DNA of 64,000 nt from Methanosarcina vacuolata Z-761 (GCF_000969905.1 NZ_CP009520.1:3658001-3722000), one strand, 5' to 3'. Shown: positions 1 through 64,000, counted from the first letter of the stretch. The notes: generated by a model from the sequence alone, not told the origin. Made by a program: numbers and translations.

Positions 1-146
1 TTTGGCAATAATTTGTAAAAGCTAAGTGTTTCCCGACAATCTCTTGCTCCGACCTCCACAAGCACTTTAATTGATTGCTTCCCTAAAAGTTCTTTTGCAA
101 TTTTTACCACTTTATCTACACTTGATTCATAATTCTTCAACGTCAA
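1..146 (-). CDS. Partial methyltransferase-like protein (N-terminus only, FkbM-like?)
   Basis: An open frame runs off the left edge of the window on the minus strand. It reads KNYESSVDKVVKIAKELL, then VLVEVGARDCRETLSFY, which resembles the first strand and glycine loop of SAM-dependent methyltransferases often found in polysaccharide clusters. No ATG is available. An in-frame TAA lies upstream, and two TTG codons (first bases near 146 and 140) are the likely starts, which would overlap the end of the ABC ATPase gene by about 20 nt. It would be the last visible gene of the gmd operon, modifying the exported glycan. The family call rests on about 40 residues and is tentative. Confidence 0.5.
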   Translation of the reverse strand, partial: MTLKNYESSVDKVVKIAKELLGKQSIKVLVEVGARDCRETLSFYKLLP

Positions 147-1398
147 TTTTTTCAGTCTCCCAAAAAAGGTATGGTCTTATAACGCCGTGCATTTGAAGTT
201 TATAATCGCCTCTTGTTATAGCATTCAAATCATCTTGGACACTAAATAAAATTTCTGTTTGGCAATGGATATACACAGGATTGTGTGTTGTGAGTGCAAT
301 ATTAAGAATATAAGTTTCATTGTTTAGCAAATTAGCTGGAATCCACGCAATTGATCTATATTTTCCTTTTGTAAAAATACCCTCAGTTTTAGTTTCTAGG
401 GATTGGAAAACTTTAGTTCCTGCTTGAGTACTTATCAGAAAATTTGCTGAAGGTTTATAACCTTCTTCCAATATTTGGTAAGTTGTTTCTATCCCAAAAT
501 TTTCATTCACTACTATAGTATTAGAAGTTGTACGATCTTTTTTTATAATTCTTACTCTCAAAAGTTTCGTAAATTTATCCCCGATATTTTTTTTATTATA
601 ATCTACATCTAATTTTTTTGGTGATTCTTTAAGCATGTATAAAGATACCATTTCGGTAGGGGTTCCATCTGCAACATTTCTTCCTCCATTCAATAAAATA
701 ACTCGATTGCAAAGAGTAGTGATTGCATCCAGATTATGACTCACAAACAGCACCGTCTTTCCTTTTTTTGCTACATCCTCCATTTTTCCAAGACATTTTT
801 TCTGAAATTCTGCATCTCCCACCGCGAGTATCTCATCCACGAGCAAGATCTCAGGATCAAGATTTGCTGCAACCGAAAAGGCAAGCCGAACCTGCATTCC
901 GCTTGAATATCGTTTTACGGGTGTGTCTAGAAATTTCTCGACGCCTGAAAACTTTACTATCTCTTCAAACTTCTCGTCTATCTCTCTCTTCTTCATTCCG
1001 AGGATAGCTCCATTAAAGTAAATATTCTCTCGTCCTGTAAGCTCAGGATGAAAACCAGTTCCTACTTCAAGGAGACTTCCCACACGACCTCTCAGGATAA
1101 TCTCACCCTCTGTAGGATATGTTATGCGGGAAAGAATCTTAAGAAGAGTACTTTTCCCCGCACCATTTCTACCAATGATGCCAACTATTTCTCCTTGTTC
1201 AATTTCGAAGTTCACATCATTGAGTGCCCAGAATGTATCATTCGGCTTGTGACTTTCCTTCAGCATCTTTAGCGGGTGCCTCACAGCGGAAGTAAAGCTG
1301 TCACAAAATGTCTTGTATGTTCCATCCACACCAATGTTATACTGCTTTGAGAGATGCTTTACCTCTATTATCGGTTTTTCCTTTTTTGACGCCGCCAT
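127..1398 (-). CDS. ABC-2 polysaccharide exporter, ATP-binding subunit (Wzt/TagH type)
   Basis: This 423-residue ATPase energises export of a lipid-linked glycan across the cytoplasmic membrane. Walker A (GRNGAGKS) is at about residues 76-83, the signature SSGMQ near 165, and Walker B (ILLVDEILAVGD) near 185. As in Wzt proteins, the nucleotide-binding domain starts late (residue about 60) after an N-terminal extension, and a C-terminal beta-rich region of about 170 residues (250-423) follows. In O-antigen exporters that region recognises the glycan end cap. The ATG directly follows the TGA of the permease gene, so the two are translationally linked. The C-terminal domain specificity cannot be read from the sequence. 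Confidence 0.93.
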   Translation of the reverse strand: MAASKKEKPIIEVKHLSKQYNIGVDGTYKTFCDSFTSAVRHPLKMLKESHKPNDTFWALNDVNFEIEQGEIVGIIGRNGAGKSTLLKILSRITYPTEGEIILRGRVGSLLEVGTGFHPELTGRENIYFNGAILGMKKREIDEKFEEIVKFSGVEKFLDTPVKRYSSGMQVRLAFSVAANLDPEILLVDEILAVGDAEFQKKCLGKMEDVAKKGKTVLFVSHNLDAITTLCNRVILLNGGRNVADGTPTEMVSLYMLKESPKKLDVDYNKKNIGDKFTKLLRVRIIKKDRTTSNTIVVNENFGIETTYQILEEGYKPSANFLISTQAGTKVFQSLETKTEGIFTKGKYRSIAWIPANLLNNETYILNIALTTHNPVYIHCQTEILFSVQDDLNAITRGDYKLQMHGVIRPYLFWETEKIDVEEL

Positions 1399-2235
1399 TC
1401 AGACCAGATCCGCAAAGTATTTTTCTGTATGCTTGAGGTAGAGTATTCCGCTGACAAAGATAACGATCGTCAGAACCGCCGAGATCCCCAGGCCGACAAA
1501 GTCCACTGAAGTGTATCCAAGTATACATGCACGGTGTGCGTTTATTATCCCTGTTAGAGGATTCAGATAGAGCAGAAATTGCAAATTTTTTCCTGCAATA
1601 TTAGCAGGGTATATTACCGGGGACAAAAACATAAGCAATTGTATAAAGAAAGGAAGGACAAAAATCACATCCCTGTATTTGACACAAATAGATGAGAGCC
1701 AGTAACCTATGCCTGAGGCAAGCAAGAATGTCATTAGCACAATTACCGGTAGCAGGACTATTGTAATATTTGGAACAAACCTATAGTAGAGCATCATTAA
1801 CGCAAGGATGCTCAGAGCAATAGTGTAATCAACAATGCCTGCAAGACATGGAGCCGTTGGAATGAATATCCTTGGCATATAAACCTTTGACAGAAGATTG
1901 GCATTAGTAACTAGACTGTTACTGGATTGGGAAAGGGCATTAGAAAAATAAGTCCAGAGAAGAAGACCTGAGTATGAAAATATAGGATATGGAATTCCTT
2001 CAGATGGCATCTTTGCAAGCCTGCCGAAAATAAGTGTAAAAACTATCATGGTAAAGAACGGTTGCAATAAAGCCCACGATGCCCCCATGATTGTTTGCTT
2101 GTATCTGATCTTGAGTTCTCTTAAAGCGAGAAAGAAGAGAAGTTCCCTGTACTCTTTCAATTCCTGCCAGTTTATATCAAGAAACCCGTATTTTGGGCGG
2201 ATCACCAATTCGTAGTCAGTTATATTTTCAGTCAT
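1399..2235 (-). CDS. ABC-2 polysaccharide exporter, permease subunit (Wzm type)
   Basis: The product has about 278 residues and six predicted membrane spans. The cytoplasmic N-terminus (ELKEYRELLFFLALRELKIR, then YKQTIMGASWALLQP) is typical of the ABC-2 permeases of polysaccharide exporters. The start is placed at the ATG of MTENITDYELV, because homologous permeases begin with this VIRP-type lead-in. An upstream in-frame ATG at 2328 would add 31 polar residues and overlap fcl by 25 nt. Neither start has a clear ribosome binding site. With the downstream ATPase it forms the exporter for the glycan whose GDP-sugar precursor is made by gmd and fcl. Confidence 0.92.
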   Translation of the reverse strand: MTENITDYELVIRPKYGFLDINWQELKEYRELLFFLALRELKIRYKQTIMGASWALLQPFFTMIVFTLIFGRLAKMPSEGIPYPIFSYSGLLLWTYFSNALSQSSNSLVTNANLLSKVYMPRIFIPTAPCLAGIVDYTIALSILALMMLYYRFVPNITIVLLPVIVLMTFLLASGIGYWLSSICVKYRDVIFVLPFFIQLLMFLSPVIYPANIAGKNLQFLLYLNPLTGIINAHRACILGYTSVDFVGLGISAVLTIVIFVSGILYLKHTEKYFADLV

Positions 2236-2303
2236 AGAAAACACATTTTTCTTTTTTGTGGGTCTTATTCTGTTAGATTCTTCATTTATGCAATCAAAAT
2301 CTT

Positions 2304-3242
2304 TCACCTTATTTGATCTTGATACCATTCATAAGTTTTTTTAATTCCATCTTCAAGTAAAATTTTGGCTTTCCATCCCAATCCATTCAACCTCGAAACA
2401 TCCATTAACTTTCTTGGAGTCCCATCAGGCTTTGAAGCATCATAATTAATCTCTCCATCAAACCCTATAATTTCCTTTATTAATTTTACAAGTTCATTGA
2501 TTGTAATATCCTCTCCAACTCCTATATTTACAAACTCTCCTACCTCAGAAAAATTATAATTTTCCATCAAATACACACAAGCATCAGCCATATCATCCAC
2601 ATACATGAACTCCCTGAGAGGCTTGCCTGTACCCCATACAACAACTTCAGGCTCATTATTTACCTTTGCCTCATGGAATTTCCTGATAAGTGCAGGCATT
2701 ACATGGGAAGTTTCAAGATCAAAATTATCATTAGGTCCGTATAGGTTGGTAGGCATAACTGAAATGAAGTTTGTCCCATACTGCTCGTTGTAATGTTTGC
2801 AGAGCCTTATGCCTGCAATCTTTGCGATTGCATAGGCTTCATTTGTCTCTTCAAGGGGGCCAGTCAATAGATATTCTTCTTTGAGAGGCTGAGGAGCGAG
2901 TTTTGGATAAATACAGGAAGAGCCAAGGAAAAGCAGTTTTTTCACTTCATATTTGTAGGCGGAGTGGATAATATTTGATTCGATCATCAGGTTTTCGTAG
3001 ATAAATTCAGCGGGGTAGGTACTATTGGCAAGAATTCCACCCACTTTTGCTGCGGCTAAAAATACATACTCAGGCTTTTCCTGTTCAAAAAATTCATTTA
3101 CAGCTTGCTGGTTTGTAAGGTCAAGTTCTTTGTGGGTACGGAAAATAAGGTTGGTGTAGCCTCTTGATTCAAGTTTTCTTTTGAGGGCTGAACCTACAAG
3201 GCCCCGATGTCCGGCTACGTAAATTTTTGATCCTTTTTCCAT
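2304..3242 (-). CDS. fcl: GDP-L-fucose synthase
   Basis: This is an extended short-chain dehydrogenase (312 residues) that epimerises and reduces GDP-4-keto-6-deoxymannose to GDP-L-fucose with NADPH. The nucleotide loop [12 protein letters not shown] is at residues 9-20. The catalytic SSCIYPK and YAIAKIAG (YxxxK) motifs lie near 107 and 137. Length and motifs fit WcaG/Fcl throughout. An AGGCGATC-like ribosome site precedes the ATG. It follows gmd by 53 nt on the same strand, so the two steps of GDP-fucose synthesis are adjacent and in pathway order. Confidence 0.95.
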
Positions 3243-3295
3243 TTGATCGCCTTTATTTAAAAAGAATTTTACCTCTTGCGGTACTTTTCTGAAAT

Positions 3296-4417
3296 TTACA
3301 AACTCCTGATATCTAATTCCGATTCTACTGAATCTTCCTCAGTTTCCTGACTGGAAGCTAATTTCTCTGCAGGATAATTTTTCAGGACTTCATCTTCATC
3401 AGACTTCACCATCATCTTTACCAGTTCTTCCAGTCTGACTTTTGGTTCCCAGCCAAGTTTCCTTTTTGCTTTTGATGGATCGCCAATCAAAATATCTACT
3501 TCAGTGGGTCTATAATACTCAGGATCTACTTCAACTAAGACTTTATTTGTAAGGGCATCGATTCCAACTTCTTCTTCTCCTTTTCCCTGCCATACTATAT
3601 CGATTCCGAGTTCTTTGAATGCCAGTTCAGTAAATTTCCGGACTGAGTAAGTTTCGCCTGTTGCTATAACGTAATCTTCTGGCTCTTCTTGCTGGAGCAT
3701 CAGCCACATGGCTTCTATATAGTCTTTTGCAAAGCCCCAATCTCTTTTTGAATCAAGGTTTCCAAGGTAAAGCCTATCCTGCATGCCATATTTTATCTTT
3801 GTAGCCGCCATTGTGATTTTTCTTGTCACAAAAGTTTCGCCACGAATTGGAGATTCATGGTTGAACAAAATGCCATTACATGCAAAAATACCATAGGCTT
3901 CTCTATAGTTAATTGTAATCCAGTATGCGTACAGTTTGGCTGCTGCATAAGGGCTTCTTGGGTAAAAAGGAGTTGTTTCTTTCTGGGGGATCTCCTGAAC
4001 CTTTCCGTAGAGTTCACTGGTCGAAGCCTGATAAAACTTCGTTTTCTTTTCAAGGCCCAGGATGCGGATAGCCTCCAGTAGTCTGAGAGTTCCTATGGCA
4101 TCAGAATTTGCTGTATATTCTGGAGTTTCGAAAGATACCTGAACGTGGCTCTGGGCTGCAAGATTGTATATTTCATCAGGCTGAACTTCCTGAACAATGC
4201 GAATCAAATTGGTAGAATCTGTCAAATCCCCATAATGCATGAAAAAATTAACATTTCTCTCATGGGGATCTTTGTAAAGATGATCAATTCTTGCCGTGTT
4301 AAAAGAAGAAGATCGCCGCTTGATTCCATGTACAATGTATCCCTTTTCAAGTAAAAATTCGGCAAGATAAGCACCATCCTGACCTGTAATTCCAGTTATT
4401 AATGCAACTTTGGACAA
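3296..4417 (-). CDS. gmd: GDP-mannose 4,6-dehydratase
   Basis: This enzyme converts GDP-D-mannose to GDP-4-keto-6-deoxy-D-mannose, the first step to GDP-fucose or GDP-rhamnose. The NAD loop [10 protein letters not shown] starts at residue 9. ASTSELYG and [10 protein letters not shown] supply the catalytic Thr/Ser, Glu and YxxxK. At 373 residues it is slightly longer than usual, because an acidic tail ([15 protein letters not shown]) follows the conserved end. The start is a TTG preceded by AGAGGGA, a good ribosome site. It is the first gene of the leftward glycan operon, and its promoter lies in the long gap to its right. Confidence 0.96.
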
Positions 4418-4881
4418 GCTTTTTCCCTCTACTTTATTAAAAATAATAATGATTAATTTATTAAATTTTTAATCTCGTGCCAAGAATAATTTCACTCATC
4501 AATTTAAATCCAAAAGAACGATAATATTAGTTTTTACTTATGAGAGCTTCGTAAAAGTATATTTGATCCTCCAATTGAGATAAAGTACCTACCCAATAAA
4601 GTTAAATACATACCTAAATTTTGGTAAAAATTACTATAGATATTTAAACTTAACATTGCAAATTACCTAATTGTAGAAATGGTTTGACTGTTACTACGCT
4701 CTCATTTAGATATCACTTGAAGTTCCAAACCTGACACAACTTCTCCCATAGGCTTCTGGTCTATATCTAGTACTGCGATTCCTAAGTAGGTTCATAAAAA
4801 TTGAACTTTAAATAGATCCAACGATCATGAATTTTTTCCAGGAAATAAGGAATCTATTTTGGAATCGAAGCGCTAGATTAA

Positions 4882-5013
4882 GAGCCTATCCGAAAAGTGA
4901 TTATCTACTGTAACTTTAACAATAGGCAATTATGTAAAACCGGAATTGATACTTTGATATTATAGATCTATCGTGATTTTTCAACATGCATTACTGACTT
5001 TTCGGATAGGCTC
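4882..5013. mobile_element. MITE with IS5/IS1031-like ends
   Basis: A 132-bp element is bounded by perfect 17-bp inverted repeats, GAGCCTATCCGAAAAGT on the left and its complement on the right. It is flanked on both sides by TAA, a 3-bp duplication of the TNA type made by IS5-family (IS1031-like) transposases. There is no coding capacity. Single similar ends occur at 11234 (GAACCTATCCGAAA) and 20281 (GAGCCTATCCCAAAAG). It is probably mobilised in trans by a full-length IS elsewhere in the genome. Confidence 0.75.
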
Positions 5014-5795
5014 TAAGCAGATAAGCAATTGTTACACCAGCCATCACATAGCAAATGCAACAAAATAATAGTAAATATTACGCAAACCCATTTTTGCCGG
5101 TCTCATTACAAAGACATTGTTCAGGTTCTCATTTAGATCGTTATCTTTACTACTTCGGCAGTCCCCTTAGTTTTTTGCTTATAGTTCCTTGCCAAATTTA
5201 TTAAATCGCAGAGTGAAAAGTTTTCAATATTTATTTGACGATCTTTGTAGCAATTTTATAAATTTTAGTAGTAATTATAAATAAGTTTAACTTTATATAT
5301 TTATCTGTTTAGTTCAAATTCTCATTTTAGCGAAGACAAATATTGTTGAAAGATCCCCAGTAAAAGGGGTTAGAAACTACATGAGTAAAATAAAAAGAGA
5401 GTTAAGGGATAAATTAGTCAATTATTAATCCGGTTAATCGTAATTCCGTTGTGATAGGATAAAACTCTGAATGAAAAACGAATGAAATTGCTACTGCATT
5501 GTGAAGAATTTTATATGATCCATTCTTCTCAATTCAAACATTATTTACATGTGTATTTTACCCTGGCTAAAAGCCTTAATTCTGGGTCTCCCTTTTTATG
5601 ATTTTGTTACCTCTAATTGGGACTTTTAGGAGTTTACGGAATTTACTGCATTTGATAGCTGGTTTGGTTAAATATGCTCTAAACAAACCGTGAATGTATT
5701 GAGATCCCGAATTGCCATTCGAGTACTGTCTCTGGAGGGAAGCAAAAATTGCGTTTAGGGAACACGTGTCCCTTTTCAAAAAAATATATTAACTG

Positions 5796-5818
5796 CAAGC
5801 CTTTTCAAAAAAGGCTTG
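5796..5818. terminator. Hairpin, possible terminator
   Basis: A 10-bp perfect stem (CAAGCCTTTT paired with AAAAGGCTTG) has a 3-nt loop. It lies about 200 nt downstream of the DUF4139 stop, on the side where leftward transcripts would end. No strong T-run follows. Confidence 0.4.
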
Positions 5819-6016
5819 ACCGAAAATCACTACTTAATCGAAAGCTGTGAAATGGTTGAGCTCGAAGTCCTTACCCCTAAACCCTATCCGACGTGATCAA
5901 ACGGCACAAAGGTTGTGTTTTTTTTATTTATTCCACAGTTATATGTTCTGGATTGGATTTTTTGCGGGTTTCGGCAGTATAAATTCCGCTTTTGGCAATT
6001 TGCTGCGGTATTTGGA

Positions 6017-7540
6017 TTAGTAACTGCGTTCCACAGTGTAGGTAACTTTCTTTGAGCCGTCTGCGGGTACGGTTATTTCCCATTCTGCAGTATAGGCATC
6101 TTTTTTCTCGTATGGGTCAGAGGTAGTTGTGATTTCCCAGTCGCCGTAGAAGTTTTCTACGATTTTTACTTTCTGGGACTCAGATTTGTGGTTTTTGATT
6201 TCGGTTTCGTAACTTTCTTTCCAGACATTCGAGCTGATTTTATTGTAATTTGTCTGGGTTCTTTTTCCTGTTACATCAAAAGCGTTTCCGACAACAACTT
6301 TTATCTCTTCATCTTTTGGGGTATGCTTTATGCTGTCTTCCCCGAGGAACTGAAGCTGACCTTCGGAGTCAGTTTTGTATACTCTTAGAACACCGGCAGG
6401 AAGAGGCATTCCAAGACCTTTTTCTTTTGAATTGTTGAAGCTCAGGGCGACCTGGACATCACTGCTTTTTGAGACGTCAAAAACCATTTCCTTTTCTACA
6501 GGCACGGAATTAACAGAGAGCAGAGAGAGTTGCTTTACCTGATTATTCCTGAGAGTAGCCGGCCTTTGAAGAGTATAGAGGTGATACTCAAAGAAGGATT
6601 CCTCAACAAAGCTTTCCTCGGCTGTTTCATATACAACATCCCCTTCTGCAGTTGCCTTTCTCGCAGGCGTTTCCTGTGGCACAGTTACGCGGTTAACTTC
6701 CCCTGCAACCAGTTTAAGTTTGGCATTTTCATAGGTTGTTCCTGCTTCATTATTAACAGTAACCCAACCCTGGATATCGGCCTTCTTATCATCCGCACTG
6801 GTCTTTACGATGTAGTTTGCTTTCCAGCTCATCCCATTTGTAAGATAGGAAGTGAGGACGTTTCTCTTTCCTGCGGCAGGCGAGTAGACCTGCCAGATAA
6901 GGGTAGGCTTTGTAAGCAGCCCGGCAGAGTCAGGAAACTCCACTTTCGAAACTTCGGAAAGGGTTACAACTTTCCCGTCACTTAACTTGAGCACCAATCC
7001 CTTATTGTCATCATAGCTCATGAGAACTCCTGTGTATGTACCTCCTTCTTTTTCGGTTACAGTTATTTCTTTATCCAGAAATGTCTCCAGAAGCTCCTGG
7101 TTGCTCACGAGATCGTACTCATAGTTCTGCTCCAGTACGACAGTATTCTTATTTTTCGTATCCTCAAACATTACTGATGTCGGATCAATAAGAGCAGCAA
7201 CATCCTTATATTCAACCCTGTTCACTCCGGAATCAAGATCGAGTTCCCTTTTTTCTTTTACAAGGGCAAGGTTATTATTGTAAACAGTAACCTCAGTACC
7301 CGAATCAGTTGCCTGAGCACCTGCTGTGAGGATCGCCAATGGGTTTGAAACCTGTACTCTGGTAACTATGCTTGAACTGGATTCTATTCCGTTAACTGCA
7401 GTTTCAGACATATCTGCTTGAGCCGTATTTTCCGCAAAACCGGGACGGAAGGTAAAATCAGGATACACAAAAGCTGCAGATGCGGTCAAAATCAAGCCTG
7501 ATGCCAGAATAAGCCAGATATAACTTTTCTTTATTTTCAT
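6017..7540 (-). CDS. Secreted or membrane-anchored DUF4139 domain protein
   Basis: This 507-residue protein has an N-terminal signal or anchor (residues 6-26, WLILASGLILTASAAFVYP). Its body has the features of DUF4139 proteins: the early VTVYNNNLALVKEKREL strand, a 'VLMSYDDNKGLVLKLSDGK' segment, then WQVYSPAAGKRNVLTSYLTN and MSWKANYIV with the beta-rich domain that follows. No catalytic residues are known for the family. The protein should lie outside the cytoplasmic membrane. It is a single gene with long gaps on both sides and no obvious ribosome site. The function is unknown. Confidence 0.85.
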   Translation of the reverse strand: MKIKKSYIWLILASGLILTASAAFVYPDFTFRPGFAENTAQADMSETAVNGIESSSSIVTRVQVSNPLAILTAGAQATDSGTEVTVYNNNLALVKEKRELDLDSGVNRVEYKDVAALIDPTSVMFEDTKNKNTVVLEQNYEYDLVSNQELLETFLDKEITVTEKEGGTYTGVLMSYDDNKGLVLKLSDGKVVTLSEVSKVEFPDSAGLLTKPTLIWQVYSPAAGKRNVLTSYLTNGMSWKANYIVKTSADDKKADIQGWVTVNNEAGTTYENAKLKLVAGEVNRVTVPQETPARKATAEGDVVYETAEESFVEESFFEYHLYTLQRPATLRNNQVKQLSLLSVNSVPVEKEMVFDVSKSSDVQVALSFNNSKEKGLGMPLPAGVLRVYKTDSEGQLQFLGEDSIKHTPKDEEIKVVVGNAFDVTGKRTQTNYNKISSNVWKESYETEIKNHKSESQKVKIVENFYGDWEITTTSDPYEKKDAYTAEWEITVPADGSKKVTYTVERSY

Positions 7541-8043
7541 GAAAGAGGAGTTGGCAACTTTATTATTTATATTTAGCTTTAGCTGCAGTTTTGTTTGAAG
7601 TTATTTATTTGGTCTCCAATACAGCTTGTGGCTCTTTGTTGCCTTGTGTGAATATCTCATCATATTCTCATAAAATCCAACGCGGTCTTGAATTGAAAAT
7701 AGTATTATCCATAGAGAATAACGAAGAACCTGGTGGCAGTATTAAAATATAGCATCATTTCGACTATAGCTATTTAGAATCACTTGACCTTTGAGTATTG
7801 ACGTGACAATAGCTTTCTACAACGCTTTAAATATGAACTCATGATTTTGAATAGCTTCCTATCATATTCCCTATTCGATTTCTCCTTTTTCAAAGGCTAC
7901 AGGCTGTAATAATTCTATTTTTTATTTTTAGAAGAACAGGAGAGAAGACAGTTATAAATAATATACACAACTACATACTTAATAATTTTATAGAGTGTGG
8001 GTTTAATTGATAGCTTAATTGATGTTTGAAATAATCTAAAAAT
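7541..8043. other. Divergent intergenic region
   Basis: This is the upstream region shared by the leftward DUF4139 gene and the rightward PKD gene. It is AT-rich and holds several TATA-like stretches (for example ATAAATAATATAC near 7955). I see no RNA gene or repeat. Confidence 0.5.
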
Positions 8044-8166
8044 GTGCGCATAACAGGAAACAAACTGGACGATAAATCAGAAAAAAACAAGCTCAAAAAC
8101 GAATCCGATGGCAGAAAATCGGGTAACCGAAAAATATGGAAAAGAACTAAGGATCCGCTCTTATGA
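8044..8166 (+). CDS. Possible 40-residue charged leader ORF
   Basis: A GTG-initiated frame of 40 residues, rich in Lys, Asn and Arg, ends exactly in an ATGA overlap with the start codon of the following PKD gene. This is a classic translational-coupling arrangement. An in-frame TAA lies just upstream of the GTG. There is no known domain and no strong ribosome site. It may be chance, and the coupling geometry is the only support. Confidence 0.25.
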   Translation: MRITGNKLDDKSEKNKLKNESDGRKSGNRKIWKRTKDPLL

Positions 8167-9761
8167 ATCTCATCAAAGCCTTCAGGAATAAAAGCCGTAT
8201 TGAACTCTCAGGCCTTATTTCAGGCTTCGCTCTGATTATTCTATTTGCCTGGATAATTCTCCCTGCCTCAGCCGCAGGGATAGAAGCAAACAGGGAGATT
8301 TCTGCCGAAAAAGTTAATTCAGGCGAAAATTTTGCGGTAACCGTACATATAATTACAGATCAGGATATTGAAGCCCTGACGCTCGATGAAAATCTCCCTG
8401 AAGGGTGGCAGGTAAGCCAGTGGGAAAATAATGGGGCTATGTTCCAGGAAACCAGTACATTCAAAGCATCCACTCTGGAATGGATATGGGTTGAGAACCT
8501 TTCAGCAGGGGAAGAAAAGACAGTTGTATATAATGTGACCGTGCCTTCGGATTCCGAGCCTGGAAACTTTACACTTTCTGGCAGGATTTCTGCTTATTCT
8601 GTTCCTGCTGTCTCCGTGAGCGGATTTTCAGAAATAATGGTTATTTCTTCGCCCGAAGCCAACTTTTCCGCAACTCCCCTCCTTGGGCCTGCACCTCTGA
8701 TTGTCCAGTTCACGGATTTATCTAACTTCAATCCTGATTCCTGGGAGTGGGACTTTGACGGAAACGGGAACATTGACTCAAACGAAAAGAACCCGGCTTA
8801 CACGTATGAGAATCCCGGAACCTACACTGTTATATTAAAGGCAGCTAACAGTACATATGAAAATAATACGTACGGAAATAACACCTACGGAAATAATACG
8901 TACGAAAATAACACCTACGGAAATAATACGTACGAAAATAACACCTACGGAAATAGTACCCGGAAAAAAGCGGGATATATAACTGTGACCGAAAAATCTT
9001 CAAATTCTGGAGAAAACGTAGGAAGTGAAGAAAGTCGCGGGGGAAGTAGTGGAGGAGGTGGAGGAAGTGGGGGAGGCGCAGGTTCTCCAGAATCAACCAA
9101 GAATGTCGAGCTGAAGGAAATTTCAAATGAACAGGTTTTCAAAGGCACTCATACATGTTTTACTTTTAAAGGCGAGGCAAATGAAATAGTCAGTGTGGAA
9201 TTCGATCCGAAAAGGAGTTTCGGAAAAACAACCGCTATTGCAGAAATGCTAAAAAATACATCTTCAATTGTTAAGGAACCTGCCCCCGGAACCGTCTACA
9301 GGAATATAAATCTCTGGGTTGGGAATAGCGGCTTTTCAAACCAGGAAAATTTTGAAAATGCCCGAATAAATTTCAGGGTTAGCAGGACCTGGATTATCAA
9401 ACAGAAAGTCAGCGAAGATGCCATAACCCTGTACCGCTACAGTGAAGGAGCATGGAATCCGCTTCCTACAACCCTCAGCAGAGAAGATGAAGTTTACTTT
9501 TACTTTACCGCAGAAACTCCAGGCTTTTCTCCCTTTGCAATCGCGGGCAGCGAAAAGAGAATTCAGTCGGTTGAAATTCTTTCGCCCATAACCGGAAAAA
9601 ATCAGACCCTGAACGAGGAGAAAACATCTGAAGAGGATAAACAGGGAATTCCTGCTTCAGATATTAAAAAAGAAGAGGCAAAGAGTTCTCCAGGATTTGA
9701 ATTGGACTTTGTAGTAGTTGAATTACTGGTTTTGTATGGCTTATTTAATAAAAAGAGATAA
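8163..9761 (+). CDS. Secreted PKD-domain surface protein with PGF-pre-PGF and PGF-CTERM-like tail
   Basis: This 532-residue exported protein has a signal peptide ending near residue 38 (WIILPASAAG) and a beta-sandwich region at about 40-160. One PKD domain is at about 165-245, recognisable by WEWDFDGNGNIDSNEKNPAYTYENPG. A Thr-Tyr-Asn repeat follows at about 231-265, then a Ser/Gly linker. A domain of the PGF-pre-PGF type (VKELKEISNEQVFKG-like start, ending near SPFAIAG) runs from about 315 to 465. The C-terminus (SSPGFELDFVVVELL then NKKR) looks like a PGF sorting signal for archaeosortase processing and lipid attachment. The repeat supplies many N-N-T sequons for N-glycosylation. It is probably a cell-surface or S-layer-associated adhesin. 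Confidence 0.88.
   Translation: MNLIKAFRNKSRIELSGLISGFALIILFAWIILPASAAGIEANREISAEKVNSGENFAVTVHIITDQDIEALTLDENLPEGWQVSQWENNGAMFQETSTFKASTLEWIWVENLSAGEEKTVVYNVTVPSDSEPGNFTLSGRISAYSVPAVSVSGFSEIMVISSPEANFSATPLLGPAPLIVQFTDLSNFNPDSWEWDFDGNGNIDSNEKNPAYTYENPGTYTVILKAANSTYENNTYGNNTYGNNTYENNTYGNNTYENNTYGNSTRKKAGYITVTEKSSNSGENVGSEESRGGSSGGGGGSGGGAGSPESTKNVELKEISNEQVFKGTHTCFTFKGEANEIVSVEFDPKRSFGKTTAIAEMLKNTSSIVKEPAPGTVYRNINLWVGNSGFSNQENFENARINFRVSRTWIIKQKVSEDAITLYRYSEGAWNPLPTTLSREDEVYFYFTAETPGFSPFAIAGSEKRIQSVEILSPITGKNQTLNEEKTSEEDKQGIPASDIKKEEAKSSPGFELDFVVVELLVLYGLFNKKR
8853..8957 (+). repeat. 15-bp in-frame tandem repeat encoding T-Y-(E/G)-N-N
   Basis: There are seven 15-bp units, alternating ACGTACGAAAATAAC and ACCTACGGAAATAAT types. 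Each encodes Thr-Tyr-Glu/Gly-Asn-Asn, so an N-N-T glycosylation sequon recurs every five residues between the PKD domain and the linker. Confidence 0.9.
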
Positions 9762-9840
9762 TCCGGGAGTAAAAAAGGGAATCTGAAAGAAAATTGGAAA
9801 AGAGAGGCTTTTCTGGGAAAATCTTTTTTCTACAGGTTTT

Positions 9841-9936
9841 ATTTCCCTGTTGATTTCCCTGTTGATTTCCCTGTTGATTTCCCTGTTGATTTCCCTGTTG
9901 ATTTCCCTGTTGATTTCCCTGTTGATTTCCCTGTTG
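9841..9936. repeat. 12-bp minisatellite, 8 copies
   Basis: Eight units of ATTTCCCTGTTG lie in perfect tandem, starting 79 bp after the PKD gene stop codon and about 80 bp before the convergent nucleotidyltransferase gene ends. No reading frame of note crosses it. Confidence 0.95.
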
Positions 9937-10013
9937 AGTTCTCTTTTAACCTGTAATCTCAGTCCGGATACCTTAAACAGAACTTACATTCCTTGAATTT
10001 GCATTTTGCTTTC

Positions 10014-10955
10014 TCAGTGATATCCGCACTTCTCAAGCCAGGTAAGAGACTTTATCCACTCTCCTTTTGGCTCCCTTGAAGTGCCTACCACAAGCCGCTT
10101 GAGATCTCCGACTTCTTCAACGATGCCGCGAGCTTCTATTAACTCTCCGGGGAGCGCCTGGCCTGCATAGGTGTGGGTATACGAGAGTACATGGTCGATC
10201 TCATCGTGTTCGACCTTGTAATAAGCAGGACTGTCAAAAGCAAAGTCAGCATTTGTAACTCTGGCTTCGATTTTCATTTTGACAGTATCCTTCCCGCGTA
10301 GAAGAGGCTCTTTTATCTGGTCCCATTCCCTTACAAAAAGAAGGTCAAAATAAGTGCCTTCGACCATGCCTCGGTTGCCTTTTCTCGATTCATGCAGCAT
10401 GAATTCGTCAAATGAGATCTCGGGAATCCTCTTATTGTAGATCCTCTTCCACATTTCTTCATTGATTTCTTCAATGGGACCTTCCTGTTGTTTTGCAGAA
10501 GTTATTGCATCCCTTGCCCTGAACCATACAGGGCCGTACACAACAAAGTCAATATCTGAGCTCTCATTCTGGAGGCCTGCAAGCATCGAACCCGTAACTC
10601 CCATGCTTGTCCTGGGAATGCCTGCCAGGTCAAGGGTCTTTACGATTGCCCTTACGCGGCTGTCAGAATTTACAAGCCTGGGAATTGCATCTGCAGGACG
10701 AAGCACCTGTTTTACCTCAGATTCAGGCACCACATGAACATCCTGCACCCATTCAGGCTTGTGCTTCCTCATGAACTCAAAAGCCGGACCAAAATCATAT
10801 TTTTTGTATCGTATTCCGTTTAACTCCCTTTCTCCGTTCTCATCGGGCACGTAACGGAGTGTGGCGCGGATTCCATCCCTACGGAAATAGTCGGAAACCG
10901 CAAAAAGCCAGTTATCTTTCGTGACAAGAAAATCCCTCAGGCGTGTTTTTAGCAT
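10014..10955 (-). CDS. Predicted nucleotidyltransferase (archaeal conserved, COG1665-like)
   Basis: This 313-residue protein has the pol-beta-type nucleotidyltransferase signature in the middle: MGVTGSMLAGLQNESSDIDF, giving the G-S motif followed by the D-x-D metal pair. A further acidic strand (YFDLLFV) lies downstream. The N-terminal third (KYDFGPAFEFM and following) and the C-terminal beta-rich part match a conserved archaeal family of unknown substrate. No zinc or RNA-binding motif is visible. It stands alone, convergent with the PKD gene. What it transfers is unknown. Confidence 0.8.
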   Translation of the reverse strand: MLKTRLRDFLVTKDNWLFAVSDYFRRDGIRATLRYVPDENGERELNGIRYKKYDFGPAFEFMRKHKPEWVQDVHVVPESEVKQVLRPADAIPRLVNSDSRVRAIVKTLDLAGIPRTSMGVTGSMLAGLQNESSDIDFVVYGPVWFRARDAITSAKQQEGPIEEINEEMWKRIYNKRIPEISFDEFMLHESRKGNRGMVEGTYFDLLFVREWDQIKEPLLRGKDTVKMKIEARVTNADFAFDSPAYYKVEHDEIDHVLSYTHTYAGQALPGELIEARGIVEEVGDLKRLVVGTSREPKGEWIKSLTWLEKCGYH

Positions 10956-11388
10956 TTGATACCATCATCCCTGGAACTTATAGGAGTACTTTAGAGTACT
11001 CGGATCTATGGAACCTTAACGGCCAGGCTTTATAATAACTGATAACGAGTAACGTGAGATGTATTGTAACATTCCTGTATATAATTGTCAGGTATTTTGG
11101 CTTCGTAGAAATTCTCTAAAATCTACTTTTATCCAAAAAATTATAAAAAAGAATTTTAACAATGCTCCTGATTTTCCCTCTAAGAAACTCCAAGAGGATC
11201 CACACAACTGATGTTTTTAGAAAGTGTAACTTAGAACCTATCCGAAACACGACTAGCATGAAGATTCATAAGATCCGTAATGTGGAGACTTGAAATTCAT
11301 GTAAGTACCAGAAAATTAAGACCTAAATTTCAGAAGAAAAAAATAAAATTGCTTTATGAAAATAAAGCTTATTTCTGTTTTTTATATT
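10956..11388. other. Intergenic gap with a lone IS-like end
   Basis: This is the upstream region of the nucleotidyltransferase gene and the downstream region of the cupin gene. The sequence TTA-GAACCTATCCGAAA at 11231-11247 resembles one end of the 4882 MITE, but no matching second end is seen. Nothing else is recognised. Confidence 0.5.
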
Positions 11389-11892
11389 TTATTCAGTAGT
11401 CACACCGTCAAATTCCTCAGGATTTGCTTCAGCTTCTGCTTTTGTGGCTCTCACGATGCCATCCTTATGTTGTGGCGGTGAATAGATAGTAAAGAACTTC
11501 AGTGGTTTGTTTTTCATAGTGTTGATTACATTGTGATAGGCACCAGCCGGTACGACCACTGCAGATCCTTCACTGACGTCATATTTGTTACAATTAATTA
11601 TGCAAGTCCCTTGACCTTTCACAAAATAGAAAAATTGGTCATTATCCTCATGCACTTCCGTCCCTATTTCTTCTTTAGGCTCGAGGCTCATTAGTACCAA
11701 TTGGCTGTACTGAGCTGTATAGAGCACCTGACGAAAATTGTTATTTTCCAAAGAGGCGTTTTCGAGATTAATAGAATATCCTTTCTTTAATGCTTCAGCG
11801 CTTACTGCTGTTGCTGCCATTGACACTAAAAAACATACCGCCAAAAAAATAGCTACTGTCCTTCTGATTTGATTTTTCATTGATTTACTCAC
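11389..11892 (-). CDS. Exported cupin-domain protein
   Basis: This 167-residue protein has a clear signal peptide (residues 10-32, AIFLAVCFLVSMAATAVSAE) and one cupin barrel. The first cupin motif is TEVHEDNDQFFYFVKGQG. Its usual second histidine is replaced, since it reads H-E-D-N-D-Q. The second motif is PAGAYHNVINT. A strong AAGGAGTGAG ribosome site precedes the ATG. Similar small cupins bind a divalent metal and may be sugar isomerases or sensors. Export outside the cell is the notable feature. The substrate is unknown. Confidence 0.8.
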   Translation of the reverse strand: MSKSMKNQIRRTVAIFLAVCFLVSMAATAVSAEALKKGYSINLENASLENNNFRQVLYTAQYSQLVLMSLEPKEEIGTEVHEDNDQFFYFVKGQGTCIINCNKYDVSEGSAVVVPAGAYHNVINTMKNKPLKFFTIYSPPQHKDGIVRATKAEAEANPEEFDGVTTE

Positions 11893-12591
11893 TCCTTAAT
11901 GGTCACTACTTTTGAAAAAACTTCATATTAAAAAAGAACCTTGTAGTAGCCGATTTTTCGTTTTATACCACTACTCGCAAATCTCCCCGTTTTGAACAAA
12001 ACTGCCTTAGTAGTCTAAGTCCATTCGCTTTGATTCGTTCGTTTTTATCTGTTCTCTATTTTCTGTGAGGTTACAATCTGGAATAAGGTTCCAACTTATT
12101 TAAAATAAATTATATGAAAAATTAGTTCTAAAAAAATAATATGTCGATGAAAAATATTTATTTAGTAAACAACATTTAAATATTAATTATGATTTCAGAT
12201 CCAATCTTTGTTTTATCTGCATTTTAAACTTTAAAATGTCCACTTTTTAAAGTTTAAAATGCAGTAATTTTTCATCTAAACTACCTCATTTTGCTTTCTA
12301 TTTGGAAACGTGTTGAATTTTCTATATTTACAGAAAAAGCGGCACACGATGGAAAAGTTCTGAGTAGATGACAAAAAAATGGAATAATATACATGAAGTT
12401 ACAGATACTAAAAGGAAATATATTGAAGGAACTAGTAAAATACAACTAAAATATATTAAAATAAAACTTCCTGAAGTACGAAATACATAACCTTACGATA
12501 AGTAGAGATCTATTAGAAGAGATCTTTGACAGATAACAAACGTCGCAGACCATTAAACGGAATAAACTGCAAATGCATAACATCCGAGGGA
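11893..12591. other. Divergent intergenic region with a strong hairpin
   Basis: The 0.7-kb AT-rich spacer between the divergent cupin and M20 genes contains a 20-bp perfect inverted repeat (12217-12264). A TTG codon at 12526 extends the M20 frame by 22 residues that do not resemble the family, so it is treated here as untranslated. Confidence 0.5.
12217..12264. repeat. 20-bp perfect inverted repeat (hairpin)
   Basis: The left arm CTGCATTTTAAACTTTAAAA and its exact complement are separated by 8 nt (TGTCCACT). It sits in the middle of a divergent promoter region rather than after a gene. It could be an operator, a structured 5' leader, or the terminator of an unrecognised short transcript. Confidence 0.7.
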
Positions 12592-13869
12592 ATGCTTTTG
12601 AGAGAAAATCCGAGTGCAGAAGAGCTTGAAGCCTGGATTATCCAGCTCAGGCGCGAATTTCACAGATACCCCGAACTCAGTTTTGGAGAATATGAAACCC
12701 AGAAGAAAATCCTGAAAATTCTTGGAGAACTGGGAGTCGAAGCAAGAAAAATTGCAGACACCGGCGTACTTGCAAGCATCCGGGGGAAGTTACCTGGGCC
12801 CTGTATCGCCCTTCGATCAGATACGGATGGACTGCAGGTACAGGAAGAGTTGATTGAAAGAAATAGCGATTATATCTCCAGAAACGATGGAGTAATGCAC
12901 GCCTGTGGACACGATGGACATATGGCAATGCTTTTTGGGGCTGCACGGCTTTTTCAGGAGAACAGGAATTTTCCAGGGGAAGTTCGTCTTATCTTCCAGC
13001 CTGCCGAGGAAATTCCGCCAGGAGGTTCGGAGAGAGTAATTGCAGAGGGAGGGCTTGAAGGTGTGGATGCGGTTATGGGCATGCATATCTTTACCAATCA
13101 CGAATCAGGAAGTGTGGGTTTCCGTCCCGGGCCTTTCATGGCAAGCACCAATCGGTTTGAAGTGATCATTAAAGGAAAGGGAGGCCATATCTCAAAGCCT
13201 AAAAGCTGTATTGATCCCGTCCGAATAGCAACGGATTTTCTAAGTAACCTTTACCCAGCCCTGGAAAAACAGCTTGACCCGGATAAGTATATCATTGGAG
13301 TGGGAAGGATTCGAGGAGGAGCCCAGTTTAATAGGATTCCCGATACTGTAGAGATTCTCGGAAGTTACCGAACCTTTGACCGGGATACTACGGATATCAT
13401 TGACAGGACAATAAAAGAGTGCCTGGACGAGGTATCAAAAAGATACGTAAAGCAGGGAGACGAATTTTCAGGTTTTCCGGACTACGAGCTTGATATACTG
13501 CACGGCTATCCTGTCCTTGTGAATGACCCTATGTTCACAAATGCTGTAAATTCAAAGCTGCAGGAGAGTTTCCCGAAACTTACAATCTACCCTGAACTCG
13601 AAAAAACCTTTGCAGCCGAAGATTTTGCAAGTTACCTGCAGAAAGTTCCAGGAATTTTCATTTCCCTGGGTACTTTAAACCCGGAAAAAAAGATAGTGGA
13701 AATCAACCACTCTTGCAAGTTTGATATTGATGAAGATATCCTGATTACCGGCACGGAGATATTTTATACTCTTTCTCTGGATTTCCTCAAAAATCCGAAA
13801 AAATATATCAGTTCTCAGAGCTATCTCAACCCCGAACCCTTAAGAAAGAGCCTGAAAACCGACAGGTAA
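12592..13869 (+). CDS. M20-family metal-dependent amidohydrolase (amino-acylase/hippurate hydrolase type)
   Basis: This enzyme hydrolyses an N-acyl or amide bond with a di-metal site. At about 425 residues it fits the family. The early LRREFHRYPELSFGEYET stretch is diagnostic. The metal motif GVMHACGHDGHMAM and the catalytic AEEIPPGG segment lie in the catalytic domain, with a dimerisation domain around MASTNRFEVIIKGKGGH. The last metal ligand region is FAAEDFASYL. The start is the ATG with GAGGG just upstream. Using the TTG at 12526 would add 22 poorly matching residues. It is followed after 7 nt by a GNAT gene, suggesting a two-gene operon for acylated amino-acid turnover. The substrate is not determinable. 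Confidence 0.88.
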   Translation: MLLRENPSAEELEAWIIQLRREFHRYPELSFGEYETQKKILKILGELGVEARKIADTGVLASIRGKLPGPCIALRSDTDGLQVQEELIERNSDYISRNDGVMHACGHDGHMAMLFGAARLFQENRNFPGEVRLIFQPAEEIPPGGSERVIAEGGLEGVDAVMGMHIFTNHESGSVGFRPGPFMASTNRFEVIIKGKGGHISKPKSCIDPVRIATDFLSNLYPALEKQLDPDKYIIGVGRIRGGAQFNRIPDTVEILGSYRTFDRDTTDIIDRTIKECLDEVSKRYVKQGDEFSGFPDYELDILHGYPVLVNDPMFTNAVNSKLQESFPKLTIYPELEKTFAAEDFASYLQKVPGIFISLGTLNPEKKIVEINHSCKFDIDEDILITGTEIFYTLSLDFLKNPKKYISSQSYLNPEPLRKSLKTDR

Positions 13870-13876
13870 ACAGAAA

Positions 13877-14344
13877 ATGAACTGTACGGCTTGTGAAGTG
13901 AGTCAAATGATAATACAGAGATACGACGATTCCAGAAATGAAGAAGTTCATGACGTTGTGCTTGGAGTGTTGAAAGAGCACGGTTTTGAACCCGACAGGC
14001 TAAAAGATGCCGACCTCAATGACATAAACGGTTATTACTTTGGAAGCGGAGGCGCGTTTTTCGTGGGGATCGTCGACGGCAAAGTCGTAGGCACCGCAGG
14101 CGTCCGAAAACTTGGCGGAAACCGGTGCGAAATCCGGCGTATTTATCTTGAAAAAGCTTTCAGGGACAAAGGCAACGGAAAAAAGCTCTTCAGGACTGCT
14201 CTCGATTTTGCTGAGAAAAACTGCTCAGGCGTGTTTCTTAAAACCGATTCAACCCTCACGAAAGCGATAGACATGTACCTCAAGCATGGCTTTACTTTCA
14301 AGAAAGAAGAGAGAGGGTACCTGTATTTCGAGAAAACGTTTTAA
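13877..14344 (+). CDS. GNAT-family N-acetyltransferase
   Basis: This 155-residue acetyl-CoA-dependent transferase has the A motif EIRRIYLEKAFRDKGNGKKLF (R/Q-x-x-G-x-G/A type) at about residues 92-112. The preceding strand is FFVGIVDGKVVGTAGVRKLGG, and the B motif region is DMYLKHGFTF. The ATG used is 7 nt after the M20 stop, and a second ATG 30 nt downstream (MIIQRYDDS) is equally plausible. Being in an operon with an amidohydrolase suggests acylation and deacylation of related small molecules. Confidence 0.85.
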   Translation: MNCTACEVSQMIIQRYDDSRNEEVHDVVLGVLKEHGFEPDRLKDADLNDINGYYFGSGGAFFVGIVDGKVVGTAGVRKLGGNRCEIRRIYLEKAFRDKGNGKKLFRTALDFAEKNCSGVFLKTDSTLTKAIDMYLKHGFTFKKEERGYLYFEKTF

Positions 14345-14820
14345 CGCCCGAGTCCCGTCTCGGGAGGACGGTGCCCTTTTCGCTCACGTCGTTCGCTCAA
14401 GAGGGCTGAATCTGACCTTCCGCAGGTACCTGATATATTTATCTATTTTTTCAATTAATATATGAACTCAATATATGAGCTCATTCCAAAACTCAAAATT
14501 AGTTCTCTTAATCCGTATTCATGCGCCTTCGGTTAAATGAGAAATCGTGACAAACTGCGTCTATTCCCACAACGTTTGTTAAATATGTAAGTAAGTTGTG
14601 GGCTGGAATAGGGTGTTGATTTCATGTGACCTAACTTCTGGCTTTTTAGGCGCAGATATGCTTTTCCTTATCTCTGCAAGGTCAGATGTTTGCTATTTAG
14701 AAATGTTACCTTGCATATGATGTGCTTAAGTTTAAGCACATGCATCGATATCAGGCGATAGTTATGTGCTTAAAAATGTGGAAATAAGGATGTAAACAGG
14801 CCAAAATTGAAAGATGGTTT
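14345..14820. other. Intergenic gap with hairpins
   Basis: Directly after the GNAT stop, CCCGAG-TCCCGT-CTCGGG (about 14347-14366) makes a short GC stem. It is followed by a longer imperfect stem GCCCTTTT...AAGAGGGC, and together these are a likely terminator. A 22-bp near-perfect palindrome (ATGTGCTTAA, GT, TTAAGCACAT) lies at 14720-14741, with a half copy (TATGTGCTTAA) near 14763. Confidence 0.55.
14347..14404 (+). terminator. Probable terminator of the M20-GNAT operon
   Basis: Two consecutive stems, one GC-rich 6-bp stem and one longer imperfect 8-bp stem, begin 3 nt after the stop codon. A T-run is lacking, so the call rests on position and stem strength. Confidence 0.45.
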
Positions 14821-15522
14821 CTAATTCAAAATCGGTCCATGGCAAAAAAAGTCCTTATCCGATGACCAATAAAAAGAGCGTATAATCACTTCTACTGGTT
14901 TGTTATTACTTGGTGGTACACCACGCTGCAACCAGAGGTTCATCATTACTTTTGCATTTACTGTAGGAATAGATCCAGTATCTGTACAGTACCAATTAGC
15001 AATAATTTTGCCATCTGATGCTATAGCAGTGTAATGTATGTAGGTTGGTTGCCAGTCAAATGTATAAGTCACACCAGTTGCGTTTATATAACTAGAAGTA
15101 GGTGGTACAAACGTTATTGTTTGGTCTGGTTGGCATGTGAAATGTAGATGGTCTGAGCTTGAGTCACCCCACTGACCGGATTCAATATCAATCTCATGAT
15201 TATCATCTGTATATGTGAAGAGTCCAAGCACTACATTTTCATCAAGATTTAATGATTGTGAAGATACTACCCATGTATATTTACCGTATTTAAAGTCTTT
15301 AACACTGTCTAGTTCAACACAATTCCAACGATCATCTGAATAATTTAGTTCAAGGTGTAAATTTCCATTTGAATCTACATATGCGTTATTTGGGTTCCAA
15401 TAGTTTGACCCGGGACCTTTTATACCACTTTTAAGTGTCCAGTCATATCCCGACCAACTAAGGGCACTTGCATTTGATATAAGTAATATAATTCCAATTA
15501 ATATGAATATCGATTTTCGCAT
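14821..15522 (-). CDS. Secreted glycoside hydrolase family 16 endo-beta-glucanase-like protein
   Basis: The 233-residue product has a signal peptide (residues 1-20) and a GH16 jelly-roll. The catalytic signature H-E-I-D-I-E is at residues 109-114, where Glu110 would be nucleophile and Glu114 acid/base. The surrounding GLFTYTDDN and QWGD segments and the substrate-cleft YTFDWQPTYIHY also fit. Such enzymes cut beta-1,3 or beta-1,3-1,4 glucans, laminarins, or related matrix polysaccharides. It lies on the same strand as, and downstream of, the GT2 synthase, so it may trim or release that polymer. A decayed copy of its C-terminal end is at 22535-22606. Confidence 0.85.
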   Translation of the reverse strand: MRKSIFILIGIILLISNASALSWSGYDWTLKSGIKGPGSNYWNPNNAYVDSNGNLHLELNYSDDRWNCVELDSVKDFKYGKYTWVVSSQSLNLDENVVLGLFTYTDDNHEIDIESGQWGDSSSDHLHFTCQPDQTITFVPPTSSYINATGVTYTFDWQPTYIHYTAIASDGKIIANWYCTDTGSIPTVNAKVMMNLWLQRGVPPSNNKPVEVIIRSFYWSSDKDFFCHGPILN

Positions 15523-16588
15523 GTTTTCACCATATTATAAATCCTTTTTATTTAGTATAAAGTTTTATTGCAAAAAATCTCACAATAAAAATGTAAATTT
15601 ATGTGATATGGATAAAAAGTTACATATAATACATTAATATTAAATTAGGATTTTAAATTTTCTATATGGATAAAATAACATCAAAAATCGTTTTTATTAA
15701 TATTAGGTGAGTAAATTTAAACATTTTTATATTTTCTGGTTTATATAGTATTAGTTACAAATCATGCCAAACAATAAAATTTTAATTTCATTGAAATAAA
15801 TTATATTTTACCTTAACTCTGCCACGAATAGGAAATATATTTTTCAATAACACTGCTCTTGATAATGTTTCACTCGGAATCATCAAAACACAGTATTGAA
15901 TTTTTCAGCGTGCCTCCCGCAGAGAGAAAGATAAATTGATGTTTGGGCCTATAGGTATCGAATTTAAAAAATAAGTACATTTTTTATACCATATAGGGAA
16001 TAAATTTTCTTCATATTTTTCAGTTTATTTCATACAAAATTTTTGGCACTTAAAGAATAAATAGCATTAAATGTATAAAAAATTTCTGGTAAATTTAAAA
16101 GCAATAGAGAGGGAAAAATGCAAAACCTCGTGGAAAAACAATATCAAAAGATAGAATTCGTGAATTAGTTTATTCCCTAAGCGAGAGAGAGTTAAGATTT
16201 TTAATGAAAAAGAAAACAAATTCATTGCAAAAAATTATGAAATAAATGCATTGAACTAACTAGAAATTTAAGGGTATACATTACACAGGTGTCCTCTGGC
16301 AGTGTGCCTTAATTTCTGTAAACTCAAAAAATTATTAAGTTTATGTTTTGAGAATTCGAGAACAAGAGAACTTAATCATGTTAAGTATACAAAAATTTGA
16401 CTTTGAATTAGTCGGTCTGTTGCAAAAATTTTCGCCTCGGGTTTTAGGCTACGTTTTTAAGCTATTTTAGGCTATTTTAAACTATTTTAGATTATTTTAA
16501 GATATTTTAGGCTATTTTAAGCTATTTTAGGATATAATTGTACCCTTGCAGAGGAATGTATTTCTGCATATTATTGCGTTGGGATCTC
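15523..16588. other. Long AT-rich gap between GH16 and GT2 genes
   Basis: No intact gene is seen. Around 16117-16249 the plus strand reads KPRGKTISKDRIRELVYSL, followed by SERELRFLMKKK, with no start codon and a stop just upstream. This may be the remnant of a small helix-rich protein. A 10-bp phased repeat follows at 16461-16530. Confidence 0.5.
16461..16530. repeat. 10-bp phased A/T repeat, 7 units
   Basis: Seven consecutive 10-bp units of the type GCTATTTTAG/GCTATTTTAA place a TTTT tract once per helical turn, which predicts intrinsically curved DNA. It lies about 60 bp beyond the GT2 stop codon. Confidence 0.85.
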
Positions 16589-17800
16589 TCAGCGGCTTAC
16601 AATACCGGTCCGATCTAGCTTGTTCCATTTTGCCTCCTCTCTACGCAGCTCAACGATGATCGCCCATAACATTACTATATCCATCATAAAGGAATATAGT
16701 ACCCATAATGGTATCACGTAGAAGTATTTTAAATCGAACCAAGCTCGGTCAAGGGCAATAGAAAATAATAATGCAAAAACGGAAGAGAACATACCAAGCC
16801 AACCCATGATGCCTATCCAGCTCAAAGGGATGGGATTAATGTTGCGAAATAGCAAGATTGGCAACATTATGATTGATATCAACTGTAGTAAAGGTATGAT
16901 AATCATTGATATTAAGTTAATCGGCAAATAAAAGGCAAAAAGGCCATACTTTGGATTGAATAACATATCTCGGTGAATATAAGCGGTCTTAAGTAGCCCA
17001 CGCGCCCATCGCACGCGCTGCTTCCACAGGCCCGTGATAGTTGAGGGTGCTTCTGCATATACTATGGCCCAAGGTTGAAACACTATTTTGTAACCTGCTT
17101 TGTGCACGCGCCAGGTCAATTCCATGTCTTCGCCTATAAATCCCTCCAAGAAGGGTCCAGTCTTTTCAAGAGTGCTATGTCGGAAGGCGCCTATATTGCC
17201 AGACACGACCGGAAGGCAATCGATAGTAGACAGCGCTCTACGCACAAAGCCTGTACCTACGTGAGTAAGCAAGTTTGCCAGTTGTGTCTGAAGCTTATCA
17301 AGGTTAATAGGAGCATCGTTGCCACATACTGCACCTACATCTTCGCTGATAAAACCACTGAGCATCTTGCTTATGGTATCAGGAGCAAAGATGCCGTCAG
17401 CGTCGACGAAGAATAGAACTTCTCCTTTGGCCAGGTTCAGTCCCACGTTAAGAGCTGAGGCTTTGCCTCCATTTTTCTTGGTTACCACAATTACACGGGA
17501 GTTCGTTTCATAACGCTGCATCTCTTCAAGTGTATTATCAGACGAACCATCATCCACCAGGATGACCTCATATTCCGAATAGTTTGATGCTAAAATGGAC
17601 TCTATACAATGACCTATCACTTTTCCTTCATTATAGGCCGGTACCACTATAGAGACAAAGGGATTCTTGCTGTGGAATATATGCTGTTTGCTTTTGCGCA
17701 TTTCGAAAGCTAAAGATAGTGGATAATATGGAATTGTCAGAATACCTACAGAAAAGCAGGTGAATCCTATAATATAGAAGAATAAAAGAAGTGGCTCCAT
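16589..17800 (-). CDS. Processive family 2 glycosyltransferase, membrane polysaccharide synthase
   Basis: This roughly 403-residue synthase resembles PgaC/hyaluronan-synthase/BcsA-type enzymes, which polymerise and extrude a beta-linked polysaccharide. It has an N-terminal membrane segment (FFYIIGFTCFSVGILTIPYY), then SIVVPAYNEG, VDDGSSD, the FVDADG (DxD) pair, and the acceptor GEDMELTWR. QRVRWARG (QxxRW) identifies processive synthases. Three or four C-terminal membrane spans follow. The ATG overlaps the ATP-grasp stop as TAATG and is preceded by GGAG. The partner deacetylase and ligase upstream make it the core of an exopolysaccharide cassette. The sugar is not known. Confidence 0.92.
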   Translation of the reverse strand: MEPLLLFFYIIGFTCFSVGILTIPYYPLSLAFEMRKSKQHIFHSKNPFVSIVVPAYNEGKVIGHCIESILASNYSEYEVILVDDGSSDNTLEEMQRYETNSRVIVVTKKNGGKASALNVGLNLAKGEVLFFVDADGIFAPDTISKMLSGFISEDVGAVCGNDAPINLDKLQTQLANLLTHVGTGFVRRALSTIDCLPVVSGNIGAFRHSTLEKTGPFLEGFIGEDMELTWRVHKAGYKIVFQPWAIVYAEAPSTITGLWKQRVRWARGLLKTAYIHRDMLFNPKYGLFAFYLPINLISMIIIPLLQLISIIMLPILLFRNINPIPLSWIGIMGWLGMFSSVFALLFSIALDRAWFDLKYFYVIPLWVLYSFMMDIVMLWAIIVELRREEAKWNKLDRTGIVSR

Positions 17801-18654
17801 TAGCAAACTCCAAAATCTTCCAGAACTGCATCCAGTACTTCTTTGGCCTGGGCAATATTTGCTCCAAACCTGGCATTGACCTCCAGAACTACAGGATTGT
17901 GATCGTTTCGACGGCGAATATCTATGTCCATTGGACCGGTCAGATTCATGGCCTTTGCTGCAGATATAGCTATATCTGCCACGTCAGGAGCGTTTACGCG
18001 CTTCACTTCAGCTGCGTTGCCCACGATTCCCTCTTTTAGCCTGGTCTTTTCTAAAACTACGATAACAGATTTTTTCCCAATATATACCTCAGGTGCGTAA
18101 TCCGTTCCAGGGATAAATTCCTGCAATATATATCTGTCATCAAGCATGGAGATTGCAGGCCAATCCTTTATATTTCTGACAATTACCTCTCTACCGCCTC
18201 TACCTACTCGCGGCTTACTCAGGCACGGCCATCCCAAATTAAGCGAGATCTCCTCAGGCGAAGAGACCTGTGAAGGCAGTAAGTACCTGGGAACACATAC
18301 TCCATGGCTCGAAAGCCGTTTATATGTCAGAAATTTATCATCTGCATCGGAGACTGGTTGATATTGGCCAATGACCGCCGGGATGTCACTCCAGTTTTTC
18401 CATTCTGAGGCTAAGATTGGCAATTCCTCACTCACAGTTGGAATCAGCAGTTGAATGCTCTCCTCGACCGTAAGAGTATATAGTTTTTCCAAGAACGAAG
18501 GGTGTGAAGCAGGAGGAATCCTATGCACCTTGACCCCTGGAAACGAGATCCTCTGCATATCAACGCCAATGACGGTATGTCCTTTTTCTAAAAGGAGTAA
18601 TGTAACATTACGACCGGCTGGGCCTCCAATACCAGTCACCATAATTTTTACCAT
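17800..18654 (-). CDS. ATP-grasp ligase (carbamoyl-phosphate-synthase-like fold)
   Basis: This is a compact 284-residue ATP-grasp enzyme. The N-terminal Rossmann-type domain begins VKIMVTGIGGPAGRNVTLLL. The ATP-binding lysine lies in WPCLSKPRVGRGGREV. The YILQEFIPGTDYAPEVYIG hinge and the metal ligands in PMDIDIRRRNDHNPVVLEVN and ARFGAN complete the site. Such ligases join a carboxylate to an amine through an acyl-phosphate. Located between a PIG-L deacetylase and a GT2 synthase, it may attach an amino acid or similar group to freed sugar amines, which is an inference. AGAGGAA precedes the ATG. Confidence 0.85.
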   Translation of the reverse strand: MVKIMVTGIGGPAGRNVTLLLLEKGHTVIGVDMQRISFPGVKVHRIPPASHPSFLEKLYTLTVEESIQLLIPTVSEELPILASEWKNWSDIPAVIGQYQPVSDADDKFLTYKRLSSHGVCVPRYLLPSQVSSPEEISLNLGWPCLSKPRVGRGGREVIVRNIKDWPAISMLDDRYILQEFIPGTDYAPEVYIGKKSVIVVLEKTRLKEGIVGNAAEVKRVNAPDVADIAISAAKAMNLTGPMDIDIRRRNDHNPVVLEVNARFGANIAQAKEVLDAVLEDFGVC

Positions 18655-18731
18655 AAATAATTCCTCTTGCCCAATTTATGACGTGCCCTTTTAAATTTAC
18701 GATTGTTTATGCCATATTATTACAGATGTAA

Positions 18732-19640
18732 TTAAATTGGTAAGTTAATCCGAATTGCCTCAAAGCCTTCTGCTTTTTCCAATTTTGCTTGAGTACCTCG
18801 GAAGATGGCTTTTCCATAGACCTGCTCTGGCTGCACATACCTCTTTTTGTTTTGATCTTTATGTTCCTGGATACTTTCTATTTTGATATCTATATACTGT
18901 TCGATATTTACAAAAACATTTGGCTTGAAAGCCTTGGTAGTGGAAGGGCTTTCATAGCATAATATAGTGCTCAGATTGCGGCAAGCACGCAGTGTTGCAT
19001 CGTGAACCGCTTTATGATCCTGATGTAGATCGTGAATTGAGTGTGTAAATACCATATCCGGTTTCAATTCGTTTACGATTACTTCGATTTGTCTGCTAAT
19101 CTCCGAGACGAACTGGTCCAGTCTAGTATCAGGAAAATCCATAATTTCGACCTTATTTACACCTAAGAATTCAGAGCTTTTCGTTGCTTCTATAAGCCTG
19201 GAGGAACTATTACCCCCCTGTTCCCCTTTGCTTACGATCAAGCCTACTATAGTGTGCCCTGCATCGGAAAGCTTTGCGAGAGATCCTCCACAGGCGATCT
19301 CCATGTCATCTGGGTGGGCTCCAACCACCAAAATTTTCCTCGGTTTTGGACTCGGTTCAGCTATCAATTTCATCCACACAATCCCTATCAGGAGTGCACT
19401 CTGTCCTATGATGCCCAGGCAATCGGCAATTAACTGGTACCATATATTTGAATCTGTGTTTATTAGGTAGAAAATTTGAAGGGTAGCTGAAAAAATATTG
19501 ATGATTATTATGAGCCAAAAAATGATTCTAGACCTACGGACCGTTCTCTTCAGCAGCAGCTTTTTCGTTAAAATAAATATAATCACTATATTGAAAATTA
19601 TCCAATTGATCAGATGTATAAATTCTACCAAGCCAAACAT
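18732..19640 (-). CDS. Membrane-anchored PIG-L family N-deacetylase
   Basis: The 302-residue protein has three N-terminal membrane spans (about residues 5-28, 38-60, 70-92) fused to a PIG-L/LmbE deacetylase domain. The metal motif AHPDDMEIACGG is at 108-119, and the second ligand cluster is HSIHDLHQDHKAVHDA near 200. These zinc enzymes remove N-acetyl groups from GlcNAc-type sugars. The membrane anchor is not usual for soluble PIG-L enzymes such as MshB or BshB. The gene starts with GAGGGCGAT-ATG and heads the PIG-L/ATP-grasp/GT2 order. It probably deacetylates a polymer or lipid-linked intermediate. Confidence 0.88.
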   Translation of the reverse strand: MFGLVEFIHLINWIIFNIVIIFILTKKLLLKRTVRRSRIIFWLIIIINIFSATLQIFYLINTDSNIWYQLIADCLGIIGQSALLIGIVWMKLIAEPSPKPRKILVVGAHPDDMEIACGGSLAKLSDAGHTIVGLIVSKGEQGGNSSSRLIEATKSSEFLGVNKVEIMDFPDTRLDQFVSEISRQIEVIVNELKPDMVFTHSIHDLHQDHKAVHDATLRACRNLSTILCYESPSTTKAFKPNVFVNIEQYIDIKIESIQEHKDQNKKRYVQPEQVYGKAIFRGTQAKLEKAEGFEAIRINLPI

Positions 19641-19841
19641 ATCGCCCTCTAACTCTAATCTAATCTTTTGATTGCGGTTCCAATTTTTATAATTTTCTCA
19701 AAAATTTGGTGGTTTACTAATAGTCAGTTGATATTTTCCAGAAGATACACACATTCGCATTCCGCTCTCTATTTCTGTTTCATATACACTCAATTTTCCT
19801 GTATGTAGACAAGCTTAAAAAACAAATGCAATTAAACAAAT

Positions 19842-19883
19842 AGGACTTATGCTATTCATTTTTCAGTTCAACTGCTTATGTCC
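19842..19883. mobile_element. Deleted relic of the AGGACTTATGC MITE family
   Basis: AGGACTTATGC and, about 30 bp on, TTCAGTTCAACTGCTTATGTCCT are facing ends. The latter is the near-complement of the first 23 bp of the 22172 MITE (20 of 23 by eye). The interior is almost entirely lost. Confidence 0.45.
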
Positions 19884-19963
19884 TAAAGCAAAGATGCTCT
19901 AAGACAAAATATCAACCATCCAATAACGCACAGCCCATATTAGACATAAATGGAAAATCTTAG

Positions 19964-19998
19964 AAATACAGTAGTTTTCCTATAAAACTACTGTATTT
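19964..19998. repeat. Palindrome A of the ATACAGTA family
   Basis: The arms are 15-bp perfect inverted repeats (AAATACAGTAGTTTT and complement) around CCTAT. A half copy follows at 20050-20063. An inverted copy is at 20966-20993 and looser copies are at 20880-20911 and 21972-22002. Confidence 0.8.
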
Positions 19999-20326
19999 TC
20001 AGTTTTTATCTTAACATATATTTCTTAATAATAGTTTTATCCAACCAATAATACAGTAGTTTTAAGTAAATGACTTTACTATAAACTATATAAATATATA
20101 AATATATAAATTGAATTAAAATTTTTTGATTGATAGGGCAATTTAAATAGTCACAGTTCATGACTCCCACATTCGGCAGATCGACATAATAATCCATTTA
20201 ATTTTTCTATTGATATCGTTTTTTTCAAAACTTTTACAATTTTATTTAAATCCGAAATTACTATATGTTAACCATAACATGAGCCTATCCCAAAAGCTCA
20301 TTTACTCTAATTATTCTGCTACCTCA

Positions 20327-20580
20327 CTTTCCGCAGATGTCTGATAAATTTCACTATTTTTTTCGATATTGTTTTTTCCAACATTTCTTTTTATTATTTT
20401 TAATTGTATTTTTTTCATTTACTCATTCATTTAAAACTTATATATTCAGTAAAGGTTTTCCTTCTTGTTTTTTGGTAGTAACAATTGAGATCCCAGATAA
20501 TCTCAATACTAAATTTTTAGAAATATCTCCAAAAACGATAGCAGAAAAAGTATTTATTTCAAGAGGACATCTGCGGAAAG
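20327..20580. repeat. Inverted repeat pair CTTTCCGCAGATGTC, 254-bp span
   Basis: Perfect 15-bp inverted repeats occur at 20327-20341 and 20566-20580. They could be terminal repeats of a MITE-like unit. No convincing target duplication was seen. Confidence 0.5.
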
Positions 20581-20639
20581 ACAGTTTAAAAGTAAAATTT
20601 AAATATAATATATTATATACTGTTATAAAGGTTCTGTAA
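20337..20639 (+). CDS. Doubtful 100-residue ORF
   Basis: The first 35 residues are Phe-rich and hydrophobic. The C-terminal part (VTIEIPDNLNTKFLEISPKT, then IAEKVFISRGHLRKDSLKVK) looks more protein-like. The frame is embedded in a 15-bp inverted-repeat structure and has no good ribosome site. It may be a relic of the accessory element. No function is assigned. Confidence 0.25.
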   Translation: MSDKFHYFFRYCFFQHFFLLFLIVFFSFTHSFKTYIFSKGFPSCFLVVTIEIPDNLNTKFLEISPKTIAEKVFISRGHLRKDSLKVKFKYNILYTVIKVL

Positions 20640-20762
20640 AATCACAATTGGAACTAAACTGAGAAAACGCAGAAGGTTTCAATAAACCTCTATGTATACT
20701 CAAATATTCTTAAAAATTTACTGCTAGAATTAGCATAAATAAGACTAAAGTGGAGGGATTTT

Positions 20763-20855
20763 ATGAAAATCGATGTAGAAAATGGTAATTATGGTCTACT
20801 AAGTGGATCTGCAAACAGGCTACGCAGCATAATAAAAATTTATTGTGCACTATAA
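20763..20855 (+). CDS. Possible 30-residue peptide
   Basis: A 30-codon frame (MKIDVENGNYGLLSG and following) is preceded at good distance by GTGGAGGGA, a strong ribosome site for an archaeon with the usual anti-SD. There is no homology I can name. It lies between palindromes near the integrase. Confidence 0.25.
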   Translation: MKIDVENGNYGLLSGSANRLRSIIKIYCAL

Positions 20856-20879
20856 AGAGACTAAAATTTAAATGGTTTT

Positions 20880-20993
20880 AATACAGTTATTTTCTTAATA
20901 ATACTGTATTTTTACATTAAATATTTTATTTCAATGACAAAAATGCCTAAGAATCTATAGAATAACCAGTAGTTTTATAGGAAAACTACTACA
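20880..20993. repeat. Palindromes B and C of the ATACAGTA family
   Basis: Palindrome B at 20880-20911 has AATACAGT and ACTGTATT arms. Palindrome C at 20966-20993 (CCAGTAGTTTT-ATAGG-AAAACTACT) is the reverse complement of the core of palindrome A, so A and C are inverted copies about 1 kb apart. Confidence 0.65.
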
Positions 20994-21266
20994 TTTATCT
21001 ACAAGATCGTACAAAACCAATATCAGATAAGTAGATTAAGTTAATTAAGACAATAACTTTATAATCTCACATCTCATCAAACTATGACTTTTTTAGTTGT
21101 TGTCTTCTTAAATGTTATTTAGTATCCTTTTTCCGTATGTATTCCAAGCCTAAAATTTGACTTTGAATTTACAGAAAATTAAAAATAATTCCTACAAATA
21201 TAACTTAGGCAGTTGGTTAAAGAACAAATATTATAAGATTTTAGACCAGCTAGACTATAATTCTTT

Positions 21267-21881
21267 TTAATTATCTGTTTTAAGAATACCCCATTCCATT
21301 AATCTTTTTTTGATCTGGTGCATCTCTATATCCGTAAAGCTGAGTCCTTGATAATGATAAAGAGATGTCTGAGGATCGTGTCCCTGTCTTTGGTAAACTT
21401 TAAAAGGCGGTACTCCTGAACTTAGCATCCAAGATTCAATACTTTTTCTTGTAGTTTTTGCTGAGATTCCAAATGGATTAAAATCAGTTTTAACAGCCCA
21501 TCTTTTAAGGTCTTGGTTCCAAGTGTCAATATCTGGAGGAGCAGGCCAGTTAAAAAATTGATCAAGAATATAGGGAAAAGTTGAGGGTAACAAATCAATG
21601 GTTCTCTCCTTCGCTTTTCGTTTCACTTTCTTCTGTGCATCTTCATTAAGACGAATTTGGTTCCTGCTCTCAGAGTACCATTCAGGATGATCATATAGCC
21701 TTTGAATTTCAGCATACCTCATGCCAGTGATTGTTGATAGCTCAAAAAGAGTTTTATGTCTCTTTTTTGGAATTCCTGCCTTAAACTTATCATATTCTAC
21801 AGGAACAAAGATACGGATTCCATTTACATAAATGGCTTCTTTGTCCCTTGTAAATCCTGAAACCGGATACTTTTCTTTCAT
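21267..21881 (-). CDS. Archaeal tyrosine recombinase / integrase (catalytic domain)
   Basis: The 204-residue protein carries the catalytic set of tyrosine recombinases of archaeal viruses and plasmids. Arg55 is in TGMRYAEIQRL, the second Arg145 in KTTRKSIESWML (K-x-x-R variant of H-x-x-R), His168 in GHDP, and a tyrosine at 175 or 177 in SLYHYQGL. It is short, and a full N-terminal core-binding domain is missing, either naturally or by decay. The gene sits among palindromes and MITEs in an otherwise gene-poor zone, which supports a degraded integrated element. No adjacent tRNA or obvious att duplication was found. Confidence 0.8.
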   Translation of the reverse strand: MKEKYPVSGFTRDKEAIYVNGIRIFVPVEYDKFKAGIPKKRHKTLFELSTITGMRYAEIQRLYDHPEWYSESRNQIRLNEDAQKKVKRKAKERTIDLLPSTFPYILDQFFNWPAPPDIDTWNQDLKRWAVKTDFNPFGISAKTTRKSIESWMLSSGVPPFKVYQRQGHDPQTSLYHYQGLSFTDIEMHQIKKRLMEWGILKTDN

Positions 21882-21971
21882 TTATTAGTATACAGTTGTT
21901 TTTCATAAAAATACTTTAGTATTGTTTGACTAAAATTTGTATCGGTGAATGTCAATTGAGATAATATGAAG

Positions 21972-22002
21972 AATACAGTATTTTGATAATAACTACTGTA
22001 TT
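21972..22002. repeat. Palindrome E of the ATACAGTA family
   Basis: AATACAGT and ACTGTATT are separated by 15 nt. The palindrome lies about 90 bp upstream of the integrase start codon, where it could act as an operator. A weaker version (TATACAGTTGTTTTT...AATACTTTAGTAT) lies at 21893-21925, right at the start. Confidence 0.6.
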
Positions 22003-22171
22003 TAATTATTAATAATATGTTAAGACATTGAAAGGAAAACCGATCCCAGCAAATAGAAGTACTGTAAATGTTCTATATTATTTAAACTGTTTGTTTACAT
22101 CTTCACTTGTCTTATTTGGAAATTCTTTCATTTTGGAACTCTTGTAAGTTTTATGAATATATTTATAAAAT

Positions 22172-22287
22172 AGGACTTATGCAGTTGGACTGAAGATCAA
22201 TAGCATCAGACCATTTGCTGGTTAAAATACGACTTTGATCCGCAGGCTTTGTCGTAATGGATTCTGTTCCTCAAGTGCGTAAGTCCT
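22172..22287. mobile_element. MITE with 7-bp target-site duplication
   Basis: This 116-bp non-coding element has imperfect terminal inverted repeats: AGGACTTATGCAGTTG on the left, and AGGACTTACGCACTTG as the complement of the right end (2 mismatches). It is flanked by perfect 7-bp direct repeats ATAAAAT. A diverged copy of the same length (115 bp) lies at 26203-26317 and a deleted relic at 19842. The parent IS is not in the window. Confidence 0.8.
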
Positions 22288-22534
22288 ATAAAATATAAAC
22301 TATGGCATTTTTCTTCATCTAGAGACATTGAGAAAACTGTCTAAGTATTTCTTATGCTTTTTTGATATTGGATGGGTTTATTAAAGGAAACAAGCGTATT
22401 CTCTGATAGGATGTAACATTTGGATTTGTATAGGCAGTATACGAATATTTTATGTCAAAAGGTTTGTATTCCAAAATATTCTGAAAAATTAGGTTTTTAC
22501 AACTGAACCAAAAAAAGTTTAACTTCTGTGAAAG

Positions 22535-22606
22535 GAGCTTATAATCACATTTACTGGTCTGCCATTACTTGGTGGTACACCAATGCTGCAACCAAAGATT
22601 TATCAT
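22535..22606 (-). pseudogene. Remnant of a GH16 gene (C-terminal end)
   Basis: The stretch TTACTTGGTGGTACACCA and its surroundings match, base by base with scattered changes, the segment 14870-14945 of the intact GH16 gene that encodes NLWLQRGVPPSNNKPVEVII. It is out of frame with anything usable and has no gene around it. Confidence 0.75.
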
Positions 22607-22611
22607 TTTAT

Positions 22612-22788
22612 TATGGGTAAAAATGGCAGAGAACATACCAAGTCAACTAATGATACTTATCCAGTTCAAAGGGATGGGATTAATGTTGAGAAATAGCAAG
22701 ATTGGCAGCAGTATGATTGATATCAACTGTAGCAAAAGTATGATAATCATGTATGTTATGTTAATTGGCAAATAGAAGGCAAAAAGCT
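22612..22788 (-). pseudogene. Remnant of the GT2 synthase gene (membrane region)
   Basis: This segment aligns with 16771-16955 inside the intact GT2 gene, covering the C-terminal membrane spans (SIIMLPILLF region). Shared runs include AGAGAACATACCAAG, GGGATGGGATTAATGTTG and TATGATTGATATCAACTGTA. Several stops are present. Its order relative to the GH16 remnant matches the intact locus, but the 1.8 kb between them is missing. Confidence 0.8.
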
Positions 22789-22876
22789 AAAAATTTTAAG
22801 GCTAAAAATTTTGGAAAATTTCAAAAATACATATTTAAGTTATCAGAGGGTTTTTCAGGAAAATCCTTTATCGTTT

Positions 22877-24892
22877 TTATTTTTCTGGACAATTGCAGAA
22901 ACTACTTTCTTTTTTCTCAAGGGCTTGCAGGTATTCAAGGACTGCAAGGACGTAGGTTGAGTGGGACCAGGCCAGGGGGAGGACGGATACAGGGTTACCT
23001 CTGTCATCGATCTGTTCAGATAGGAGGCCGGTGGGGTGGGCGTGAGCTGCGCACCATTTTAGGAGTTCAAGAGCTCGGTCTAGGTTGCCGACTGCTGAAT
23101 GCCACTGTGAGAGCCAGAGAGTGCAGATAATCCAGCTGTTCATATAGCCAAAATAAGTGTCGTGAAGATACCTGGCAATCCCGCCTGAAGAGCGTTTAAG
23201 TTCGCATTCGATAGCTTCCATTGTACGGATGATCCTTGGGTCATCGGGTGGGAGAATCCCGAAGTACCAGACTGCAAAAATTGAGGAATCAAGAGTAGGG
23301 TCGTCAAGCGAACGGCGGAAACGTTGTAGTCGGTTGTCGTAAAGTTTCTCCAGAATAGACTTGCGAATAAGGTCTGCAGCTTCCTTCCAGATGTTTGCAT
23401 TGTCATAATCGCCAAGAGAGCGGGAGAGTTCATAGGCCCCGTTAAGGCCGGCATAGACAGTACATGCGCTGTAGGTATGTATGCCTTTTCGTTCTTCCCA
23501 TAGGTCAAAACTCGAAATTGGAAGGCCTGTTTTCGTGTCAATGGCTTTTATAAGATAGTTAGCTGTGGGAATCACAAGCCTTCTGTAATACCTGCCTGTG
23601 GTCCAGACACTCTTTGCAATTTCCCAGTTGTTATATAGGGCATAAAGAGGAAGCCCTGTCTCATCGATCTGAATCATAGGGACAGGATGCCATGTGCTCC
23701 CGAAGTCTCCGGCAGGCGTGTACTTGTGAAGGAAGTTTCCTTTAGGGGTAATGGTTTTTGAGAAAAATTCGAACGTTTCAAAAGTAAGGTGGTGATACCG
23801 CGCCCTGTCGAGCGCAAGGCAGATCCAGGCTGCATCTCTTGGCCAGCAATATGTATAAAGATCTGCTCCGAATTGCTTTATATCCGAATCGCAGGACGCA
23901 ATTATCGAGCCCGTGATATCCATGTGGGCGACAACTGCAAGAAGGCTCCTGTAAAAGCACTTTAAGACACTCTGCGGGAGTTGAGGCATCCGGGAATATT
24001 CCGGAAGGACGGATACTCTCTCAATAAAAGAGTTCCAGAAATTGAAGCTATGATGGAAAAGGGTTTTTCTTCCGGCTTCCTTTTCCTGTTTATGAACCTG
24101 AAGCACGCTGCAATACTTTTTTCCGAGAACTATCCAATAGTGTAACCTTGTCGATTCTTCTGGCTTCAGTTCGGGAAGGGTCCAGCCAAGGGTAGAATCT
24201 ACTGAGCCGTGAGCTACAGGATTTCCACTAAGGGAGGCATCGCTTTCCATGTCTCTCCAGGTGCCTTCAAGCCCTCTCCATTCAGCAGTTCCAACTGCAT
24301 ACTGGTCAAATGCAGGGTCACTTGCATGCAGGAAATAACGGTCGCGCTTGTAATGGATAAGCGTATGTTTATCGATTACAGCCGTTTCTCCGATTTTGGT
24401 CTCAAGAATTCGGTAATTCTGGTTTGAGAATAGGCGCAAATGTTTGGGCTTATTAGAGGTATTGGTGACCTTAAAAGTCCTGTAAAAAATATTTACCGAG
24501 GGGTGGACAGTTTCCCAGACAGTGATTCTGAGTCCAATTTCCGGATTTTCGAACACTGTTTCCCCTATATTAGAGACAACTTCCATGCAGGCCTCGGGAA
24601 CTTCATGGTTGCCTTCCAGAATCTCTTCTTTTCTTCTTACGCTTCCCCTGTTCTCTCTTGAGGTTTCAAGGATACGCTTACAGAACTCCTCCTTAAACTC
24701 GGATTTATACCTCTGTTTAATCTTCCAGTTTTCAAGCCAGCTGCAATAAAGGGAATCAAGATCGCATATGCCAACCTTTATAGAGTTTCCGTGATTTTCG
24801 AGTCCTACATATGGAAAATAGATATCCCTTATAGTTCCTTTTTCGTCTTCGCAGATCAGGATTCTTCCATTTCCAAAAATTAGCGGCCTAAT
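22877..24892 (-). CDS. Glycoside hydrolase family 15 (glucoamylase-like), non-canonical start
   Basis: This cytoplasmic alpha-glucan exo-hydrolase would release glucose from glycogen or maltodextrin. The catalytic (alpha/alpha)6 barrel shows YTYCWPRDAAWICLALD (about residue 362), FDLWEERKGIHTYSACTVY and a late LLSEQIDD plus LAWSHSTYVLA. Homology clearly continues upstream of the first ATG (at 24586): RPLIFGNGRILICEDEKG, RDIYFPYVGLENHG. The full-length 671-residue frame has no ATG, GTG or TTG before that. The family start falls at an ATT (24892) with AGGGGG about 10 nt upstream. It is either ATT-initiated or a recent start-codon loss. The closest in-frame upstream stop is TGA. Confidence 0.82.
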   Translation of the reverse strand: MRPLIFGNGRILICEDEKGTIRDIYFPYVGLENHGNSIKVGICDLDSLYCSWLENWKIKQRYKSEFKEEFCKRILETSRENRGSVRRKEEILEGNHEVPEACMEVVSNIGETVFENPEIGLRITVWETVHPSVNIFYRTFKVTNTSNKPKHLRLFSNQNYRILETKIGETAVIDKHTLIHYKRDRYFLHASDPAFDQYAVGTAEWRGLEGTWRDMESDASLSGNPVAHGSVDSTLGWTLPELKPEESTRLHYWIVLGKKYCSVLQVHKQEKEAGRKTLFHHSFNFWNSFIERVSVLPEYSRMPQLPQSVLKCFYRSLLAVVAHMDITGSIIASCDSDIKQFGADLYTYCWPRDAAWICLALDRARYHHLTFETFEFFSKTITPKGNFLHKYTPAGDFGSTWHPVPMIQIDETGLPLYALYNNWEIAKSVWTTGRYYRRLVIPTANYLIKAIDTKTGLPISSFDLWEERKGIHTYSACTVYAGLNGAYELSRSLGDYDNANIWKEAADLIRKSILEKLYDNRLQRFRRSLDDPTLDSSIFAVWYFGILPPDDPRIIRTMEAIECELKRSSGGIARYLHDTYFGYMNSWIICTLWLSQWHSAVGNLDRALELLKWCAAHAHPTGLLSEQIDDRGNPVSVLPLAWSHSTYVLAVLEYLQALEKKESSFCNCPEK

Positions 24893-25446
24893 CCCAGGTC
24901 CCCCTGCTTTTTTAAATTTTCATGATCCTACAAATAATACAACTCGGACATTTAAGCTTCAACTCAGGTTCCCAAAATATAGTGACCCAACCCGGTTGAA
25001 TTATCTTTTTTGAATATAATCCGTCATGAAAAATGAATGTATACCTCAAATAGTTTAGTACAGAACATTTTAATAATAACCGGATTTTAGCTTTGTATTT
25101 TGCTCATTTAGCCTTAAAATGTCTTGCTCATTTATAGTTCTAAATGTCCAGGATAATACCAAAAAGATACATTATCAAACATGTCTCCTTCTAGTCTTTT
25201 TGCTGGCTGCAAATAATAAGTTTAGAACATCGAAGCAGAATCCCCGCGGATTCAAATGTGGGATGAATGCATAATCGGCCTCAGTATCATGTTTATAACT
25301 CAAATAAAATATTAATATTATTAAATATAATATAAATTTTTATATAAAATATTATATAATGTCTTGTATATATTATTAAGTTTTGTCTTGGAAGCTGGAA
25401 ATGCTACAAGAGCTGCTTAACTTTGCTACTGGACTTAAACTATAAA

Positions 25447-25511
25447 GTTCTACAGAATAGTTCTGCAAAGTAATTCTGAAAAATAGTTCTGTAAAGTAGT
25501 TCTGCAGGTAA
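25447..25511. repeat. 13-bp imperfect tandem repeat, 5 units
   Basis: The units GTTCTACAGAATA, GTTCTGCAAAGTA, ATTCTGAAAAATA and GTTCTGTAAAGTA are followed by a partial fifth. No gene or known site is associated. Confidence 0.8.
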
Positions 25512-26133
25512 AAGTTTGAACGTTGATGGCGAGAACCGGAATAACAATTGCCCTGGGGCAGTATGGCATCGGTTGAAATTCCGTAGATGCCCGTCAATTC
25601 ATTGGCGGAAGATGTCACTTCCGATAAACTACTATAACATGAGGTGGTGGAAGATTTACTTTTATCAAAATGTAATATTAATTAGAAAGTGACTTGTTTA
25701 ATTTTTTACAGAATAGTAGATGCCTTTGAATTAATAATTTAAAATAAGGATCTATTTTGTTTGTTTTTATTAATCATTATATATTAAAAGTTCATCTTTC
25801 AAGAATACACCTTTAAGGTTCTAGTTTAAAGAAGTTGAACCCCATTAAGCTTGAAAATAAAATTAGAGATAAATAAAAGTTTTATATATTTAGCTTCATT
25901 TTTTTATAATTGTGGCTCTTGAATCTGTTTTTCAATATATTTAATTTTTACGTTAAAATAGGATGTAATGTAGCTCCAAATTTAAATTAAAGTTTAATTA
26001 ATGTATTAAATAATTAATAAAATAACTGTTGTGTTTAATTTAATTGAAAAATTCGTAATAATACATTAATTTGTCATATGAGGCGAAATATCCCCTAAAA
26101 AATAAATTTTTGTTTGAGGACTCTGAAAAATAG

Positions 26134-26183
26134 ATTTATATATAAGTCAGTCGATTTTGGGACTGTCAAACGGCGGATAGCCG
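26134..26183 (+). promoter_or_regulatory. Promoter and small hairpin upstream of PKD gene
   Basis: The TATA box TTTATATATAA (26134-26144) would start transcription near 26165-26170. A short CGGC-GGATA-GCCG hairpin (26171-26183) then begins the leader, which runs about 165 nt to the ATG and includes the MITE copy. Confidence 0.5.
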
Positions 26184-26202
26184 GTAAACAATCAAAAAAA
26201 AT

Positions 26203-26317
26203 GGGACTTAAGCAACTGAGCTAAAAATAAACAGCATAAATCTTCAAGCTGCATGAACCCTAATGTTTAGGGTAAATTTACTCTTGCTTTATTTTGCACA
26301 TTAAGTGCACTAGTCCT
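26203..26317. mobile_element. Diverged MITE in the 5' leader of the PKD gene
   Basis: This 115-bp element has ends GGGACTTAAGCAACTGAG and ...AAGTGCACTAGTCCT and an internal AACAGCATAAATC at the same offset as in the 22172 element, so it is a diverged copy. Its right end abuts GAGGAG, the ribosome site of the PKD gene. No intact target duplication remains. Confidence 0.6.
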
Positions 26318-26331
26318 GAGGAGAACTCGAT

Positions 26332-27600
26332 ATGAAAAAAATTTTCTTGCCTATGGTTTTATTAGTACTGGTTATACTTCTAATGCCCACGGCTTTAGCA
26401 GCAGGCAATGTAACAATTAATGATTTTTCCTCTAACGTTACAAATGGGAATGTTACTTTACTTACCAGGCTTACAGGTGATATCACTGGAAATGTTACTA
26501 ATTGGAAGTGGACATTTGAAAATGTAGAAACAGGGGCTACCACTTACAGCGCTTCAGAATTAACAACCCATCATAATATTAAAAAGCTTGGCGTTTATAA
26601 CGTTACGCTGATAGTATGGGGACCTGAAGGAAATGACACACTTACAAAGATAGCCTATATAACTGCCAGCAAAGATAGTTTAAAGGCGCCAGTTGTTGAT
26701 TTCTCTGCATCATCCACATCTGGAAATGCTCCCCTGAATGTATCATTTACTGACAACACTACAGGTGCAACTTCCTGGTTCTGGAAGTTTGGGGACGGAC
26801 AAACTTCCAAAGAGAGGAACCCCACGCATAACTACACTACAACAGGAAACTATACTGTTATCCTTGTTGTAAACAACGGACAGGGCTGGAGCTCAAAAAC
26901 TCAAGACATAACTGTACAAAGTGGTCTTCCTATAGTTGATTTTAGTGCAGATAATTCAAGTGGATCTGTGGAGTTTACAGACTTATCTCAAAATGCAACC
27001 GAATGGAACTGGGACTTTGGAGACGGAGAGAACTCAACCAATGAGAACCCAACCCATACTTATTCCGCAGCAGGAAACTATACAGTAACACTCACGGCAA
27101 GTAATGAAGCTGGATCTGTCTCAAAAGATAATGTAGTAAACGTAACGGAAGAAGCTATTGCTAACGACGAAAGCGACAGCGACAGCGGCAGTAGCAGCAG
27201 TAGCAGTAGTAGCAGCCACCACCACAGTAGTAGCAGCGGTAGTATTGGCATCAGTAGTGAGAACGTCAGCACTTCTAGTGAAATAATACATGTGAATGGA
27301 ACAGAGTCTGAATCTACTGATATTGAGCAAAATAGTACAGCAACAAACGTTAGTGATAACGTAAGTGTTTCTCCTGAACTTCAAAGTAATGTAACAGAAG
27401 CTGTGAATGAGACACCGTCCGAACCTGAAACTCAGGACCTTGAACAGGATAACGAAAGTACAGCAGCAGAGACTGAACAGACACCTGAGCAGACACAAAG
27501 CTCAAATGCTTCTGGAAATGAAAGCACAAAGTCGCCTGGATTCGAAATGATTTATGGAGTCATCGGACTTCTTGGAGTGTCACTCTATAGAAGAAGATAA
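26332..27600 (+). CDS. Secreted PKD-repeat surface protein with PGF-CTERM
   Basis: The 422-residue protein has a signal peptide (residues 1-23, LVILLMPTALAAG) and three PKD-like sandwich domains. The first is diverged (about 25-112). The second (118-195) has WFWKFGDGQTSKERNPTHNY, and the third (200-272) has WNWDFGDGENSTNENPTHTY. A Ser/His stretch (SSSSSSSSHHHSSSS), then an acidic Asn/Thr/Glu linker with many N-x-S/T sequons, lead to the C-terminal SPGFEMIYGVIGLLGVSLYRRR. This is a PGF-type archaeosortase signal with a hydrophobic stretch and basic end. It is likely anchored in the cell envelope. GAGGAG lies 8 nt before the ATG. Confidence 0.9.
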   Translation: MKKIFLPMVLLVLVILLMPTALAAGNVTINDFSSNVTNGNVTLLTRLTGDITGNVTNWKWTFENVETGATTYSASELTTHHNIKKLGVYNVTLIVWGPEGNDTLTKIAYITASKDSLKAPVVDFSASSTSGNAPLNVSFTDNTTGATSWFWKFGDGQTSKERNPTHNYTTTGNYTVILVVNNGQGWSSKTQDITVQSGLPIVDFSADNSSGSVEFTDLSQNATEWNWDFGDGENSTNENPTHTYSAAGNYTVTLTASNEAGSVSKDNVVNVTEEAIANDESDSDSGSSSSSSSSSHHHSSSSGSIGISSENVSTSSEIIHVNGTESESTDIEQNSTATNVSDNVSVSPELQSNVTEAVNETPSEPETQDLEQDNESTAAETEQTPEQTQSSNASGNESTKSPGFEMIYGVIGLLGVSLYRRR

Positions 27601-28194
27601 AACATAGTCAATTGTAGCTAAGTACGGAAATGATTATAGTTATATCGAGTAAAGCTTACATAAAAATTTGAGCAAAAAATTAACACAAGTTAAAGCAAAA
27701 AAGAAGAAAAAAAGAGATATTGAATCTACTAAACCCTATATTTCTGGTTATTTCCATAAACCAATATAAATATTTACGGTAGAACAAAATCAAATCTGGC
27801 AAAAAGGGTATATTTGCCTTATTTTGTCAGATTTGAAAGTTATTTTTTCTTATTTCCAGGAACTTCTTTAGCTTCTAAGGCTTTGGCAAGCTGGCCTAAA
27901 ATTGCTGCATACGTCTTTGGTTATCTGCCATTTGCAATATTCAGTTTATTTTTAGTACAGTATTTATACCTGATTCTAAATTAGTTAATTTTAAGACAGC
28001 CTTTTAATATAAATGTCCTTTTTTACAATAATATTAATAAAGACGTCTTAACCCGTCCAGTAAAGGGATTTTAATTTCTCATAAAAGATATATACAAGCT
28101 TAATAAGAAAGTTTATATTTTATTGTGCTATCTTATTAAATGTCTTAAAAACGAATATATAAAAATCACTCACTACTGAGAATAAGTGTTTCCA
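27601..28194. other. Gap with terminator
   Basis: This is the trailer of the PKD gene and the leader of the small zinc-finger gene. It contains the hairpin at 27791-27835. Otherwise it is AT-rich sequence with no recognised element. Confidence 0.5.
27791..27850 (+). terminator. Hairpin plus T-run
   Basis: The arms CAAATCTGGCAAAA and TTTTGTCAGATTTG form a 14-bp stem with one G-T pair and a 17-nt loop. It is followed by a T-rich run (TTATTTTTTCTT). It is placed 190 nt after the PKD stop. Confidence 0.6.
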
Positions 28195-28350
28195 ATGTCT
28201 TACGTAAAAAAAACATGCCCTATATGTGGAAAAGAATTCTTTGTCCTTAAAAAGGCTGAGAAAAAAGCAACTTACTGCACTCTGGCATGCCTGATAACAG
28301 CTCAAAGTAAAGTTGAATACAGAGGCATGACATTCCCGAGTCTTGGGTGA
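28195..28350 (+). CDS. Small zinc-finger protein (51 aa)
   Basis: MSYVKKTCPICGKEFFVLKK continues into a Lys-rich stretch, then TYCTLACLITAQ, giving a CxxC...CxxxC zinc site in a 51-residue protein. The spacing recalls the small zinc ribbons with a YCS-like second knuckle. It is encoded on the plus strand in a region where the antisense frame is also open, so it is easy to miss. It may bind nucleic acid or a partner protein. The function is unknown. Confidence 0.65.
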   Translation: MSYVKKTCPICGKEFFVLKKAEKKATYCTLACLITAQSKVEYRGMTFPSLG

Positions 28351-28573
28351 GCATTTATAAGTGGAAAAAATTAAAAATGCGGAGAACATCCTTAAAATGC
28401 ACATTTCGAACCCCTGCCAATTTGAGATAATAATCCCTTGATATTTGGTCGTTTTGTTAATGAATGACTATAAAAATTATACTTTTGTGATTTTTAATTG
28501 TACAAAAGTATCAAAAATCGGAATGTGAGTTAAAAGGAAAACGTTTTCCAATCTATTTATTTTTATGTTCCTT

Positions 28574-29203
28574 TTATTTTCCAGCGAGTTTTTTTGCAAT
28601 CTGAGTTACATATCTTCCCTGATAACGGGCCATTGCAAGTTCATTTTCAGAAGGCTCGCGGTTTTCGTCCGCTCCTGCAATCGTTGAAGCTCCGTATGGG
28701 CTGCCACCTGTTATTTCATCCATCCTTCTTTGACGTTTTTCGGAATACGGAAGCCCGACAATAATCATTCCGAGATGAAGAAGGGTAACATGCGTTGTGA
28801 GGATTGTAGATTCCTGGCCTCCATGCTGTGTTCCACTTGAAGTAAAGACACTTCCTACCTTTCCAACAAGAGCGTCTCTACTCCAGAGTCCTCCAAGGCC
28901 GTCAAAAACTGTACGCATCTGAGCTGACATATTTCCATAACGTGTAGGTGTCCCAAAAATTAGGGCATCTGCTCCCGCGAATACATCTTCATACATGCTC
29001 CTGGTCACTACAGGAATATGAGCAAAAAGATTTTTTGTTTCGATTGCCCCCATTTTTTCCAGAACTTCGTAAGGCAGGGTTTCAGGCACCTGATAAATCT
29101 CCACTTCAGCTCCTTCGACTTCTCTCGCTCCTTCAGCTATAGCTTCTGCCATTTTGTAAATGTGGCCATGAATACTATGGAATATCACGTTTATCTTAAC
29201 CAT
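28574..29203 (-). CDS. wrbA: NAD(P)H:quinone oxidoreductase / flavodoxin-like WrbA
   Basis: This 209-residue flavodoxin-fold protein binds FMN and reduces quinones or acts in redox homeostasis. The FMN phosphate loop is in HSIHGHIYKMAEAIAEGA. The WrbA-specific TPTRYGNMSAQMR and SSGTQHGGQESTI motifs are intact, followed by GGSPYGASTIAG. The start is the ATG of MVKINVIFHS, preceded by GGTGAT at proper spacing. A TTG seven codons upstream gives a longer frame but lacks such a site. It is monocistronic. Confidence 0.92.
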   Translation of the reverse strand: MVKINVIFHSIHGHIYKMAEAIAEGAREVEGAEVEIYQVPETLPYEVLEKMGAIETKNLFAHIPVVTRSMYEDVFAGADALIFGTPTRYGNMSAQMRTVFDGLGGLWSRDALVGKVGSVFTSSGTQHGGQESTILTTHVTLLHLGMIIVGLPYSEKRQRRMDEITGGSPYGASTIAGADENREPSENELAMARYQGRYVTQIAKKLAGK

Positions 29204-29481
29204 TCGAATCACCTTTAAAACCAATATAAGTAGAGCGTTTTAACCGTACATGAAATTGATTGATAATTCCCGGAAAAATCCGGTTCCCTTCTTAAAAATA
29301 GTTTTCTGATGCCTTATATAGCTTGTTAGCAAGAATTGAGTTTCTTTCCCTACTACTGTACTCGTACTCTTCGGATCCCATTTCCTGCTTTGTTTTTAAT
29401 TCTGTTGAAAATACTTTGAGAATTAAAGAAGACTACAAATTCTTGAGAAATAATACGTATCAAAATAGTTATTAGGCTATA

Positions 29482-30630
29482 ATGCTTTATAAGCTGGACA
29501 TGTCTTCTCTTTCTATCGTAATGCCTTCCATGAATGAAGAAGAAACCATCCGAATTTGCATAGAGAAAGCTCAGTCTATATTCGAAAAATATGGTATAGA
29601 AGGAGAGATAATAATTGCTGACAACTCGTCAGACAGGACTGCGGAGATTGCAGCTTCAATGGGTGCAAAGGTAATAGGCCCGATAAAAGGTTATGGAAAC
29701 GCTTACCTCAAAGGACTGGCCAAAGCAAAAGGAGACTATATTGCTATTGCCGATGCTGACAATACCTATGACCTGCTTGAGCTTGATAGGTTTCTGGACC
29801 CTCTTATGGCAGGAGAAGCGGATTTCATAATGGGCACCAGGCTGAAAGGCGATATCAAAAAAGGAGCTATGCCCTGGCTGCATCAATATATAGGCAACCC
29901 TTTCCTGACGGCAATGCTGAATCTTCTTTTCGGGACGAAAATTTCGGACGCTCATTGCGGGATGCGAGCTTTCACAAAAGAAGCCCTTGAGAAAATGAAC
30001 CTTAAAACTCATGGCATGGAACTTGCATCCGAGATGGTAATTGAAGCTGCAAAATGTGAGTTGAGAATAAAAGAAGTCCCCATAACCTATTACTCACGCC
30101 GTGCCCCCTCCAAACTTCGTTCTTTTCAGGACGGCTGGCGGCATATAAGGTTTATGATGCTATATCGCCCTTTGCCCTTTCTTTTTCTACCCGGAGCTGT
30201 GGTTTTTGTCCTTGGAGTCCTTATAACAGGTTCTCTTCTTCTTACCGGAGATGTGGCAGAAAACCGGCTGCATTCCTTTATTTTGGGCTGCATGCTTCTA
30301 ATCCTCGGAGGACAGACGCTCTCTACTGGAGGCTATTTGAAAACATATGGCCTTATCCGTGGTATGTACCCCAATAATAAAGGAAACACTGCAAAATGGC
30401 TGAACTACCATTCTCTTGAAAAAGAACTGTTTGCAGGTTCAATTATACTTATTGCAGGCCTCCTGTTAGGGCTAAAAGTAGTATACACCTGGATCAGCTC
30501 AGGATACGGCTCTCTCTCTGAAGTGAAAAATGCAGTTATTTCAATGGTATTTGCCTTTATTGGCCTTCAGATGATTTTTTCGGCAATTGTCCTGAGCGTA
30601 ATGCTCCTTGAAGTGGACACTGACTGGTAA
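29482..30630 (+). CDS. Family 2 glycosyltransferase, dolichol-phosphate sugar synthase type
   Basis: This 382-residue DPM1/DPG-synthase-like enzyme probably charges a polyprenyl phosphate with a sugar from a nucleotide donor. The GT2 domain starts SLSIVMPSMNEEETIRICIE. ADNSSDRT and IAIADADNTYD (DxD) bind the nucleotide, and HCGMRAFTKEAL and the arginine-rich YYSRRAPSKLRSFQDGWRH are typical of the polyprenyl-phosphate branch. Four membrane spans follow from about residue 230. The first ATG is taken, and a second at 29500 is possible. Eight nt separate it from the next GT4 gene, so they are likely co-transcribed. Confidence 0.9.
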   Translation: MLYKLDMSSLSIVMPSMNEEETIRICIEKAQSIFEKYGIEGEIIIADNSSDRTAEIAASMGAKVIGPIKGYGNAYLKGLAKAKGDYIAIADADNTYDLLELDRFLDPLMAGEADFIMGTRLKGDIKKGAMPWLHQYIGNPFLTAMLNLLFGTKISDAHCGMRAFTKEALEKMNLKTHGMELASEMVIEAAKCELRIKEVPITYYSRRAPSKLRSFQDGWRHIRFMMLYRPLPFLFLPGAVVFVLGVLITGSLLLTGDVAENRLHSFILGCMLLILGGQTLSTGGYLKTYGLIRGMYPNNKGNTAKWLNYHSLEKELFAGSIILIAGLLLGLKVVYTWISSGYGSLSEVKNAVISMVFAFIGLQMIFSAIVLSVMLLEVDTDW

Positions 30631-30638
30631 GTGGTGCA

Positions 30639-31808
30639 ATGAAAATCGCCTTTGTGTACGATGCTGTTTATCCATGGGTCAAGGGCGGCGCAGAGATGCG
30701 CATTCATGAACTGGGAAAACAGCTCTCGGCCAGAGGGCATGAAGTACACATTTTCGGAGTCAAGTGGTGGGAAGGAGAAGATACTTTTGAGTATGAAGGC
30801 ATGACTCTTCACGGCGTCTGTAAAGCTCGAAACCTGTATGTCAATGGCAGACGCTCGATTTCCGAGGCAATAATCTTCGCTGCAAAACTGTTCCCTGAGC
30901 TCAAGAAAGAAAATTTTGACCTTATAGATGTGAGTGTCTTTCCCTATTTTTCCTGTTTTACCGTAAAAGCGGTTTCAATCCTGAAAAAAGCGCCTTTAGT
31001 ACTTACCTGGCACGAGGTATGGGATGATTACTGGTATGAATATTTAGGAAGGGCAGGAATTTTTGGATTGCTGGTCGAGAAGGCGATCTCGAAGCTATCA
31101 GACAATAATATTGCGGTCTCGAAGTGGACAAAGGATAGACTGGAGGGACTAGGGGTGCCTGGAGAAAAGATCGCGGTTATCCCTAACGGGATTGATCTTA
31201 AAAGAATCTCCGGGATTGAGTCCAACTGGGGAAAATTCCCTGTTGACCCTGAAAATAACGCTTATGATATCATTTTTGCAGGCCGGCTTATAAAAGAAAA
31301 AAACGTTGATCTGCTGATTAAAGCTGTAGCTCTTCTTAAAGCCGATTTTCCAGATCTCAGGTGTTGCATTGTTGGGGATGGACCTGAAAGGGCAGCACTG
31401 GTGGAACTCGCAAAGAGAAGTGGGGTTTGCGAGAATGTCGAGTTTGCAGGCTTTCAGGAGTATGGAGCATTGATCGGGAAAATCAAGGCTTCAAAGGTGC
31501 TTGTGCTGCCTTCAAGCAGGGAAGGATTCGGAATGGTGGTTATCGAGGCTTTTGCCTGTGGAGTGCCTGTGGTGACGGTTAAAGCAAAGTATAATGCTGC
31601 ACAGGGTCTTGTTGAAGATGGAATTGATGGGTTTATTGTGGAGCTTGAGGAGAGGGAGATTGCAAAAGCCGTGGCAAAAATGATTGGGAAAAACTCAAAG
31701 AACAAAAAAGCTTCAGAAGCCGCATTGCGGAAAGCTGAAAACTATGACTGGGAAGAAATAGTTAAAAATGTTCAATTAATGTTTGAAGCTTGCATAAAAA
31801 GAAATTAA
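30639..31808 (+). CDS. Family 4 glycosyltransferase
   Basis: This 389-residue GT-B retaining glycosyltransferase has the N-terminal AFVYDAVYPWVKGGAEMRIH loop, the mid-protein VIPNGIDL and FAGRLIKEKNVDLLIKA, and the C-terminal donor-site motif SSREGFGMVVIEAFACGVPV (E-x7-E). It transfers sugars from a nucleotide-diphosphate donor, probably to a lipid-linked glycan made with the preceding gene. It is cytoplasmic with no membrane span. The start ATG sits 8 nt after the GT2 stop. Confidence 0.92.
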   Translation: MKIAFVYDAVYPWVKGGAEMRIHELGKQLSARGHEVHIFGVKWWEGEDTFEYEGMTLHGVCKARNLYVNGRRSISEAIIFAAKLFPELKKENFDLIDVSVFPYFSCFTVKAVSILKKAPLVLTWHEVWDDYWYEYLGRAGIFGLLVEKAISKLSDNNIAVSKWTKDRLEGLGVPGEKIAVIPNGIDLKRISGIESNWGKFPVDPENNAYDIIFAGRLIKEKNVDLLIKAVALLKADFPDLRCCIVGDGPERAALVELAKRSGVCENVEFAGFQEYGALIGKIKASKVLVLPSSREGFGMVVIEAFACGVPVVTVKAKYNAAQGLVEDGIDGFIVELEEREIAKAVAKMIGKNSKNKKASEAALRKAENYDWEEIVKNVQLMFEACIKRN

Positions 31809-32401
31809 CGCTGAGTTTATCTGCATAAAACGATTGGATATTCTCTGTTTAAAGTGTGGGCATGAGTACTATTCATGTGCTTCTCTATTCATGCACTTCT
31901 CTATTCGTGTACTTCTCTATTCATGTACTTCTCTATTCATGTACTTCTCTATTCATGTACTTCTCTATTCATGTACTTCTCTATTCATGTACTTCCCTAT
32001 CCACGTACTTCTCTATTCATGTACTTCTCTATTCATGTACTTCTAACACGGGTGAGTTGCCCACAGAAACTGAGTCTATTTCTGTTTCAAAACATTTCTA
32101 TTTTAAAATATTTATATTTTAACTTATCTGTATTTTAAAATATTTATGCTTTAAAATATATTCACTCGCCGGAAAACATTAAAAATAAGTTAACACTGAT
32201 CTGGGTTTTATGTACGGTATTTAGGAACTCCGATAAGTTTTAATTTTGCTTTTTAAGGTTTAATTTGAATTCAAAGACACAATAAAGCTTCTTTCTAAAA
32301 ATGATTCTCTTTAATCTCTTTATCGTGAGAAGTAAGCTTATATTTAAGCCAGCTAATTTCAAAGCTGGCAGCAGGTTGATAGCCTGCAAGAAAAATGGAA
32401 C
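31809..32401. other. Intergenic gap with a 16-bp minisatellite
   Basis: The repeat array (31881-32040) starts 72 bp after the GT4 stop. The remainder, up to the secreted Met/His-rich protein, is AT-rich with repeated ATTTTAAAATATTTAT-like stretches near 32100-32160. Confidence 0.6.
31881..32040. repeat. 16-bp minisatellite, 10 copies
   Basis: Ten tandem units of TTCTCTATTCATGTAC exactly fill 160 bp. Units 1, 2 and 8 carry substitutions. Open frames across it (Ser/Leu/Phe repeats) are by-products of the repeat lacking stops. Confidence 0.95.
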
Positions 32402-33349
32402 ATGAATAAGTCAAGAATGGATGAGAATATGAAGATGACAAAATCATTAAAATCAATTTCCCGTTTTGCAACGGTACTAATGGTGTTATGTATTCTCCCT
32501 TCAGGAGCCTATGCTGCAGAAAACAGTCCAAAATTTGTTCCTGCACAAAACATAACTGAAGAAAATTTCACCGACGTTCAGGCCGATATACTTGATTCTA
32601 TCAGTGAACAAATTGCTAACCTTCAAAGTTTCTATACTAATGTAAGTGAAACATCCAATGCCACCGAGCTTCAGGAAGTTCTGCTCAATCAGGCACAAGC
32701 AAACGGATGTGGCCCGGATGGGAAGCACGGAGGACCGGGGGGAATGACTCAGGGACCCTGTGGAATGCCTGGATTATTTAATCTTTATCAGGTCGCAAAC
32801 GTAACTGATGACAATTACACTGATGTCCAGACCGAAATTGTCAGTTCAATCGGGAATATGACTGAGATGCTTAACAAGCAGCTGGAAAACACTACTGATG
32901 AAAACAGGACTGAGATGGTAAATGAGCAGATAACTGATCTTGAAGATTTATCCACTAATGTGAGTGCAGCTTCAAGTGCAACAGAACTGCAAGAAGTTGT
33001 ATTAACTCATATGAAGACTCAAGCTGTTGACTCAATTGAAAAACAAATTGAACACATTCAAGCTAAAGTGAGCGAGAGTGAAAACATAACCGATGATAGC
33101 GGTGAGAATGTCACAGAACTCAACAACCAAATCACGGACCTCACCACTCTAATGGACAATATCAACGCAGCTGAATCTCTTGAAGACCTTAAAGAGATCA
33201 TGTCCTCTTCACAGGGGATGCCGGGAATGGGCCATGGAATGGATCACGGGATGTGTCCCGACCAAAATCCTATGCAGCACGGAGGTAACTTCCCAATGTG
33301 CCCCGGAAGAATGCCTGAAAACTGTACCGATAACAGCACCGAAGCTTAA
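32402..33349 (+). CDS. Secreted helical-repeat protein with Met/His/Cys-rich tail
   Basis: This 315-residue protein has a signal peptide ending near residue 39 (LPSGAYAAEN). It has two clear copies, and a partial third, of a roughly 70-residue helical unit: 'N-(I/V)-T-(E/D)-(E/D)-N-(F/Y)-TDVQ...SI' ending in 'TNVS...ATELQEVVL'. The units are separated by a Gly-rich linker GCGPDGKHGGPGGMTQGPCG. The C-terminus (GMPGMGHGMDHGMCPDQNPM, then HGGNFPMCPG) is packed with Met, His and Cys, which suggests copper or other soft-metal binding. There are many N-x-T/S sequons. No family is recognised. Confidence 0.75.
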   Translation: MNKSRMDENMKMTKSLKSISRFATVLMVLCILPSGAYAAENSPKFVPAQNITEENFTDVQADILDSISEQIANLQSFYTNVSETSNATELQEVLLNQAQANGCGPDGKHGGPGGMTQGPCGMPGLFNLYQVANVTDDNYTDVQTEIVSSIGNMTEMLNKQLENTTDENRTEMVNEQITDLEDLSTNVSAASSATELQEVVLTHMKTQAVDSIEKQIEHIQAKVSESENITDDSGENVTELNNQITDLTTLMDNINAAESLEDLKEIMSSSQGMPGMGHGMDHGMCPDQNPMQHGGNFPMCPGRMPENCTDNSTEA

Positions 33350-34062
33350 GCTTTGGATTTAAAGCTTGATTAAAGTGAGATGGGAAATTAACAAGGAAAA
33401 GAGACGGGAAGTTAAAAAAGGATTATATTAAAATGCACTTTTCCATCTTTTTTCCAGATGTCTGGAAAAACGAATACTTAACCAAACCATATCTTTCAAA
33501 CCAAATAAAAAACACCTCAAACCAAACAAAAAACACCTTCAAACCAAATCAAAAACACCTTCAAACCAAATCAAAAACACCTTCAAACCAAACAAAAAAC
33601 ACCTTCAAACCAAATCAAAAACACCTTCAAACCAAATCAAAAACACCTTCAAACCAAATCAAAAACACCTTCAAACCAAATCAAAAACACCTTCAAACCA
33701 AATCAAAAACACCTTCAAACCAAATCAAAAACACCTTCAAACCAAATCAAAAACACCTTCAAACCAAATCAAAAACACCTTCAAACCAAATCAAAAACAC
33801 CTTCAAACCAAATCAAAAACACCTTCAAACCAAATCAAAAACACCTTCAAACCAAATCAAAAACACCTTCAAACCAAATCAAAAACACCTTCAAACCAAA
33901 TCAAAGAACACCTCAAACCAAATCAAAAACACCTTCAAACCAAATCAAAGAACACCTCAAACCAAATCAAAAACCAAAACACACCTTCAAACCAAAACAC
34001 ACCTTCAAACCAAAATTCACTTCAAACCAAACTCTACCTCCCAAAAAACAGGAGATTACTAA
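33350..34062. other. Intergenic gap dominated by a 22-bp repeat
   Basis: After the secreted-protein stop, about 150 bp of unique sequence precede a long array (33497-34027). The array ends about 35 bp before a zinc-ribbon gene. The 209-codon frame across it is rejected as a gene. Confidence 0.7.
33497..34027. repeat. 22-bp minisatellite, about 21 units plus degenerate tail
   Basis: The unit AAACCAAATCAAAAACACCTTC is repeated in tandem, with variants (AAACAAAAAAC, AAAGAACACCTC) at both edges and shortened 17-18-bp units at the right end. The plus strand contains no stop triplet in any frame of the unit. Confidence 0.95.
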
Positions 34063-34200
34063 ATGTTATTGAAAAAATGCCCAAAGTGTAACTCCAAGCT
34101 TGAAAATGATACATTCAGGGATTTTCAGTACTGCTCTGTGTGTGGGTACTGGACAAGAAAAGATACTGCAAGGCTGGAACCACTAATAATCCTGGAGTAA
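34063..34200 (+). CDS. Small zinc-ribbon protein (45 aa)
   Basis: MLLKKCPKCNSKLENDTFRD then FQYCSVCGYWTRKD carries two CxxC knuckles spaced as in a zinc ribbon. AGGAGA lies 9 nt before the ATG, a strong ribosome site. The gene follows the 22-bp array closely and precedes a second zinc-ribbon gene. Such tiny zinc proteins in methanogens may act as nucleic-acid or protein adaptors. The role is unknown. Confidence 0.65.
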   Translation: MLLKKCPKCNSKLENDTFRDFQYCSVCGYWTRKDTARLEPLIILE

Positions 34201-34235
34201 TAATATTTTTGAACTTTCTTTGGAGTGACAATAGT

Positions 34236-34427
34236 ATGTTTAAATTCTCTTTAGAGTGTGCCCGTTGTGGTACACTTCTCAAAAAGCAGGTACTTGGCTC
34301 AAATGAGTTTTACTACTGCCGAAAGTGCGGATCTATATCTTCAGTAGCACCTATGAAAGTGCCTGCTCAATCTGTGAGTCAGCAGATTAATGTTGAGCTG
34401 ACCAAAAAACAAAAGTTGTTTCTGTGA
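34236..34427 (+). CDS. Small zinc-ribbon protein (63 aa)
   Basis: The product reads MFKFSLECARCGTLLKKQVL and later YYCRKCGSISSVAPM, which is two CxxC pairs with about 18 residues between them. A Gln/Lys-rich C-terminal tail follows. GGAGTGA precedes the ATG at the right distance, which favours this start over longer upstream frames. It lies 35 nt after the other zinc-ribbon gene on the same strand, so they are probably paired. The tail has no known motif. Confidence 0.7.
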   Translation: MFKFSLECARCGTLLKKQVLGSNEFYYCRKCGSISSVAPMKVPAQSVSQQINVELTKKQKLFL

Positions 34428-34730
34428 ATTGGCGTTATGAACAACCATTAAAGTTTCTGATCATGAAAAATGGTCCTGATATAATCCTTAAAATTTTATT
34501 GAGGAAAATCAAATTGGTTTTGGCATCAATTCAAAGAAAAAAACATAATGAATAGCTAGAAATTCTGAAAATTAAACCGAATGAAGTATTCTAAAGTAAC
34601 TTCTCAAAATTTAAAAGATGTTCATTTTTTTCTTTATAAATTTAGTTTCATGAAACAAATTTCAAAGTACAAGGGTAATTTCAAAGTACAAGCGTAATTT
34701 TCAGAGTACAAAAGTAAATATCAATGTGCA
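34428..34730. other. Convergent gap, no features
   Basis: This is the 300-bp gap between the rightward zinc-ribbon gene and the leftward ScpA gene. A near-repeat of TTCAAAGTACAAGNGTAATT occurs twice at 34661-34700. No terminator is convincing. Confidence 0.45.
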
Positions 34731-35738
34731 TTAACTAAGGCTCTTAACCGGATTTTCATGCTGAGAAATCTCCCCTGGTGAGTCCGGTCCTGAAGAACCT
34801 TTAATACCAGGTTTTGAAAGTTCGGGTTTTGATTTAATTAACATCTCATGGAAAAGGGACGGATTTGCCTCGGTGGAAAAGCCGGATTCTTCTCCAGGAT
34901 AGATGTATAATTCTTCGAAAAGTTCATTCTGGAAAAGCCAGATCTTCCTGCTTGAAGCAAGAAAAAGAAGAGAAAGATAATCCATAATTTTATCTTCGCT
35001 TTTTTCCAGTATACTCGAAAAAACCACTACGGATTGCTTATTAAACAGTTCGGCAAGCCTTTTCCACATAAGAGACAACCGCGAGCCAATGGCTTCGTCA
35101 TGTGCAATGCCCAGGACATCTCCGGTAGTAAGCTTGGGGCGAGGATCGGATTCTTCTGAAACCTGGCTGGCTTTTTTTTCATTTTTTCTTGAGAGGTGTT
35201 TTTCGGCTTTCTTGAGTTCAAGAATCAGTTCATTGAGTGTTACCGGCCTTGTGGATACACGACGAACTGGAAGCTTTGGTATAGGAAACTCTGCAGGCTC
35301 AGGGAAATCAGGATCATCAGGAAAATCCGAATCAAAGGTATCAACTTCTTCCTCTTCCACATCAAGGATTCCCGAAGATTTCATACGCAGGAGTATAGCA
35401 GAATAAAGAAGCGTCCTTGAAGAAATTCTAAGGTCCATCTGCTTTAGCTCTTCCACCTTTCTCAGGAAACCGTCAGTAAGCTGTACTATGTCAATATCCC
35501 AGGGATCAATTTTTCCTACCCGCGCAAGTTCAACCAGTATACCCAGAGGTTCGGAAGTTTCAAACTCCGAAATATCAAGCAGATTCCAATCAATTCCAAG
35601 GCATGAAAGAGTACCTGGCAGCCCATAAATTTTGGATTTCACAAAAAAAGAGTTGTTTTCCCCGGATTCAGAAATCGTACTAGCTTGAAGAAGCGGAACT
35701 TCAAGCGCTGCCCCCTCGTTATCCGTAAGTTCAGCCAT
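34731..35738 (-). CDS. scpA: Segregation and condensation protein A
   Basis: This is the kleisin subunit of the prokaryotic SMC condensin, bridging the two SMC heads during chromosome compaction and segregation. At 335 residues it is longer than many bacterial ScpA proteins because of an acidic region (EEEEVDTFDSDFPDDPDFPE). The N-terminal helical domain LGILVELARVGKIDPWDIDI and the following DLRISSRTLLYSAILLRMKS match the ScpA family. The C-terminal winged helix (SSILEKSEDKIMDYLSLLFL) is present. It overlaps the end of smc by 8 nt, so the two are translationally coupled. Confidence 0.93.
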   Translation of the reverse strand: MAELTDNEGAALEVPLLQASTISESGENNSFFVKSKIYGLPGTLSCLGIDWNLLDISEFETSEPLGILVELARVGKIDPWDIDIVQLTDGFLRKVEELKQMDLRISSRTLLYSAILLRMKSSGILDVEEEEVDTFDSDFPDDPDFPEPAEFPIPKLPVRRVSTRPVTLNELILELKKAEKHLSRKNEKKASQVSEESDPRPKLTTGDVLGIAHDEAIGSRLSLMWKRLAELFNKQSVVVFSSILEKSEDKIMDYLSLLFLASSRKIWLFQNELFEELYIYPGEESGFSTEANPSLFHEMLIKSKPELSKPGIKGSSGPDSPGEISQHENPVKSLS

Positions 35739-38700
35739 TAAGTCTCACCCCGGTAATGCTGGTAAGGTTATTTTCCTGCATTGTAACCCCAATTGTCCTG
35801 GATGCGGCCTGAATCATAGGTTTTCTTAAGGAAACAACAATAAACTGGACTTTTGATCCTGAGGTTTTAACGCGCCTTGAAACCCTTTCCACATTCCAGC
35901 CGTCAAGGAACATATCAATTTCATCAAAAGCATAGAAGGGAGCAGGACGGTATTGCTGAATCGCGAAAATGAACGCAAGTGCGGTAAGGCTTTTTTCTCC
36001 TCCGGACATTGCCTCGATCCTCTGGAGAGTTTTCTCTTTGGGCTGCGCCCGAAGTGTCATTCCTCCTGCAAAAGGGTCATCAGGCTCATCAAGCAAGAGT
36101 TCACCCACCCCTTCGGAAAGCTCATGGAAAATCTCCTTGAAGTTGGCATTAATGCTTGTATAGGCTTCCATAAAGGCATCTCGTTTTAACTGCTCATACT
36201 GATCAATGCGCTCAAGGAGCTGCTCTCTCTCGGTAAAGAGAGTGTCTCGCTTACCCTGCAAATCCGAAAGCCTTAATTCTACCTCATTGTACTCGTCAAT
36301 TGCCCGCATGTTTACGGGTTCGAGCCTTCTGAGCGCTTCATCAATTGCCTGAATCCGCATGTAAACGGTTTCGTAATTAGGAACTTCATCAGTTTCTTCT
36401 ATGCCTCTTTTCAGGATTTCTTCGACAAACTGCTTTTCCTGATCTAAAAGCGCGTTTTTGGTAGCTGTGAGCGTAAGTACCTGCTGCTTCGCCTTTTCAA
36501 GCGTAGTTGCGGCAGTACTTACCCTGCGCTTGACCGCATTATGTTCGGTCTGAACCTTTTCCCGTTCCTGCTGAAGCCCTATCAGTTCATCCGAAAGCTT
36601 GACCTCCCTGGCTTTCTTCTCCTCAAGTTTTTCCTCAAGTTCCTTTATTTTTATCTTCAAAGAGTTAACTTTTTCTATTCTTGAAGCTTTCTTTTCCTCA
36701 AGTTCCTTTATAAGTTCCTTTGCTTCGTTAATTTTCTGTTCAGCATACTCTTTTTCAAGCTGCAGGGCATTTAATGTGGCTTCAGTATCCCGGATCCGAC
36801 CATCCAGCCTGCGGAGTTCCTCGTCAATGAATTCTATTTTTTTATTTATTTCAGGCAGAGGAGAATCCGCAAGTTTTGCTTCAAGTCCCGAGATCTGCCC
36901 CTCAAGTTCGGATACGGCTTTTTCTTTATCAGCTTTTTCCGCAGTTACCCTATCCATTTCAGTCCCAAGTTCGGTTCTGGACTCCTCAATTGCTTTAAGG
37001 TCGGCCTGCTTTGATTCAAGAAGTTCAGCAAGTTTTGCTTCCCTGCCTGCGATTTCATCAAGCTGGTTCTCTTTTCGTGAGATCGTAGCTTCACAGTCCC
37101 GAATTTTCCTGCTCAGCTCGAAAAGGTGGCTTTCAATGCTGTCCTGCTTGCTTATTGCTGCATTCCGGCTTGCATCCAGGGATTTGATCTCCTCTGCAAG
37201 TTCAACCAGTTTGTCTTTTTCTGCAGCTGCAAAAGAAGTGCCCGATTTAGAGGATATTGACCCTCCTACCATTGCTCCGCTCTTTTCCAGAAGTTCGCCT
37301 TCAAGGGTTACCATTCTTGCCTTTCCCATGAGGCGGCGGGCACTTTCAAGGCTTTCCATAACAAGAGTATCCTGAAAAACGTACCAGAAAGCAGACTCAA
37401 AACCGGAATCAAATTGAATAAGGTCAATTGCGTATCCTATTACCCCGTTTTCGTAACTTAGATTTTCAAGCCGCCTGGGCTCTCTCAGTTTGTTGAGAGG
37501 AAGGAAGGTTGCTCTACCTCCTTTTCTCCGCTTCAGGTACTCGATTGCTTCGGCAGCATCGGCATCCGTGTCAACAACAATCGCTTGCATCCGGTTTCCT
37601 GCAGCAACCTCCAGAGCTGTTGAGTATTGTCTGTCCACTCTCCCAAGCTGGGCAATGGTCCCATGAATTCCGAAAAGGTCCTCCTGCCTTGCAGCCCCTA
37701 TTACCATCTCCACGGCCCTGGAATAGCCTCCGCCCTGTTCCGATGCTCGCACTCTTGCCTCCGTGATTGTGTATTCCTGCTGGAGGCCGTGAAGTTTGTT
37801 CTCAAGTTTCCTTATATCTTCTTTTATCCTGAAATGGCTGCTTTCGATATCATCACGGTCCCGGATAAGAGACTCCAGGTTTTCGGAAAGCTTTTCAATT
37901 TCGTACTTAACAGAAAGCGTATCACTGTCAGAAGTAGCAACTGCGGCTTCAGCGTCTCTGATCTGGTTTTCTATCTCCCGGAGTTCTAAAGATTTTCTCC
38001 GGAGAGTATCAAGGAGCCGGTCTTCGGTTCGGATTAACTCGTTTTTCTCGTTTTTTACATCCTCAAGCTTCTTCCTGGCAGCCATGAGCTCATCCCGTGT
38101 AGCAGCAAATTTTGCGTCCACATCCGCAATCCTGCTCTGAAGCAGCATGCGCTCGGTTTTGCGCTCGGAAAGCTCTGAAGAAATGCTTTCTTTTCTCAGG
38201 TTTTCGGCTTCAATTTTTTCATCGAGTTCCCTGACCTTGCCTTTGGTGGAATCGATCTCTACAAAGGATTTCCTGCGCCGTGAATCAGCTTCCTCAAGTT
38301 CGGATTCCGAAAGCTCGATACTATCTACGCAGCGAGAAATTTCTCCCTTTGTCTCTTCGATCTCCCTCTTAACCTGAAGCTGTTTATCCTCTCCTTTTTT
38401 TCGGATTTCAACCGAAAGCTCTTCCAGGGTTTCTTCAAGCGCCTGAAGTTCCTGCGTTCTCTCGTTGAGGACAAGCTGGACTTTTTCAAGATGCTCGTCT
38501 TTACCTGCGAGTTCCTTATCCACATTCTGCAGTTCAGCCCTTGCGTCCTTGAGTTTGGAAAGGAGAAGATAGCCTTCAAATTTGACTTTTTCAGCTTTGA
38601 GCGCCTGATATTTTAAGGCCTGGTCACGTTCTCCCGCCAGTTTTCCTAGCTGGGTGCGTACCTCTTCAAGGATGATATCTACGCGCTCGATTTGCTGTCT

Positions 38701-39258
38701 TACGACTTCCAGTTCACCAAGAGCCTTTTGCTTGCGTTCATCAAATTCTGCGACCCCTGCGATCTCGTCTATAATCTTTCTTCTTTCTACAGAGGTCATG
38801 GAGATTATCTGCGTTACATCTCCCTGCATAACCACATTGTAACCTTCAGGCGTTATCCCAGCTTTTGCAAGCTGGGAATGGATTTCTCCAAGACTTACGG
38901 CTTTTCCATTGAAATAAAAATAGCTGTAATACCCGCTTTTTGTCCGTCGAACCTTTCTTGAGACTTCAACCTCGTCAAGCTCTAGAGGTAACTTATGGTC
39001 AGAGTTGTCAAAACGGATCGTAACCTGAGCAAAATCAGGCTTTTTTGACGCATCGCCATTGTAAATCAGATCGGTAAGTTTTTCAGCGCGAAGAGTCCTT
39101 GAACTTGTGAGCCCAAGTGCAAAAAGAATCCCGTCTATTATGTTAGACTTCCCACTCCCATTCGGACCCGAAATTGTAGTAAAGTCATTATAAAAGGGAA
39201 TCTTTACTTTTTTTCCGAAAGACTTAAAATTAACAAATTCAATCTCTTTTATATACAC
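35731..39258 (-). CDS. smc: Chromosome segregation ATPase SMC
   Basis: The 1175-residue SMC has the full architecture: N-terminal head with Walker A GPNGSGKS (residues 31-38), a long coiled coil (about 170-500), a hinge (GIHGTIAQLGRVDRQYSTAL to RATFLPLN), a returning coiled coil (about 680-1000), and the C-terminal head. The signature is MSGGEKSLTALAF and Walker B reads YAFDEIDMFLDG, a variant of the usual LDEVDAALD. It organises and segregates the chromosome with ScpA. It is preceded 52 nt upstream by a coiled-coil protein gene, and the three probably form one leftward operon. Confidence 0.97.
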   Translation of the reverse strand: MYIKEIEFVNFKSFGKKVKIPFYNDFTTISGPNGSGKSNIIDGILFALGLTSSRTLRAEKLTDLIYNGDASKKPDFAQVTIRFDNSDHKLPLELDEVEVSRKVRRTKSGYYSYFYFNGKAVSLGEIHSQLAKAGITPEGYNVVMQGDVTQIISMTSVERRKIIDEIAGVAEFDERKQKALGELEVVRQQIERVDIILEEVRTQLGKLAGERDQALKYQALKAEKVKFEGYLLLSKLKDARAELQNVDKELAGKDEHLEKVQLVLNERTQELQALEETLEELSVEIRKKGEDKQLQVKREIEETKGEISRCVDSIELSESELEEADSRRRKSFVEIDSTKGKVRELDEKIEAENLRKESISSELSERKTERMLLQSRIADVDAKFAATRDELMAARKKLEDVKNEKNELIRTEDRLLDTLRRKSLELREIENQIRDAEAAVATSDSDTLSVKYEIEKLSENLESLIRDRDDIESSHFRIKEDIRKLENKLHGLQQEYTITEARVRASEQGGGYSRAVEMVIGAARQEDLFGIHGTIAQLGRVDRQYSTALEVAAGNRMQAIVVDTDADAAEAIEYLKRRKGGRATFLPLNKLREPRRLENLSYENGVIGYAIDLIQFDSGFESAFWYVFQDTLVMESLESARRLMGKARMVTLEGELLEKSGAMVGGSISSKSGTSFAAAEKDKLVELAEEIKSLDASRNAAISKQDSIESHLFELSRKIRDCEATISRKENQLDEIAGREAKLAELLESKQADLKAIEESRTELGTEMDRVTAEKADKEKAVSELEGQISGLEAKLADSPLPEINKKIEFIDEELRRLDGRIRDTEATLNALQLEKEYAEQKINEAKELIKELEEKKASRIEKVNSLKIKIKELEEKLEEKKAREVKLSDELIGLQQEREKVQTEHNAVKRRVSTAATTLEKAKQQVLTLTATKNALLDQEKQFVEEILKRGIEETDEVPNYETVYMRIQAIDEALRRLEPVNMRAIDEYNEVELRLSDLQGKRDTLFTEREQLLERIDQYEQLKRDAFMEAYTSINANFKEIFHELSEGVGELLLDEPDDPFAGGMTLRAQPKEKTLQRIEAMSGGEKSLTALAFIFAIQQYRPAPFYAFDEIDMFLDGWNVERVSRRVKTSGSKVQFIVVSLRKPMIQAASRTIGVTMQENNLTSITGVRLNG

Positions 39259-39310
39259 AGAATGCCTCTGTAATCTTACGTTTTTGAGAAAGTTTCTGTC
39301 TTTTTAAGCT

Positions 39311-40369
39311 TTATTTCGCCCGAGAATCTTTCCGGCTACATGTGATAACCTCGGCATCTTCATTTTCCCGCACATCCACTGACTCTTCTATGAAGTGCTT
39401 TTTCGAAGATCTCTCGGCGATTATATACTCACATTTATATTCATCAGCGGGTTTTTCCACAGGTTCCGTTTTAACAGCAGAAGGCTGCCTTTCAGGTAAC
39501 GACGATCCTGGAGGTTGCTGCCTGAACTGTGTTCTAATCGGCGGTTGTTGCCTGACAGGTTCTCTAATCGACGGTTGTTGTCTGGCAGGTTCTCTAACCG
39601 ACGACCCCTGCCTAACAATGCCTCTAAGCCCTCTTTTATCGCCACTTTCTGCAATAATATATTCGCACTTCGTTTCGGCTTCTTCTCTATCAAGATCTGC
39701 CGGCTCAACCTCCCTGAGCTTTAGCTGAACCTTTGCGCCTGTACCTGGTAAGGGGGCAGGAGCTTCCTTGAATTGGCCCAGTCTGTATGCCGGTTTTTCT
39801 ATTCTGAGCTCAGGTTTCGGTTTGGTTTTTCTGGAAAGAGGCGGAAGGTCTAGAGGGTCTTCAGGAAGAGTCAGAGTAATAGAAGATGGCACTACAGAAG
39901 ATGGCACTACAGAAGACGGCACTACAGAAGGTGGAGCAACAGGAGCAGTCTTTTTTGCATCTTCCAGTTGTTTAGCGAGATCTCCAATCTGTGTTTCCAG
40001 TTTCTTTATAAGCATTTTCTGGTCAAGCAATTCGCGGACAAGCCCATCCTGAATGCCTGAAAATTCCCTCAACTTCCGGTCAGCTGCTTCCGAGTCATTT
40101 TCCCCTGATGCTTTCAATTCTGTTCTTAATTCATTCAGGATGGAAGCTTTGAGTAGAGCAGGGTTAGGGATTCCCATGAGCTCTGTCCTGATTTCGGAGA
40201 GGACAAGATCCTTGATGGAATCCTGATCGGAAACGTTTTCCATTTCGGCCCGCAGTTCATTGAGAACCGAAACCTTAATCGATTTCTTGAGAGTCTCGAG
40301 CTCCTCATAGGTTATCGATAGTCGCCTTTTAAGCGGTGTATTATGCACGTCCCTCTGTCCAGTTCTCAT
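39311..40369 (-). CDS. Hypothetical coiled-coil / low-complexity protein upstream of smc
   Basis: This 352-residue protein is not assigned to a named family. The N-terminal third holds three related helical units (SVLNELRAEM, SEIRTELM, SILNELRTEL), followed by a coiled coil (VRELLDQKMLIKKLETQIGD) and Pro/Val and Arg-Gln-Pro low-complexity repeats. The motif KCEYIIAE occurs twice, near 235 and 320. There is no signal peptide. Its place 52 nt before smc in the same operon suggests a chromosome-associated role, which is inference only. Confidence 0.75.
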   Translation of the reverse strand: MRTGQRDVHNTPLKRRLSITYEELETLKKSIKVSVLNELRAEMENVSDQDSIKDLVLSEIRTELMGIPNPALLKASILNELRTELKASGENDSEAADRKLREFSGIQDGLVRELLDQKMLIKKLETQIGDLAKQLEDAKKTAPVAPPSVVPSSVVPSSVVPSSITLTLPEDPLDLPPLSRKTKPKPELRIEKPAYRLGQFKEAPAPLPGTGAKVQLKLREVEPADLDREEAETKCEYIIAESGDKRGLRGIVRQGSSVREPARQQPSIREPVRQQPPIRTQFRQQPPGSSLPERQPSAVKTEPVEKPADEYKCEYIIAERSSKKHFIEESVDVRENEDAEVITCSRKDSRAK

Positions 40370-41117
40370 AAAAGTACCTCTTATGACAAATTCGGGTTCC
40401 GATTTCCTGACAGCCTGGAATTTTCTGGTGACAAGGCAGTCAGCACAACAATAATTAAATTGATTAGATCATAGGAATTTAAATAATATGTACAAAGTAC
40501 ATGTAATCTTACTTTAAATATATATGGTAATCGATAGTTTTTCTGGCCTTATATAATACTTTTAATAAAGAGGAACAAAAATCTTTTTATTTAATCTTTT
40601 TTGAAATACTCCATAAATGGGCTGAAAAGGCAGGAAAATAAGGATAAAAAGTTTTCAGAATTGAAAAATGGCCTTTTAAGGAAATAACAGAAAAGGATTC
40701 AAAGAGAATCAGGGAACAAAAAAGGACTCTTAGTCATTCCTTATGGATGAAATGATTTTCAATTCAAGGCCGCATTGGTTTATGGTGATATTATGAGGAC
40801 ATACACACAAAACAATGAAGAGTCCAAAAAAGATTCGGAAACAAAGAGGAACAATTTGGATGAAAATTAGGATAAATATTTTTCGATATATCTGTAATAA
40901 AAAACAATAAATAGGAGATACCTGCGCAAATCTTGCATCCCTTAACAAATCGAACAAGAATGATGTTCAAACTTCGCGTAGATTCGCAGGGGAATCCAGA
41001 GAGAAAAATGTTCATAATACTACAAAATAGAGGAATGAAACCCAAGCTTAACTTTAAAATACAAGGAGTTAAAGAGTTGGATTTCAAGAAGGGGTAATAA
41101 ATTTTAGGGGAAAAGTG
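40370..41117. other. Intergenic gap, nothing recognised
   Basis: This is an AT-rich region upstream of the smc operon. Frames of 75 and 98 codons on the minus strand around 40730-41087 lack ribosome sites and domain features. No repeat or RNA gene is visible. Confidence 0.45.
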
Positions 41118-41309
41118 TTAGTTCATGGATGAAAAGGAGCCCTCAAAGTCGACCAGTACATTCTCCCTTGATTGGATTTTGGAAGAGGTACAGTCCATTT
41201 CCGCAGCAGTTTCATTAACAACGGAACCGTGAGTTCCGGTACTTTCAAGGAAAAATTGAACCTCATCAAGTTCAGGCTCGCGGAAATGATCCATTTCAAT
41301 TATATCCAT
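41118..41309 (-). CDS. Small acidic hypothetical protein
   Basis: A 63-residue acidic frame starts at MDIIEMDHFREPELDEVQFF and continues through many Glu, Asp and Ser residues to the stop. A further 20 codons are open upstream, but they look less protein-like (MLFPMTRITTHLH). There is no known domain. It lies alone between the smc and feoB regions and could be spurious. Confidence 0.35.
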   Translation of the reverse strand: MDIIEMDHFREPELDEVQFFLESTGTHGSVVNETAAEMDCTSSKIQSRENVLVDFEGSFSSMN

Positions 41310-41615
41310 AATAACACTCAACACGTTTTTGTGTAAGTGAGTGGTAATTCGGGTCATCGGGAATAACACTATGTACCAAATATTAATAATTTGCGGTAAA
41401 GGTAGAATATTTCAAAAAGAGAAAACACACTTGCAAATATATAAATGTTGTGCCCGATTAGAGAAACTTGCCTTCCAAATAAACCACATAGACTGTAGAG
41501 AAAGATAATTATTTTGAGGAAAGCCAGGGCAAGAAAATCTGCAACAGAATGTGAACTACCCCAGGGCTAAACTCAGGGATTTTACGCTTCGTCATATAAA
41601 AACGGAAAAAAGAAG
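41310..41615. other. Short gap downstream of feoB
   Basis: The 306-bp gap between feoB and the small acidic frame contains no clear terminator, repeat or gene. Confidence 0.4.
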
Positions 41616-43595
41616 TCAAAGAAAAGAAGGCCCAAAAATCCTAATCAAGATGCCCACTCCAAGAGCCAGCAGTATAGTGAAAATAACTATTAAAGCCGTA
41701 TCCTTTGCTCCAAGTTCGTGCTTCAGTACTGCAATCGTCGCTACACACGGCATATAGATTGTCGTGATTACAGCAAATTGGTACATCTGGACAGGTGTCA
41801 TTACAGCTGCAAAATTGGCTGTACCTGCAAGTACGGCAAGAATCTGAAGCGCCATTTCTTTTCGGAGAATCCCAAAAACCAGGGCAGTCGCCGCAAATGC
41901 CGGAAGGCCCAGCAGGCCCACGGATATCGGCTCTACAAAGTCCTGGAAGATTGAAAGAAGGCCCAGAGCATCGGCAACCCCCAGAAAAGCGCTTCCAACG
42001 AGCAAAAGCGGAAAAGCTATATATAGAAATTCTCGGCTTTTCATCCACGTCTTCCTGAGAGTGGATTTCAGCCCCGGTTTTCTGAGAGGGGTCATTTCCA
42101 TGATAAAGCCACTTCTCTGGCCTGGCAGACTTTTTCCCAGAATTAATCCCATCCCGGTAATAATAATAATCTCCAGAATATAGATTGAAACCGCAGGCCA
42201 GAAACCTACGAAAGTTCCAACAAGCCCCAGGATTATGACGGTTCGCGCTGAGCAGGGAATTAGAGATATAAGAAGGGAAGCTATCCTCTTTTCCCGCCGT
42301 GTGCCAAGGGAATGCACTGCCATAATTGCAGGGACGTTGCAGCCAAAACCAAGAACCAGCGGAATCACGGCTCTTCCGTGAAGCCCAAGCTTATGAGTAA
42401 GATTGTCAAGCAGAAAAGCTGCCCTGGTAAGATAACCCGAATCCTCAAATATTGAAAGAATGGCATAAAAGACTGCAATATATGGAATTGCGATTGCAAA
42501 TCCGGCCTCTACTCCTCGAAGAGAATAAACGACCAGGTTTTTCAGGACAGGCGACATGCCAGAAGTTGCGGCTTCGGTAGGAAGAATCACATGAGGCTCA
42601 AAGATTTCATTCACAATCCAGGTCTCAAGGAACCCGCCTACCCGGAAAACAAGAAGGAAAGTAATGAGCAGGGCAGATATGAGCACTGCAATCCCGAAAT
42701 TAGGGGATGTAAGGATAGCATCTACTCTTTCCCTTATATTTTTTTTAGGTTCAAACCTTGAAACCACGCTGTCCACAATATATCCTGCTTCCCCATAGAG
42801 ATCTCTTGCAACAGTATCAGGTACCGAAATCCCCTGCTCTATCTCCAGGTTCTGTCTTAACCGCCTGGCAGAAGAGAGCAAGGCATTAGCCTCTGGTGGC
42901 ATACAGCAGAGTTCTACAAACTCGGCATCGTTTAGCAGAGCTGCCATTTTTACGATTGGAGGTATATTGGGAAAGGTATAGTCAAGGCTAGAAAGAGCCT
43001 GCTGGACCCACTGGCTATATCTTACCTGGTGGTGCTCCTGAGTCTTATTCTGCTCGCCAAGAGCTACAAGCATTACCTCATCAAGCCCTACTCCCCAGGT
43101 TGCAACTGTTGGTACTACAGGCAGGCCAAGCAGTTCGGAGAGTTCGTCTGTATCAACGAGAATCCCGAGGTCTGCAGCCAGATCTACCTGATTTAACGCA
43201 ACAACCATAGGGATATCGAGTTCCAGAAGCTGCAGGGTCAGGTACAGATTCCTTTCGAGCCTGCTCGCGTCAACGACATTGATAATAATATCAGGTCGGT
43301 CCTCAATCAGAAATTGCTTGGTTACTTTCTCATCTTCGTTTGTGACCCCAAGGGAATAAATGCCTGGCAGGTCAACTATTTCAATAGTTTTGCCCCTGGC
43401 ATTTACAATTCCTTTTTTAAGTGCAACTGTTGTGCCAGGATAATTTGAGACCTCAACCCCTACCCCCGTAAGCCTGCTGAAAAAGACGCTTTTTCCAACG
43501 CTTGGGTTGCCTATGAAAGCTATTGTCAAATCATAGGGACTTTTGCTCTGACTTCCACTTCCGGAAGTACAGCATGAGCTGGAAATTCCTATCAC
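41616..43595 (-). CDS. feoB: Ferrous iron transport protein B
   Basis: This is the GTP-dependent Fe(II) uptake permease (659 residues). The N-terminal G domain has GNPSVGKS (29-36), the switch I-type YPGTTV, DLPGIYSL and the NQVD motif. A helical GDI-like domain and eight or more membrane spans follow, with the gate motif GFGCNVPAIMA. A Cys pair (SSCCTSG) lies before the G domain. FeoA is not separate here: a FeoA-like domain is fused to the regulator gene just upstream. The pair reads as an iron-regulated operon with a 49-nt spacer. Confidence 0.95.
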   Translation of the reverse strand: MIGISSSCCTSGSGSQSKSPYDLTIAFIGNPSVGKSVFFSRLTGVGVEVSNYPGTTVALKKGIVNARGKTIEIVDLPGIYSLGVTNEDEKVTKQFLIEDRPDIIINVVDASRLERNLYLTLQLLELDIPMVVALNQVDLAADLGILVDTDELSELLGLPVVPTVATWGVGLDEVMLVALGEQNKTQEHHQVRYSQWVQQALSSLDYTFPNIPPIVKMAALLNDAEFVELCCMPPEANALLSSARRLRQNLEIEQGISVPDTVARDLYGEAGYIVDSVVSRFEPKKNIRERVDAILTSPNFGIAVLISALLITFLLVFRVGGFLETWIVNEIFEPHVILPTEAATSGMSPVLKNLVVYSLRGVEAGFAIAIPYIAVFYAILSIFEDSGYLTRAAFLLDNLTHKLGLHGRAVIPLVLGFGCNVPAIMAVHSLGTRREKRIASLLISLIPCSARTVIILGLVGTFVGFWPAVSIYILEIIIITGMGLILGKSLPGQRSGFIMEMTPLRKPGLKSTLRKTWMKSREFLYIAFPLLLVGSAFLGVADALGLLSIFQDFVEPISVGLLGLPAFAATALVFGILRKEMALQILAVLAGTANFAAVMTPVQMYQFAVITTIYMPCVATIAVLKHELGAKDTALIVIFTILLALGVGILIRIFGPSFL

Positions 43596-43644
43596 ATCTC
43601 CGGTTATTTTACTCCATGCCAGTTATATGCCTTCTCTTTGTTTT

Positions 43645-44310
43645 TTACACGTTTCTGCCCTTCGGAGCTATGAAAATTTTCTTTGCAATATCCCTTCCGA
43701 GAGCAATTTCCGACCCTACCGCTATAACCGAGATACAGCCCTGCCTTTGCTTTCGCCTGACTTCAATATCTTCTCCCATAAGAATGCCAAGGGAGAGCAG
43801 GCGCTCTTTCATTTCTCTTGGAAGGGTCACCCGGGCAACTCTGCCTGAACTTCCTTCTTCCATCTCATCAAGCGGGACAAATTTTTCCTCTTGCCCGATA
43901 TTATTTTTATCAATATTGATCGGGTTCCCGTCAGGGCAATACTCGGGGCATCCCAGAAATTCGTAGATCTTTTCAAGTACGGCATCTGAGACCGCATGCT
44001 CAAGTTCACAAGCTTCTTTATGCGCTTCCTTTCTATCAAAATCAAGGACATCAACAAGGAAAGTTTCAAGTACCTGGTGTTTTCTTTTGATCTTGATAGC
44101 CTGATCAGTTCCTCTTTTTGTTAATTCAACTCCCTGATAAGGTGTATACTCTACAAGTCCCGAAGAATGTAACTTTTTTATCATTTCCGTCACGCTTGGC
44201 GGAGATACGTTGAGTTCTTCAGAAATCTGTTTAGTCTTTGCAGGGCTCTGATTTTTTCTAATGAGGTAGAGAATAGTTTCAAGATATTCTTCAAATCGCT
44301 CTATATGCAT
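43645..44310 (-). CDS. DtxR/IdeR-family iron-dependent regulator with C-terminal FeoA domain
   Basis: This 221-residue regulator has a winged helix-turn-helix (QISEELNVSPPSVTEMIKKL) and a DtxR dimerisation domain with metal ligands (ACELEHAVSD, then LGCPEYCPDG). A C-terminal SH3-like FeoA domain (GRVARVTLPREMKERLLSLG) completes it. In DtxR proteins Fe(II) or Mn(II) promotes DNA binding. The start is the ATG of MHIERFEEYLE, preceded by GGGATGAT. A longer frame upstream is open for 11 codons. It is the first gene before feoB, with a palindromic box at 44353 near its predicted transcription start, so autoregulation is likely. Confidence 0.9.
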   Translation of the reverse strand: MHIERFEEYLETILYLIRKNQSPAKTKQISEELNVSPPSVTEMIKKLHSSGLVEYTPYQGVELTKRGTDQAIKIKRKHQVLETFLVDVLDFDRKEAHKEACELEHAVSDAVLEKIYEFLGCPEYCPDGNPINIDKNNIGQEEKFVPLDEMEEGSSGRVARVTLPREMKERLLSLGILMGEDIEVRRKQRQGCISVIAVGSEIALGRDIAKKIFIAPKGRNV

Positions 44311-44352
44311 TACATCATCCCGCCAGCATATGCCTGACTCCATATCCGATAA

Positions 44353-44366
44353 TTAGGATAGCCTAA
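44353..44366 (-). promoter_or_regulatory. Candidate iron box (DtxR/IdeR type)
   Basis: TTAGGATAGCCTAA has perfect TTAGG/CCTAA half-sites around 4 nt, matching the core of DtxR/IdeR boxes. It lies about 45 bp upstream of the regulator start. A TATA-like TTATTTAT sits about 25-30 bp further upstream on the minus strand, so the box would cover the transcription start. Confidence 0.65.
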
Positions 44367-44516
44367 AAACGTAACTGCCTGAATAAATAATTTTTGATCT
44401 TTAGCTATTTATATTCATTTTAAATCCTGAAAATTGAACTCTTATAGTTTTGAATTTAAAGTCTTAAATTCAAAAAAATAAAAAACAGGATATCAGAGAA
44501 GAATTTTAAAAGCAAT

Positions 44517-44996
44517 TCAGGAATGAATCGATTTCAGAACAGCAACTTCGTTACAATCCGGAAACTTAGGGCACCTCAAACAGCCGGACCAGATTTTTCT
44601 GGGAAGGGTGTTTTTGTCCACAACCTTAAAGTCCAGAGTCTCGAAAAAACCAGGCACATAAGTAAGTGCAAAAACGTCCTTCATGCCAAGGTGTTTAGCG
44701 TCCTCAAGACAAGCCGTGACAAGCTTTGTACCTATTCCCTTTCTTGCACATACTGGGTTCACGGCAAGGGCAAGTATCTCTGCAAGGTCTTCCCACACTA
44801 CATGCAGGGCACAACAGCCCACAACTTCTCCATCAATCTCACAGACGTAATAATCCCTGATGTTCTCGTACATCTCACTCAGCGAACGGGCGAGCATTAG
44901 CTCTTCCTTCGAATAGGTATTGATGATTTGTTTCATTACAACTACGTCATTTACTCTGGCTTTCCTGATCAATTCGTGTTTCCTCTGGGTTAGCAT
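44517..44996 (-). CDS. GNAT N-acetyltransferase (ArgA/N-acetylglutamate synthase-like)
   Basis: This roughly 159-residue GNAT protein begins MLTQRKHELIRKARVNDVVV and has motif A in EILALAVNPVCARKGIGTKL (R/Q-x-x-G-x-G/A). The C-terminal region GMKDVFALTYVPGFFETLDF and the Cys-containing CLRCPKFPDC are as in archaeal COG1246 proteins annotated as amino-acid N-acetyltransferases in arginine biosynthesis. The longer frame would use a GTG 9 codons upstream with no ribosome site. It is monocistronic. N-acetylglutamate synthase activity is plausible but not proven. Confidence 0.82.
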   Translation of the reverse strand: MLTQRKHELIRKARVNDVVVMKQIINTYSKEELMLARSLSEMYENIRDYYVCEIDGEVVGCCALHVVWEDLAEILALAVNPVCARKGIGTKLVTACLEDAKHLGMKDVFALTYVPGFFETLDFKVVDKNTLPRKIWSGCLRCPKFPDCNEVAVLKSIHS

Positions 44997-45283
44997 TTTC
45001 TTTTCGAATAAAATAGAATGCACTGGGATATGATCAATAAAAATGTATTGTATACTTCTATGGAATACTTACTTTCCAGATAAGAAATTTTCCATTGTTT
45101 GCACGAATATTTACATAGGCGGTAGTGTTCAGAAATATCTGGTTCTTCTGAACAGACAGAATGTCCATAGCGCCTTAGAATGAAAACCCTGGAGTTAGAA
45201 AATAGAGTTTCGTTTTTTAGAAAACTGAGATAAACAGGTTAATGGAATACGGGACAAGGAAAATACAGATTAAAGGAAATTAG

Positions 45284-45358
45284 CGGGCGCGAAGGGATTT
45301 GAACCCCCGATTTACAGCTTAGGAGGCTGCCGCCATATCCTGGCTAGGCCACACGCCC
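45284..45358 (-). tRNA. tRNA-Arg (CCU anticodon)
   Basis: The minus strand folds into a complete cloverleaf. The acceptor is GGGCGTG/CGCGCCC, the D-loop is TAGCCAGGAT, the anticodon loop CTCCTAA (anticodon CCT) sits on a 5-bp stem, and the T-arm is GGGGGTTCAAATCCC. The discriminator is G and CCA is not encoded. It decodes AGG. Confidence 0.95.
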
Positions 45359-45802
45359 ATGAAACACTTTCCGAAAAATGCAATCTTACAACTACCTGCT
45401 GAATTTGCATTTCAGGTGATCCATAATACCGGTATAAGATGTATATCAAATTATCGCTCCGAATAGAAGAAATGTATGCCTGGAAAATAAGAACTGTGGT
45501 ATCAGGAAAGTTTTAAATCTAATGTAAACCTTTAACTCGAAAAAGGTTAACAATACTTTAAATTTTCAGTTGCTATACAGCTTTCAGGACTGGAATTAAC
45601 CATCATAAGTTATCATTATAAAGCTGACAAGTTTATTCGAGTCTTCAGTTTCTATATCAAATATTACAGCTTTAAAACATATTACAATCTTAAACTTACA
45701 CTGGATTTTCCTGCCTGCCAATTCAAGGACGTAAAAAACTGACAGGCTTAAAAAAGACGAAAAAATGAGAATAACTGAGTAAAATTGATACGAGGAAAAA
45801 AT
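45359..45802. other. Leader region of the biotin transporter operon
   Basis: This is the region between the tRNA and bioY. It contains the BirA-type palindrome (45522-45553) and a TATA-like TTTTAAATC just upstream of it, which would give a leader of about 260 nt before bioY. No riboswitch is recognised. Confidence 0.55.
45522..45553 (+). promoter_or_regulatory. Candidate BirA biotin operator
   Basis: ATGTAAACC, 14 nt, GGTTAACAA closely follows the TTGTAAACC-N14-16-GGTTTACAA signal known for BirA-regulated biotin genes. The right arm is as GGTTAACAA in many genomes. It overlaps the expected transcription start of the bioY operon. Confidence 0.6.
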
Positions 45803-46366
45803 GTGTACATAAAAAACAAAGAGCCTTACTTCAACCGGACTCCTGAACTAAGGATGATGGTTTTCGCATCTCTTTTTGCAGCCCTGACCGCCGTAGGGGC
45901 TTATATACAGATTCCTATACCTTTCTCTCCTGTCCCCGTTACACTGCAGGTATTCTTTGTCCTGCTTGCAGGAAGCATGTTGAAAAGCAAATGGGGAGGC
46001 TTGAGCATGATAGTGTATACCCTTCTCGGCATAGCAGGGCTTCCTGTGTTTGCAGGAGGCAGTTCTGGAATGGGAGTGCTTTTTGGGCCCACAGGCGGAT
46101 ACATAACTGGCTTCATTCTGGCGGCGTATGCTATAGGAAAGCTTTCCGAAAAGGCTGAAAAGTCTGATAAATCCGGTCTCTTTATCAATGCCCTTAATAT
46201 GAGTGCAGGAGTCCTGATTCTCTATGCATGCGGATTTATTCAATTGATGTTTGTAGCTGACATGGGACCTGGAACATCCCTTGCTCTTGGTGTCATTCCT
46301 TTTCTGCCTGGAGAAATTGTAAAAACTGGAGTTGCCGCATATATTGCTTCAACCTACAAGCTCTAA
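45803..46366 (+). CDS. bioY: Biotin ECF transporter S component BioY
   Basis: This 187-residue integral membrane substrate-binding component has about six spans. The BioY fingerprint is visible: AYIQIPIPFSPVPVTLQVFF (biotin site), the VYTLLGIAGLPVFAGGSSGM region, and GPTGGYITGF. A GTG start (45803) with GAGG 7 nt upstream is chosen. The in-frame TTG at 45785 would be longer without a ribosome site, and the ATG at 45801 is out of frame. It imports biotin with the ATPases and EcfT encoded downstream. Confidence 0.93.
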   Translation: MYIKNKEPYFNRTPELRMMVFASLFAALTAVGAYIQIPIPFSPVPVTLQVFFVLLAGSMLKSKWGGLSMIVYTLLGIAGLPVFAGGSSGMGVLFGPTGGYITGFILAAYAIGKLSEKAEKSDKSGLFINALNMSAGVLILYACGFIQLMFVADMGPGTSLALGVIPFLPGEIVKTGVAAYIASTYKL

Positions 46367-46487
46367 AGCTACTTCCATTTAATTTTTTGTAGATCAGCAG
46401 AAAATAAAGGCGAAACTCAAATTTTCAGTACAAGTTATAATAATTTATAATAAATTTGAAATGAGACAATAAAAATTTAGAGTAAAC

Positions 46488-47312
46488 ATGATCAGGCTTG
46501 AAAAAGTGAGTTACAGTTATCCTGATGGTACCCCAGCGCTTGAGAATATAAACCTGGTTATAAAAAAAGGGGAATTCATAGGGGTAATAGGGAAAAACGG
46601 AAGCGGCAAATCCACACTTGCCCTTCAACTCAGTGGACTCCTGAAACCTCAGGCTGGCAGAGTGATGATAAGAGGAATGGACACCCGTGACCCCTCAAAT
46701 CTTCCAGGAATCAGGAAACTCGCAGGTATCGTTTTCCAGAATCCTGAGACTCAATTTGTGGGTCGGACAGTTGAAGAAGACCTGGCTTTCGGCCCAGAGA
46801 ATCTCTGCCTTCCACCTGTGGAAATTAGAAAGTGTGTGGAGATGGCGCTTGCCGAAACCGGGCTTGAGAAGTACAGGCACCGTTCTCCGAAAGCCCTGAG
46901 TGGAGGACAGGGACAGTGTGTAGCTCTGGCAGGAATTCTTGCAATGAATCCTGAATGCCTTATCGTGGATGAGGTAACTTCCATGCTTGACCCTGAGTCC
47001 GGAATAGCTGTTCTGGAAATCATAAAAAAACTGCACAGGAAAGGAAAAACCATTGTATATATCACTCACAATCTCGAAGAACTTCATGACGCAGACAGAG
47101 TCATTGTCATGGAAAAAGGGAAAATAAGGCTTGAAGGCGAGCCAGAAAGCATTTTTTCCGATATTTCCCTCCAGACATTTGGGCTTTCCCTACCTTCTTT
47201 GATTGAGCTGGCTGAGAACTTGAAAATGCACGGAATAATAATTCCCTGGGAAAAAACCTCTTCTCCCCAGAGCTTTGCAGAGGAAATATGCCGATTATTC
47301 TTGAAAACGTAA
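46488..47312 (+). CDS. ecfA1: ECF transporter ATPase A1
   Basis: This is the first of two ABC ATPases driving the biotin (and perhaps other) ECF transporter. In its 274 residues, Walker A GKNGSGKS starts near residue 37, the Q-loop is VFQNPETQFV, the signature ALSGGQGQCVALAG near 135, and Walker B CLIVDEVTSMLDP near 160. The signature ends Q-G-Q-C-V where most ECF ATPases have Q-x-Q-R-V, a mild oddity. It overlaps the second ATPase gene by 25 nt. It follows bioY by 121 nt. Confidence 0.93.
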   Translation: MIRLEKVSYSYPDGTPALENINLVIKKGEFIGVIGKNGSGKSTLALQLSGLLKPQAGRVMIRGMDTRDPSNLPGIRKLAGIVFQNPETQFVGRTVEEDLAFGPENLCLPPVEIRKCVEMALAETGLEKYRHRSPKALSGGQGQCVALAGILAMNPECLIVDEVTSMLDPESGIAVLEIIKKLHRKGKTIVYITHNLEELHDADRVIVMEKGKIRLEGEPESIFSDISLQTFGLSLPSLIELAENLKMHGIIIPWEKTSSPQSFAEEICRLFLKT

Positions 47313-48124
47313 GTTTTTCCTACTCCAGAAAGACTCCTCTCGAAACTCTCGCATTGAGAGATATCAACCTGCGGATAGAGAAAGGAGAGTTTGTGGGAAT
47401 ACTGGGAGAAAAAGGCGCAGGGAAATCTACTCTAACAAAACTTTTCAACGGGATTTTAAAACCAGAAACAGGAACCATTCGCGTGGATGGGCTTGATCCT
47501 TCTTTAAGAGAGACGAAACGCAGGATAGGAATGGTTTTTCAGCAGACTGCTGACCAGCTCTTTTGTAAGACCGTATATGAGGAAATAGCTTTCGGGCCCC
47601 TGAACTTTGGGTACTCGAAAAAAGAAACCGAGGAAATGGTATATGAGGCAATTGAAGCTGTCGCTCTTGACCAGAGTGAGCTTTCTCGAGACCCTTTTAG
47701 CCTGAGTGGAGGAGAAATGCAAAGAGTTGCTCTTGCAAGCGCCCTTGCCCTCAGGCCGGACTATCTTGTACTGGACGAACCAATAACAGGGCTTGACCCG
47801 GCCGGGAAAAAGGACATTCTTGAGACACTTAAAAGAGTTAAAGAGAAGGGTACTGCGATCATAACCGTAACCCATAATCTTAAAGGATTCTTTCCCTTGC
47901 TAGAAAGAATAGTGCTCATAAGGGAAGGAAGAATAATTTTTCAGGGAAGCCGGGAAAGCTACCTCGAAAAAGGATTCGAGCCTCTCCCGCCTATAGCTTC
48001 CATGATGAAAGAACTTAGAGCAAGAGGACTGCCAGTAGACACTGCAGTCTTCACGGTTGAAGAAGCTCTTAAAGAGGTTCTGAGATTAAAATCGACCCAT
48101 GGAACAGAAAATAATGGGAACTAA
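47288..48124 (+). CDS. ecfA2: ECF transporter ATPase A2
   Basis: This is the second ABC ATPase of the ECF energising module (278 residues). Walker A is GEKGAGKS, with GEKG in place of the usual G-x-N-G. The Q-loop is VFQQTADQLFCKTV, the signature SLSGGEMQRVALASALAL, and Walker B YLVLDEPITGLDP. EcfA1 and EcfA2 form the heterodimer that couples to EcfT. The start overlaps the preceding gene, implying coupled translation. A 16-bp repeat array begins 5 nt after the stop. Confidence 0.93.
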   Translation: MPIILENVSFSYSRKTPLETLALRDINLRIEKGEFVGILGEKGAGKSTLTKLFNGILKPETGTIRVDGLDPSLRETKRRIGMVFQQTADQLFCKTVYEEIAFGPLNFGYSKKETEEMVYEAIEAVALDQSELSRDPFSLSGGEMQRVALASALALRPDYLVLDEPITGLDPAGKKDILETLKRVKEKGTAIITVTHNLKGFFPLLERIVLIREGRIIFQGSRESYLEKGFEPLPPIASMMKELRARGLPVDTAVFTVEEALKEVLRLKSTHGTENNGN

Positions 48125-48128
48125 AACA

Positions 48129-48208
48129 GGAATTCACTAAAACTGTAATTCACTAAAAAAGGAATTCACTAAAAAAGGAATTCACTAAAAAAGGAATTCA
48201 CTAAAACG
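48129..48208. repeat. 16-bp tandem repeat, 5 copies
   Basis: Five units of GGAATTCACTAAAAAA (first two diverged) begin 5 nt after the ecfA2 stop codon and fill most of the 139-nt spacer before ecfT. There is no reading frame of interest. Confidence 0.92.
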
Positions 48209-48263
48209 GGAAGCTTCGGAAAATTCCTGAAAGATAATTTATAAGGAGAAAGTCGAAGGAAAT

Positions 48264-49037
48264 ATGCAGGAACCTGTTTTCAGTTACGTGCCAGGGGCTT
48301 CCATTCTCCACAGGCTTGACCCCAGGACAAAAATTGCAGCCGTGATGCTGCTTGGAATTCTGACGTTCAAAATAGGGAATTTTGCAGGAATAGGGGCTCT
48401 TTTCGCTTTTTTCTTTGCCCTTGCTTTACTCTCAGGACTGCCAATGAAAGTGTTTTTCAGGGCAGTAAGGCCGATGATGCTGTTTATATTTTTTATTTTT
48501 CTCACACAGCTATTTTTTACCGATGGAAAAACCCTTGCTTCGTACTGGATTCTGCAGCCAAGTCTGGAAGGGATGGAAAAAGGGCTCAAACTTGCTGCCC
48601 GATTTATACTACTTTTGCTTTTTGGAGCCCTCCTGACAGCCAGTACTGACCCATCGGCAATTACCTGCGGCATAGAAAGGATGCTAAGGCCTTTACCATT
48701 GCGCTGGCTGGGAATCAGCTCTTTTGAACTTGCTACGATGATGAATATCTCTATAGCGTTTCTTCCCCTTCTGTTCGAGAGAGTAGAGCGGACAAAAGCA
48801 GCTCAGAAAGCAAGAGGAATGGATTTCGTAAAAAATCCTCTCCGTTCAATCCCTGCTCTTGCAATTCCTTTGCTAAGAGGTGTAATCAGGGACGCTGAAG
48901 AACTGGCCCTCGCAATGGAGAGCAGAGGTTATCAGGGAAGCAAAAGGACCTCGATACACGAACTTTCCATGCAGAAAAGGGACTGGGAAGCTCTTTTTAC
49001 CCTTGCACTTATTATCACCTTCATTTTGGTTCTTTAA
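48264..49037 (+). CDS. ecfT: ECF transporter transmembrane protein EcfT
   Basis: This 257-residue membrane scaffold connects the S component to the ATPases. Five to six spans (IAAVMLLGILTFKIG...; MLFIFFIFLTQLFF; FILLLLFGALL) precede the coupling region EDA-type ERVERTKAAQKARGMDF and LLRGVIRDAEELALAMESRG, both typical of EcfT/CbiQ. The start has AAGGAGAAAG upstream. It belongs to the bioY-ecfA1-ecfA2-ecfT order, though a repeat array separates it from ecfA2. Confidence 0.93.
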   Translation: MQEPVFSYVPGASILHRLDPRTKIAAVMLLGILTFKIGNFAGIGALFAFFFALALLSGLPMKVFFRAVRPMMLFIFFIFLTQLFFTDGKTLASYWILQPSLEGMEKGLKLAARFILLLLFGALLTASTDPSAITCGIERMLRPLPLRWLGISSFELATMMNISIAFLPLLFERVERTKAAQKARGMDFVKNPLRSIPALAIPLLRGVIRDAEELALAMESRGYQGSKRTSIHELSMQKRDWEALFTLALIITFILVL

Positions 49038-49120
49038 ATACAGTATAAAGAAAGATTTTAAGATACAACCGAGGTTCTGACAATTTTCTTAGATGGCGCA
49101 GTTCTTAAAAAGATATTAGT

Positions 49121-49140
49121 ATATGAACAACTGTTCATAT
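49121..49140 (+). promoter_or_regulatory. SmtB/ArsR-type operator
   Basis: ATATGAACA-AC-TGTTCATAT is a perfect 9-2-9 inverted repeat, the classic pattern bound by SmtB/ArsR metal sensors. It overlaps the first ATG of the arsR gene. An upstream TATA-like AGATATTAGTATAT would place the transcription start inside or just after the operator, giving a nearly leaderless mRNA. Confidence 0.8.
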
Positions 49141-49492
49141 GTTCATGCAAGAGAAATGTGAAAGAGTGGATTCAAAGCAACTGGAAAAACTGTTAGAAAA
49201 TGTTCCGGGCCCCGAAAGTGTCACGCGGATGGCTGCGGTGTTTCAGGCGCTCCAGTCCGATACACGCCTTAAGATCCTTTTTTTACTAAAGCAAAAAGAG
49301 ATGTGCGTCTGTGAACTGGAACAGGCGCTTAGTGTCACTCAATCTGCAGTCTCTCATGGGCTTCGCACCCTAAGGCAGCTTGACCTCGTTCGGGTCAGAA
49401 GGGAGGGAAAATTCACGATTTATTATATTGCAGACGAGCATGTCCGCACGCTAATTGAAATGTGCCTTGAACATGTGGAGGAAAAAGCATGA
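49139..49492 (+). CDS. ArsR/SmtB-family metal-responsive repressor
   Basis: This 117-residue winged-helix repressor has the recognition helix in LSVTQSAVSHGLRTLRQL and the wing in VRREGKFTIYYIAD. The CVC motif in EMCVCELEQAL, in the position used by As(III), Cd(II) and Pb(II) sensors, and a C-terminal His/Glu/Cys-containing helix (HVRTLIEMCLEHVEE) offer metal sites. A second ATG six bases downstream is also possible. The stop overlaps the permease start by 4 nt (ATGA), so the two form one regulated operon behind the 49121 operator. Confidence 0.92.
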   Translation: MFMQEKCERVDSKQLEKLLENVPGPESVTRMAAVFQALQSDTRLKILFLLKQKEMCVCELEQALSVTQSAVSHGLRTLRQLDLVRVRREGKFTIYYIADEHVRTLIEMCLEHVEEKA

Positions 49493-50919
49493 ACTTCGAA
49501 TTTCTAAACACTCTTCTGGTCTTTTTTTCAGGGGTTCTCATAGAATCCTGGAAAACCTTCGTAGAAATGGCTCCCTATCTTATTTTCGGCCTGGGTATTG
49601 CAGGTCTTCTGAATATCCTGGTACCTGACCAGAAGATTGTGGAATACCTTGGAGCATCGGCGGGAAAAATTCGCTCTGTTATCAATGCCGCCCTTGCAGG
49701 TCTTCCCCTACCTCTCTGCTCCTGCGGAGTGATCCCTGCCGCGATGTCGATCCGAAAAAGGGGAGCTAATCGGGGAGCAACCCTTTCTTTCCTGATCTCA
49801 ACTCCCGAGACAGGGGTTGACTCAATAGCAGTTACTTATGCTCTTATGGACCCCCTGATGGCAGTTTTCCGCCCACTTGCTGCTCTCGTTACTGCTGTTC
49901 TTACAGGGCTTGCAGATAATTTTTTGATAGGGGAACATCTGGAAAAAAAGAATATCCAAAAACAGGAAATCCAAAAACAGGAAACCAAAAAACAGGAAAA
50001 TCCTGGGAAAAAAGCAGGAGTTCTTGCAGTCTCGACCTTGATTGGAGCTCCCTTACAGGAAAAAACATGCAGCTCTTCCTCATGTAGTTGCCATAAGCCA
50101 GCAGATTCCGGTAACAGAGAAAACGAGTATGTAAGCACTACAACTGAGGCTATGGAAGTAATGCCCTCAGGAGCAAAACCTCTGGAAATCAATAATAAAT
50201 CTGAAAATGTCCGAAAACTTGCCTTAGTAAGCCCAGACTTCCAGAAAGAGGGCTCTTCATGCGGCTGTGGGAAATGTGGGTCCGAAGAAAAAGAACCGAG
50301 AAAAGAAGGGAAAGATAAAGAACCCGGAAAAGATAAAAATAACAAAGAATCGGTAAAAGCCAGGTTGATTAAAGGAATAAAATATGCTTATATCGAGCTG
50401 CCAGCCGAGATTTCCAAATGGATGATCATCGGAATCTTTTTTGCAGGAATAATTTCCTATGCAGTTCCCGATAGCCTTATCCAGAATTATCTGGGAGGAG
50501 GATTTGTATCAATGCTGGTCATGCTCATTGTGGGAATTCCTCTTTATATCTGCGCTACAGCTTCTACCCCTCTTGCCGCAAGTCTTATAGCCAAGGGCAT
50601 GAGTCCAGGCACTGCTTTTGTTTTTCTCCTCGCAGGGCCGGCAACCAATGTAGCAACTATAACGATGGTTGCCCGCTTCCTTGGAAAACGTTCGGCAGCT
50701 CTGTATCTTGGGATGATTTCTCTCTGCGCTCTTGGGGCAGGTTTCCTTCTGGACTGGTTTTATCTAAAACTCGGGATCAGTGCGATAGCAACTGTGGGAA
50801 CTGCAAAAGAACTGCTCCCCGAAGACCTGAAGTTGGGTTTTGCGTTTATCCTTCTCCCCTTGATGGTATATGGAATTTTTCGAAAAGAAAAAGAATGCGG
50901 CTGCTCGGAATGCCACTAA
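49489..50919 (+). CDS. Permease of the SO_0444/ArsP-like (DUF318) family, Cys-rich
   Basis: This 476-residue membrane permease has two halves of four spans each and the family motif PLPLCSCGVIPAA with SFLISTPETGVDS in the first half and a second-half counterpart VGIPLYICATASTPLAA. Between the halves lies a long cytoplasmic insertion carrying repeated KQE units and two Cys clusters (CSSSSCSCH; SSCGCGKCG). The C-terminus adds ECGCSECH. Members export Cu, Zn or organoarsenicals. The Cys-rich insert suggests soft-metal binding, as does the ArsR partner. The substrate is not determinable. Confidence 0.88.
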   Translation: MNFEFLNTLLVFFSGVLIESWKTFVEMAPYLIFGLGIAGLLNILVPDQKIVEYLGASAGKIRSVINAALAGLPLPLCSCGVIPAAMSIRKRGANRGATLSFLISTPETGVDSIAVTYALMDPLMAVFRPLAALVTAVLTGLADNFLIGEHLEKKNIQKQEIQKQETKKQENPGKKAGVLAVSTLIGAPLQEKTCSSSSCSCHKPADSGNRENEYVSTTTEAMEVMPSGAKPLEINNKSENVRKLALVSPDFQKEGSSCGCGKCGSEEKEPRKEGKDKEPGKDKNNKESVKARLIKGIKYAYIELPAEISKWMIIGIFFAGIISYAVPDSLIQNYLGGGFVSMLVMLIVGIPLYICATASTPLAASLIAKGMSPGTAFVFLLAGPATNVATITMVARFLGKRSAALYLGMISLCALGAGFLLDWFYLKLGISAIATVGTAKELLPEDLKLGFAFILLPLMVYGIFRKEKECGCSECH

Positions 50920-51013
50920 AGTAGAAGATGCCAGAAGAAGGAAACATGAAAATAGTGAAGGGGATAGAAAAGGTACCAGAATAATATAAATCCTCACAAA
51001 TAGAATAATCTAT

Positions 51014-51955
51014 ATGCAGGAAAATCCCGAATCTCAAGAAAAAAAGGTAACTAAAGGATACTTTTTTGAAGTTCCAGGGGTACCTAAAGCCAAATCTGAA
51101 GAGGAACCATGTGTGAGACCTGAGAGAAAAAACGAAGAGGAAATCAGTGGAAGTACTGCACCTCTGGAAAGAGAAGAGCCGAAAAAAAACGAATCCAAAC
51201 CTGAAGGGAAACTTGAAACTGGCTATACCGAGGAGTCCTGGGCAAAACCTGAAAGAGGTATGGAAGAAAAAGAAAAACAAGGAAGCTCCAGATCCGAAGA
51301 GAAAATAATCCCGAAAGAAAGTGAATTCAAGGCTCCGGGAGAACTTGAAACCGGCTATACTGAGAAATCCTGGACAAAGCCTATAGATATGCAAGAGAGA
51401 GTCGTTATAGAACCTGAGGAGAAAAAAGAAGAGGAAGCCGCTAAAGGGACTGGCGAGAAAGTCAGAGAAGAAACAAAGGAAGCCGGGGAAGAAGTTAAAG
51501 AAGAAGCTAAAGAAGAAACTAAAGAAGAAGCTAAAGAAGAAGCTAAAGAAGAAGCTAAGGAAGAAGCTAAAGAAGAAGCTAAGGAAGAAGCTAAAGAAGA
51601 AGCTAAAGAAGAAGCTAAAGAAGAAGCTAAGGAAGAAGCTAAAGAAGAAGCTAAGGAAGAAGCTAAAGAAGAAGCTAAGGAAGAAGCTAAAGAAGAAGCT
51701 AAGGAAGAAGCTAAAGAAGAAAAGCGCACTGCCTACACTATGAAAAAGCGTCTGACTAAAAGCAAGAAAGAACGTATGCTCTTCGGAGTTTGTGGAGGGT
51801 TGGGTGAATACTTTGACATTGACCCGACCTTTATAAGGCTTGCTTTTGCAGCCCTAGCTCTGCAAGGAGGAATTGGTATTGTCCTGTATATTATCCTGGC
51901 AATACTTATGCCCTCGGGGGATGGATATAAAATGATTCCCGGCTCAGAGAAGTGA
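51014..51955 (+). CDS. PspC-domain protein with long (AKEE)n repeat
   Basis: This 313-residue protein has no signal peptide. The first 170 residues are Glu/Lys-rich and include a duplicated 'ELETGYTE(E/K)SW' motif. A run of about 19 AKEE units (about 175-235) should form a long charged helix. The C-terminal 65 residues are a PspC domain: MLFGVCGGLGEYFDIDPTFI then a membrane segment (IGIVLYIILAILMP). PspC proteins sit at the membrane and respond to envelope stress. The N-terminal coiled rod is unusual. It starts at an ATG close to a TATA-like AATATAAATC. Confidence 0.85.
   Translation: MQENPESQEKKVTKGYFFEVPGVPKAKSEEEPCVRPERKNEEEISGSTAPLEREEPKKNESKPEGKLETGYTEESWAKPERGMEEKEKQGSSRSEEKIIPKESEFKAPGELETGYTEKSWTKPIDMQERVVIEPEEKKEEEAAKGTGEKVREETKEAGEEVKEEAKEETKEEAKEEAKEEAKEEAKEEAKEEAKEEAKEEAKEEAKEEAKEEAKEEAKEEAKEEAKEEAKEEAKEEKRTAYTMKKRLTKSKKERMLFGVCGGLGEYFDIDPTFIRLAFAALALQGGIGIVLYIILAILMPSGDGYKMIPGSEK
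51499..51721 (+). repeat. 12-bp in-frame repeat (AKEE)n
   Basis: There are about 19 tandem units of GAAGCTAAAGAA/GAAGCTAAGGAA coding Ala-Lys-Glu-Glu. Alternation of AAA and AAG in the Lys codon marks higher-order duplication. The antisense strand is also open (Ser-Leu-Ala repeats) but is not a gene. Confidence 0.95.
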
Positions 51956-52578
51956 TTTTCAGCGATGAAATCTTACAAAGTTTTATCTGACATAAAAGTT
52001 CTTGAAATAATTTTCATATTTTTGTGCATGTTATTCAATGAATTTCATGCTCGTTTTTGAAATTTTCGTTTTCTTAGCTTCCCGTTTTTCAGCTTTTAAA
52101 TCTATATAGGAGCTAGACTATATTAGCATGAAAATTAGCATGAAAATTAGCATGAAAATACTGTTATCTGCAAGCACTTTCATTGGTTGTGCATGTTGTT
52201 CAAAGAATATCATGTGCGCTTTTTGTAAACTGAAACACAAATATTGAAGAATTACAGGATACACATTTTTTTAACTGTGCTCTTTTCTTAAATTACCTGA
52301 TTCAGACACTCTCTATCACTGTCATGTGAAAATGAGATTCAAAGCGCAAGTCTGTGAATTTTCGGAGTAAACATTAACTTATTAATTTTTAAGTCCGCCA
52401 GTTTGTAAAGTCTCAGAAAACAATAACAATAACATGTAGCTGGCGCTTAAATGACCAGAATTTCATATCAAAAAATTTCGACAAGCTTTTATATAGTTGA
52501 GAGAAAAAATAATATTAAGAGAAAAATATTCTTATTATTGAGCAGGCCTAGCTTTTTGGCGCCAGATGAGGTAAGCAA
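51956..52578. other. Intergenic gap
   Basis: This region lies upstream of the membrane ferredoxin gene. The phrase ATTAGCATGAAA is repeated three times at about 52123-52156. A 61-codon frame at 52451-52636 overlaps the next gene and is not supported. No RNA gene is seen. Confidence 0.45.
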
Positions 52579-53742
52579 GTGTTTCAATCAAACAAAAGCG
52601 AGAGTAAAGGAGCACGATGCGGTACAGACCATTTAAAGTATTCTTTCGCGGTCAGTTTTACTGCGGCAGTTATCACTGGTTTAATCTTATATTTTCTTGT
52701 AGGAAAGGGAGATTCTTCTTCAGCTCGCCTGGCAGTCACCGCATTTATTGTCATAATAGGTACAGCACTGACTTTTTTCATCCTGTGGACTGGAAGAGTC
52801 AACCTTCTCCGCATGGTAACTTTTATTGGAATGGATGGTTTAATTTTCACCATCGCACTTAGTCTGGAACATGAAGTGCACAGGGGCAGCATTCTGCTGA
52901 CCAGTCAAGCCTTGAACAATAATAGCGTTCCCATCTGTCCGATCACCATCCCGTTCGTAGCAGTACCATACTTTACCGAGGGAAAAATGGTCTTCCCATC
53001 CCCAGTCACATCGCTATTTGCCGTTCTCTTTATGTGGCTCGGTCTTGTACTTATCCTGGGAAGAGGGTGGTGTGGCTGGATATGTTTCTTCGGATGGATG
53101 GACCAGTTTTTTGCTTCTCTATTAAAGAAGCCGATCATACCTCTTGAAAACCCCCCAAAATGGGCAAAGTTGTTTCCTTACGCATTTATGTTGTTCCTGA
53201 TCCTTGTCAGCGCTGTCTTTCTGATACCTATCTTCTGCGCTTTTATATGCCCGCTGCGGATTATCTACGATCCACCAGGTGTAACAACGACCTTTGAGTG
53301 GATCACAGCTCTGATATTCGTTACTGGTGGGCTGATCTTCCTGGTGATAGGCCCGCTGCTCACAAAGAAAAGGCTGTTCTGTAGCTTTATATGCCCGCTT
53401 ATGCCTGCCAATACTCTAATTGGGGTTATCAATCCGTTTAAGGTAAAAATCGACACAAACCTCTGCAAGAAATGCGGCTTGTGCGTGAAAAGTTGTGAGT
53501 TGTTCGCGATCACCAAAGAATCGCTTGCGAAAGGAAGAACAACAATCGAGTGCGCCAAGTGCGGAAAATGTATGGACAAATGTCCTGCAGGTGCGATCAA
53601 TTACAAGCTGATGTTTACTGACCAGACCATAAGATTATTTTTTATTCCGCTGGCAATTATCTTTAACCTGCTCATTGCGTCAGGCTTCATATGGACGGTT
53701 GTACACTACCTGATGACCGGCGAAATAGTGAGTTTCCAATAA
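52579..53742 (+). CDS. Membrane-bound ferredoxin of NapH/CcoG type
   Basis: This 387-residue protein has about six membrane spans and two [4Fe-4S] clusters near the C-terminus (CKKCGLCVKSCE and CAKCGKCMDKCP), followed by one more span. Further Cys pairs lie at membrane edges (GRGWCGWICFFGW; FCAFICPLR; FCSFICPLM), as in NapH and CcoG/FixG-type proteins that pass electrons through the membrane. A GTG start with GAGGTAAG upstream is used. It heads a trio with a 36-residue membrane peptide and a CcdA-like protein. Its redox partner is unknown. Confidence 0.85.
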   Translation: MFQSNKSESKGARCGTDHLKYSFAVSFTAAVITGLILYFLVGKGDSSSARLAVTAFIVIIGTALTFFILWTGRVNLLRMVTFIGMDGLIFTIALSLEHEVHRGSILLTSQALNNNSVPICPITIPFVAVPYFTEGKMVFPSPVTSLFAVLFMWLGLVLILGRGWCGWICFFGWMDQFFASLLKKPIIPLENPPKWAKLFPYAFMLFLILVSAVFLIPIFCAFICPLRIIYDPPGVTTTFEWITALIFVTGGLIFLVIGPLLTKKRLFCSFICPLMPANTLIGVINPFKVKIDTNLCKKCGLCVKSCELFAITKESLAKGRTTIECAKCGKCMDKCPAGAINYKLMFTDQTIRLFFIPLAIIFNLLIASGFIWTVVHYLMTGEIVSFQ

Positions 53743-53768
53743 TTGCATTTACTTATTGACTGGTAATA

Positions 53769-53879
53769 ATGGAAGTTTCTGAAATGGCTATTGACAAAAA
53801 GAATATCAGGATATGGGTAATGTATCTGTACATGGTTCTCATTGTGATCATTGGCTTTTCTTTGTTAGCAAAGTCATGA
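53769..53879 (+). CDS. 36-residue single-span membrane peptide
   Basis: A short frame (MEVSEMAIDKKNIRIWVMYL then one hydrophobic helix VLIVIIGFSLLAKS) lies between two membrane-protein genes, 26 nt after one and 10 nt before the other. Size and single span recall small cofactors such as CcoS. The gene is too short for most gene finders. Sequence support is positional only. Confidence 0.5.
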   Translation: MEVSEMAIDKKNIRIWVMYLYMVLIVIIGFSLLAKS

Positions 53880-53889
53880 GCGGTGGCTG

Positions 53890-54498
53890 ATGATCGTAGA
53901 GACTATTTCCCGGGGCATGTTGCTGGGGTTGTCCACGGGCGTTTTCTGCCTGGTCACCTGCGCTCCTGTATATGTGCCTTTTGTCTTATCGGAAGACCGA
54001 AAGCTGCGGCGGAATATACTATCCATTGGACAGATTGCAATGGGCAGGCTAATTGCCTACCTGTTTTTCGGCCTGATCCTGGGAATTCTCGGCAAGCAGA
54101 TAGACGGACCATGGCTAAATAAAGCTATAGGGTCTGCTATGATTCTGCTTTCTGTCCTGATGCTAGCTTTTGTGGCGGTAAAAAAATGGCCTCATTTCGG
54201 GTTGTGCAAGCTGAGTAAAAAATACGTGAATTATCCCGCTTTCTTTGGCCTCCTGACAGGAATCAATGTGTGCCCCCCATTCCTTCTGGCGATGTCCGCA
54301 GCTCTGTCTTATGCCAGTATTACAGGCAGTATATTGCTATTTGGAGGATTTTTTGTTGGAACCTCGTTTTATCTCATATTGCTGGTGCCGCTGGGACTCG
54401 CAGCTAAAGTGGAAAGTATCAGGCAGATAGGGCTGATTACAACAGTAATGTCAGGAGTAATGTTTCTCGCGCTGGGACTGGGGTACCTGCTATTATGA
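53890..54498 (+). CDS. CcdA/DsbD-like integral membrane protein (COG2836-like)
   Basis: The 202-residue protein has six spans and the paired Cys-Pro motifs of thiol-transferring CcdA/DsbD proteins: FCLVTCAPVYVPF in the first span and GINVCPPFLLA in the fourth. It is closest in style to the COG2836 family (often labelled TauE/SafE or UreH-like) next to cytochrome oxidase assembly genes in bacteria. GGTGG precedes the ATG. Co-location with a NapH/CcoG-type ferredoxin suggests that electrons pass from ferredoxin to extracytoplasmic thiols or metal, an inference. Confidence 0.8.
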   Translation: MIVETISRGMLLGLSTGVFCLVTCAPVYVPFVLSEDRKLRRNILSIGQIAMGRLIAYLFFGLILGILGKQIDGPWLNKAIGSAMILLSVLMLAFVAVKKWPHFGLCKLSKKYVNYPAFFGLLTGINVCPPFLLAMSAALSYASITGSILLFGGFFVGTSFYLILLVPLGLAAKVESIRQIGLITTVMSGVMFLALGLGYLLL

Positions 54499-54606
54499 AG
54501 TCAGATCCTGTTTAGTGGCTTTTTGAGCTTCCAGATTAGGTTTAGTGGCCTTTTATGTTTCCGATTTTACAGAATTTTTGTTGCATTATTCTATCTACGT
54601 CTCCTA

Positions 54607-54650
54607 CAATTTTGATCCTGCAATTTTGATCCTGCAATTTTGATATGAGA
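54607..54650. repeat. 14-bp tandem repeat, 3 copies
   Basis: Three units of CAATTTTGATCCTG follow each other, the last truncated to CAATTTTGATATG. Confidence 0.85.
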
Positions 54651-54726
54651 TTTCCCAAAACAAAAGTTGCGCGCACTCCGGTAAAACTGTAGTTTGTGTT
54701 AAGACTCCTTACTGTAAAGAAGGCCT

Positions 54727-54826
54727 AAAAACAGAGAGGGCCGGCAGAAAGTATAAAAGCTCTACAGAAATGGTCAAAAAACAGAGATGGGCAGGTAGAA
54801 AGTATAAACCTCTACTGAAAAAGGGT
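54727..54826. repeat. Two diverged 48-bp direct repeats
   Basis: AAAACAGAGAGGGCCGGCAG and AAAACAGAGATGGGCAGGTA start two adjacent copies that both continue GAAAGTATAAA and CTCTAC. Their function is unknown. Confidence 0.75.
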
Positions 54827-54936
54827 AGACATGTCAGAAAGAAAGAGAGTGAAAATAGTTTGCGCAGGTTAATTTGAAGTAATTAGAGAATTCAAAAACG
54901 GTTTTTAAGGCTAATTAGAATAGATAAAGAATTAAG

Positions 54937-55011
54937 CGGGCTCGAAGGGATTTGAACCCCCGACGTCTGGGTTAGAAGCCCAGCGCTATATCCTGGCTAA
55001 GCCACGAGCCC
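54937..55011 (-). tRNA. tRNA-Arg (UCU anticodon)
   Basis: The minus strand forms a complete cloverleaf with acceptor GGGCTCG/CGAGCCC. The anticodon loop CTTCTAA (anticodon TCT) sits on CTGGG/CCCAG, and the T-arm GGGGGTTCAAATCCC is identical to the tRNA at 45284. CCA is not encoded. It decodes AGA (and AGG). Confidence 0.96.
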
Positions 55012-55363
55012 TGTTTGCTTTTCTTAGTGCGGAATACGAAATGAGCGTTTTAACATAAAAGCTTTTTGTATGGATACATTAATTGGGACTGTAAATATCT
55101 TAAAATATTTATATAGAATCGGAATTGTAATATATATTTAGTATATACTGACTTATTCGGCATTTTACTTAGGAATTTGCCAGTATGGAAACTTCCCTGA
55201 GGCTTTGAATTTTTAAAACCCCGCGCAGAGCTTACATACTGTCAATGAGTGAAATAAAGTAAATGGTTTATAGGGTTTGCATATTACAATCATATTTAAT
55301 TGACATTATCAAGAATATAAGTGAACTCTATAAAGTAGTAAGATTGCAGAGGATTGTTCGCAA
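55012..55363. other. Promoter region of ilvE
   Basis: The 350-bp AT-rich region contains TATA-like stretches (TTTATATAGAATC near 55108; TATATATTTAGTATAT near 55130). No attenuator or repeat is apparent. Confidence 0.4.
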
Positions 55364-56242
55364 ATGAGTGAGTTATTAATCTACTTGGATGGGAAGTTTG
55401 TTCCCAAATCCGAAGCCAAAGTTTCGGTCTATGACCATGGTTTCCTCTACGGCGACGGTGTTTTTGAAGGCATAAGGGCATATAACGGCCGTGTCTTTAA
55501 ACTAAAAGAGCATGTTGACAGGCTTTATGACTCGGCAAAGGCAATTGCAATGGATATCCCCCTTACAAAGGAAGAAATGAGTGAAGCAATACTTGAAACC
55601 CTCAGGAAAAATAACCTTAAAGATGCATATATCCGTCCTGTTGTTTCGAGGGGAGTTGGAGATCTCGGGCTTGACCCCCGCAATTGTGGGAAACCCTGCG
55701 TTGTTGTCATAGCCCAGGGTTGGGGAGCCATGTACGGCGACCTGTATGAAGTCGGGCTCAAAGCCGTCAGTGTCTGTGTCCGAAGAAATGCACCTGATTC
55801 CATATCCCCTAATATCAAGTCCCTGAACTACCTGAACAATATCCTGGCAAAGATTGAAGCTAACGAGAAAGGAGGAGACGAAGCCATCTTCCTGGATCAT
55901 AATGGTTTTGTCTGTGAGGGTTCAGGAGATAATATCTTCGTAGTCAAGAATAATAAGGTTCTTACTCCCTATACAATCAGCAACTTAAAAGGGGTTACCA
56001 GAGCCACAGCTATCGAGCTTCTGGACGAGATGGGATACAAAGTCATCGAAGCAAATCTCGGTCTATTTGACCTTTACACAGCCGATGAAGTTTTTGTCAC
56101 AGGCACTGCAGCTGAAGCTGCTCCTATAACCAGACTTGACGGCAGGGTTATAGGCACAGGCAAACCCGGGCCCATGACAATGAAGATGGTTGAAGCTTTT
56201 GAGAAAATAACCCAGAGTACGGGTGCACCAATTTATAAATAA
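55364..56242 (+). CDS. ilvE: Branched-chain amino acid aminotransferase
   Basis: This class IV PLP-dependent aminotransferase makes or degrades leucine, isoleucine and valine by exchange with glutamate/2-oxoglutarate. The 292-residue protein has [17 protein letters not shown] near 28-44, the PLP lysine in [20 protein letters not shown] near 150, and the CEGSGDNIF plus [11 protein letters not shown] phosphate-binding loops. Length and motifs match bacterial/archaeal IlvE fully. The gene is monocistronic. Confidence 0.95.
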
Positions 56243-56677
56243 AAAGGCAACTCTGATAAATGAAAGAAACAGAAAGGGCAATAAAATCAAGCGGGACTTT
56301 TCCCGCCACGATTTTTTTGGATAATTTTCTGAAGCAGCTTTTGTCTGTTCCTCTTTTTAAGTTTCTACTTAAGCTGTTCTTAAGTCCCTGTTGAAGTTTC
56401 TTTAAGTTCGTGTTTTAAACTTATGTTCTAAATCCTTTGACTTTCTACTTAAGCTTCTATTTGGACTAATTTTGAATTTTTAGTTAATCTGCTGCCTGGA
56501 CTAATTTTGAGTTTCTTTAAATTTCGATTTGAGCAGCTCTTAATTAACTTGCTTTTTAGATTTTTCGAGGAAAAAAGTAAGTATAAAATGTCGGGATAAA
56601 ACAGTATAAAACATGCCTGGAAATGCTATTAAACTAGAACACTTATCTGAAGACCTGTAAATTAAGGTTGAATTTCT
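56243..56677. other. T-rich gap with degenerate repeats
   Basis: The region between ilvE and moeA is made of loose variants of TTCTACTTAAGCT and TTCTTTAAGTT. A near-exact direct repeat of GGACTAATTTTGA occurs at 56464 and 56497. No gene or RNA is recognised. Confidence 0.5.
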
Positions 56678-58606
56678 ATGAAACGCAAAGAATTTCGGGA
56701 ACTTATCTCTGTAGAGAAGGCACGGGAAATAATAAATAACCTGCAAGTTTTTCCCAGGCAGGAACGCTTAACTCTTGAAAACGCTTACGGTAAAATCCTT
56801 GCAGAGGATATTGTTACCGAAATCAATGTCCCTCCTTTCCCAAGAGCTATAATGGATGGTTATGCAGTCAGGGCAGAGGATACGTATGAATGCAGCGGAA
56901 CCGAGCCTGTAGAACTCAAACTCATCGGAAACCTCCAGGCCGGCTCGGATGTAAAATTCAATGTTTCAGCGGGGGAAGCCGTGGAAATAGCTACCGGAGC
57001 TCCGATTCCCGAAGGAGCTAACGCTGTGGTAATGATTGAATATAGTTCTGAAGAAGACGGAACCGTATCGATTTACAGTCCTGTAACCGTGGGAGAAAAT
57101 ATCATGAAGGCCGGTTCTGACATCCAAAAAGGAGAGCGTATGATCAGGGCAGGTCGGAAGCTCGGGACCAGGGAAATCGGAGTTCTTGCTTCTGTCGGGA
57201 AAAAGGATGTGCCTGTCCTAAAACTGCAGGTTGGAATACTCTCAACAGGAGACGAGCTTGTGCGTCCCGGAGAAAAACTTACTTTCGGAAAGATATATGA
57301 CGCAAACTCTTACACCTTATATGCTGGCATACATGAATGTGGCGCCTTCCCCCTGCTTTACGGGATCGTAGAAGATAACAAGGCAGCCATGAAAAAGGTA
57401 CTTGAAACTGCAGTTTCGGAGTGTGCCCTTATTCTGACTTCTGGCAGCACGTCATCGGGGTCAGGGGACGTGATGTACAGACTCGTAGATGAAATCGGAG
57501 AAACCCTTGCCCACGGCATAAGTGTAAAACCTGGGAAACCTGTGGTCATTGGAATAATACAAGGTGTCCCTATAATAGGGCTTCCTGGAAACCCTACATC
57601 TGCATTAACAATTTTTAACGAATTCGTAGCTCCCCTACTTAGAAAAACCCTTGGAGAAGAGAAAGCGCTTAAAAAAACGGAAAAAGGAGTTATAGGCACA
57701 CGTTTCCGTTCAGAAGGAAGGCAACAACTTCTCCCAGTAGGCCTGATCAGAGGAAGGGTTTATCCTGCAGACAAAGGCTCGGGTGCCATAACCTCTCTTT
57801 TCGGGGCAGATGGCTTTATTGAAATCCCACCCAGTACAGAGTTTATTGAAGCGGGAACCCCTGTAGAAGTGACTCTTTTCGGAGAGGTTGAAAAACCTGA
57901 TATCCTGATAGCAGGCGGCTTCTGTCCTGGCCTTGACCTTCTTGAAGACCTTAGCGGACTTCGTTTCCGGACCCTTTACACAAGTTCAAGCGGGGGCTTC
58001 AGTGCAATTGCCGCAAATACAGCCGATATTGCAGGCGTGAATATGCCGTCACGAGACCATAGAGGACAGGACGGAGTCCTGTATAACGTCCCTACAATCG
58101 AGAATATGGGACTTTCAGACATTGTTCTTGTTAAAGGGTACAGGCGGGAAGTAGGGCTTCTTGTCAGGCAGGATAGGCCGGTTTCTGGGCTTTCTGACCT
58201 CCCGGGAAAACACCTGATTAACCGGAATCGTGGCTCAGGTACAAGAGCTCTTTTAGACCTGAAAATTGCAGAATTCATAGCTGGAAAGGGAATTGATAAA
58301 AAGGAGTTTACAGATTCGATTCCTGGATATGCATCCGGAGCAAAATCGGAAGTAGCTGTCTGTGAGGCCATCGTCTCAGAAAATGCCGAAGTAGGTGTGG
58401 GAATAAGAAACTGTACCGAAAAGAATGGGCTCCAATTTGTAAAATTTGCAGAAGAAGAATATGATTTCCTTATAAGGAAGGAAATTCTGGAAACTCCCGA
58501 AGTCTGCAAGTTTCTGGAAACTCTTAACTCCGCAGAATTCGCTTCAAAGCTTCCCGAAGGGATACATGTGTATGAGAGGACAGGAGAAATAATCTTCTTT
58601 GAATGA
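56678..58606 (+). CDS. moeA: MoeA molybdopterin molybdenumtransferase fused to PBP-like domain
   Basis: This 642-residue fusion has residues about 5-405 as MoeA, which inserts molybdate (or tungstate) into adenylylated molybdopterin. Motifs are the VPPFPRAIMDGYAVRAED start, ATGAPIPEGANAVVMIE, TGDELV, LTSGSTSSGSGD and GLPGNPTSAL. Residues about 410-642 form a periplasmic-binding-protein-like domain (LYTSSSGGFSAIAANTADIA; LINRNRGSGTRALLDL) that may bind molybdate or tungstate or sense it. It lacks a signal peptide, so it is cytoplasmic. This fusion is known in archaea and some bacteria. Formylmethanofuran dehydrogenase is the likely Mo/W client. Confidence 0.93.
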   Translation: MKRKEFRELISVEKAREIINNLQVFPRQERLTLENAYGKILAEDIVTEINVPPFPRAIMDGYAVRAEDTYECSGTEPVELKLIGNLQAGSDVKFNVSAGEAVEIATGAPIPEGANAVVMIEYSSEEDGTVSIYSPVTVGENIMKAGSDIQKGERMIRAGRKLGTREIGVLASVGKKDVPVLKLQVGILSTGDELVRPGEKLTFGKIYDANSYTLYAGIHECGAFPLLYGIVEDNKAAMKKVLETAVSECALILTSGSTSSGSGDVMYRLVDEIGETLAHGISVKPGKPVVIGIIQGVPIIGLPGNPTSALTIFNEFVAPLLRKTLGEEKALKKTEKGVIGTRFRSEGRQQLLPVGLIRGRVYPADKGSGAITSLFGADGFIEIPPSTEFIEAGTPVEVTLFGEVEKPDILIAGGFCPGLDLLEDLSGLRFRTLYTSSSGGFSAIAANTADIAGVNMPSRDHRGQDGVLYNVPTIENMGLSDIVLVKGYRREVGLLVRQDRPVSGLSDLPGKHLINRNRGSGTRALLDLKIAEFIAGKGIDKKEFTDSIPGYASGAKSEVAVCEAIVSENAEVGVGIRNCTEKNGLQFVKFAEEEYDFLIRKEILETPEVCKFLETLNSAEFASKLPEGIHVYERTGEIIFFE

Positions 58607-59105
58607 AAATAATCTTAATGGATAGGAGAGATTGTCCCTTTGAGACAGTTCTTCTCTTGAATAAGAGATGTAGGATCTTTAAGACAGTTCTTCTCTTGAA
58701 TAAGAGAGGTAGAATCTTCAAGACAGTTCCTCTCTTGAATAAGAGATGTAGTCTCTTTGAGACAGTCCCTTTGAATAAGATAAACGACCACTCATTGTAA
58801 TAAGTAAGACTGTACCTTTGAATCCAGTTCTGATGAAGAAATTTTCACCGGAAGCAGCCTTTAATAAGCTTTAAGTATTATTATAATTATTATGAAATAG
58901 AAATGTTTTGAGTAGCCTTATTATTCAGAACCAGTAAATGAAAACATTCCATAGTTATATATATTGCATTCAACTATTCAGGATAAAATATCCAGATACG
59001 GATCTCTTTTGGATCAAAAAAGGTTTGTATAAACCGTTTGGACACGGTTTCTTTTTCAATTAATATGAAAATCATTTCTTTAGTCCCTAAATCGGCAGGT
59101 TCCAG
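58607..59105. other. Gap with hairpin-bearing repeats
   Basis: A 39-bp repeat array (58643-58786) starts 37 nt after the moeA stop. The remainder upstream of the GTPase gene is AT-rich and includes a likely promoter (TTATATATATTG near 58955). Nothing else is recognised. Confidence 0.5.
58643..58786. repeat. 39-bp tandem repeat, 3.6 copies, each with a hairpin
   Basis: The units begin AGACAGTTCTTCTCTTGAAT and include TCTCTT-GAAT-AAGAGA, a 6-bp stem with a 4-nt loop. The repeated stems could act as a serial transcription terminator for moeA. Confidence 0.85.
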
Positions 59106-60200
59106 ATGAGCAGCATACAGGAGCAAATACAGGACGTCGAAGACGAACTTCGAAAGACCGTGTACAATAAGGCAACTTCCCATCATATAGGCCGCCTCAA
59201 AGCCAAGCTAGCCCGCATGAGGGATGAAGTTGAGAAAAAAGCCTCGGCAAAAGGAGGAGGAGAAGGGTACTCGGTCAGAAAATCAGGAGATGGAACCGTC
59301 ACCCTTGTAGGTTTTCCATCAGTAGGGAAATCTACGCTTCTGAACAAAATCACGGGTGCCAATTCTGCAGTGGCAGCATATGAATTTACTACCCTTACAG
59401 TTGTGCCAGGCGTACTGGAACACAAAGGTGCAACAATCCAGTTCCTTGATGTCCCTGGGCTTGTAAAAGGCGCATCTTCAGGGCGCGGACGTGGAAAGGA
59501 AGTCATATCTGTTATCAGAAACTCGGATATGGTTATATTTTTGCTTGATGTATTCCAGCCCAAGCATTACGAAGTACTTATGGACGAACTTTACCAGGCC
59601 GGCATTCGTGTGGATGAAGAGCCCCCTGATGTGGTAATCAAGAAAAAAGATAGAGGTGGGGTAGTGATCAATTCAACCGTTGACCTTGACCTGGATGAGG
59701 AAACTATCAAGGCTGTGCTGGATGAGTATAAGATCCACAACGCAAGTGTACTTATAAGAGAAAACATAACGGTTGACCAGCTTATTGACGTTGTCCTGAG
59801 CAACCGCAGCTATGTCAGGTCTCTAATAGCTGTTAACAAGGTTGACCTGGCCTATCCCCAGTTGATTGAAGAATGCAGAGAGCTATACCCTAACTCGATC
59901 TTTATTTCAGCCCATGAAGGCATTAATATCGAGACTCTCAAAGATGCTATTTACGACAGGTTGGGTTTCATTCGAGTCTACTTAAAACCACAGGGTCAGC
60001 CTGCAGATATGGAAGAGCCCCTGATAGTTATGAGTGGGACCAACATAGGCCAGATTTGCGATCGCCTGCACAGGGATTTCCGCAGGAAGTTCCGCTATGC
60101 TCATGTCTGGGGCACCTCCGCAAAACACCCGGGGCAAAGAGTAGGCCTTGACCATAGAATGCAGGATGAGGATATTCTCACAATTATCATTCAGAAGTAA
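59106..60200 (+). CDS. DRG-family (Obg-like) GTPase with TGS domain
   Basis: This 364-residue translational GTPase belongs to the DRG family, universal in archaea and eukaryotes. An N-terminal helical region precedes the G domain, with GFPSVGKST (about 69-77), the switch AYEFTTLTVVPG, DVPGLVKGASSGRGRG, and NKVD near 245. The C-terminal TGS domain (IRVYLKPQGQPADMEEPLIV to QDEDILTII) is complete. It is thought to act on the ribosome. The gene converges with the methyltransferase-ligase fusion to its right. Confidence 0.95.
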   Translation: MSSIQEQIQDVEDELRKTVYNKATSHHIGRLKAKLARMRDEVEKKASAKGGGEGYSVRKSGDGTVTLVGFPSVGKSTLLNKITGANSAVAAYEFTTLTVVPGVLEHKGATIQFLDVPGLVKGASSGRGRGKEVISVIRNSDMVIFLLDVFQPKHYEVLMDELYQAGIRVDEEPPDVVIKKKDRGGVVINSTVDLDLDEETIKAVLDEYKIHNASVLIRENITVDQLIDVVLSNRSYVRSLIAVNKVDLAYPQLIEECRELYPNSIFISAHEGINIETLKDAIYDRLGFIRVYLKPQGQPADMEEPLIVMSGTNIGQICDRLHRDFRRKFRYAHVWGTSAKHPGQRVGLDHRMQDEDILTIIIQK

Positions 60201-60250
60201 ACATTCTGAAGTAAAAGAAGTAACAGAACTATAAAGAGAAAAAACGAGAC

Positions 60251-60278
60251 GCGAAAAAGAAATACCCGATCTTTTCGC
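60251..60278. terminator. Hairpin between convergent genes
   Basis: GCGAAAA and TTTTCGC pair around 14 nt in the 97-bp gap between two convergent genes. Placement suits a bidirectional terminator. Confidence 0.5.
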
Positions 60279-60297
60279 ATCCCACACTTTTTTGAGT

Positions 60298-62406
60298 TTA
60301 TATGCTCTCAAAAGCCTGTACTGTTCCGGAAGTTTTTGAAAAAACACTTTTCTTCCTGTTATTTTCGGAATCAATACCATTTCTAGCTTCAATTTCTTCC
60401 TCAAACTCAGCAGCGCATTCATCCGGGCTTTTTCGGGGAGTGGTTTCAGGCATTTTCCTTGGCTCGAGATTTTCAGAAGCTCCAAGGCCATACCTTCCCT
60501 TTGCAGCTTCTATAATAGCCTTAAGCATTTCGGAATAGGAAATATTAGCATAAGCCGCCATCTTTGCCAGATGACCGTCCCAGCACCAGCCAGGATTGGG
60601 GTTTACTTCAAGAAGTTTGGGTTTGCCTTCGGCATCAAGCCTCCAGTCAAAACGGGCGTAATCCCGACAGCCCAATCTGGTAAAGAGAGCAAGGCAGCAT
60701 TTTACGATTTCCTTTCGGGTTTTTTCTGGGAGATCAGCAAGCACGGACTTTATGTTCCAGTACGGAGAACCTGGAATCCATTTAGCTTCATACCCGCAGA
60801 TCTTTGGAAGGTCTTCAGGCACTCCCGAGTAATCTTCTTCCGTAATAGGCAGTACAGTACATGCAGGCGGATTTCCAATAATGCCAACACTGATATCTTT
60901 TCCGGGGAGAAACTCTTCCAGCAGGAAAGGCCGGTTCGAGCCAATTTGTTCCCGGGTTGCCGCAAGAATTTCAAGAAGTTCCTCGCGGCTGTGAGCAATG
61001 CTTTTCTGTGTAATCCCAAAACTTGAGTCCCCTGAATTGGGCTTTACAAGCAGAGGGAAAGAGAGAGAAAGCTTTGAAAGCTCAGAGTCTTCGGTTACAA
61101 GCATTCCCTTTGCTACAGGAATACGCATCTCTCTAGCAAGGCCCCTTACAATGGATTTGTCATAACAGAAAGCAAGACATTGAGGGCCCGCCCCTGTATA
61201 TGGAATGTTGAGCTGTTCGAGCAAAGCCGGAACATGAAGCTCTTTTGTGGGGTCGTTATTAAACCCTTCATCACAGAGATTAAGTACAAGATCAATTTTT
61301 GCTGCTTTCTTCTTCAGTTCCTCCAGCAACGTTTCGTGCCTGTCAAGGAAAGTAAATTTCATAAAAGGAATCTCTGCAAGTGCTTTTTTCATTCTTTCAA
61401 GAGTATCAAAATCATCATCATCGAAGACACAGGCAGGCTTAACCTGATCTTCTTTTCTCGGATCTCCAAGCACAACTGCAATATTCATTGGTTTTTTATT
61501 TCCGGCTGCCTGAAGAGAAGGAGGCCACGGTTTCTCAACAGAGGCCGAGACCAGGATTCTCTGTTCCATCATACCCGCATCCTGAGTAACTGCGGACACC
61601 GGGCTAAAAGTAGTGTGAAAAGTCGGACTACTAAACCCTGACGCAGTAAGCAACTCAAAAAGGCTTCCTTTATTGTATAACCTCTCAGCGTAAAACTGGT
61701 CTGCAATTACTCCTCTGTCAATACGGCTTATCACTTCTCTGCAAATTAGCCGATCACCATCGGCCGAGAGGGCTCTTTCCCTGCAGACAAAGTATTTCCT
61801 GTCCAGCCATTCCCATGACCTGGGCTGGAAACTTTTTTTCATGTAATCTCCGTCCACAACATCAACGAAAACTCTGCCTCCGGGCTTCAGAACTCTGAAA
61901 ATTTCTTCAAGAACCTTTTGGTCCTGGAGCGTTGAGTCAAAGTAGCCAAAACTGTTGCCCATTATAGTAACTATGTCAAAAGTATCAGATGGGTAGGGAA
62001 GTTTTCTTGCATCTCCTTCTCTGAACCTGACCTGCAGGTTCTCTTTCTGTGCTCTGGTTCTTGCTTTCCTTATAAGGTACTGGGACCTGTCATATCCTTC
62101 AATATTTGAAAAACCTCTCCTTGCCAGTTCAAGTATATGTCTTCCCTGACCACAGCAAAGATCAAGAATTTTTTCTTCAGGAGACACTCCTAAAATGGAA
62201 ACAATGAGATCGACCTCTTTTCTAGTAACCTCCATATCATCCAGAAGATCGGCATCGGTCTTAAGGTAAAGTGAGTTAAAAAGAGTCTGCCACCAGTCGG
62301 ACCGGACATGAGTTTCAAGGTCTTCAACAGGCCCAAAGGTTTTCTTCTGTACAGTGCACCTGGTGCGTCTGCGCCTGGTATTTGGATCTGTATTATTCAG
62401 GGTCAT
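60298..62406 (-). CDS. Fusion of a SAM-dependent methyltransferase and a D-Ala-D-Ala ligase-like ATP-grasp enzyme
   Basis: This is a two-domain protein of about 702 residues. Residues about 50-280 form a class I methyltransferase with KILDLCCGQGRHILELARRG and EGDARKLPYPSDTFDIVTIM. Residues about 310-650 form a Ddl-like ATP-grasp ligase: PMNIAVVLGDPRKED, LVLNLCDEGFNNDPTKE, FPLLVKPNSGDSSFGITQ, RPFLLEEFLPGKDISVGI and LLEVNPNPGW. The C-terminus is low-complexity. Archaea have no peptidoglycan of the D-Ala-D-Ala type here, so the product is probably another peptide-like compound. The start is MTLNNTDPN, and 37 extra upstream codons are open. Confidence 0.85.
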   Translation of the reverse strand: MTLNNTDPNTRRRRTRCTVQKKTFGPVEDLETHVRSDWWQTLFNSLYLKTDADLLDDMEVTRKEVDLIVSILGVSPEEKILDLCCGQGRHILELARRGFSNIEGYDRSQYLIRKARTRAQKENLQVRFREGDARKLPYPSDTFDIVTIMGNSFGYFDSTLQDQKVLEEIFRVLKPGGRVFVDVVDGDYMKKSFQPRSWEWLDRKYFVCRERALSADGDRLICREVISRIDRGVIADQFYAERLYNKGSLFELLTASGFSSPTFHTTFSPVSAVTQDAGMMEQRILVSASVEKPWPPSLQAAGNKKPMNIAVVLGDPRKEDQVKPACVFDDDDFDTLERMKKALAEIPFMKFTFLDRHETLLEELKKKAAKIDLVLNLCDEGFNNDPTKELHVPALLEQLNIPYTGAGPQCLAFCYDKSIVRGLAREMRIPVAKGMLVTEDSELSKLSLSFPLLVKPNSGDSSFGITQKSIAHSREELLEILAATREQIGSNRPFLLEEFLPGKDISVGIIGNPPACTVLPITEEDYSGVPEDLPKICGYEAKWIPGSPYWNIKSVLADLPEKTRKEIVKCCLALFTRLGCRDYARFDWRLDAEGKPKLLEVNPNPGWCWDGHLAKMAAYANISYSEMLKAIIEAAKGRYGLGASENLEPRKMPETTPRKSPDECAAEFEEEIEARNGIDSENNRKKSVFSKTSGTVQAFESI

Positions 62407-62591
62407 GATCTTATATCTTCCAGAAAAAAGTGTATGTGCTTTGAGTATATCAAGTTTATTGGAGAGTTGAAAATACTTACGTACTCGTAGAAAAAAAGTA
62501 GATGCATTAAAGATCAATAGGCCTATAAATTTGGTTTAAGGGAATCTCACATCTTTAAAATTTATTACAAGATGAATATGGGTTTAAAAAG

Positions 62592-63854
62592 TTAAAGAAA
62601 GATTAAGTAAGTAATAGCATCCAAAATAGTAATTAAAACTCCAATTTTGGAAAATTCGGCAAATGATAGAGTTTTTCCTTCTTTTTCTGCGTTTTGGATA
62701 ATTATGACGTTGCTTGCAGCGCCCAGGATCAACAGGTTTCCTGCAATTGTACTTCCTGCAGCAAGCGCCATCAGTTGCACCTGAGAAACTGTACTGCCCA
62801 TGGCAGGCAGATAGAGCGCAACAAAGGGAACATTAGAAATAAGTTGGCTGAGTCCAATGCTGAGCGCGAGGATCATTGACACCGAGCCTAACTGAGGAGA
62901 CATCCTGGTAAGCAATCCCTGGCATGTTCCGGAAATCCATACGCTTTTCATTAGCACAAACATTGAAACGAAGAAAACCAGGGTTGACCAGTCAATATTT
63001 TTCAGGACCTCAACGCGTTTTCTATTGAGCAGGACAGGCGACGCGGAGAAAAGTGCAATCCAGCTCAAATCAAAATCCCAGGCAGGGAAAAATTCCACCA
63101 GGAAAATTTTACAGACTATGAGAATCAGCAAAAGCAAAAGAGAGATTTTTGAAGCACTGGCAAGTTCAGGGTCAGTAATAACTTCTTCAGAGTGAATAAG
63201 GGTTGATATTCCAAATTCCTCCCGAAAAAAGAGTTTTAGCACTGCGTAAGCAATTAAAAGACATATAAGGGTTGGTATGGCGAGTGAATGCAAAAATATT
63301 ACAAACGGAGAATCAAGGTTTCCCCCGATTGCTATGAGGAGGTTTTGCGGGTTTCCAATAGGGCTCATAACGCTTCCTGTAGTTACCCCAAATGCCAGGG
63401 AAAAGAGCATGAGTTTGGGAGATATATTGTACTTTCTGGAAAAACCCAGAACCAGTGGAGTACCCATGATAGCCAGGGTATCATTCATGAGAATTGCAGA
63501 AAGAATTCCTGTAGAAAACAACACAAGTAAAACAAGTTGATCCGTATCCCTTGCCCTGGAAACTATCCGGTTCCCGAGCCATGCAAGATACCCGCTCATG
63601 TTAAGTGCTTCCCCAACGCAAAAAGCCCCGAAAAGGAAGATGAGCACATCCATATTAATCGCTGCAAGAGCTTCTCGGAGAGAAATCTCACCGAGCAACA
63701 GTACCAGTATCGCTCCAAAGGTCATGATCTGCCAGATCTGCAGCCTTAAAGATCCGACCTGCCTGAGAGCGGTAAGTACAAAAACACCCAGAAGAATAAG
63801 CACGGAAAGGTCAGGTAAAGGTACAGGAGAAGACAGTAAAAACTCTGCTGGCAT
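62592..63854 (-). CDS. Anion/proton transporter of ArsB/NhaD/SLC13 superfamily
   Basis: This roughly 420-residue permease has about 11 membrane spans and is of the ion transporter superfamily. The two signature repeats are GVTTGSVMSPIGNPQNLLIA in the first half and AAGSTIAGNLLILGAASNVI in the second, both with the conserved Asn-Pro or Gly-Ala-x-Ser-Asn loop. The first ATG (MPAEFLL) is chosen over a GTG nine bases upstream. Members carry arsenite, Na+/H+ or dicarboxylates. No partner gene (arsA, arsR) adjoins, so the substrate is open. Confidence 0.85.
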   Translation of the reverse strand: MPAEFLLSSPVPLPDLSVLILLGVFVLTALRQVGSLRLQIWQIMTFGAILVLLLGEISLREALAAINMDVLIFLFGAFCVGEALNMSGYLAWLGNRIVSRARDTDQLVLLVLFSTGILSAILMNDTLAIMGTPLVLGFSRKYNISPKLMLFSLAFGVTTGSVMSPIGNPQNLLIAIGGNLDSPFVIFLHSLAIPTLICLLIAYAVLKLFFREEFGISTLIHSEEVITDPELASASKISLLLLLILIVCKIFLVEFFPAWDFDLSWIALFSASPVLLNRKRVEVLKNIDWSTLVFFVSMFVLMKSVWISGTCQGLLTRMSPQLGSVSMILALSIGLSQLISNVPFVALYLPAMGSTVSQVQLMALAAGSTIAGNLLILGAASNVIIIQNAEKEGKTLSFAEFSKIGVLITILDAITYLIFL

Positions 63855-64000
63855 AGGGCACACGAACTTAACAATATATATTTAGAATGTGATACCAGCT
63901 TAAGTATAAAACTCCTGCGCTCAGGGGGAGATTTTCTGTAAAAAAAGACCTTAATGAATAGGAAAGTAAGAAAGATTTAAACGTAGACTAACAGATTTTT
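63855..64000. other. Window end, no gene recognised
   Basis: The last 146 bases are AT-rich sequence upstream of the transporter. No reading frame or element is visible. Confidence 0.4.

Follow-up and report, generated by a model that had tools for sequence, protein, structure and literature searches.

The 64,000-nucleotide stretch of Methanosarcina vacuolata Z-761 DNA analysed here (the window) carries on its minus strand three consecutive genes, in the order PIG-L family N-deacetylase, ATP-grasp ligase and membrane glycosyltransferase of family GT2, that recur together in other Methanosarcina genomes and in a soil bacterium. Our preferred, still tentative reading is that the cassette may be an amino-glycan system built around a synthase, in which N-acyl groups are exchanged at the cytosolic face of the membrane, and its conservation suggests an undescribed modification of the amino groups of a cell-surface sugar chain. 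The PIG-L gene (18732-19640; 302 aa) matches PF02585 at 101.8 bits, above the cut-off of 28.2, and is followed after 77 bp by the gene for a compact, PRK12767-like ATP-grasp carboxylate-amine/thiol ligase (17800-18654; 284 aa; ATP-grasp_3 at 61.7 bits, cut-off 23.2) and then by a PgaC/IcaA-like GT2 gene (16589-17800; 403 aa; Glycos_transf_2 at 119.8 bits, cut-off 23.3). The stop codon of the ligase gene and the ATG of the GT2 gene overlap by one base within the sequence TAATG; this ATG at 17800, rather than the upstream limit of the open frame at 17806, is most likely the GT2 start. An earlier note on this DNA had described three ordered genes on one strand, the last two with such an overlap, and the coordinates, Pfam matches and motifs bear that description out. 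The dN/dS values of 0.13-0.22 for GT2 and ATP-grasp and of 0.44-0.63 for PIG-L, which is under looser constraint and evolves faster than its two partners, indicate that the trio is maintained by purifying selection.

The GT2 protein contains the motifs DDGSSD, VDADG, GED and QRVRW, of which the D, DxD, ED and QRVRW elements are invariant, together with C-terminal transmembrane helices of the PgaC/IcaA type, and over 227 aa it shares 34% identity with E. coli PgaC. It is matched over its full length (residues 9-399) by TIGR03937, the PNAG synthase model, with a score (197.1 bits) that lies far under the PNAG equivalog cut-off of 422.3, and is putatively processive. The full-length match accords with the view of the earlier note that a PgaC-like GT2, a PIG-L and an ATP-grasp C-N ligase make up one cassette, a unit that proves to be conserved. 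Several relatives of this GT2 are associated with deacetylases from other families, as would fit a synthase of HexNAc polymers that has exchanged one type of deacetylase for another: a CE4 deacetylase gene lies near a relative in a Methanosarcinaceae cluster (L076), and a Natrinema relative is tied to a DUF2334 protein, which we take to be deacetylase-like. The likeness extends to the MatA-type fused CE4-GT2 synthases of Actinomycetota, represented by a Kocuria rosea relative (L243; GT2 29% identical over ~410 aa), in that a deacetylase is tied to the synthase in both, whereas the Kocuria deacetylase is a fused CE4 domain and the L243 locus has no ATP-grasp gene. Within its own genome the window GT2 is not simply a copy of another GT2, as the next best match, besides a degenerate fragment, is 35% identical over half the length. 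That fragment (22613-22795, minus strand) lies beyond an integrase gene, has two stops and is 70% identical to residues 286-346; from it, the cassette appears to have once been partly duplicated in the window.

Members of the ATP-grasp superfamily ligate carboxylates to amines. The best NCBIfam match of the cassette ligase was NF009402 (PRK12767-like) at 96.2 bits, below the cut-off of 218, and profile searches of the PDB returned 2pn1 first, followed by the L-amino acid ligase 4wd3 and RimK. The cassette protein thus resembles the PRK12767 'carbamoyl phosphate synthase-like' proteins as its best NCBIfam and PDB matches, but it is ~45 residues shorter and is linked to GT2 and PIG-L genes. The earlier note had allowed for the ligase grouping firmly with an unrelated housekeeping family; no NCBIfam equivalog cut-off was reached, which speaks against such a placement. 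Residues that binding of ATP and metal and acyl-phosphate chemistry would call for are conserved (K147, D243, E258, N260 and R262), and the catalytic residues are invariant through the Arthrobacter counterpart described below. An AlphaFold model built with four close sequences had a pLDDT of 47, too poor for a fold search. An ATP-grasp gene of the same group was found within 4 kb of 8 of 80 other archaeal PIG-L sites, whereas none of 40 shifted control windows contained one, using a search model seeded partly from genomes in the tested set; PIG-L and ATP-grasp genes are directly adjacent at L147, L148 and L180 and also at L079. We regard this recurrence of the pairing in archaea as moderate sequence-based evidence.

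A close ATP-grasp homologue was present in 8 of 31 Methanosarcina genomes, and a close GT2 (>80% identity) in the same eight, each of which has a PIG-L gene directly upstream and the same gene order as the window. The other 23 genomes contained no close copy of either gene. A PIG-L of any sort occurs in 14 of the 31, six of the 23 non-carriers having one without these partners. Linkage of the trio is all-or-none across the genus sample. Beyond Methanosarcina, no ATP-grasp of the cassette type was found in a 393-genome sample of the phylum (next best match E 7e-26), and a search of 398 Pseudomonadota genomes, run without a positive control, gave no match at E 1e-30. A contig scan with narrow patterns recovered only Methanosarcina-type relatives and one weak N-terminal match, and a viral-contig scan recovered one relative, at 26%. 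The concern raised in the earlier note, that such trios might rarely co-occur in other genomes, is eased by eight Methanosarcina genomes and one bacterium in which linkage is all-or-none, rare as the trio is overall.

The bacterial side of the cassette consists of a single record, Arthrobacter sp. StoSoilB13, in which a translated search of plasmid records located PIG-L and ATP-grasp genes side by side. Identities to the window proteins are 50% for PIG-L, 41-44% for ATP-grasp and 50% for GT2, and the catalytic motifs of the trio are invariant through Arthrobacter except in PIG-L, where GAHPDD and the HQDH core are kept. A homologue of a fourth gene, 29% identical over 308 aa, follows the GT2 gene, in the same four-gene order as in M. 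acetivorans and in the deep Methanosarcina genome G099. Since the same four genes stand in the same order in Methanosarcina and Arthrobacter, a four-gene cassette is common to two domains of life. In a maximum-likelihood tree, the Methanosarcina and Arthrobacter GT2 proteins form one clade with support of 99/99, and the natural reading would be horizontal transfer, in one direction or the other, between the two lineages.

These distributions bear on the possibility that the three genes are chance neighbours, transferred together while serving separate pathways. Their patchy spread (8 of 31 genomes) would agree with such an origin, as would the fragment of an integrase gene (21267-21881) that lies 1.6 kb upstream; both fit a mobile locus. 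We nevertheless consider it highly improbable, given that the order, the overlap and the partners are the same across two domains of life, that the chromosomal site of the cassette in M. acetivorans is not the one it has in M. barkeri-type genomes, and that the trio is under purifying selection. The arrangement is not one of chance because the trio stays together in eight Methanosarcina genomes and in Arthrobacter.

The fourth gene lies directly 3′ of the GT2 gene in M. acetivorans (L069:7290-8432), G099 (L071:8523-9863) and Arthrobacter. Its product is predicted to have a short cytosolic tail, one transmembrane helix and ~330 extracytoplasmic residues, with a probable lipoprotein signal in place of the transmembrane anchor in Arthrobacter. 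The sole family signal was a sub-threshold GHL10 match (E 0.006); a profile search against the PDB gave only a chance match, hhalign gave no match to PgaB, and an AlphaFold model from a single sequence (pLDDT 41) was too poor for a fold search. Of this gene, the window and the M. barkeri-type genomes retain just the 5′ end, a stub that in the window spans 16520-16630 on the minus strand, with an approximate 3′ limit, and that was delimited by DNA alignment of eight loci and tblastn. The start codon of the fourth gene is inside the 3′ end of the GT2 gene, DNA similarity among the eight loci continues for ~60 bases beyond the GT2 stop and then ends, and in tblastn the window stub matches the first ~21 codons of the gene. 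Stubs were also found in G077, G078 and G089. The window cassette is thus a reduced, three-gene form of an ancestral unit of four genes. An AT-rich tandem repeat of ~4 copies of the unit TTTTAAGCTATTTTAGGCTA occupies 16455-16535 of the window, where the lost gene should go on. G099 carries the fourth gene twice: the other copy, on contig 48 (L095:4737-6098), is accompanied by no more than the 3′ end of a GT2 gene and has ~90% DNA identity to the first.

The PIG-L protein has three N-terminal transmembrane helices (~7-25, ~39-57 and ~70-88) ahead of a catalytic domain at ~104-298 with the metal motifs GAHPDD and HSIHDLHQDH, whose residues are invariant in the eight Methanosarcina carriers. A transmembrane helix before the metal motif was seen in 0 of 53 other archaeal PIG-L proteins examined, and the three-helix anchor is thus a hallmark of the cassette subtype. 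In all nine orthologues, Arthrobacter included, the first loop carries 3-7 lysines and arginines, the second 0-1 and the segment after the third helix 2-4. The positive-inside rule, applied to the positive first loop and post-helix tail, therefore places the catalytic domain in the cytosol, a prediction from hydropathy and charge. This has consequences for the model of the earlier note, in which a polymer is made, PIG-L then deacetylates it and the ATP-grasp enzyme acylates or aminoacylates the freed amines, here read as acting on an exported PNAG-like chain. Known biofilm polymers are deacetylated after polymerisation and extrusion (PMC6307706), and the GT2 is PgaC-like, as that model would have it. 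The predicted position of the PIG-L domain inside the cell in 9 of 9 orthologues goes against its order of events, however, and the ligase, which has neither a signal nor a transmembrane helix and needs ATP, could not work outside, so that we judge the model improbable. Because a cytosolic PIG-L domain and an ATP-dependent ligase could not reach an extruded chain, the amine chemistry would precede or accompany export.

As to the substrate, the acyl donor, the order of the reactions and the polymeric nature of the product, we infer from sequence the following form of the amino-glycan reading. The GT2 would polymerise and extrude a HexNAc chain, probably of the GlcNAc type; the membrane-anchored PIG-L, at the cytosolic face, would take the N-acetyl group off the GlcNAc donor or off GlcNAc that is nascent or lipid-linked. 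An ATP-driven ligation by the ATP-grasp enzyme would then join a carboxylate, probably an amino acid, to the amine thus exposed. With deacetylation and ligation occurring before or during export, the chain would already bear its new N-acyl group when it leaves the cell. Held at the membrane on the extracytoplasmic side, and perhaps of a hydrolase-like fold, the fourth protein may handle or trim the product outside; the window lineage has dispensed with it while retaining the first three genes under purifying selection. Stated in full, as a glycan tailoring common to Methanosarcina and Actinomycetota and so far undescribed, in which N-acetyl groups are replaced at the cytosolic face of the membrane by amino-acid amides during synthesis to give an N-aminoacylated amino-polysaccharide, the proposal is possible but somewhat doubtful.

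The chief rival to the amino-glycan reading is a GPI-like glycolipid route, in which the GT2 would put a single GlcNAc on a membrane lipid, PIG-L would deacetylate it and the ATP-grasp enzyme would acylate it, the product being an aminoacyl-glucosaminyl lipid and not a polymer. In GPI synthesis, PIG-L holds its catalytic domain at the cytosolic face, and a membrane-anchored cytosolic PIG-L acting after GlcNAc transfer, as in the second GPI step, follows the same logic. There are GT2-like enzymes that make glycolipids by a single transfer, and deacetylation followed by ligation suits a discrete substrate. Archaeal lipids with a GPI-core-like glucosaminyl head group are known (Nishihara et al. 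1992, as cited in PMC2446393), reportedly from M. barkeri. Against this, PIG-A is a GT4 enzyme and the cassette transferase is a GT2 with a full-length PgaC-like match; the cassette PIG-L has three transmembrane helices and is followed by a ligase, and nothing points to an inositol lipid as substrate. For a membrane lipid one would also not expect the gene right behind the GT2 to encode an extracytoplasmic protein, the cassette is absent from most Methanosarcina genomes, with any PIG-L at all in just under half of them, and it occurs in an actinobacterium, which lacks archaetidyl lipids. We therefore hold the glycolipid route to be unlikely.

The enzymes that make mycothiol and bacillithiol are glycosyltransferases of family GT4 (MshA/BshA) and ligases other than ATP-grasp proteins (MshC/BshC). 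Neither type is in the cassette, which has a GT2 and an ATP-grasp enzyme instead. A soluble small-molecule route resembling these pathways, leading to a GlcN-amide metabolite, would share with the cassette the order of its chemistry, namely GlcNAc transfer, PIG-L-type deacetylation and ligation of the exposed amine with an amino acid (PMC7278568), and the window PIG-L does score on BshB1 (TIGR04001, 83.2 bits). That score is well below the equivalog cut-off of 182.5, the score against MshB (TIGR03445) is 21.3 bits with a cut-off of 224.35, and the GT2 and PIG-L are membrane proteins, so this route seems very unlikely.

Compared with pgaABCD and icaADBC, the cassette shares a membrane GT2 with D, DxD, ED and QxxRW motifs and a full-length TIGR03937 match, a linked deacetylase and, in its ancestral form, an extracytoplasmic fourth protein. 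It differs from them in scoring below the TIGR03937 cut-off, in adding an ATP-grasp gene, in lacking PgaA and PgaD, and in having a PIG-L predicted to be cytosolic where PgaB and IcaB are extracytoplasmic CE4 enzymes; the fourth gene is not detectably related to PgaB, and no CE4 deacetylase was recognised among the neighbouring genes scanned at the locus. Since the cut-offs or partner genes of the PNAG, BshB/MshB, GPI and PRK12767 systems were each missed, we filed the cassette under none of them. It would work like a blend, its synthase being of the PNAG type and its amine chemistry of the mycothiol type. The literature searched contained no description of a PIG-L/ATP-grasp/GT2 cassette, in keeping with the view of the earlier note that this is not a standard exopolysaccharide operon. 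If the amino-glycan reading is correct, an archaeon and a soil bacterium would have in common a means of determining, within the cell, which charge and chemistry a surface amino-glycan has, unlike known biofilm polymers, which CE4 enzymes deacetylate externally, and both the three-helix-anchored PIG-L subtype and an ATP-grasp group without an assigned substrate would gain a concrete role. M. acetivorans is genetically tractable and carries the intact four-gene cassette, which makes the model directly testable.

Several neighbouring and related loci were also noted. The integrase-like gene upstream of the trio (21267-21881, minus strand; sub-threshold Phage_integrase) lies between it and a GH15 gene, and other M. 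barkeri-type genomes keep it at the same site. A gene for a secreted GH16-like protein (14821-15522, minus strand; Glyco_hydro_16 at 26 bits) lies downstream of the trio, a position confined to M. barkeri-type genomes; its full-length relative (L066:7416-8225) matched no Pfam family. In a different Methanosarcinaceae cluster (L076:5802-15096; also L075, L077 and L078), the PgaC-like GT2 adjoins a sub-threshold exosortase-like protein, a small secreted protein and GH16 proteins along with the CE4 deacetylase. Two other genera of the family (L080:4609-7330 and L081:248-2970) have a GT2 gene directly followed by a PRK12767-like ATP-grasp gene and a HAD-like gene, again a different cluster with related parts, and at L135:315-2282 a soluble PIG-L is immediately followed by a PgaC-like GT2 with no ATP-grasp gene nearby. 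Elsewhere in the window, an open frame at 33433-34062 on the plus strand encodes almost wholly a short repeated peptide (KTPSNQTKNTFKPNQKHLQTKS-like) and is probably translated repeat DNA.
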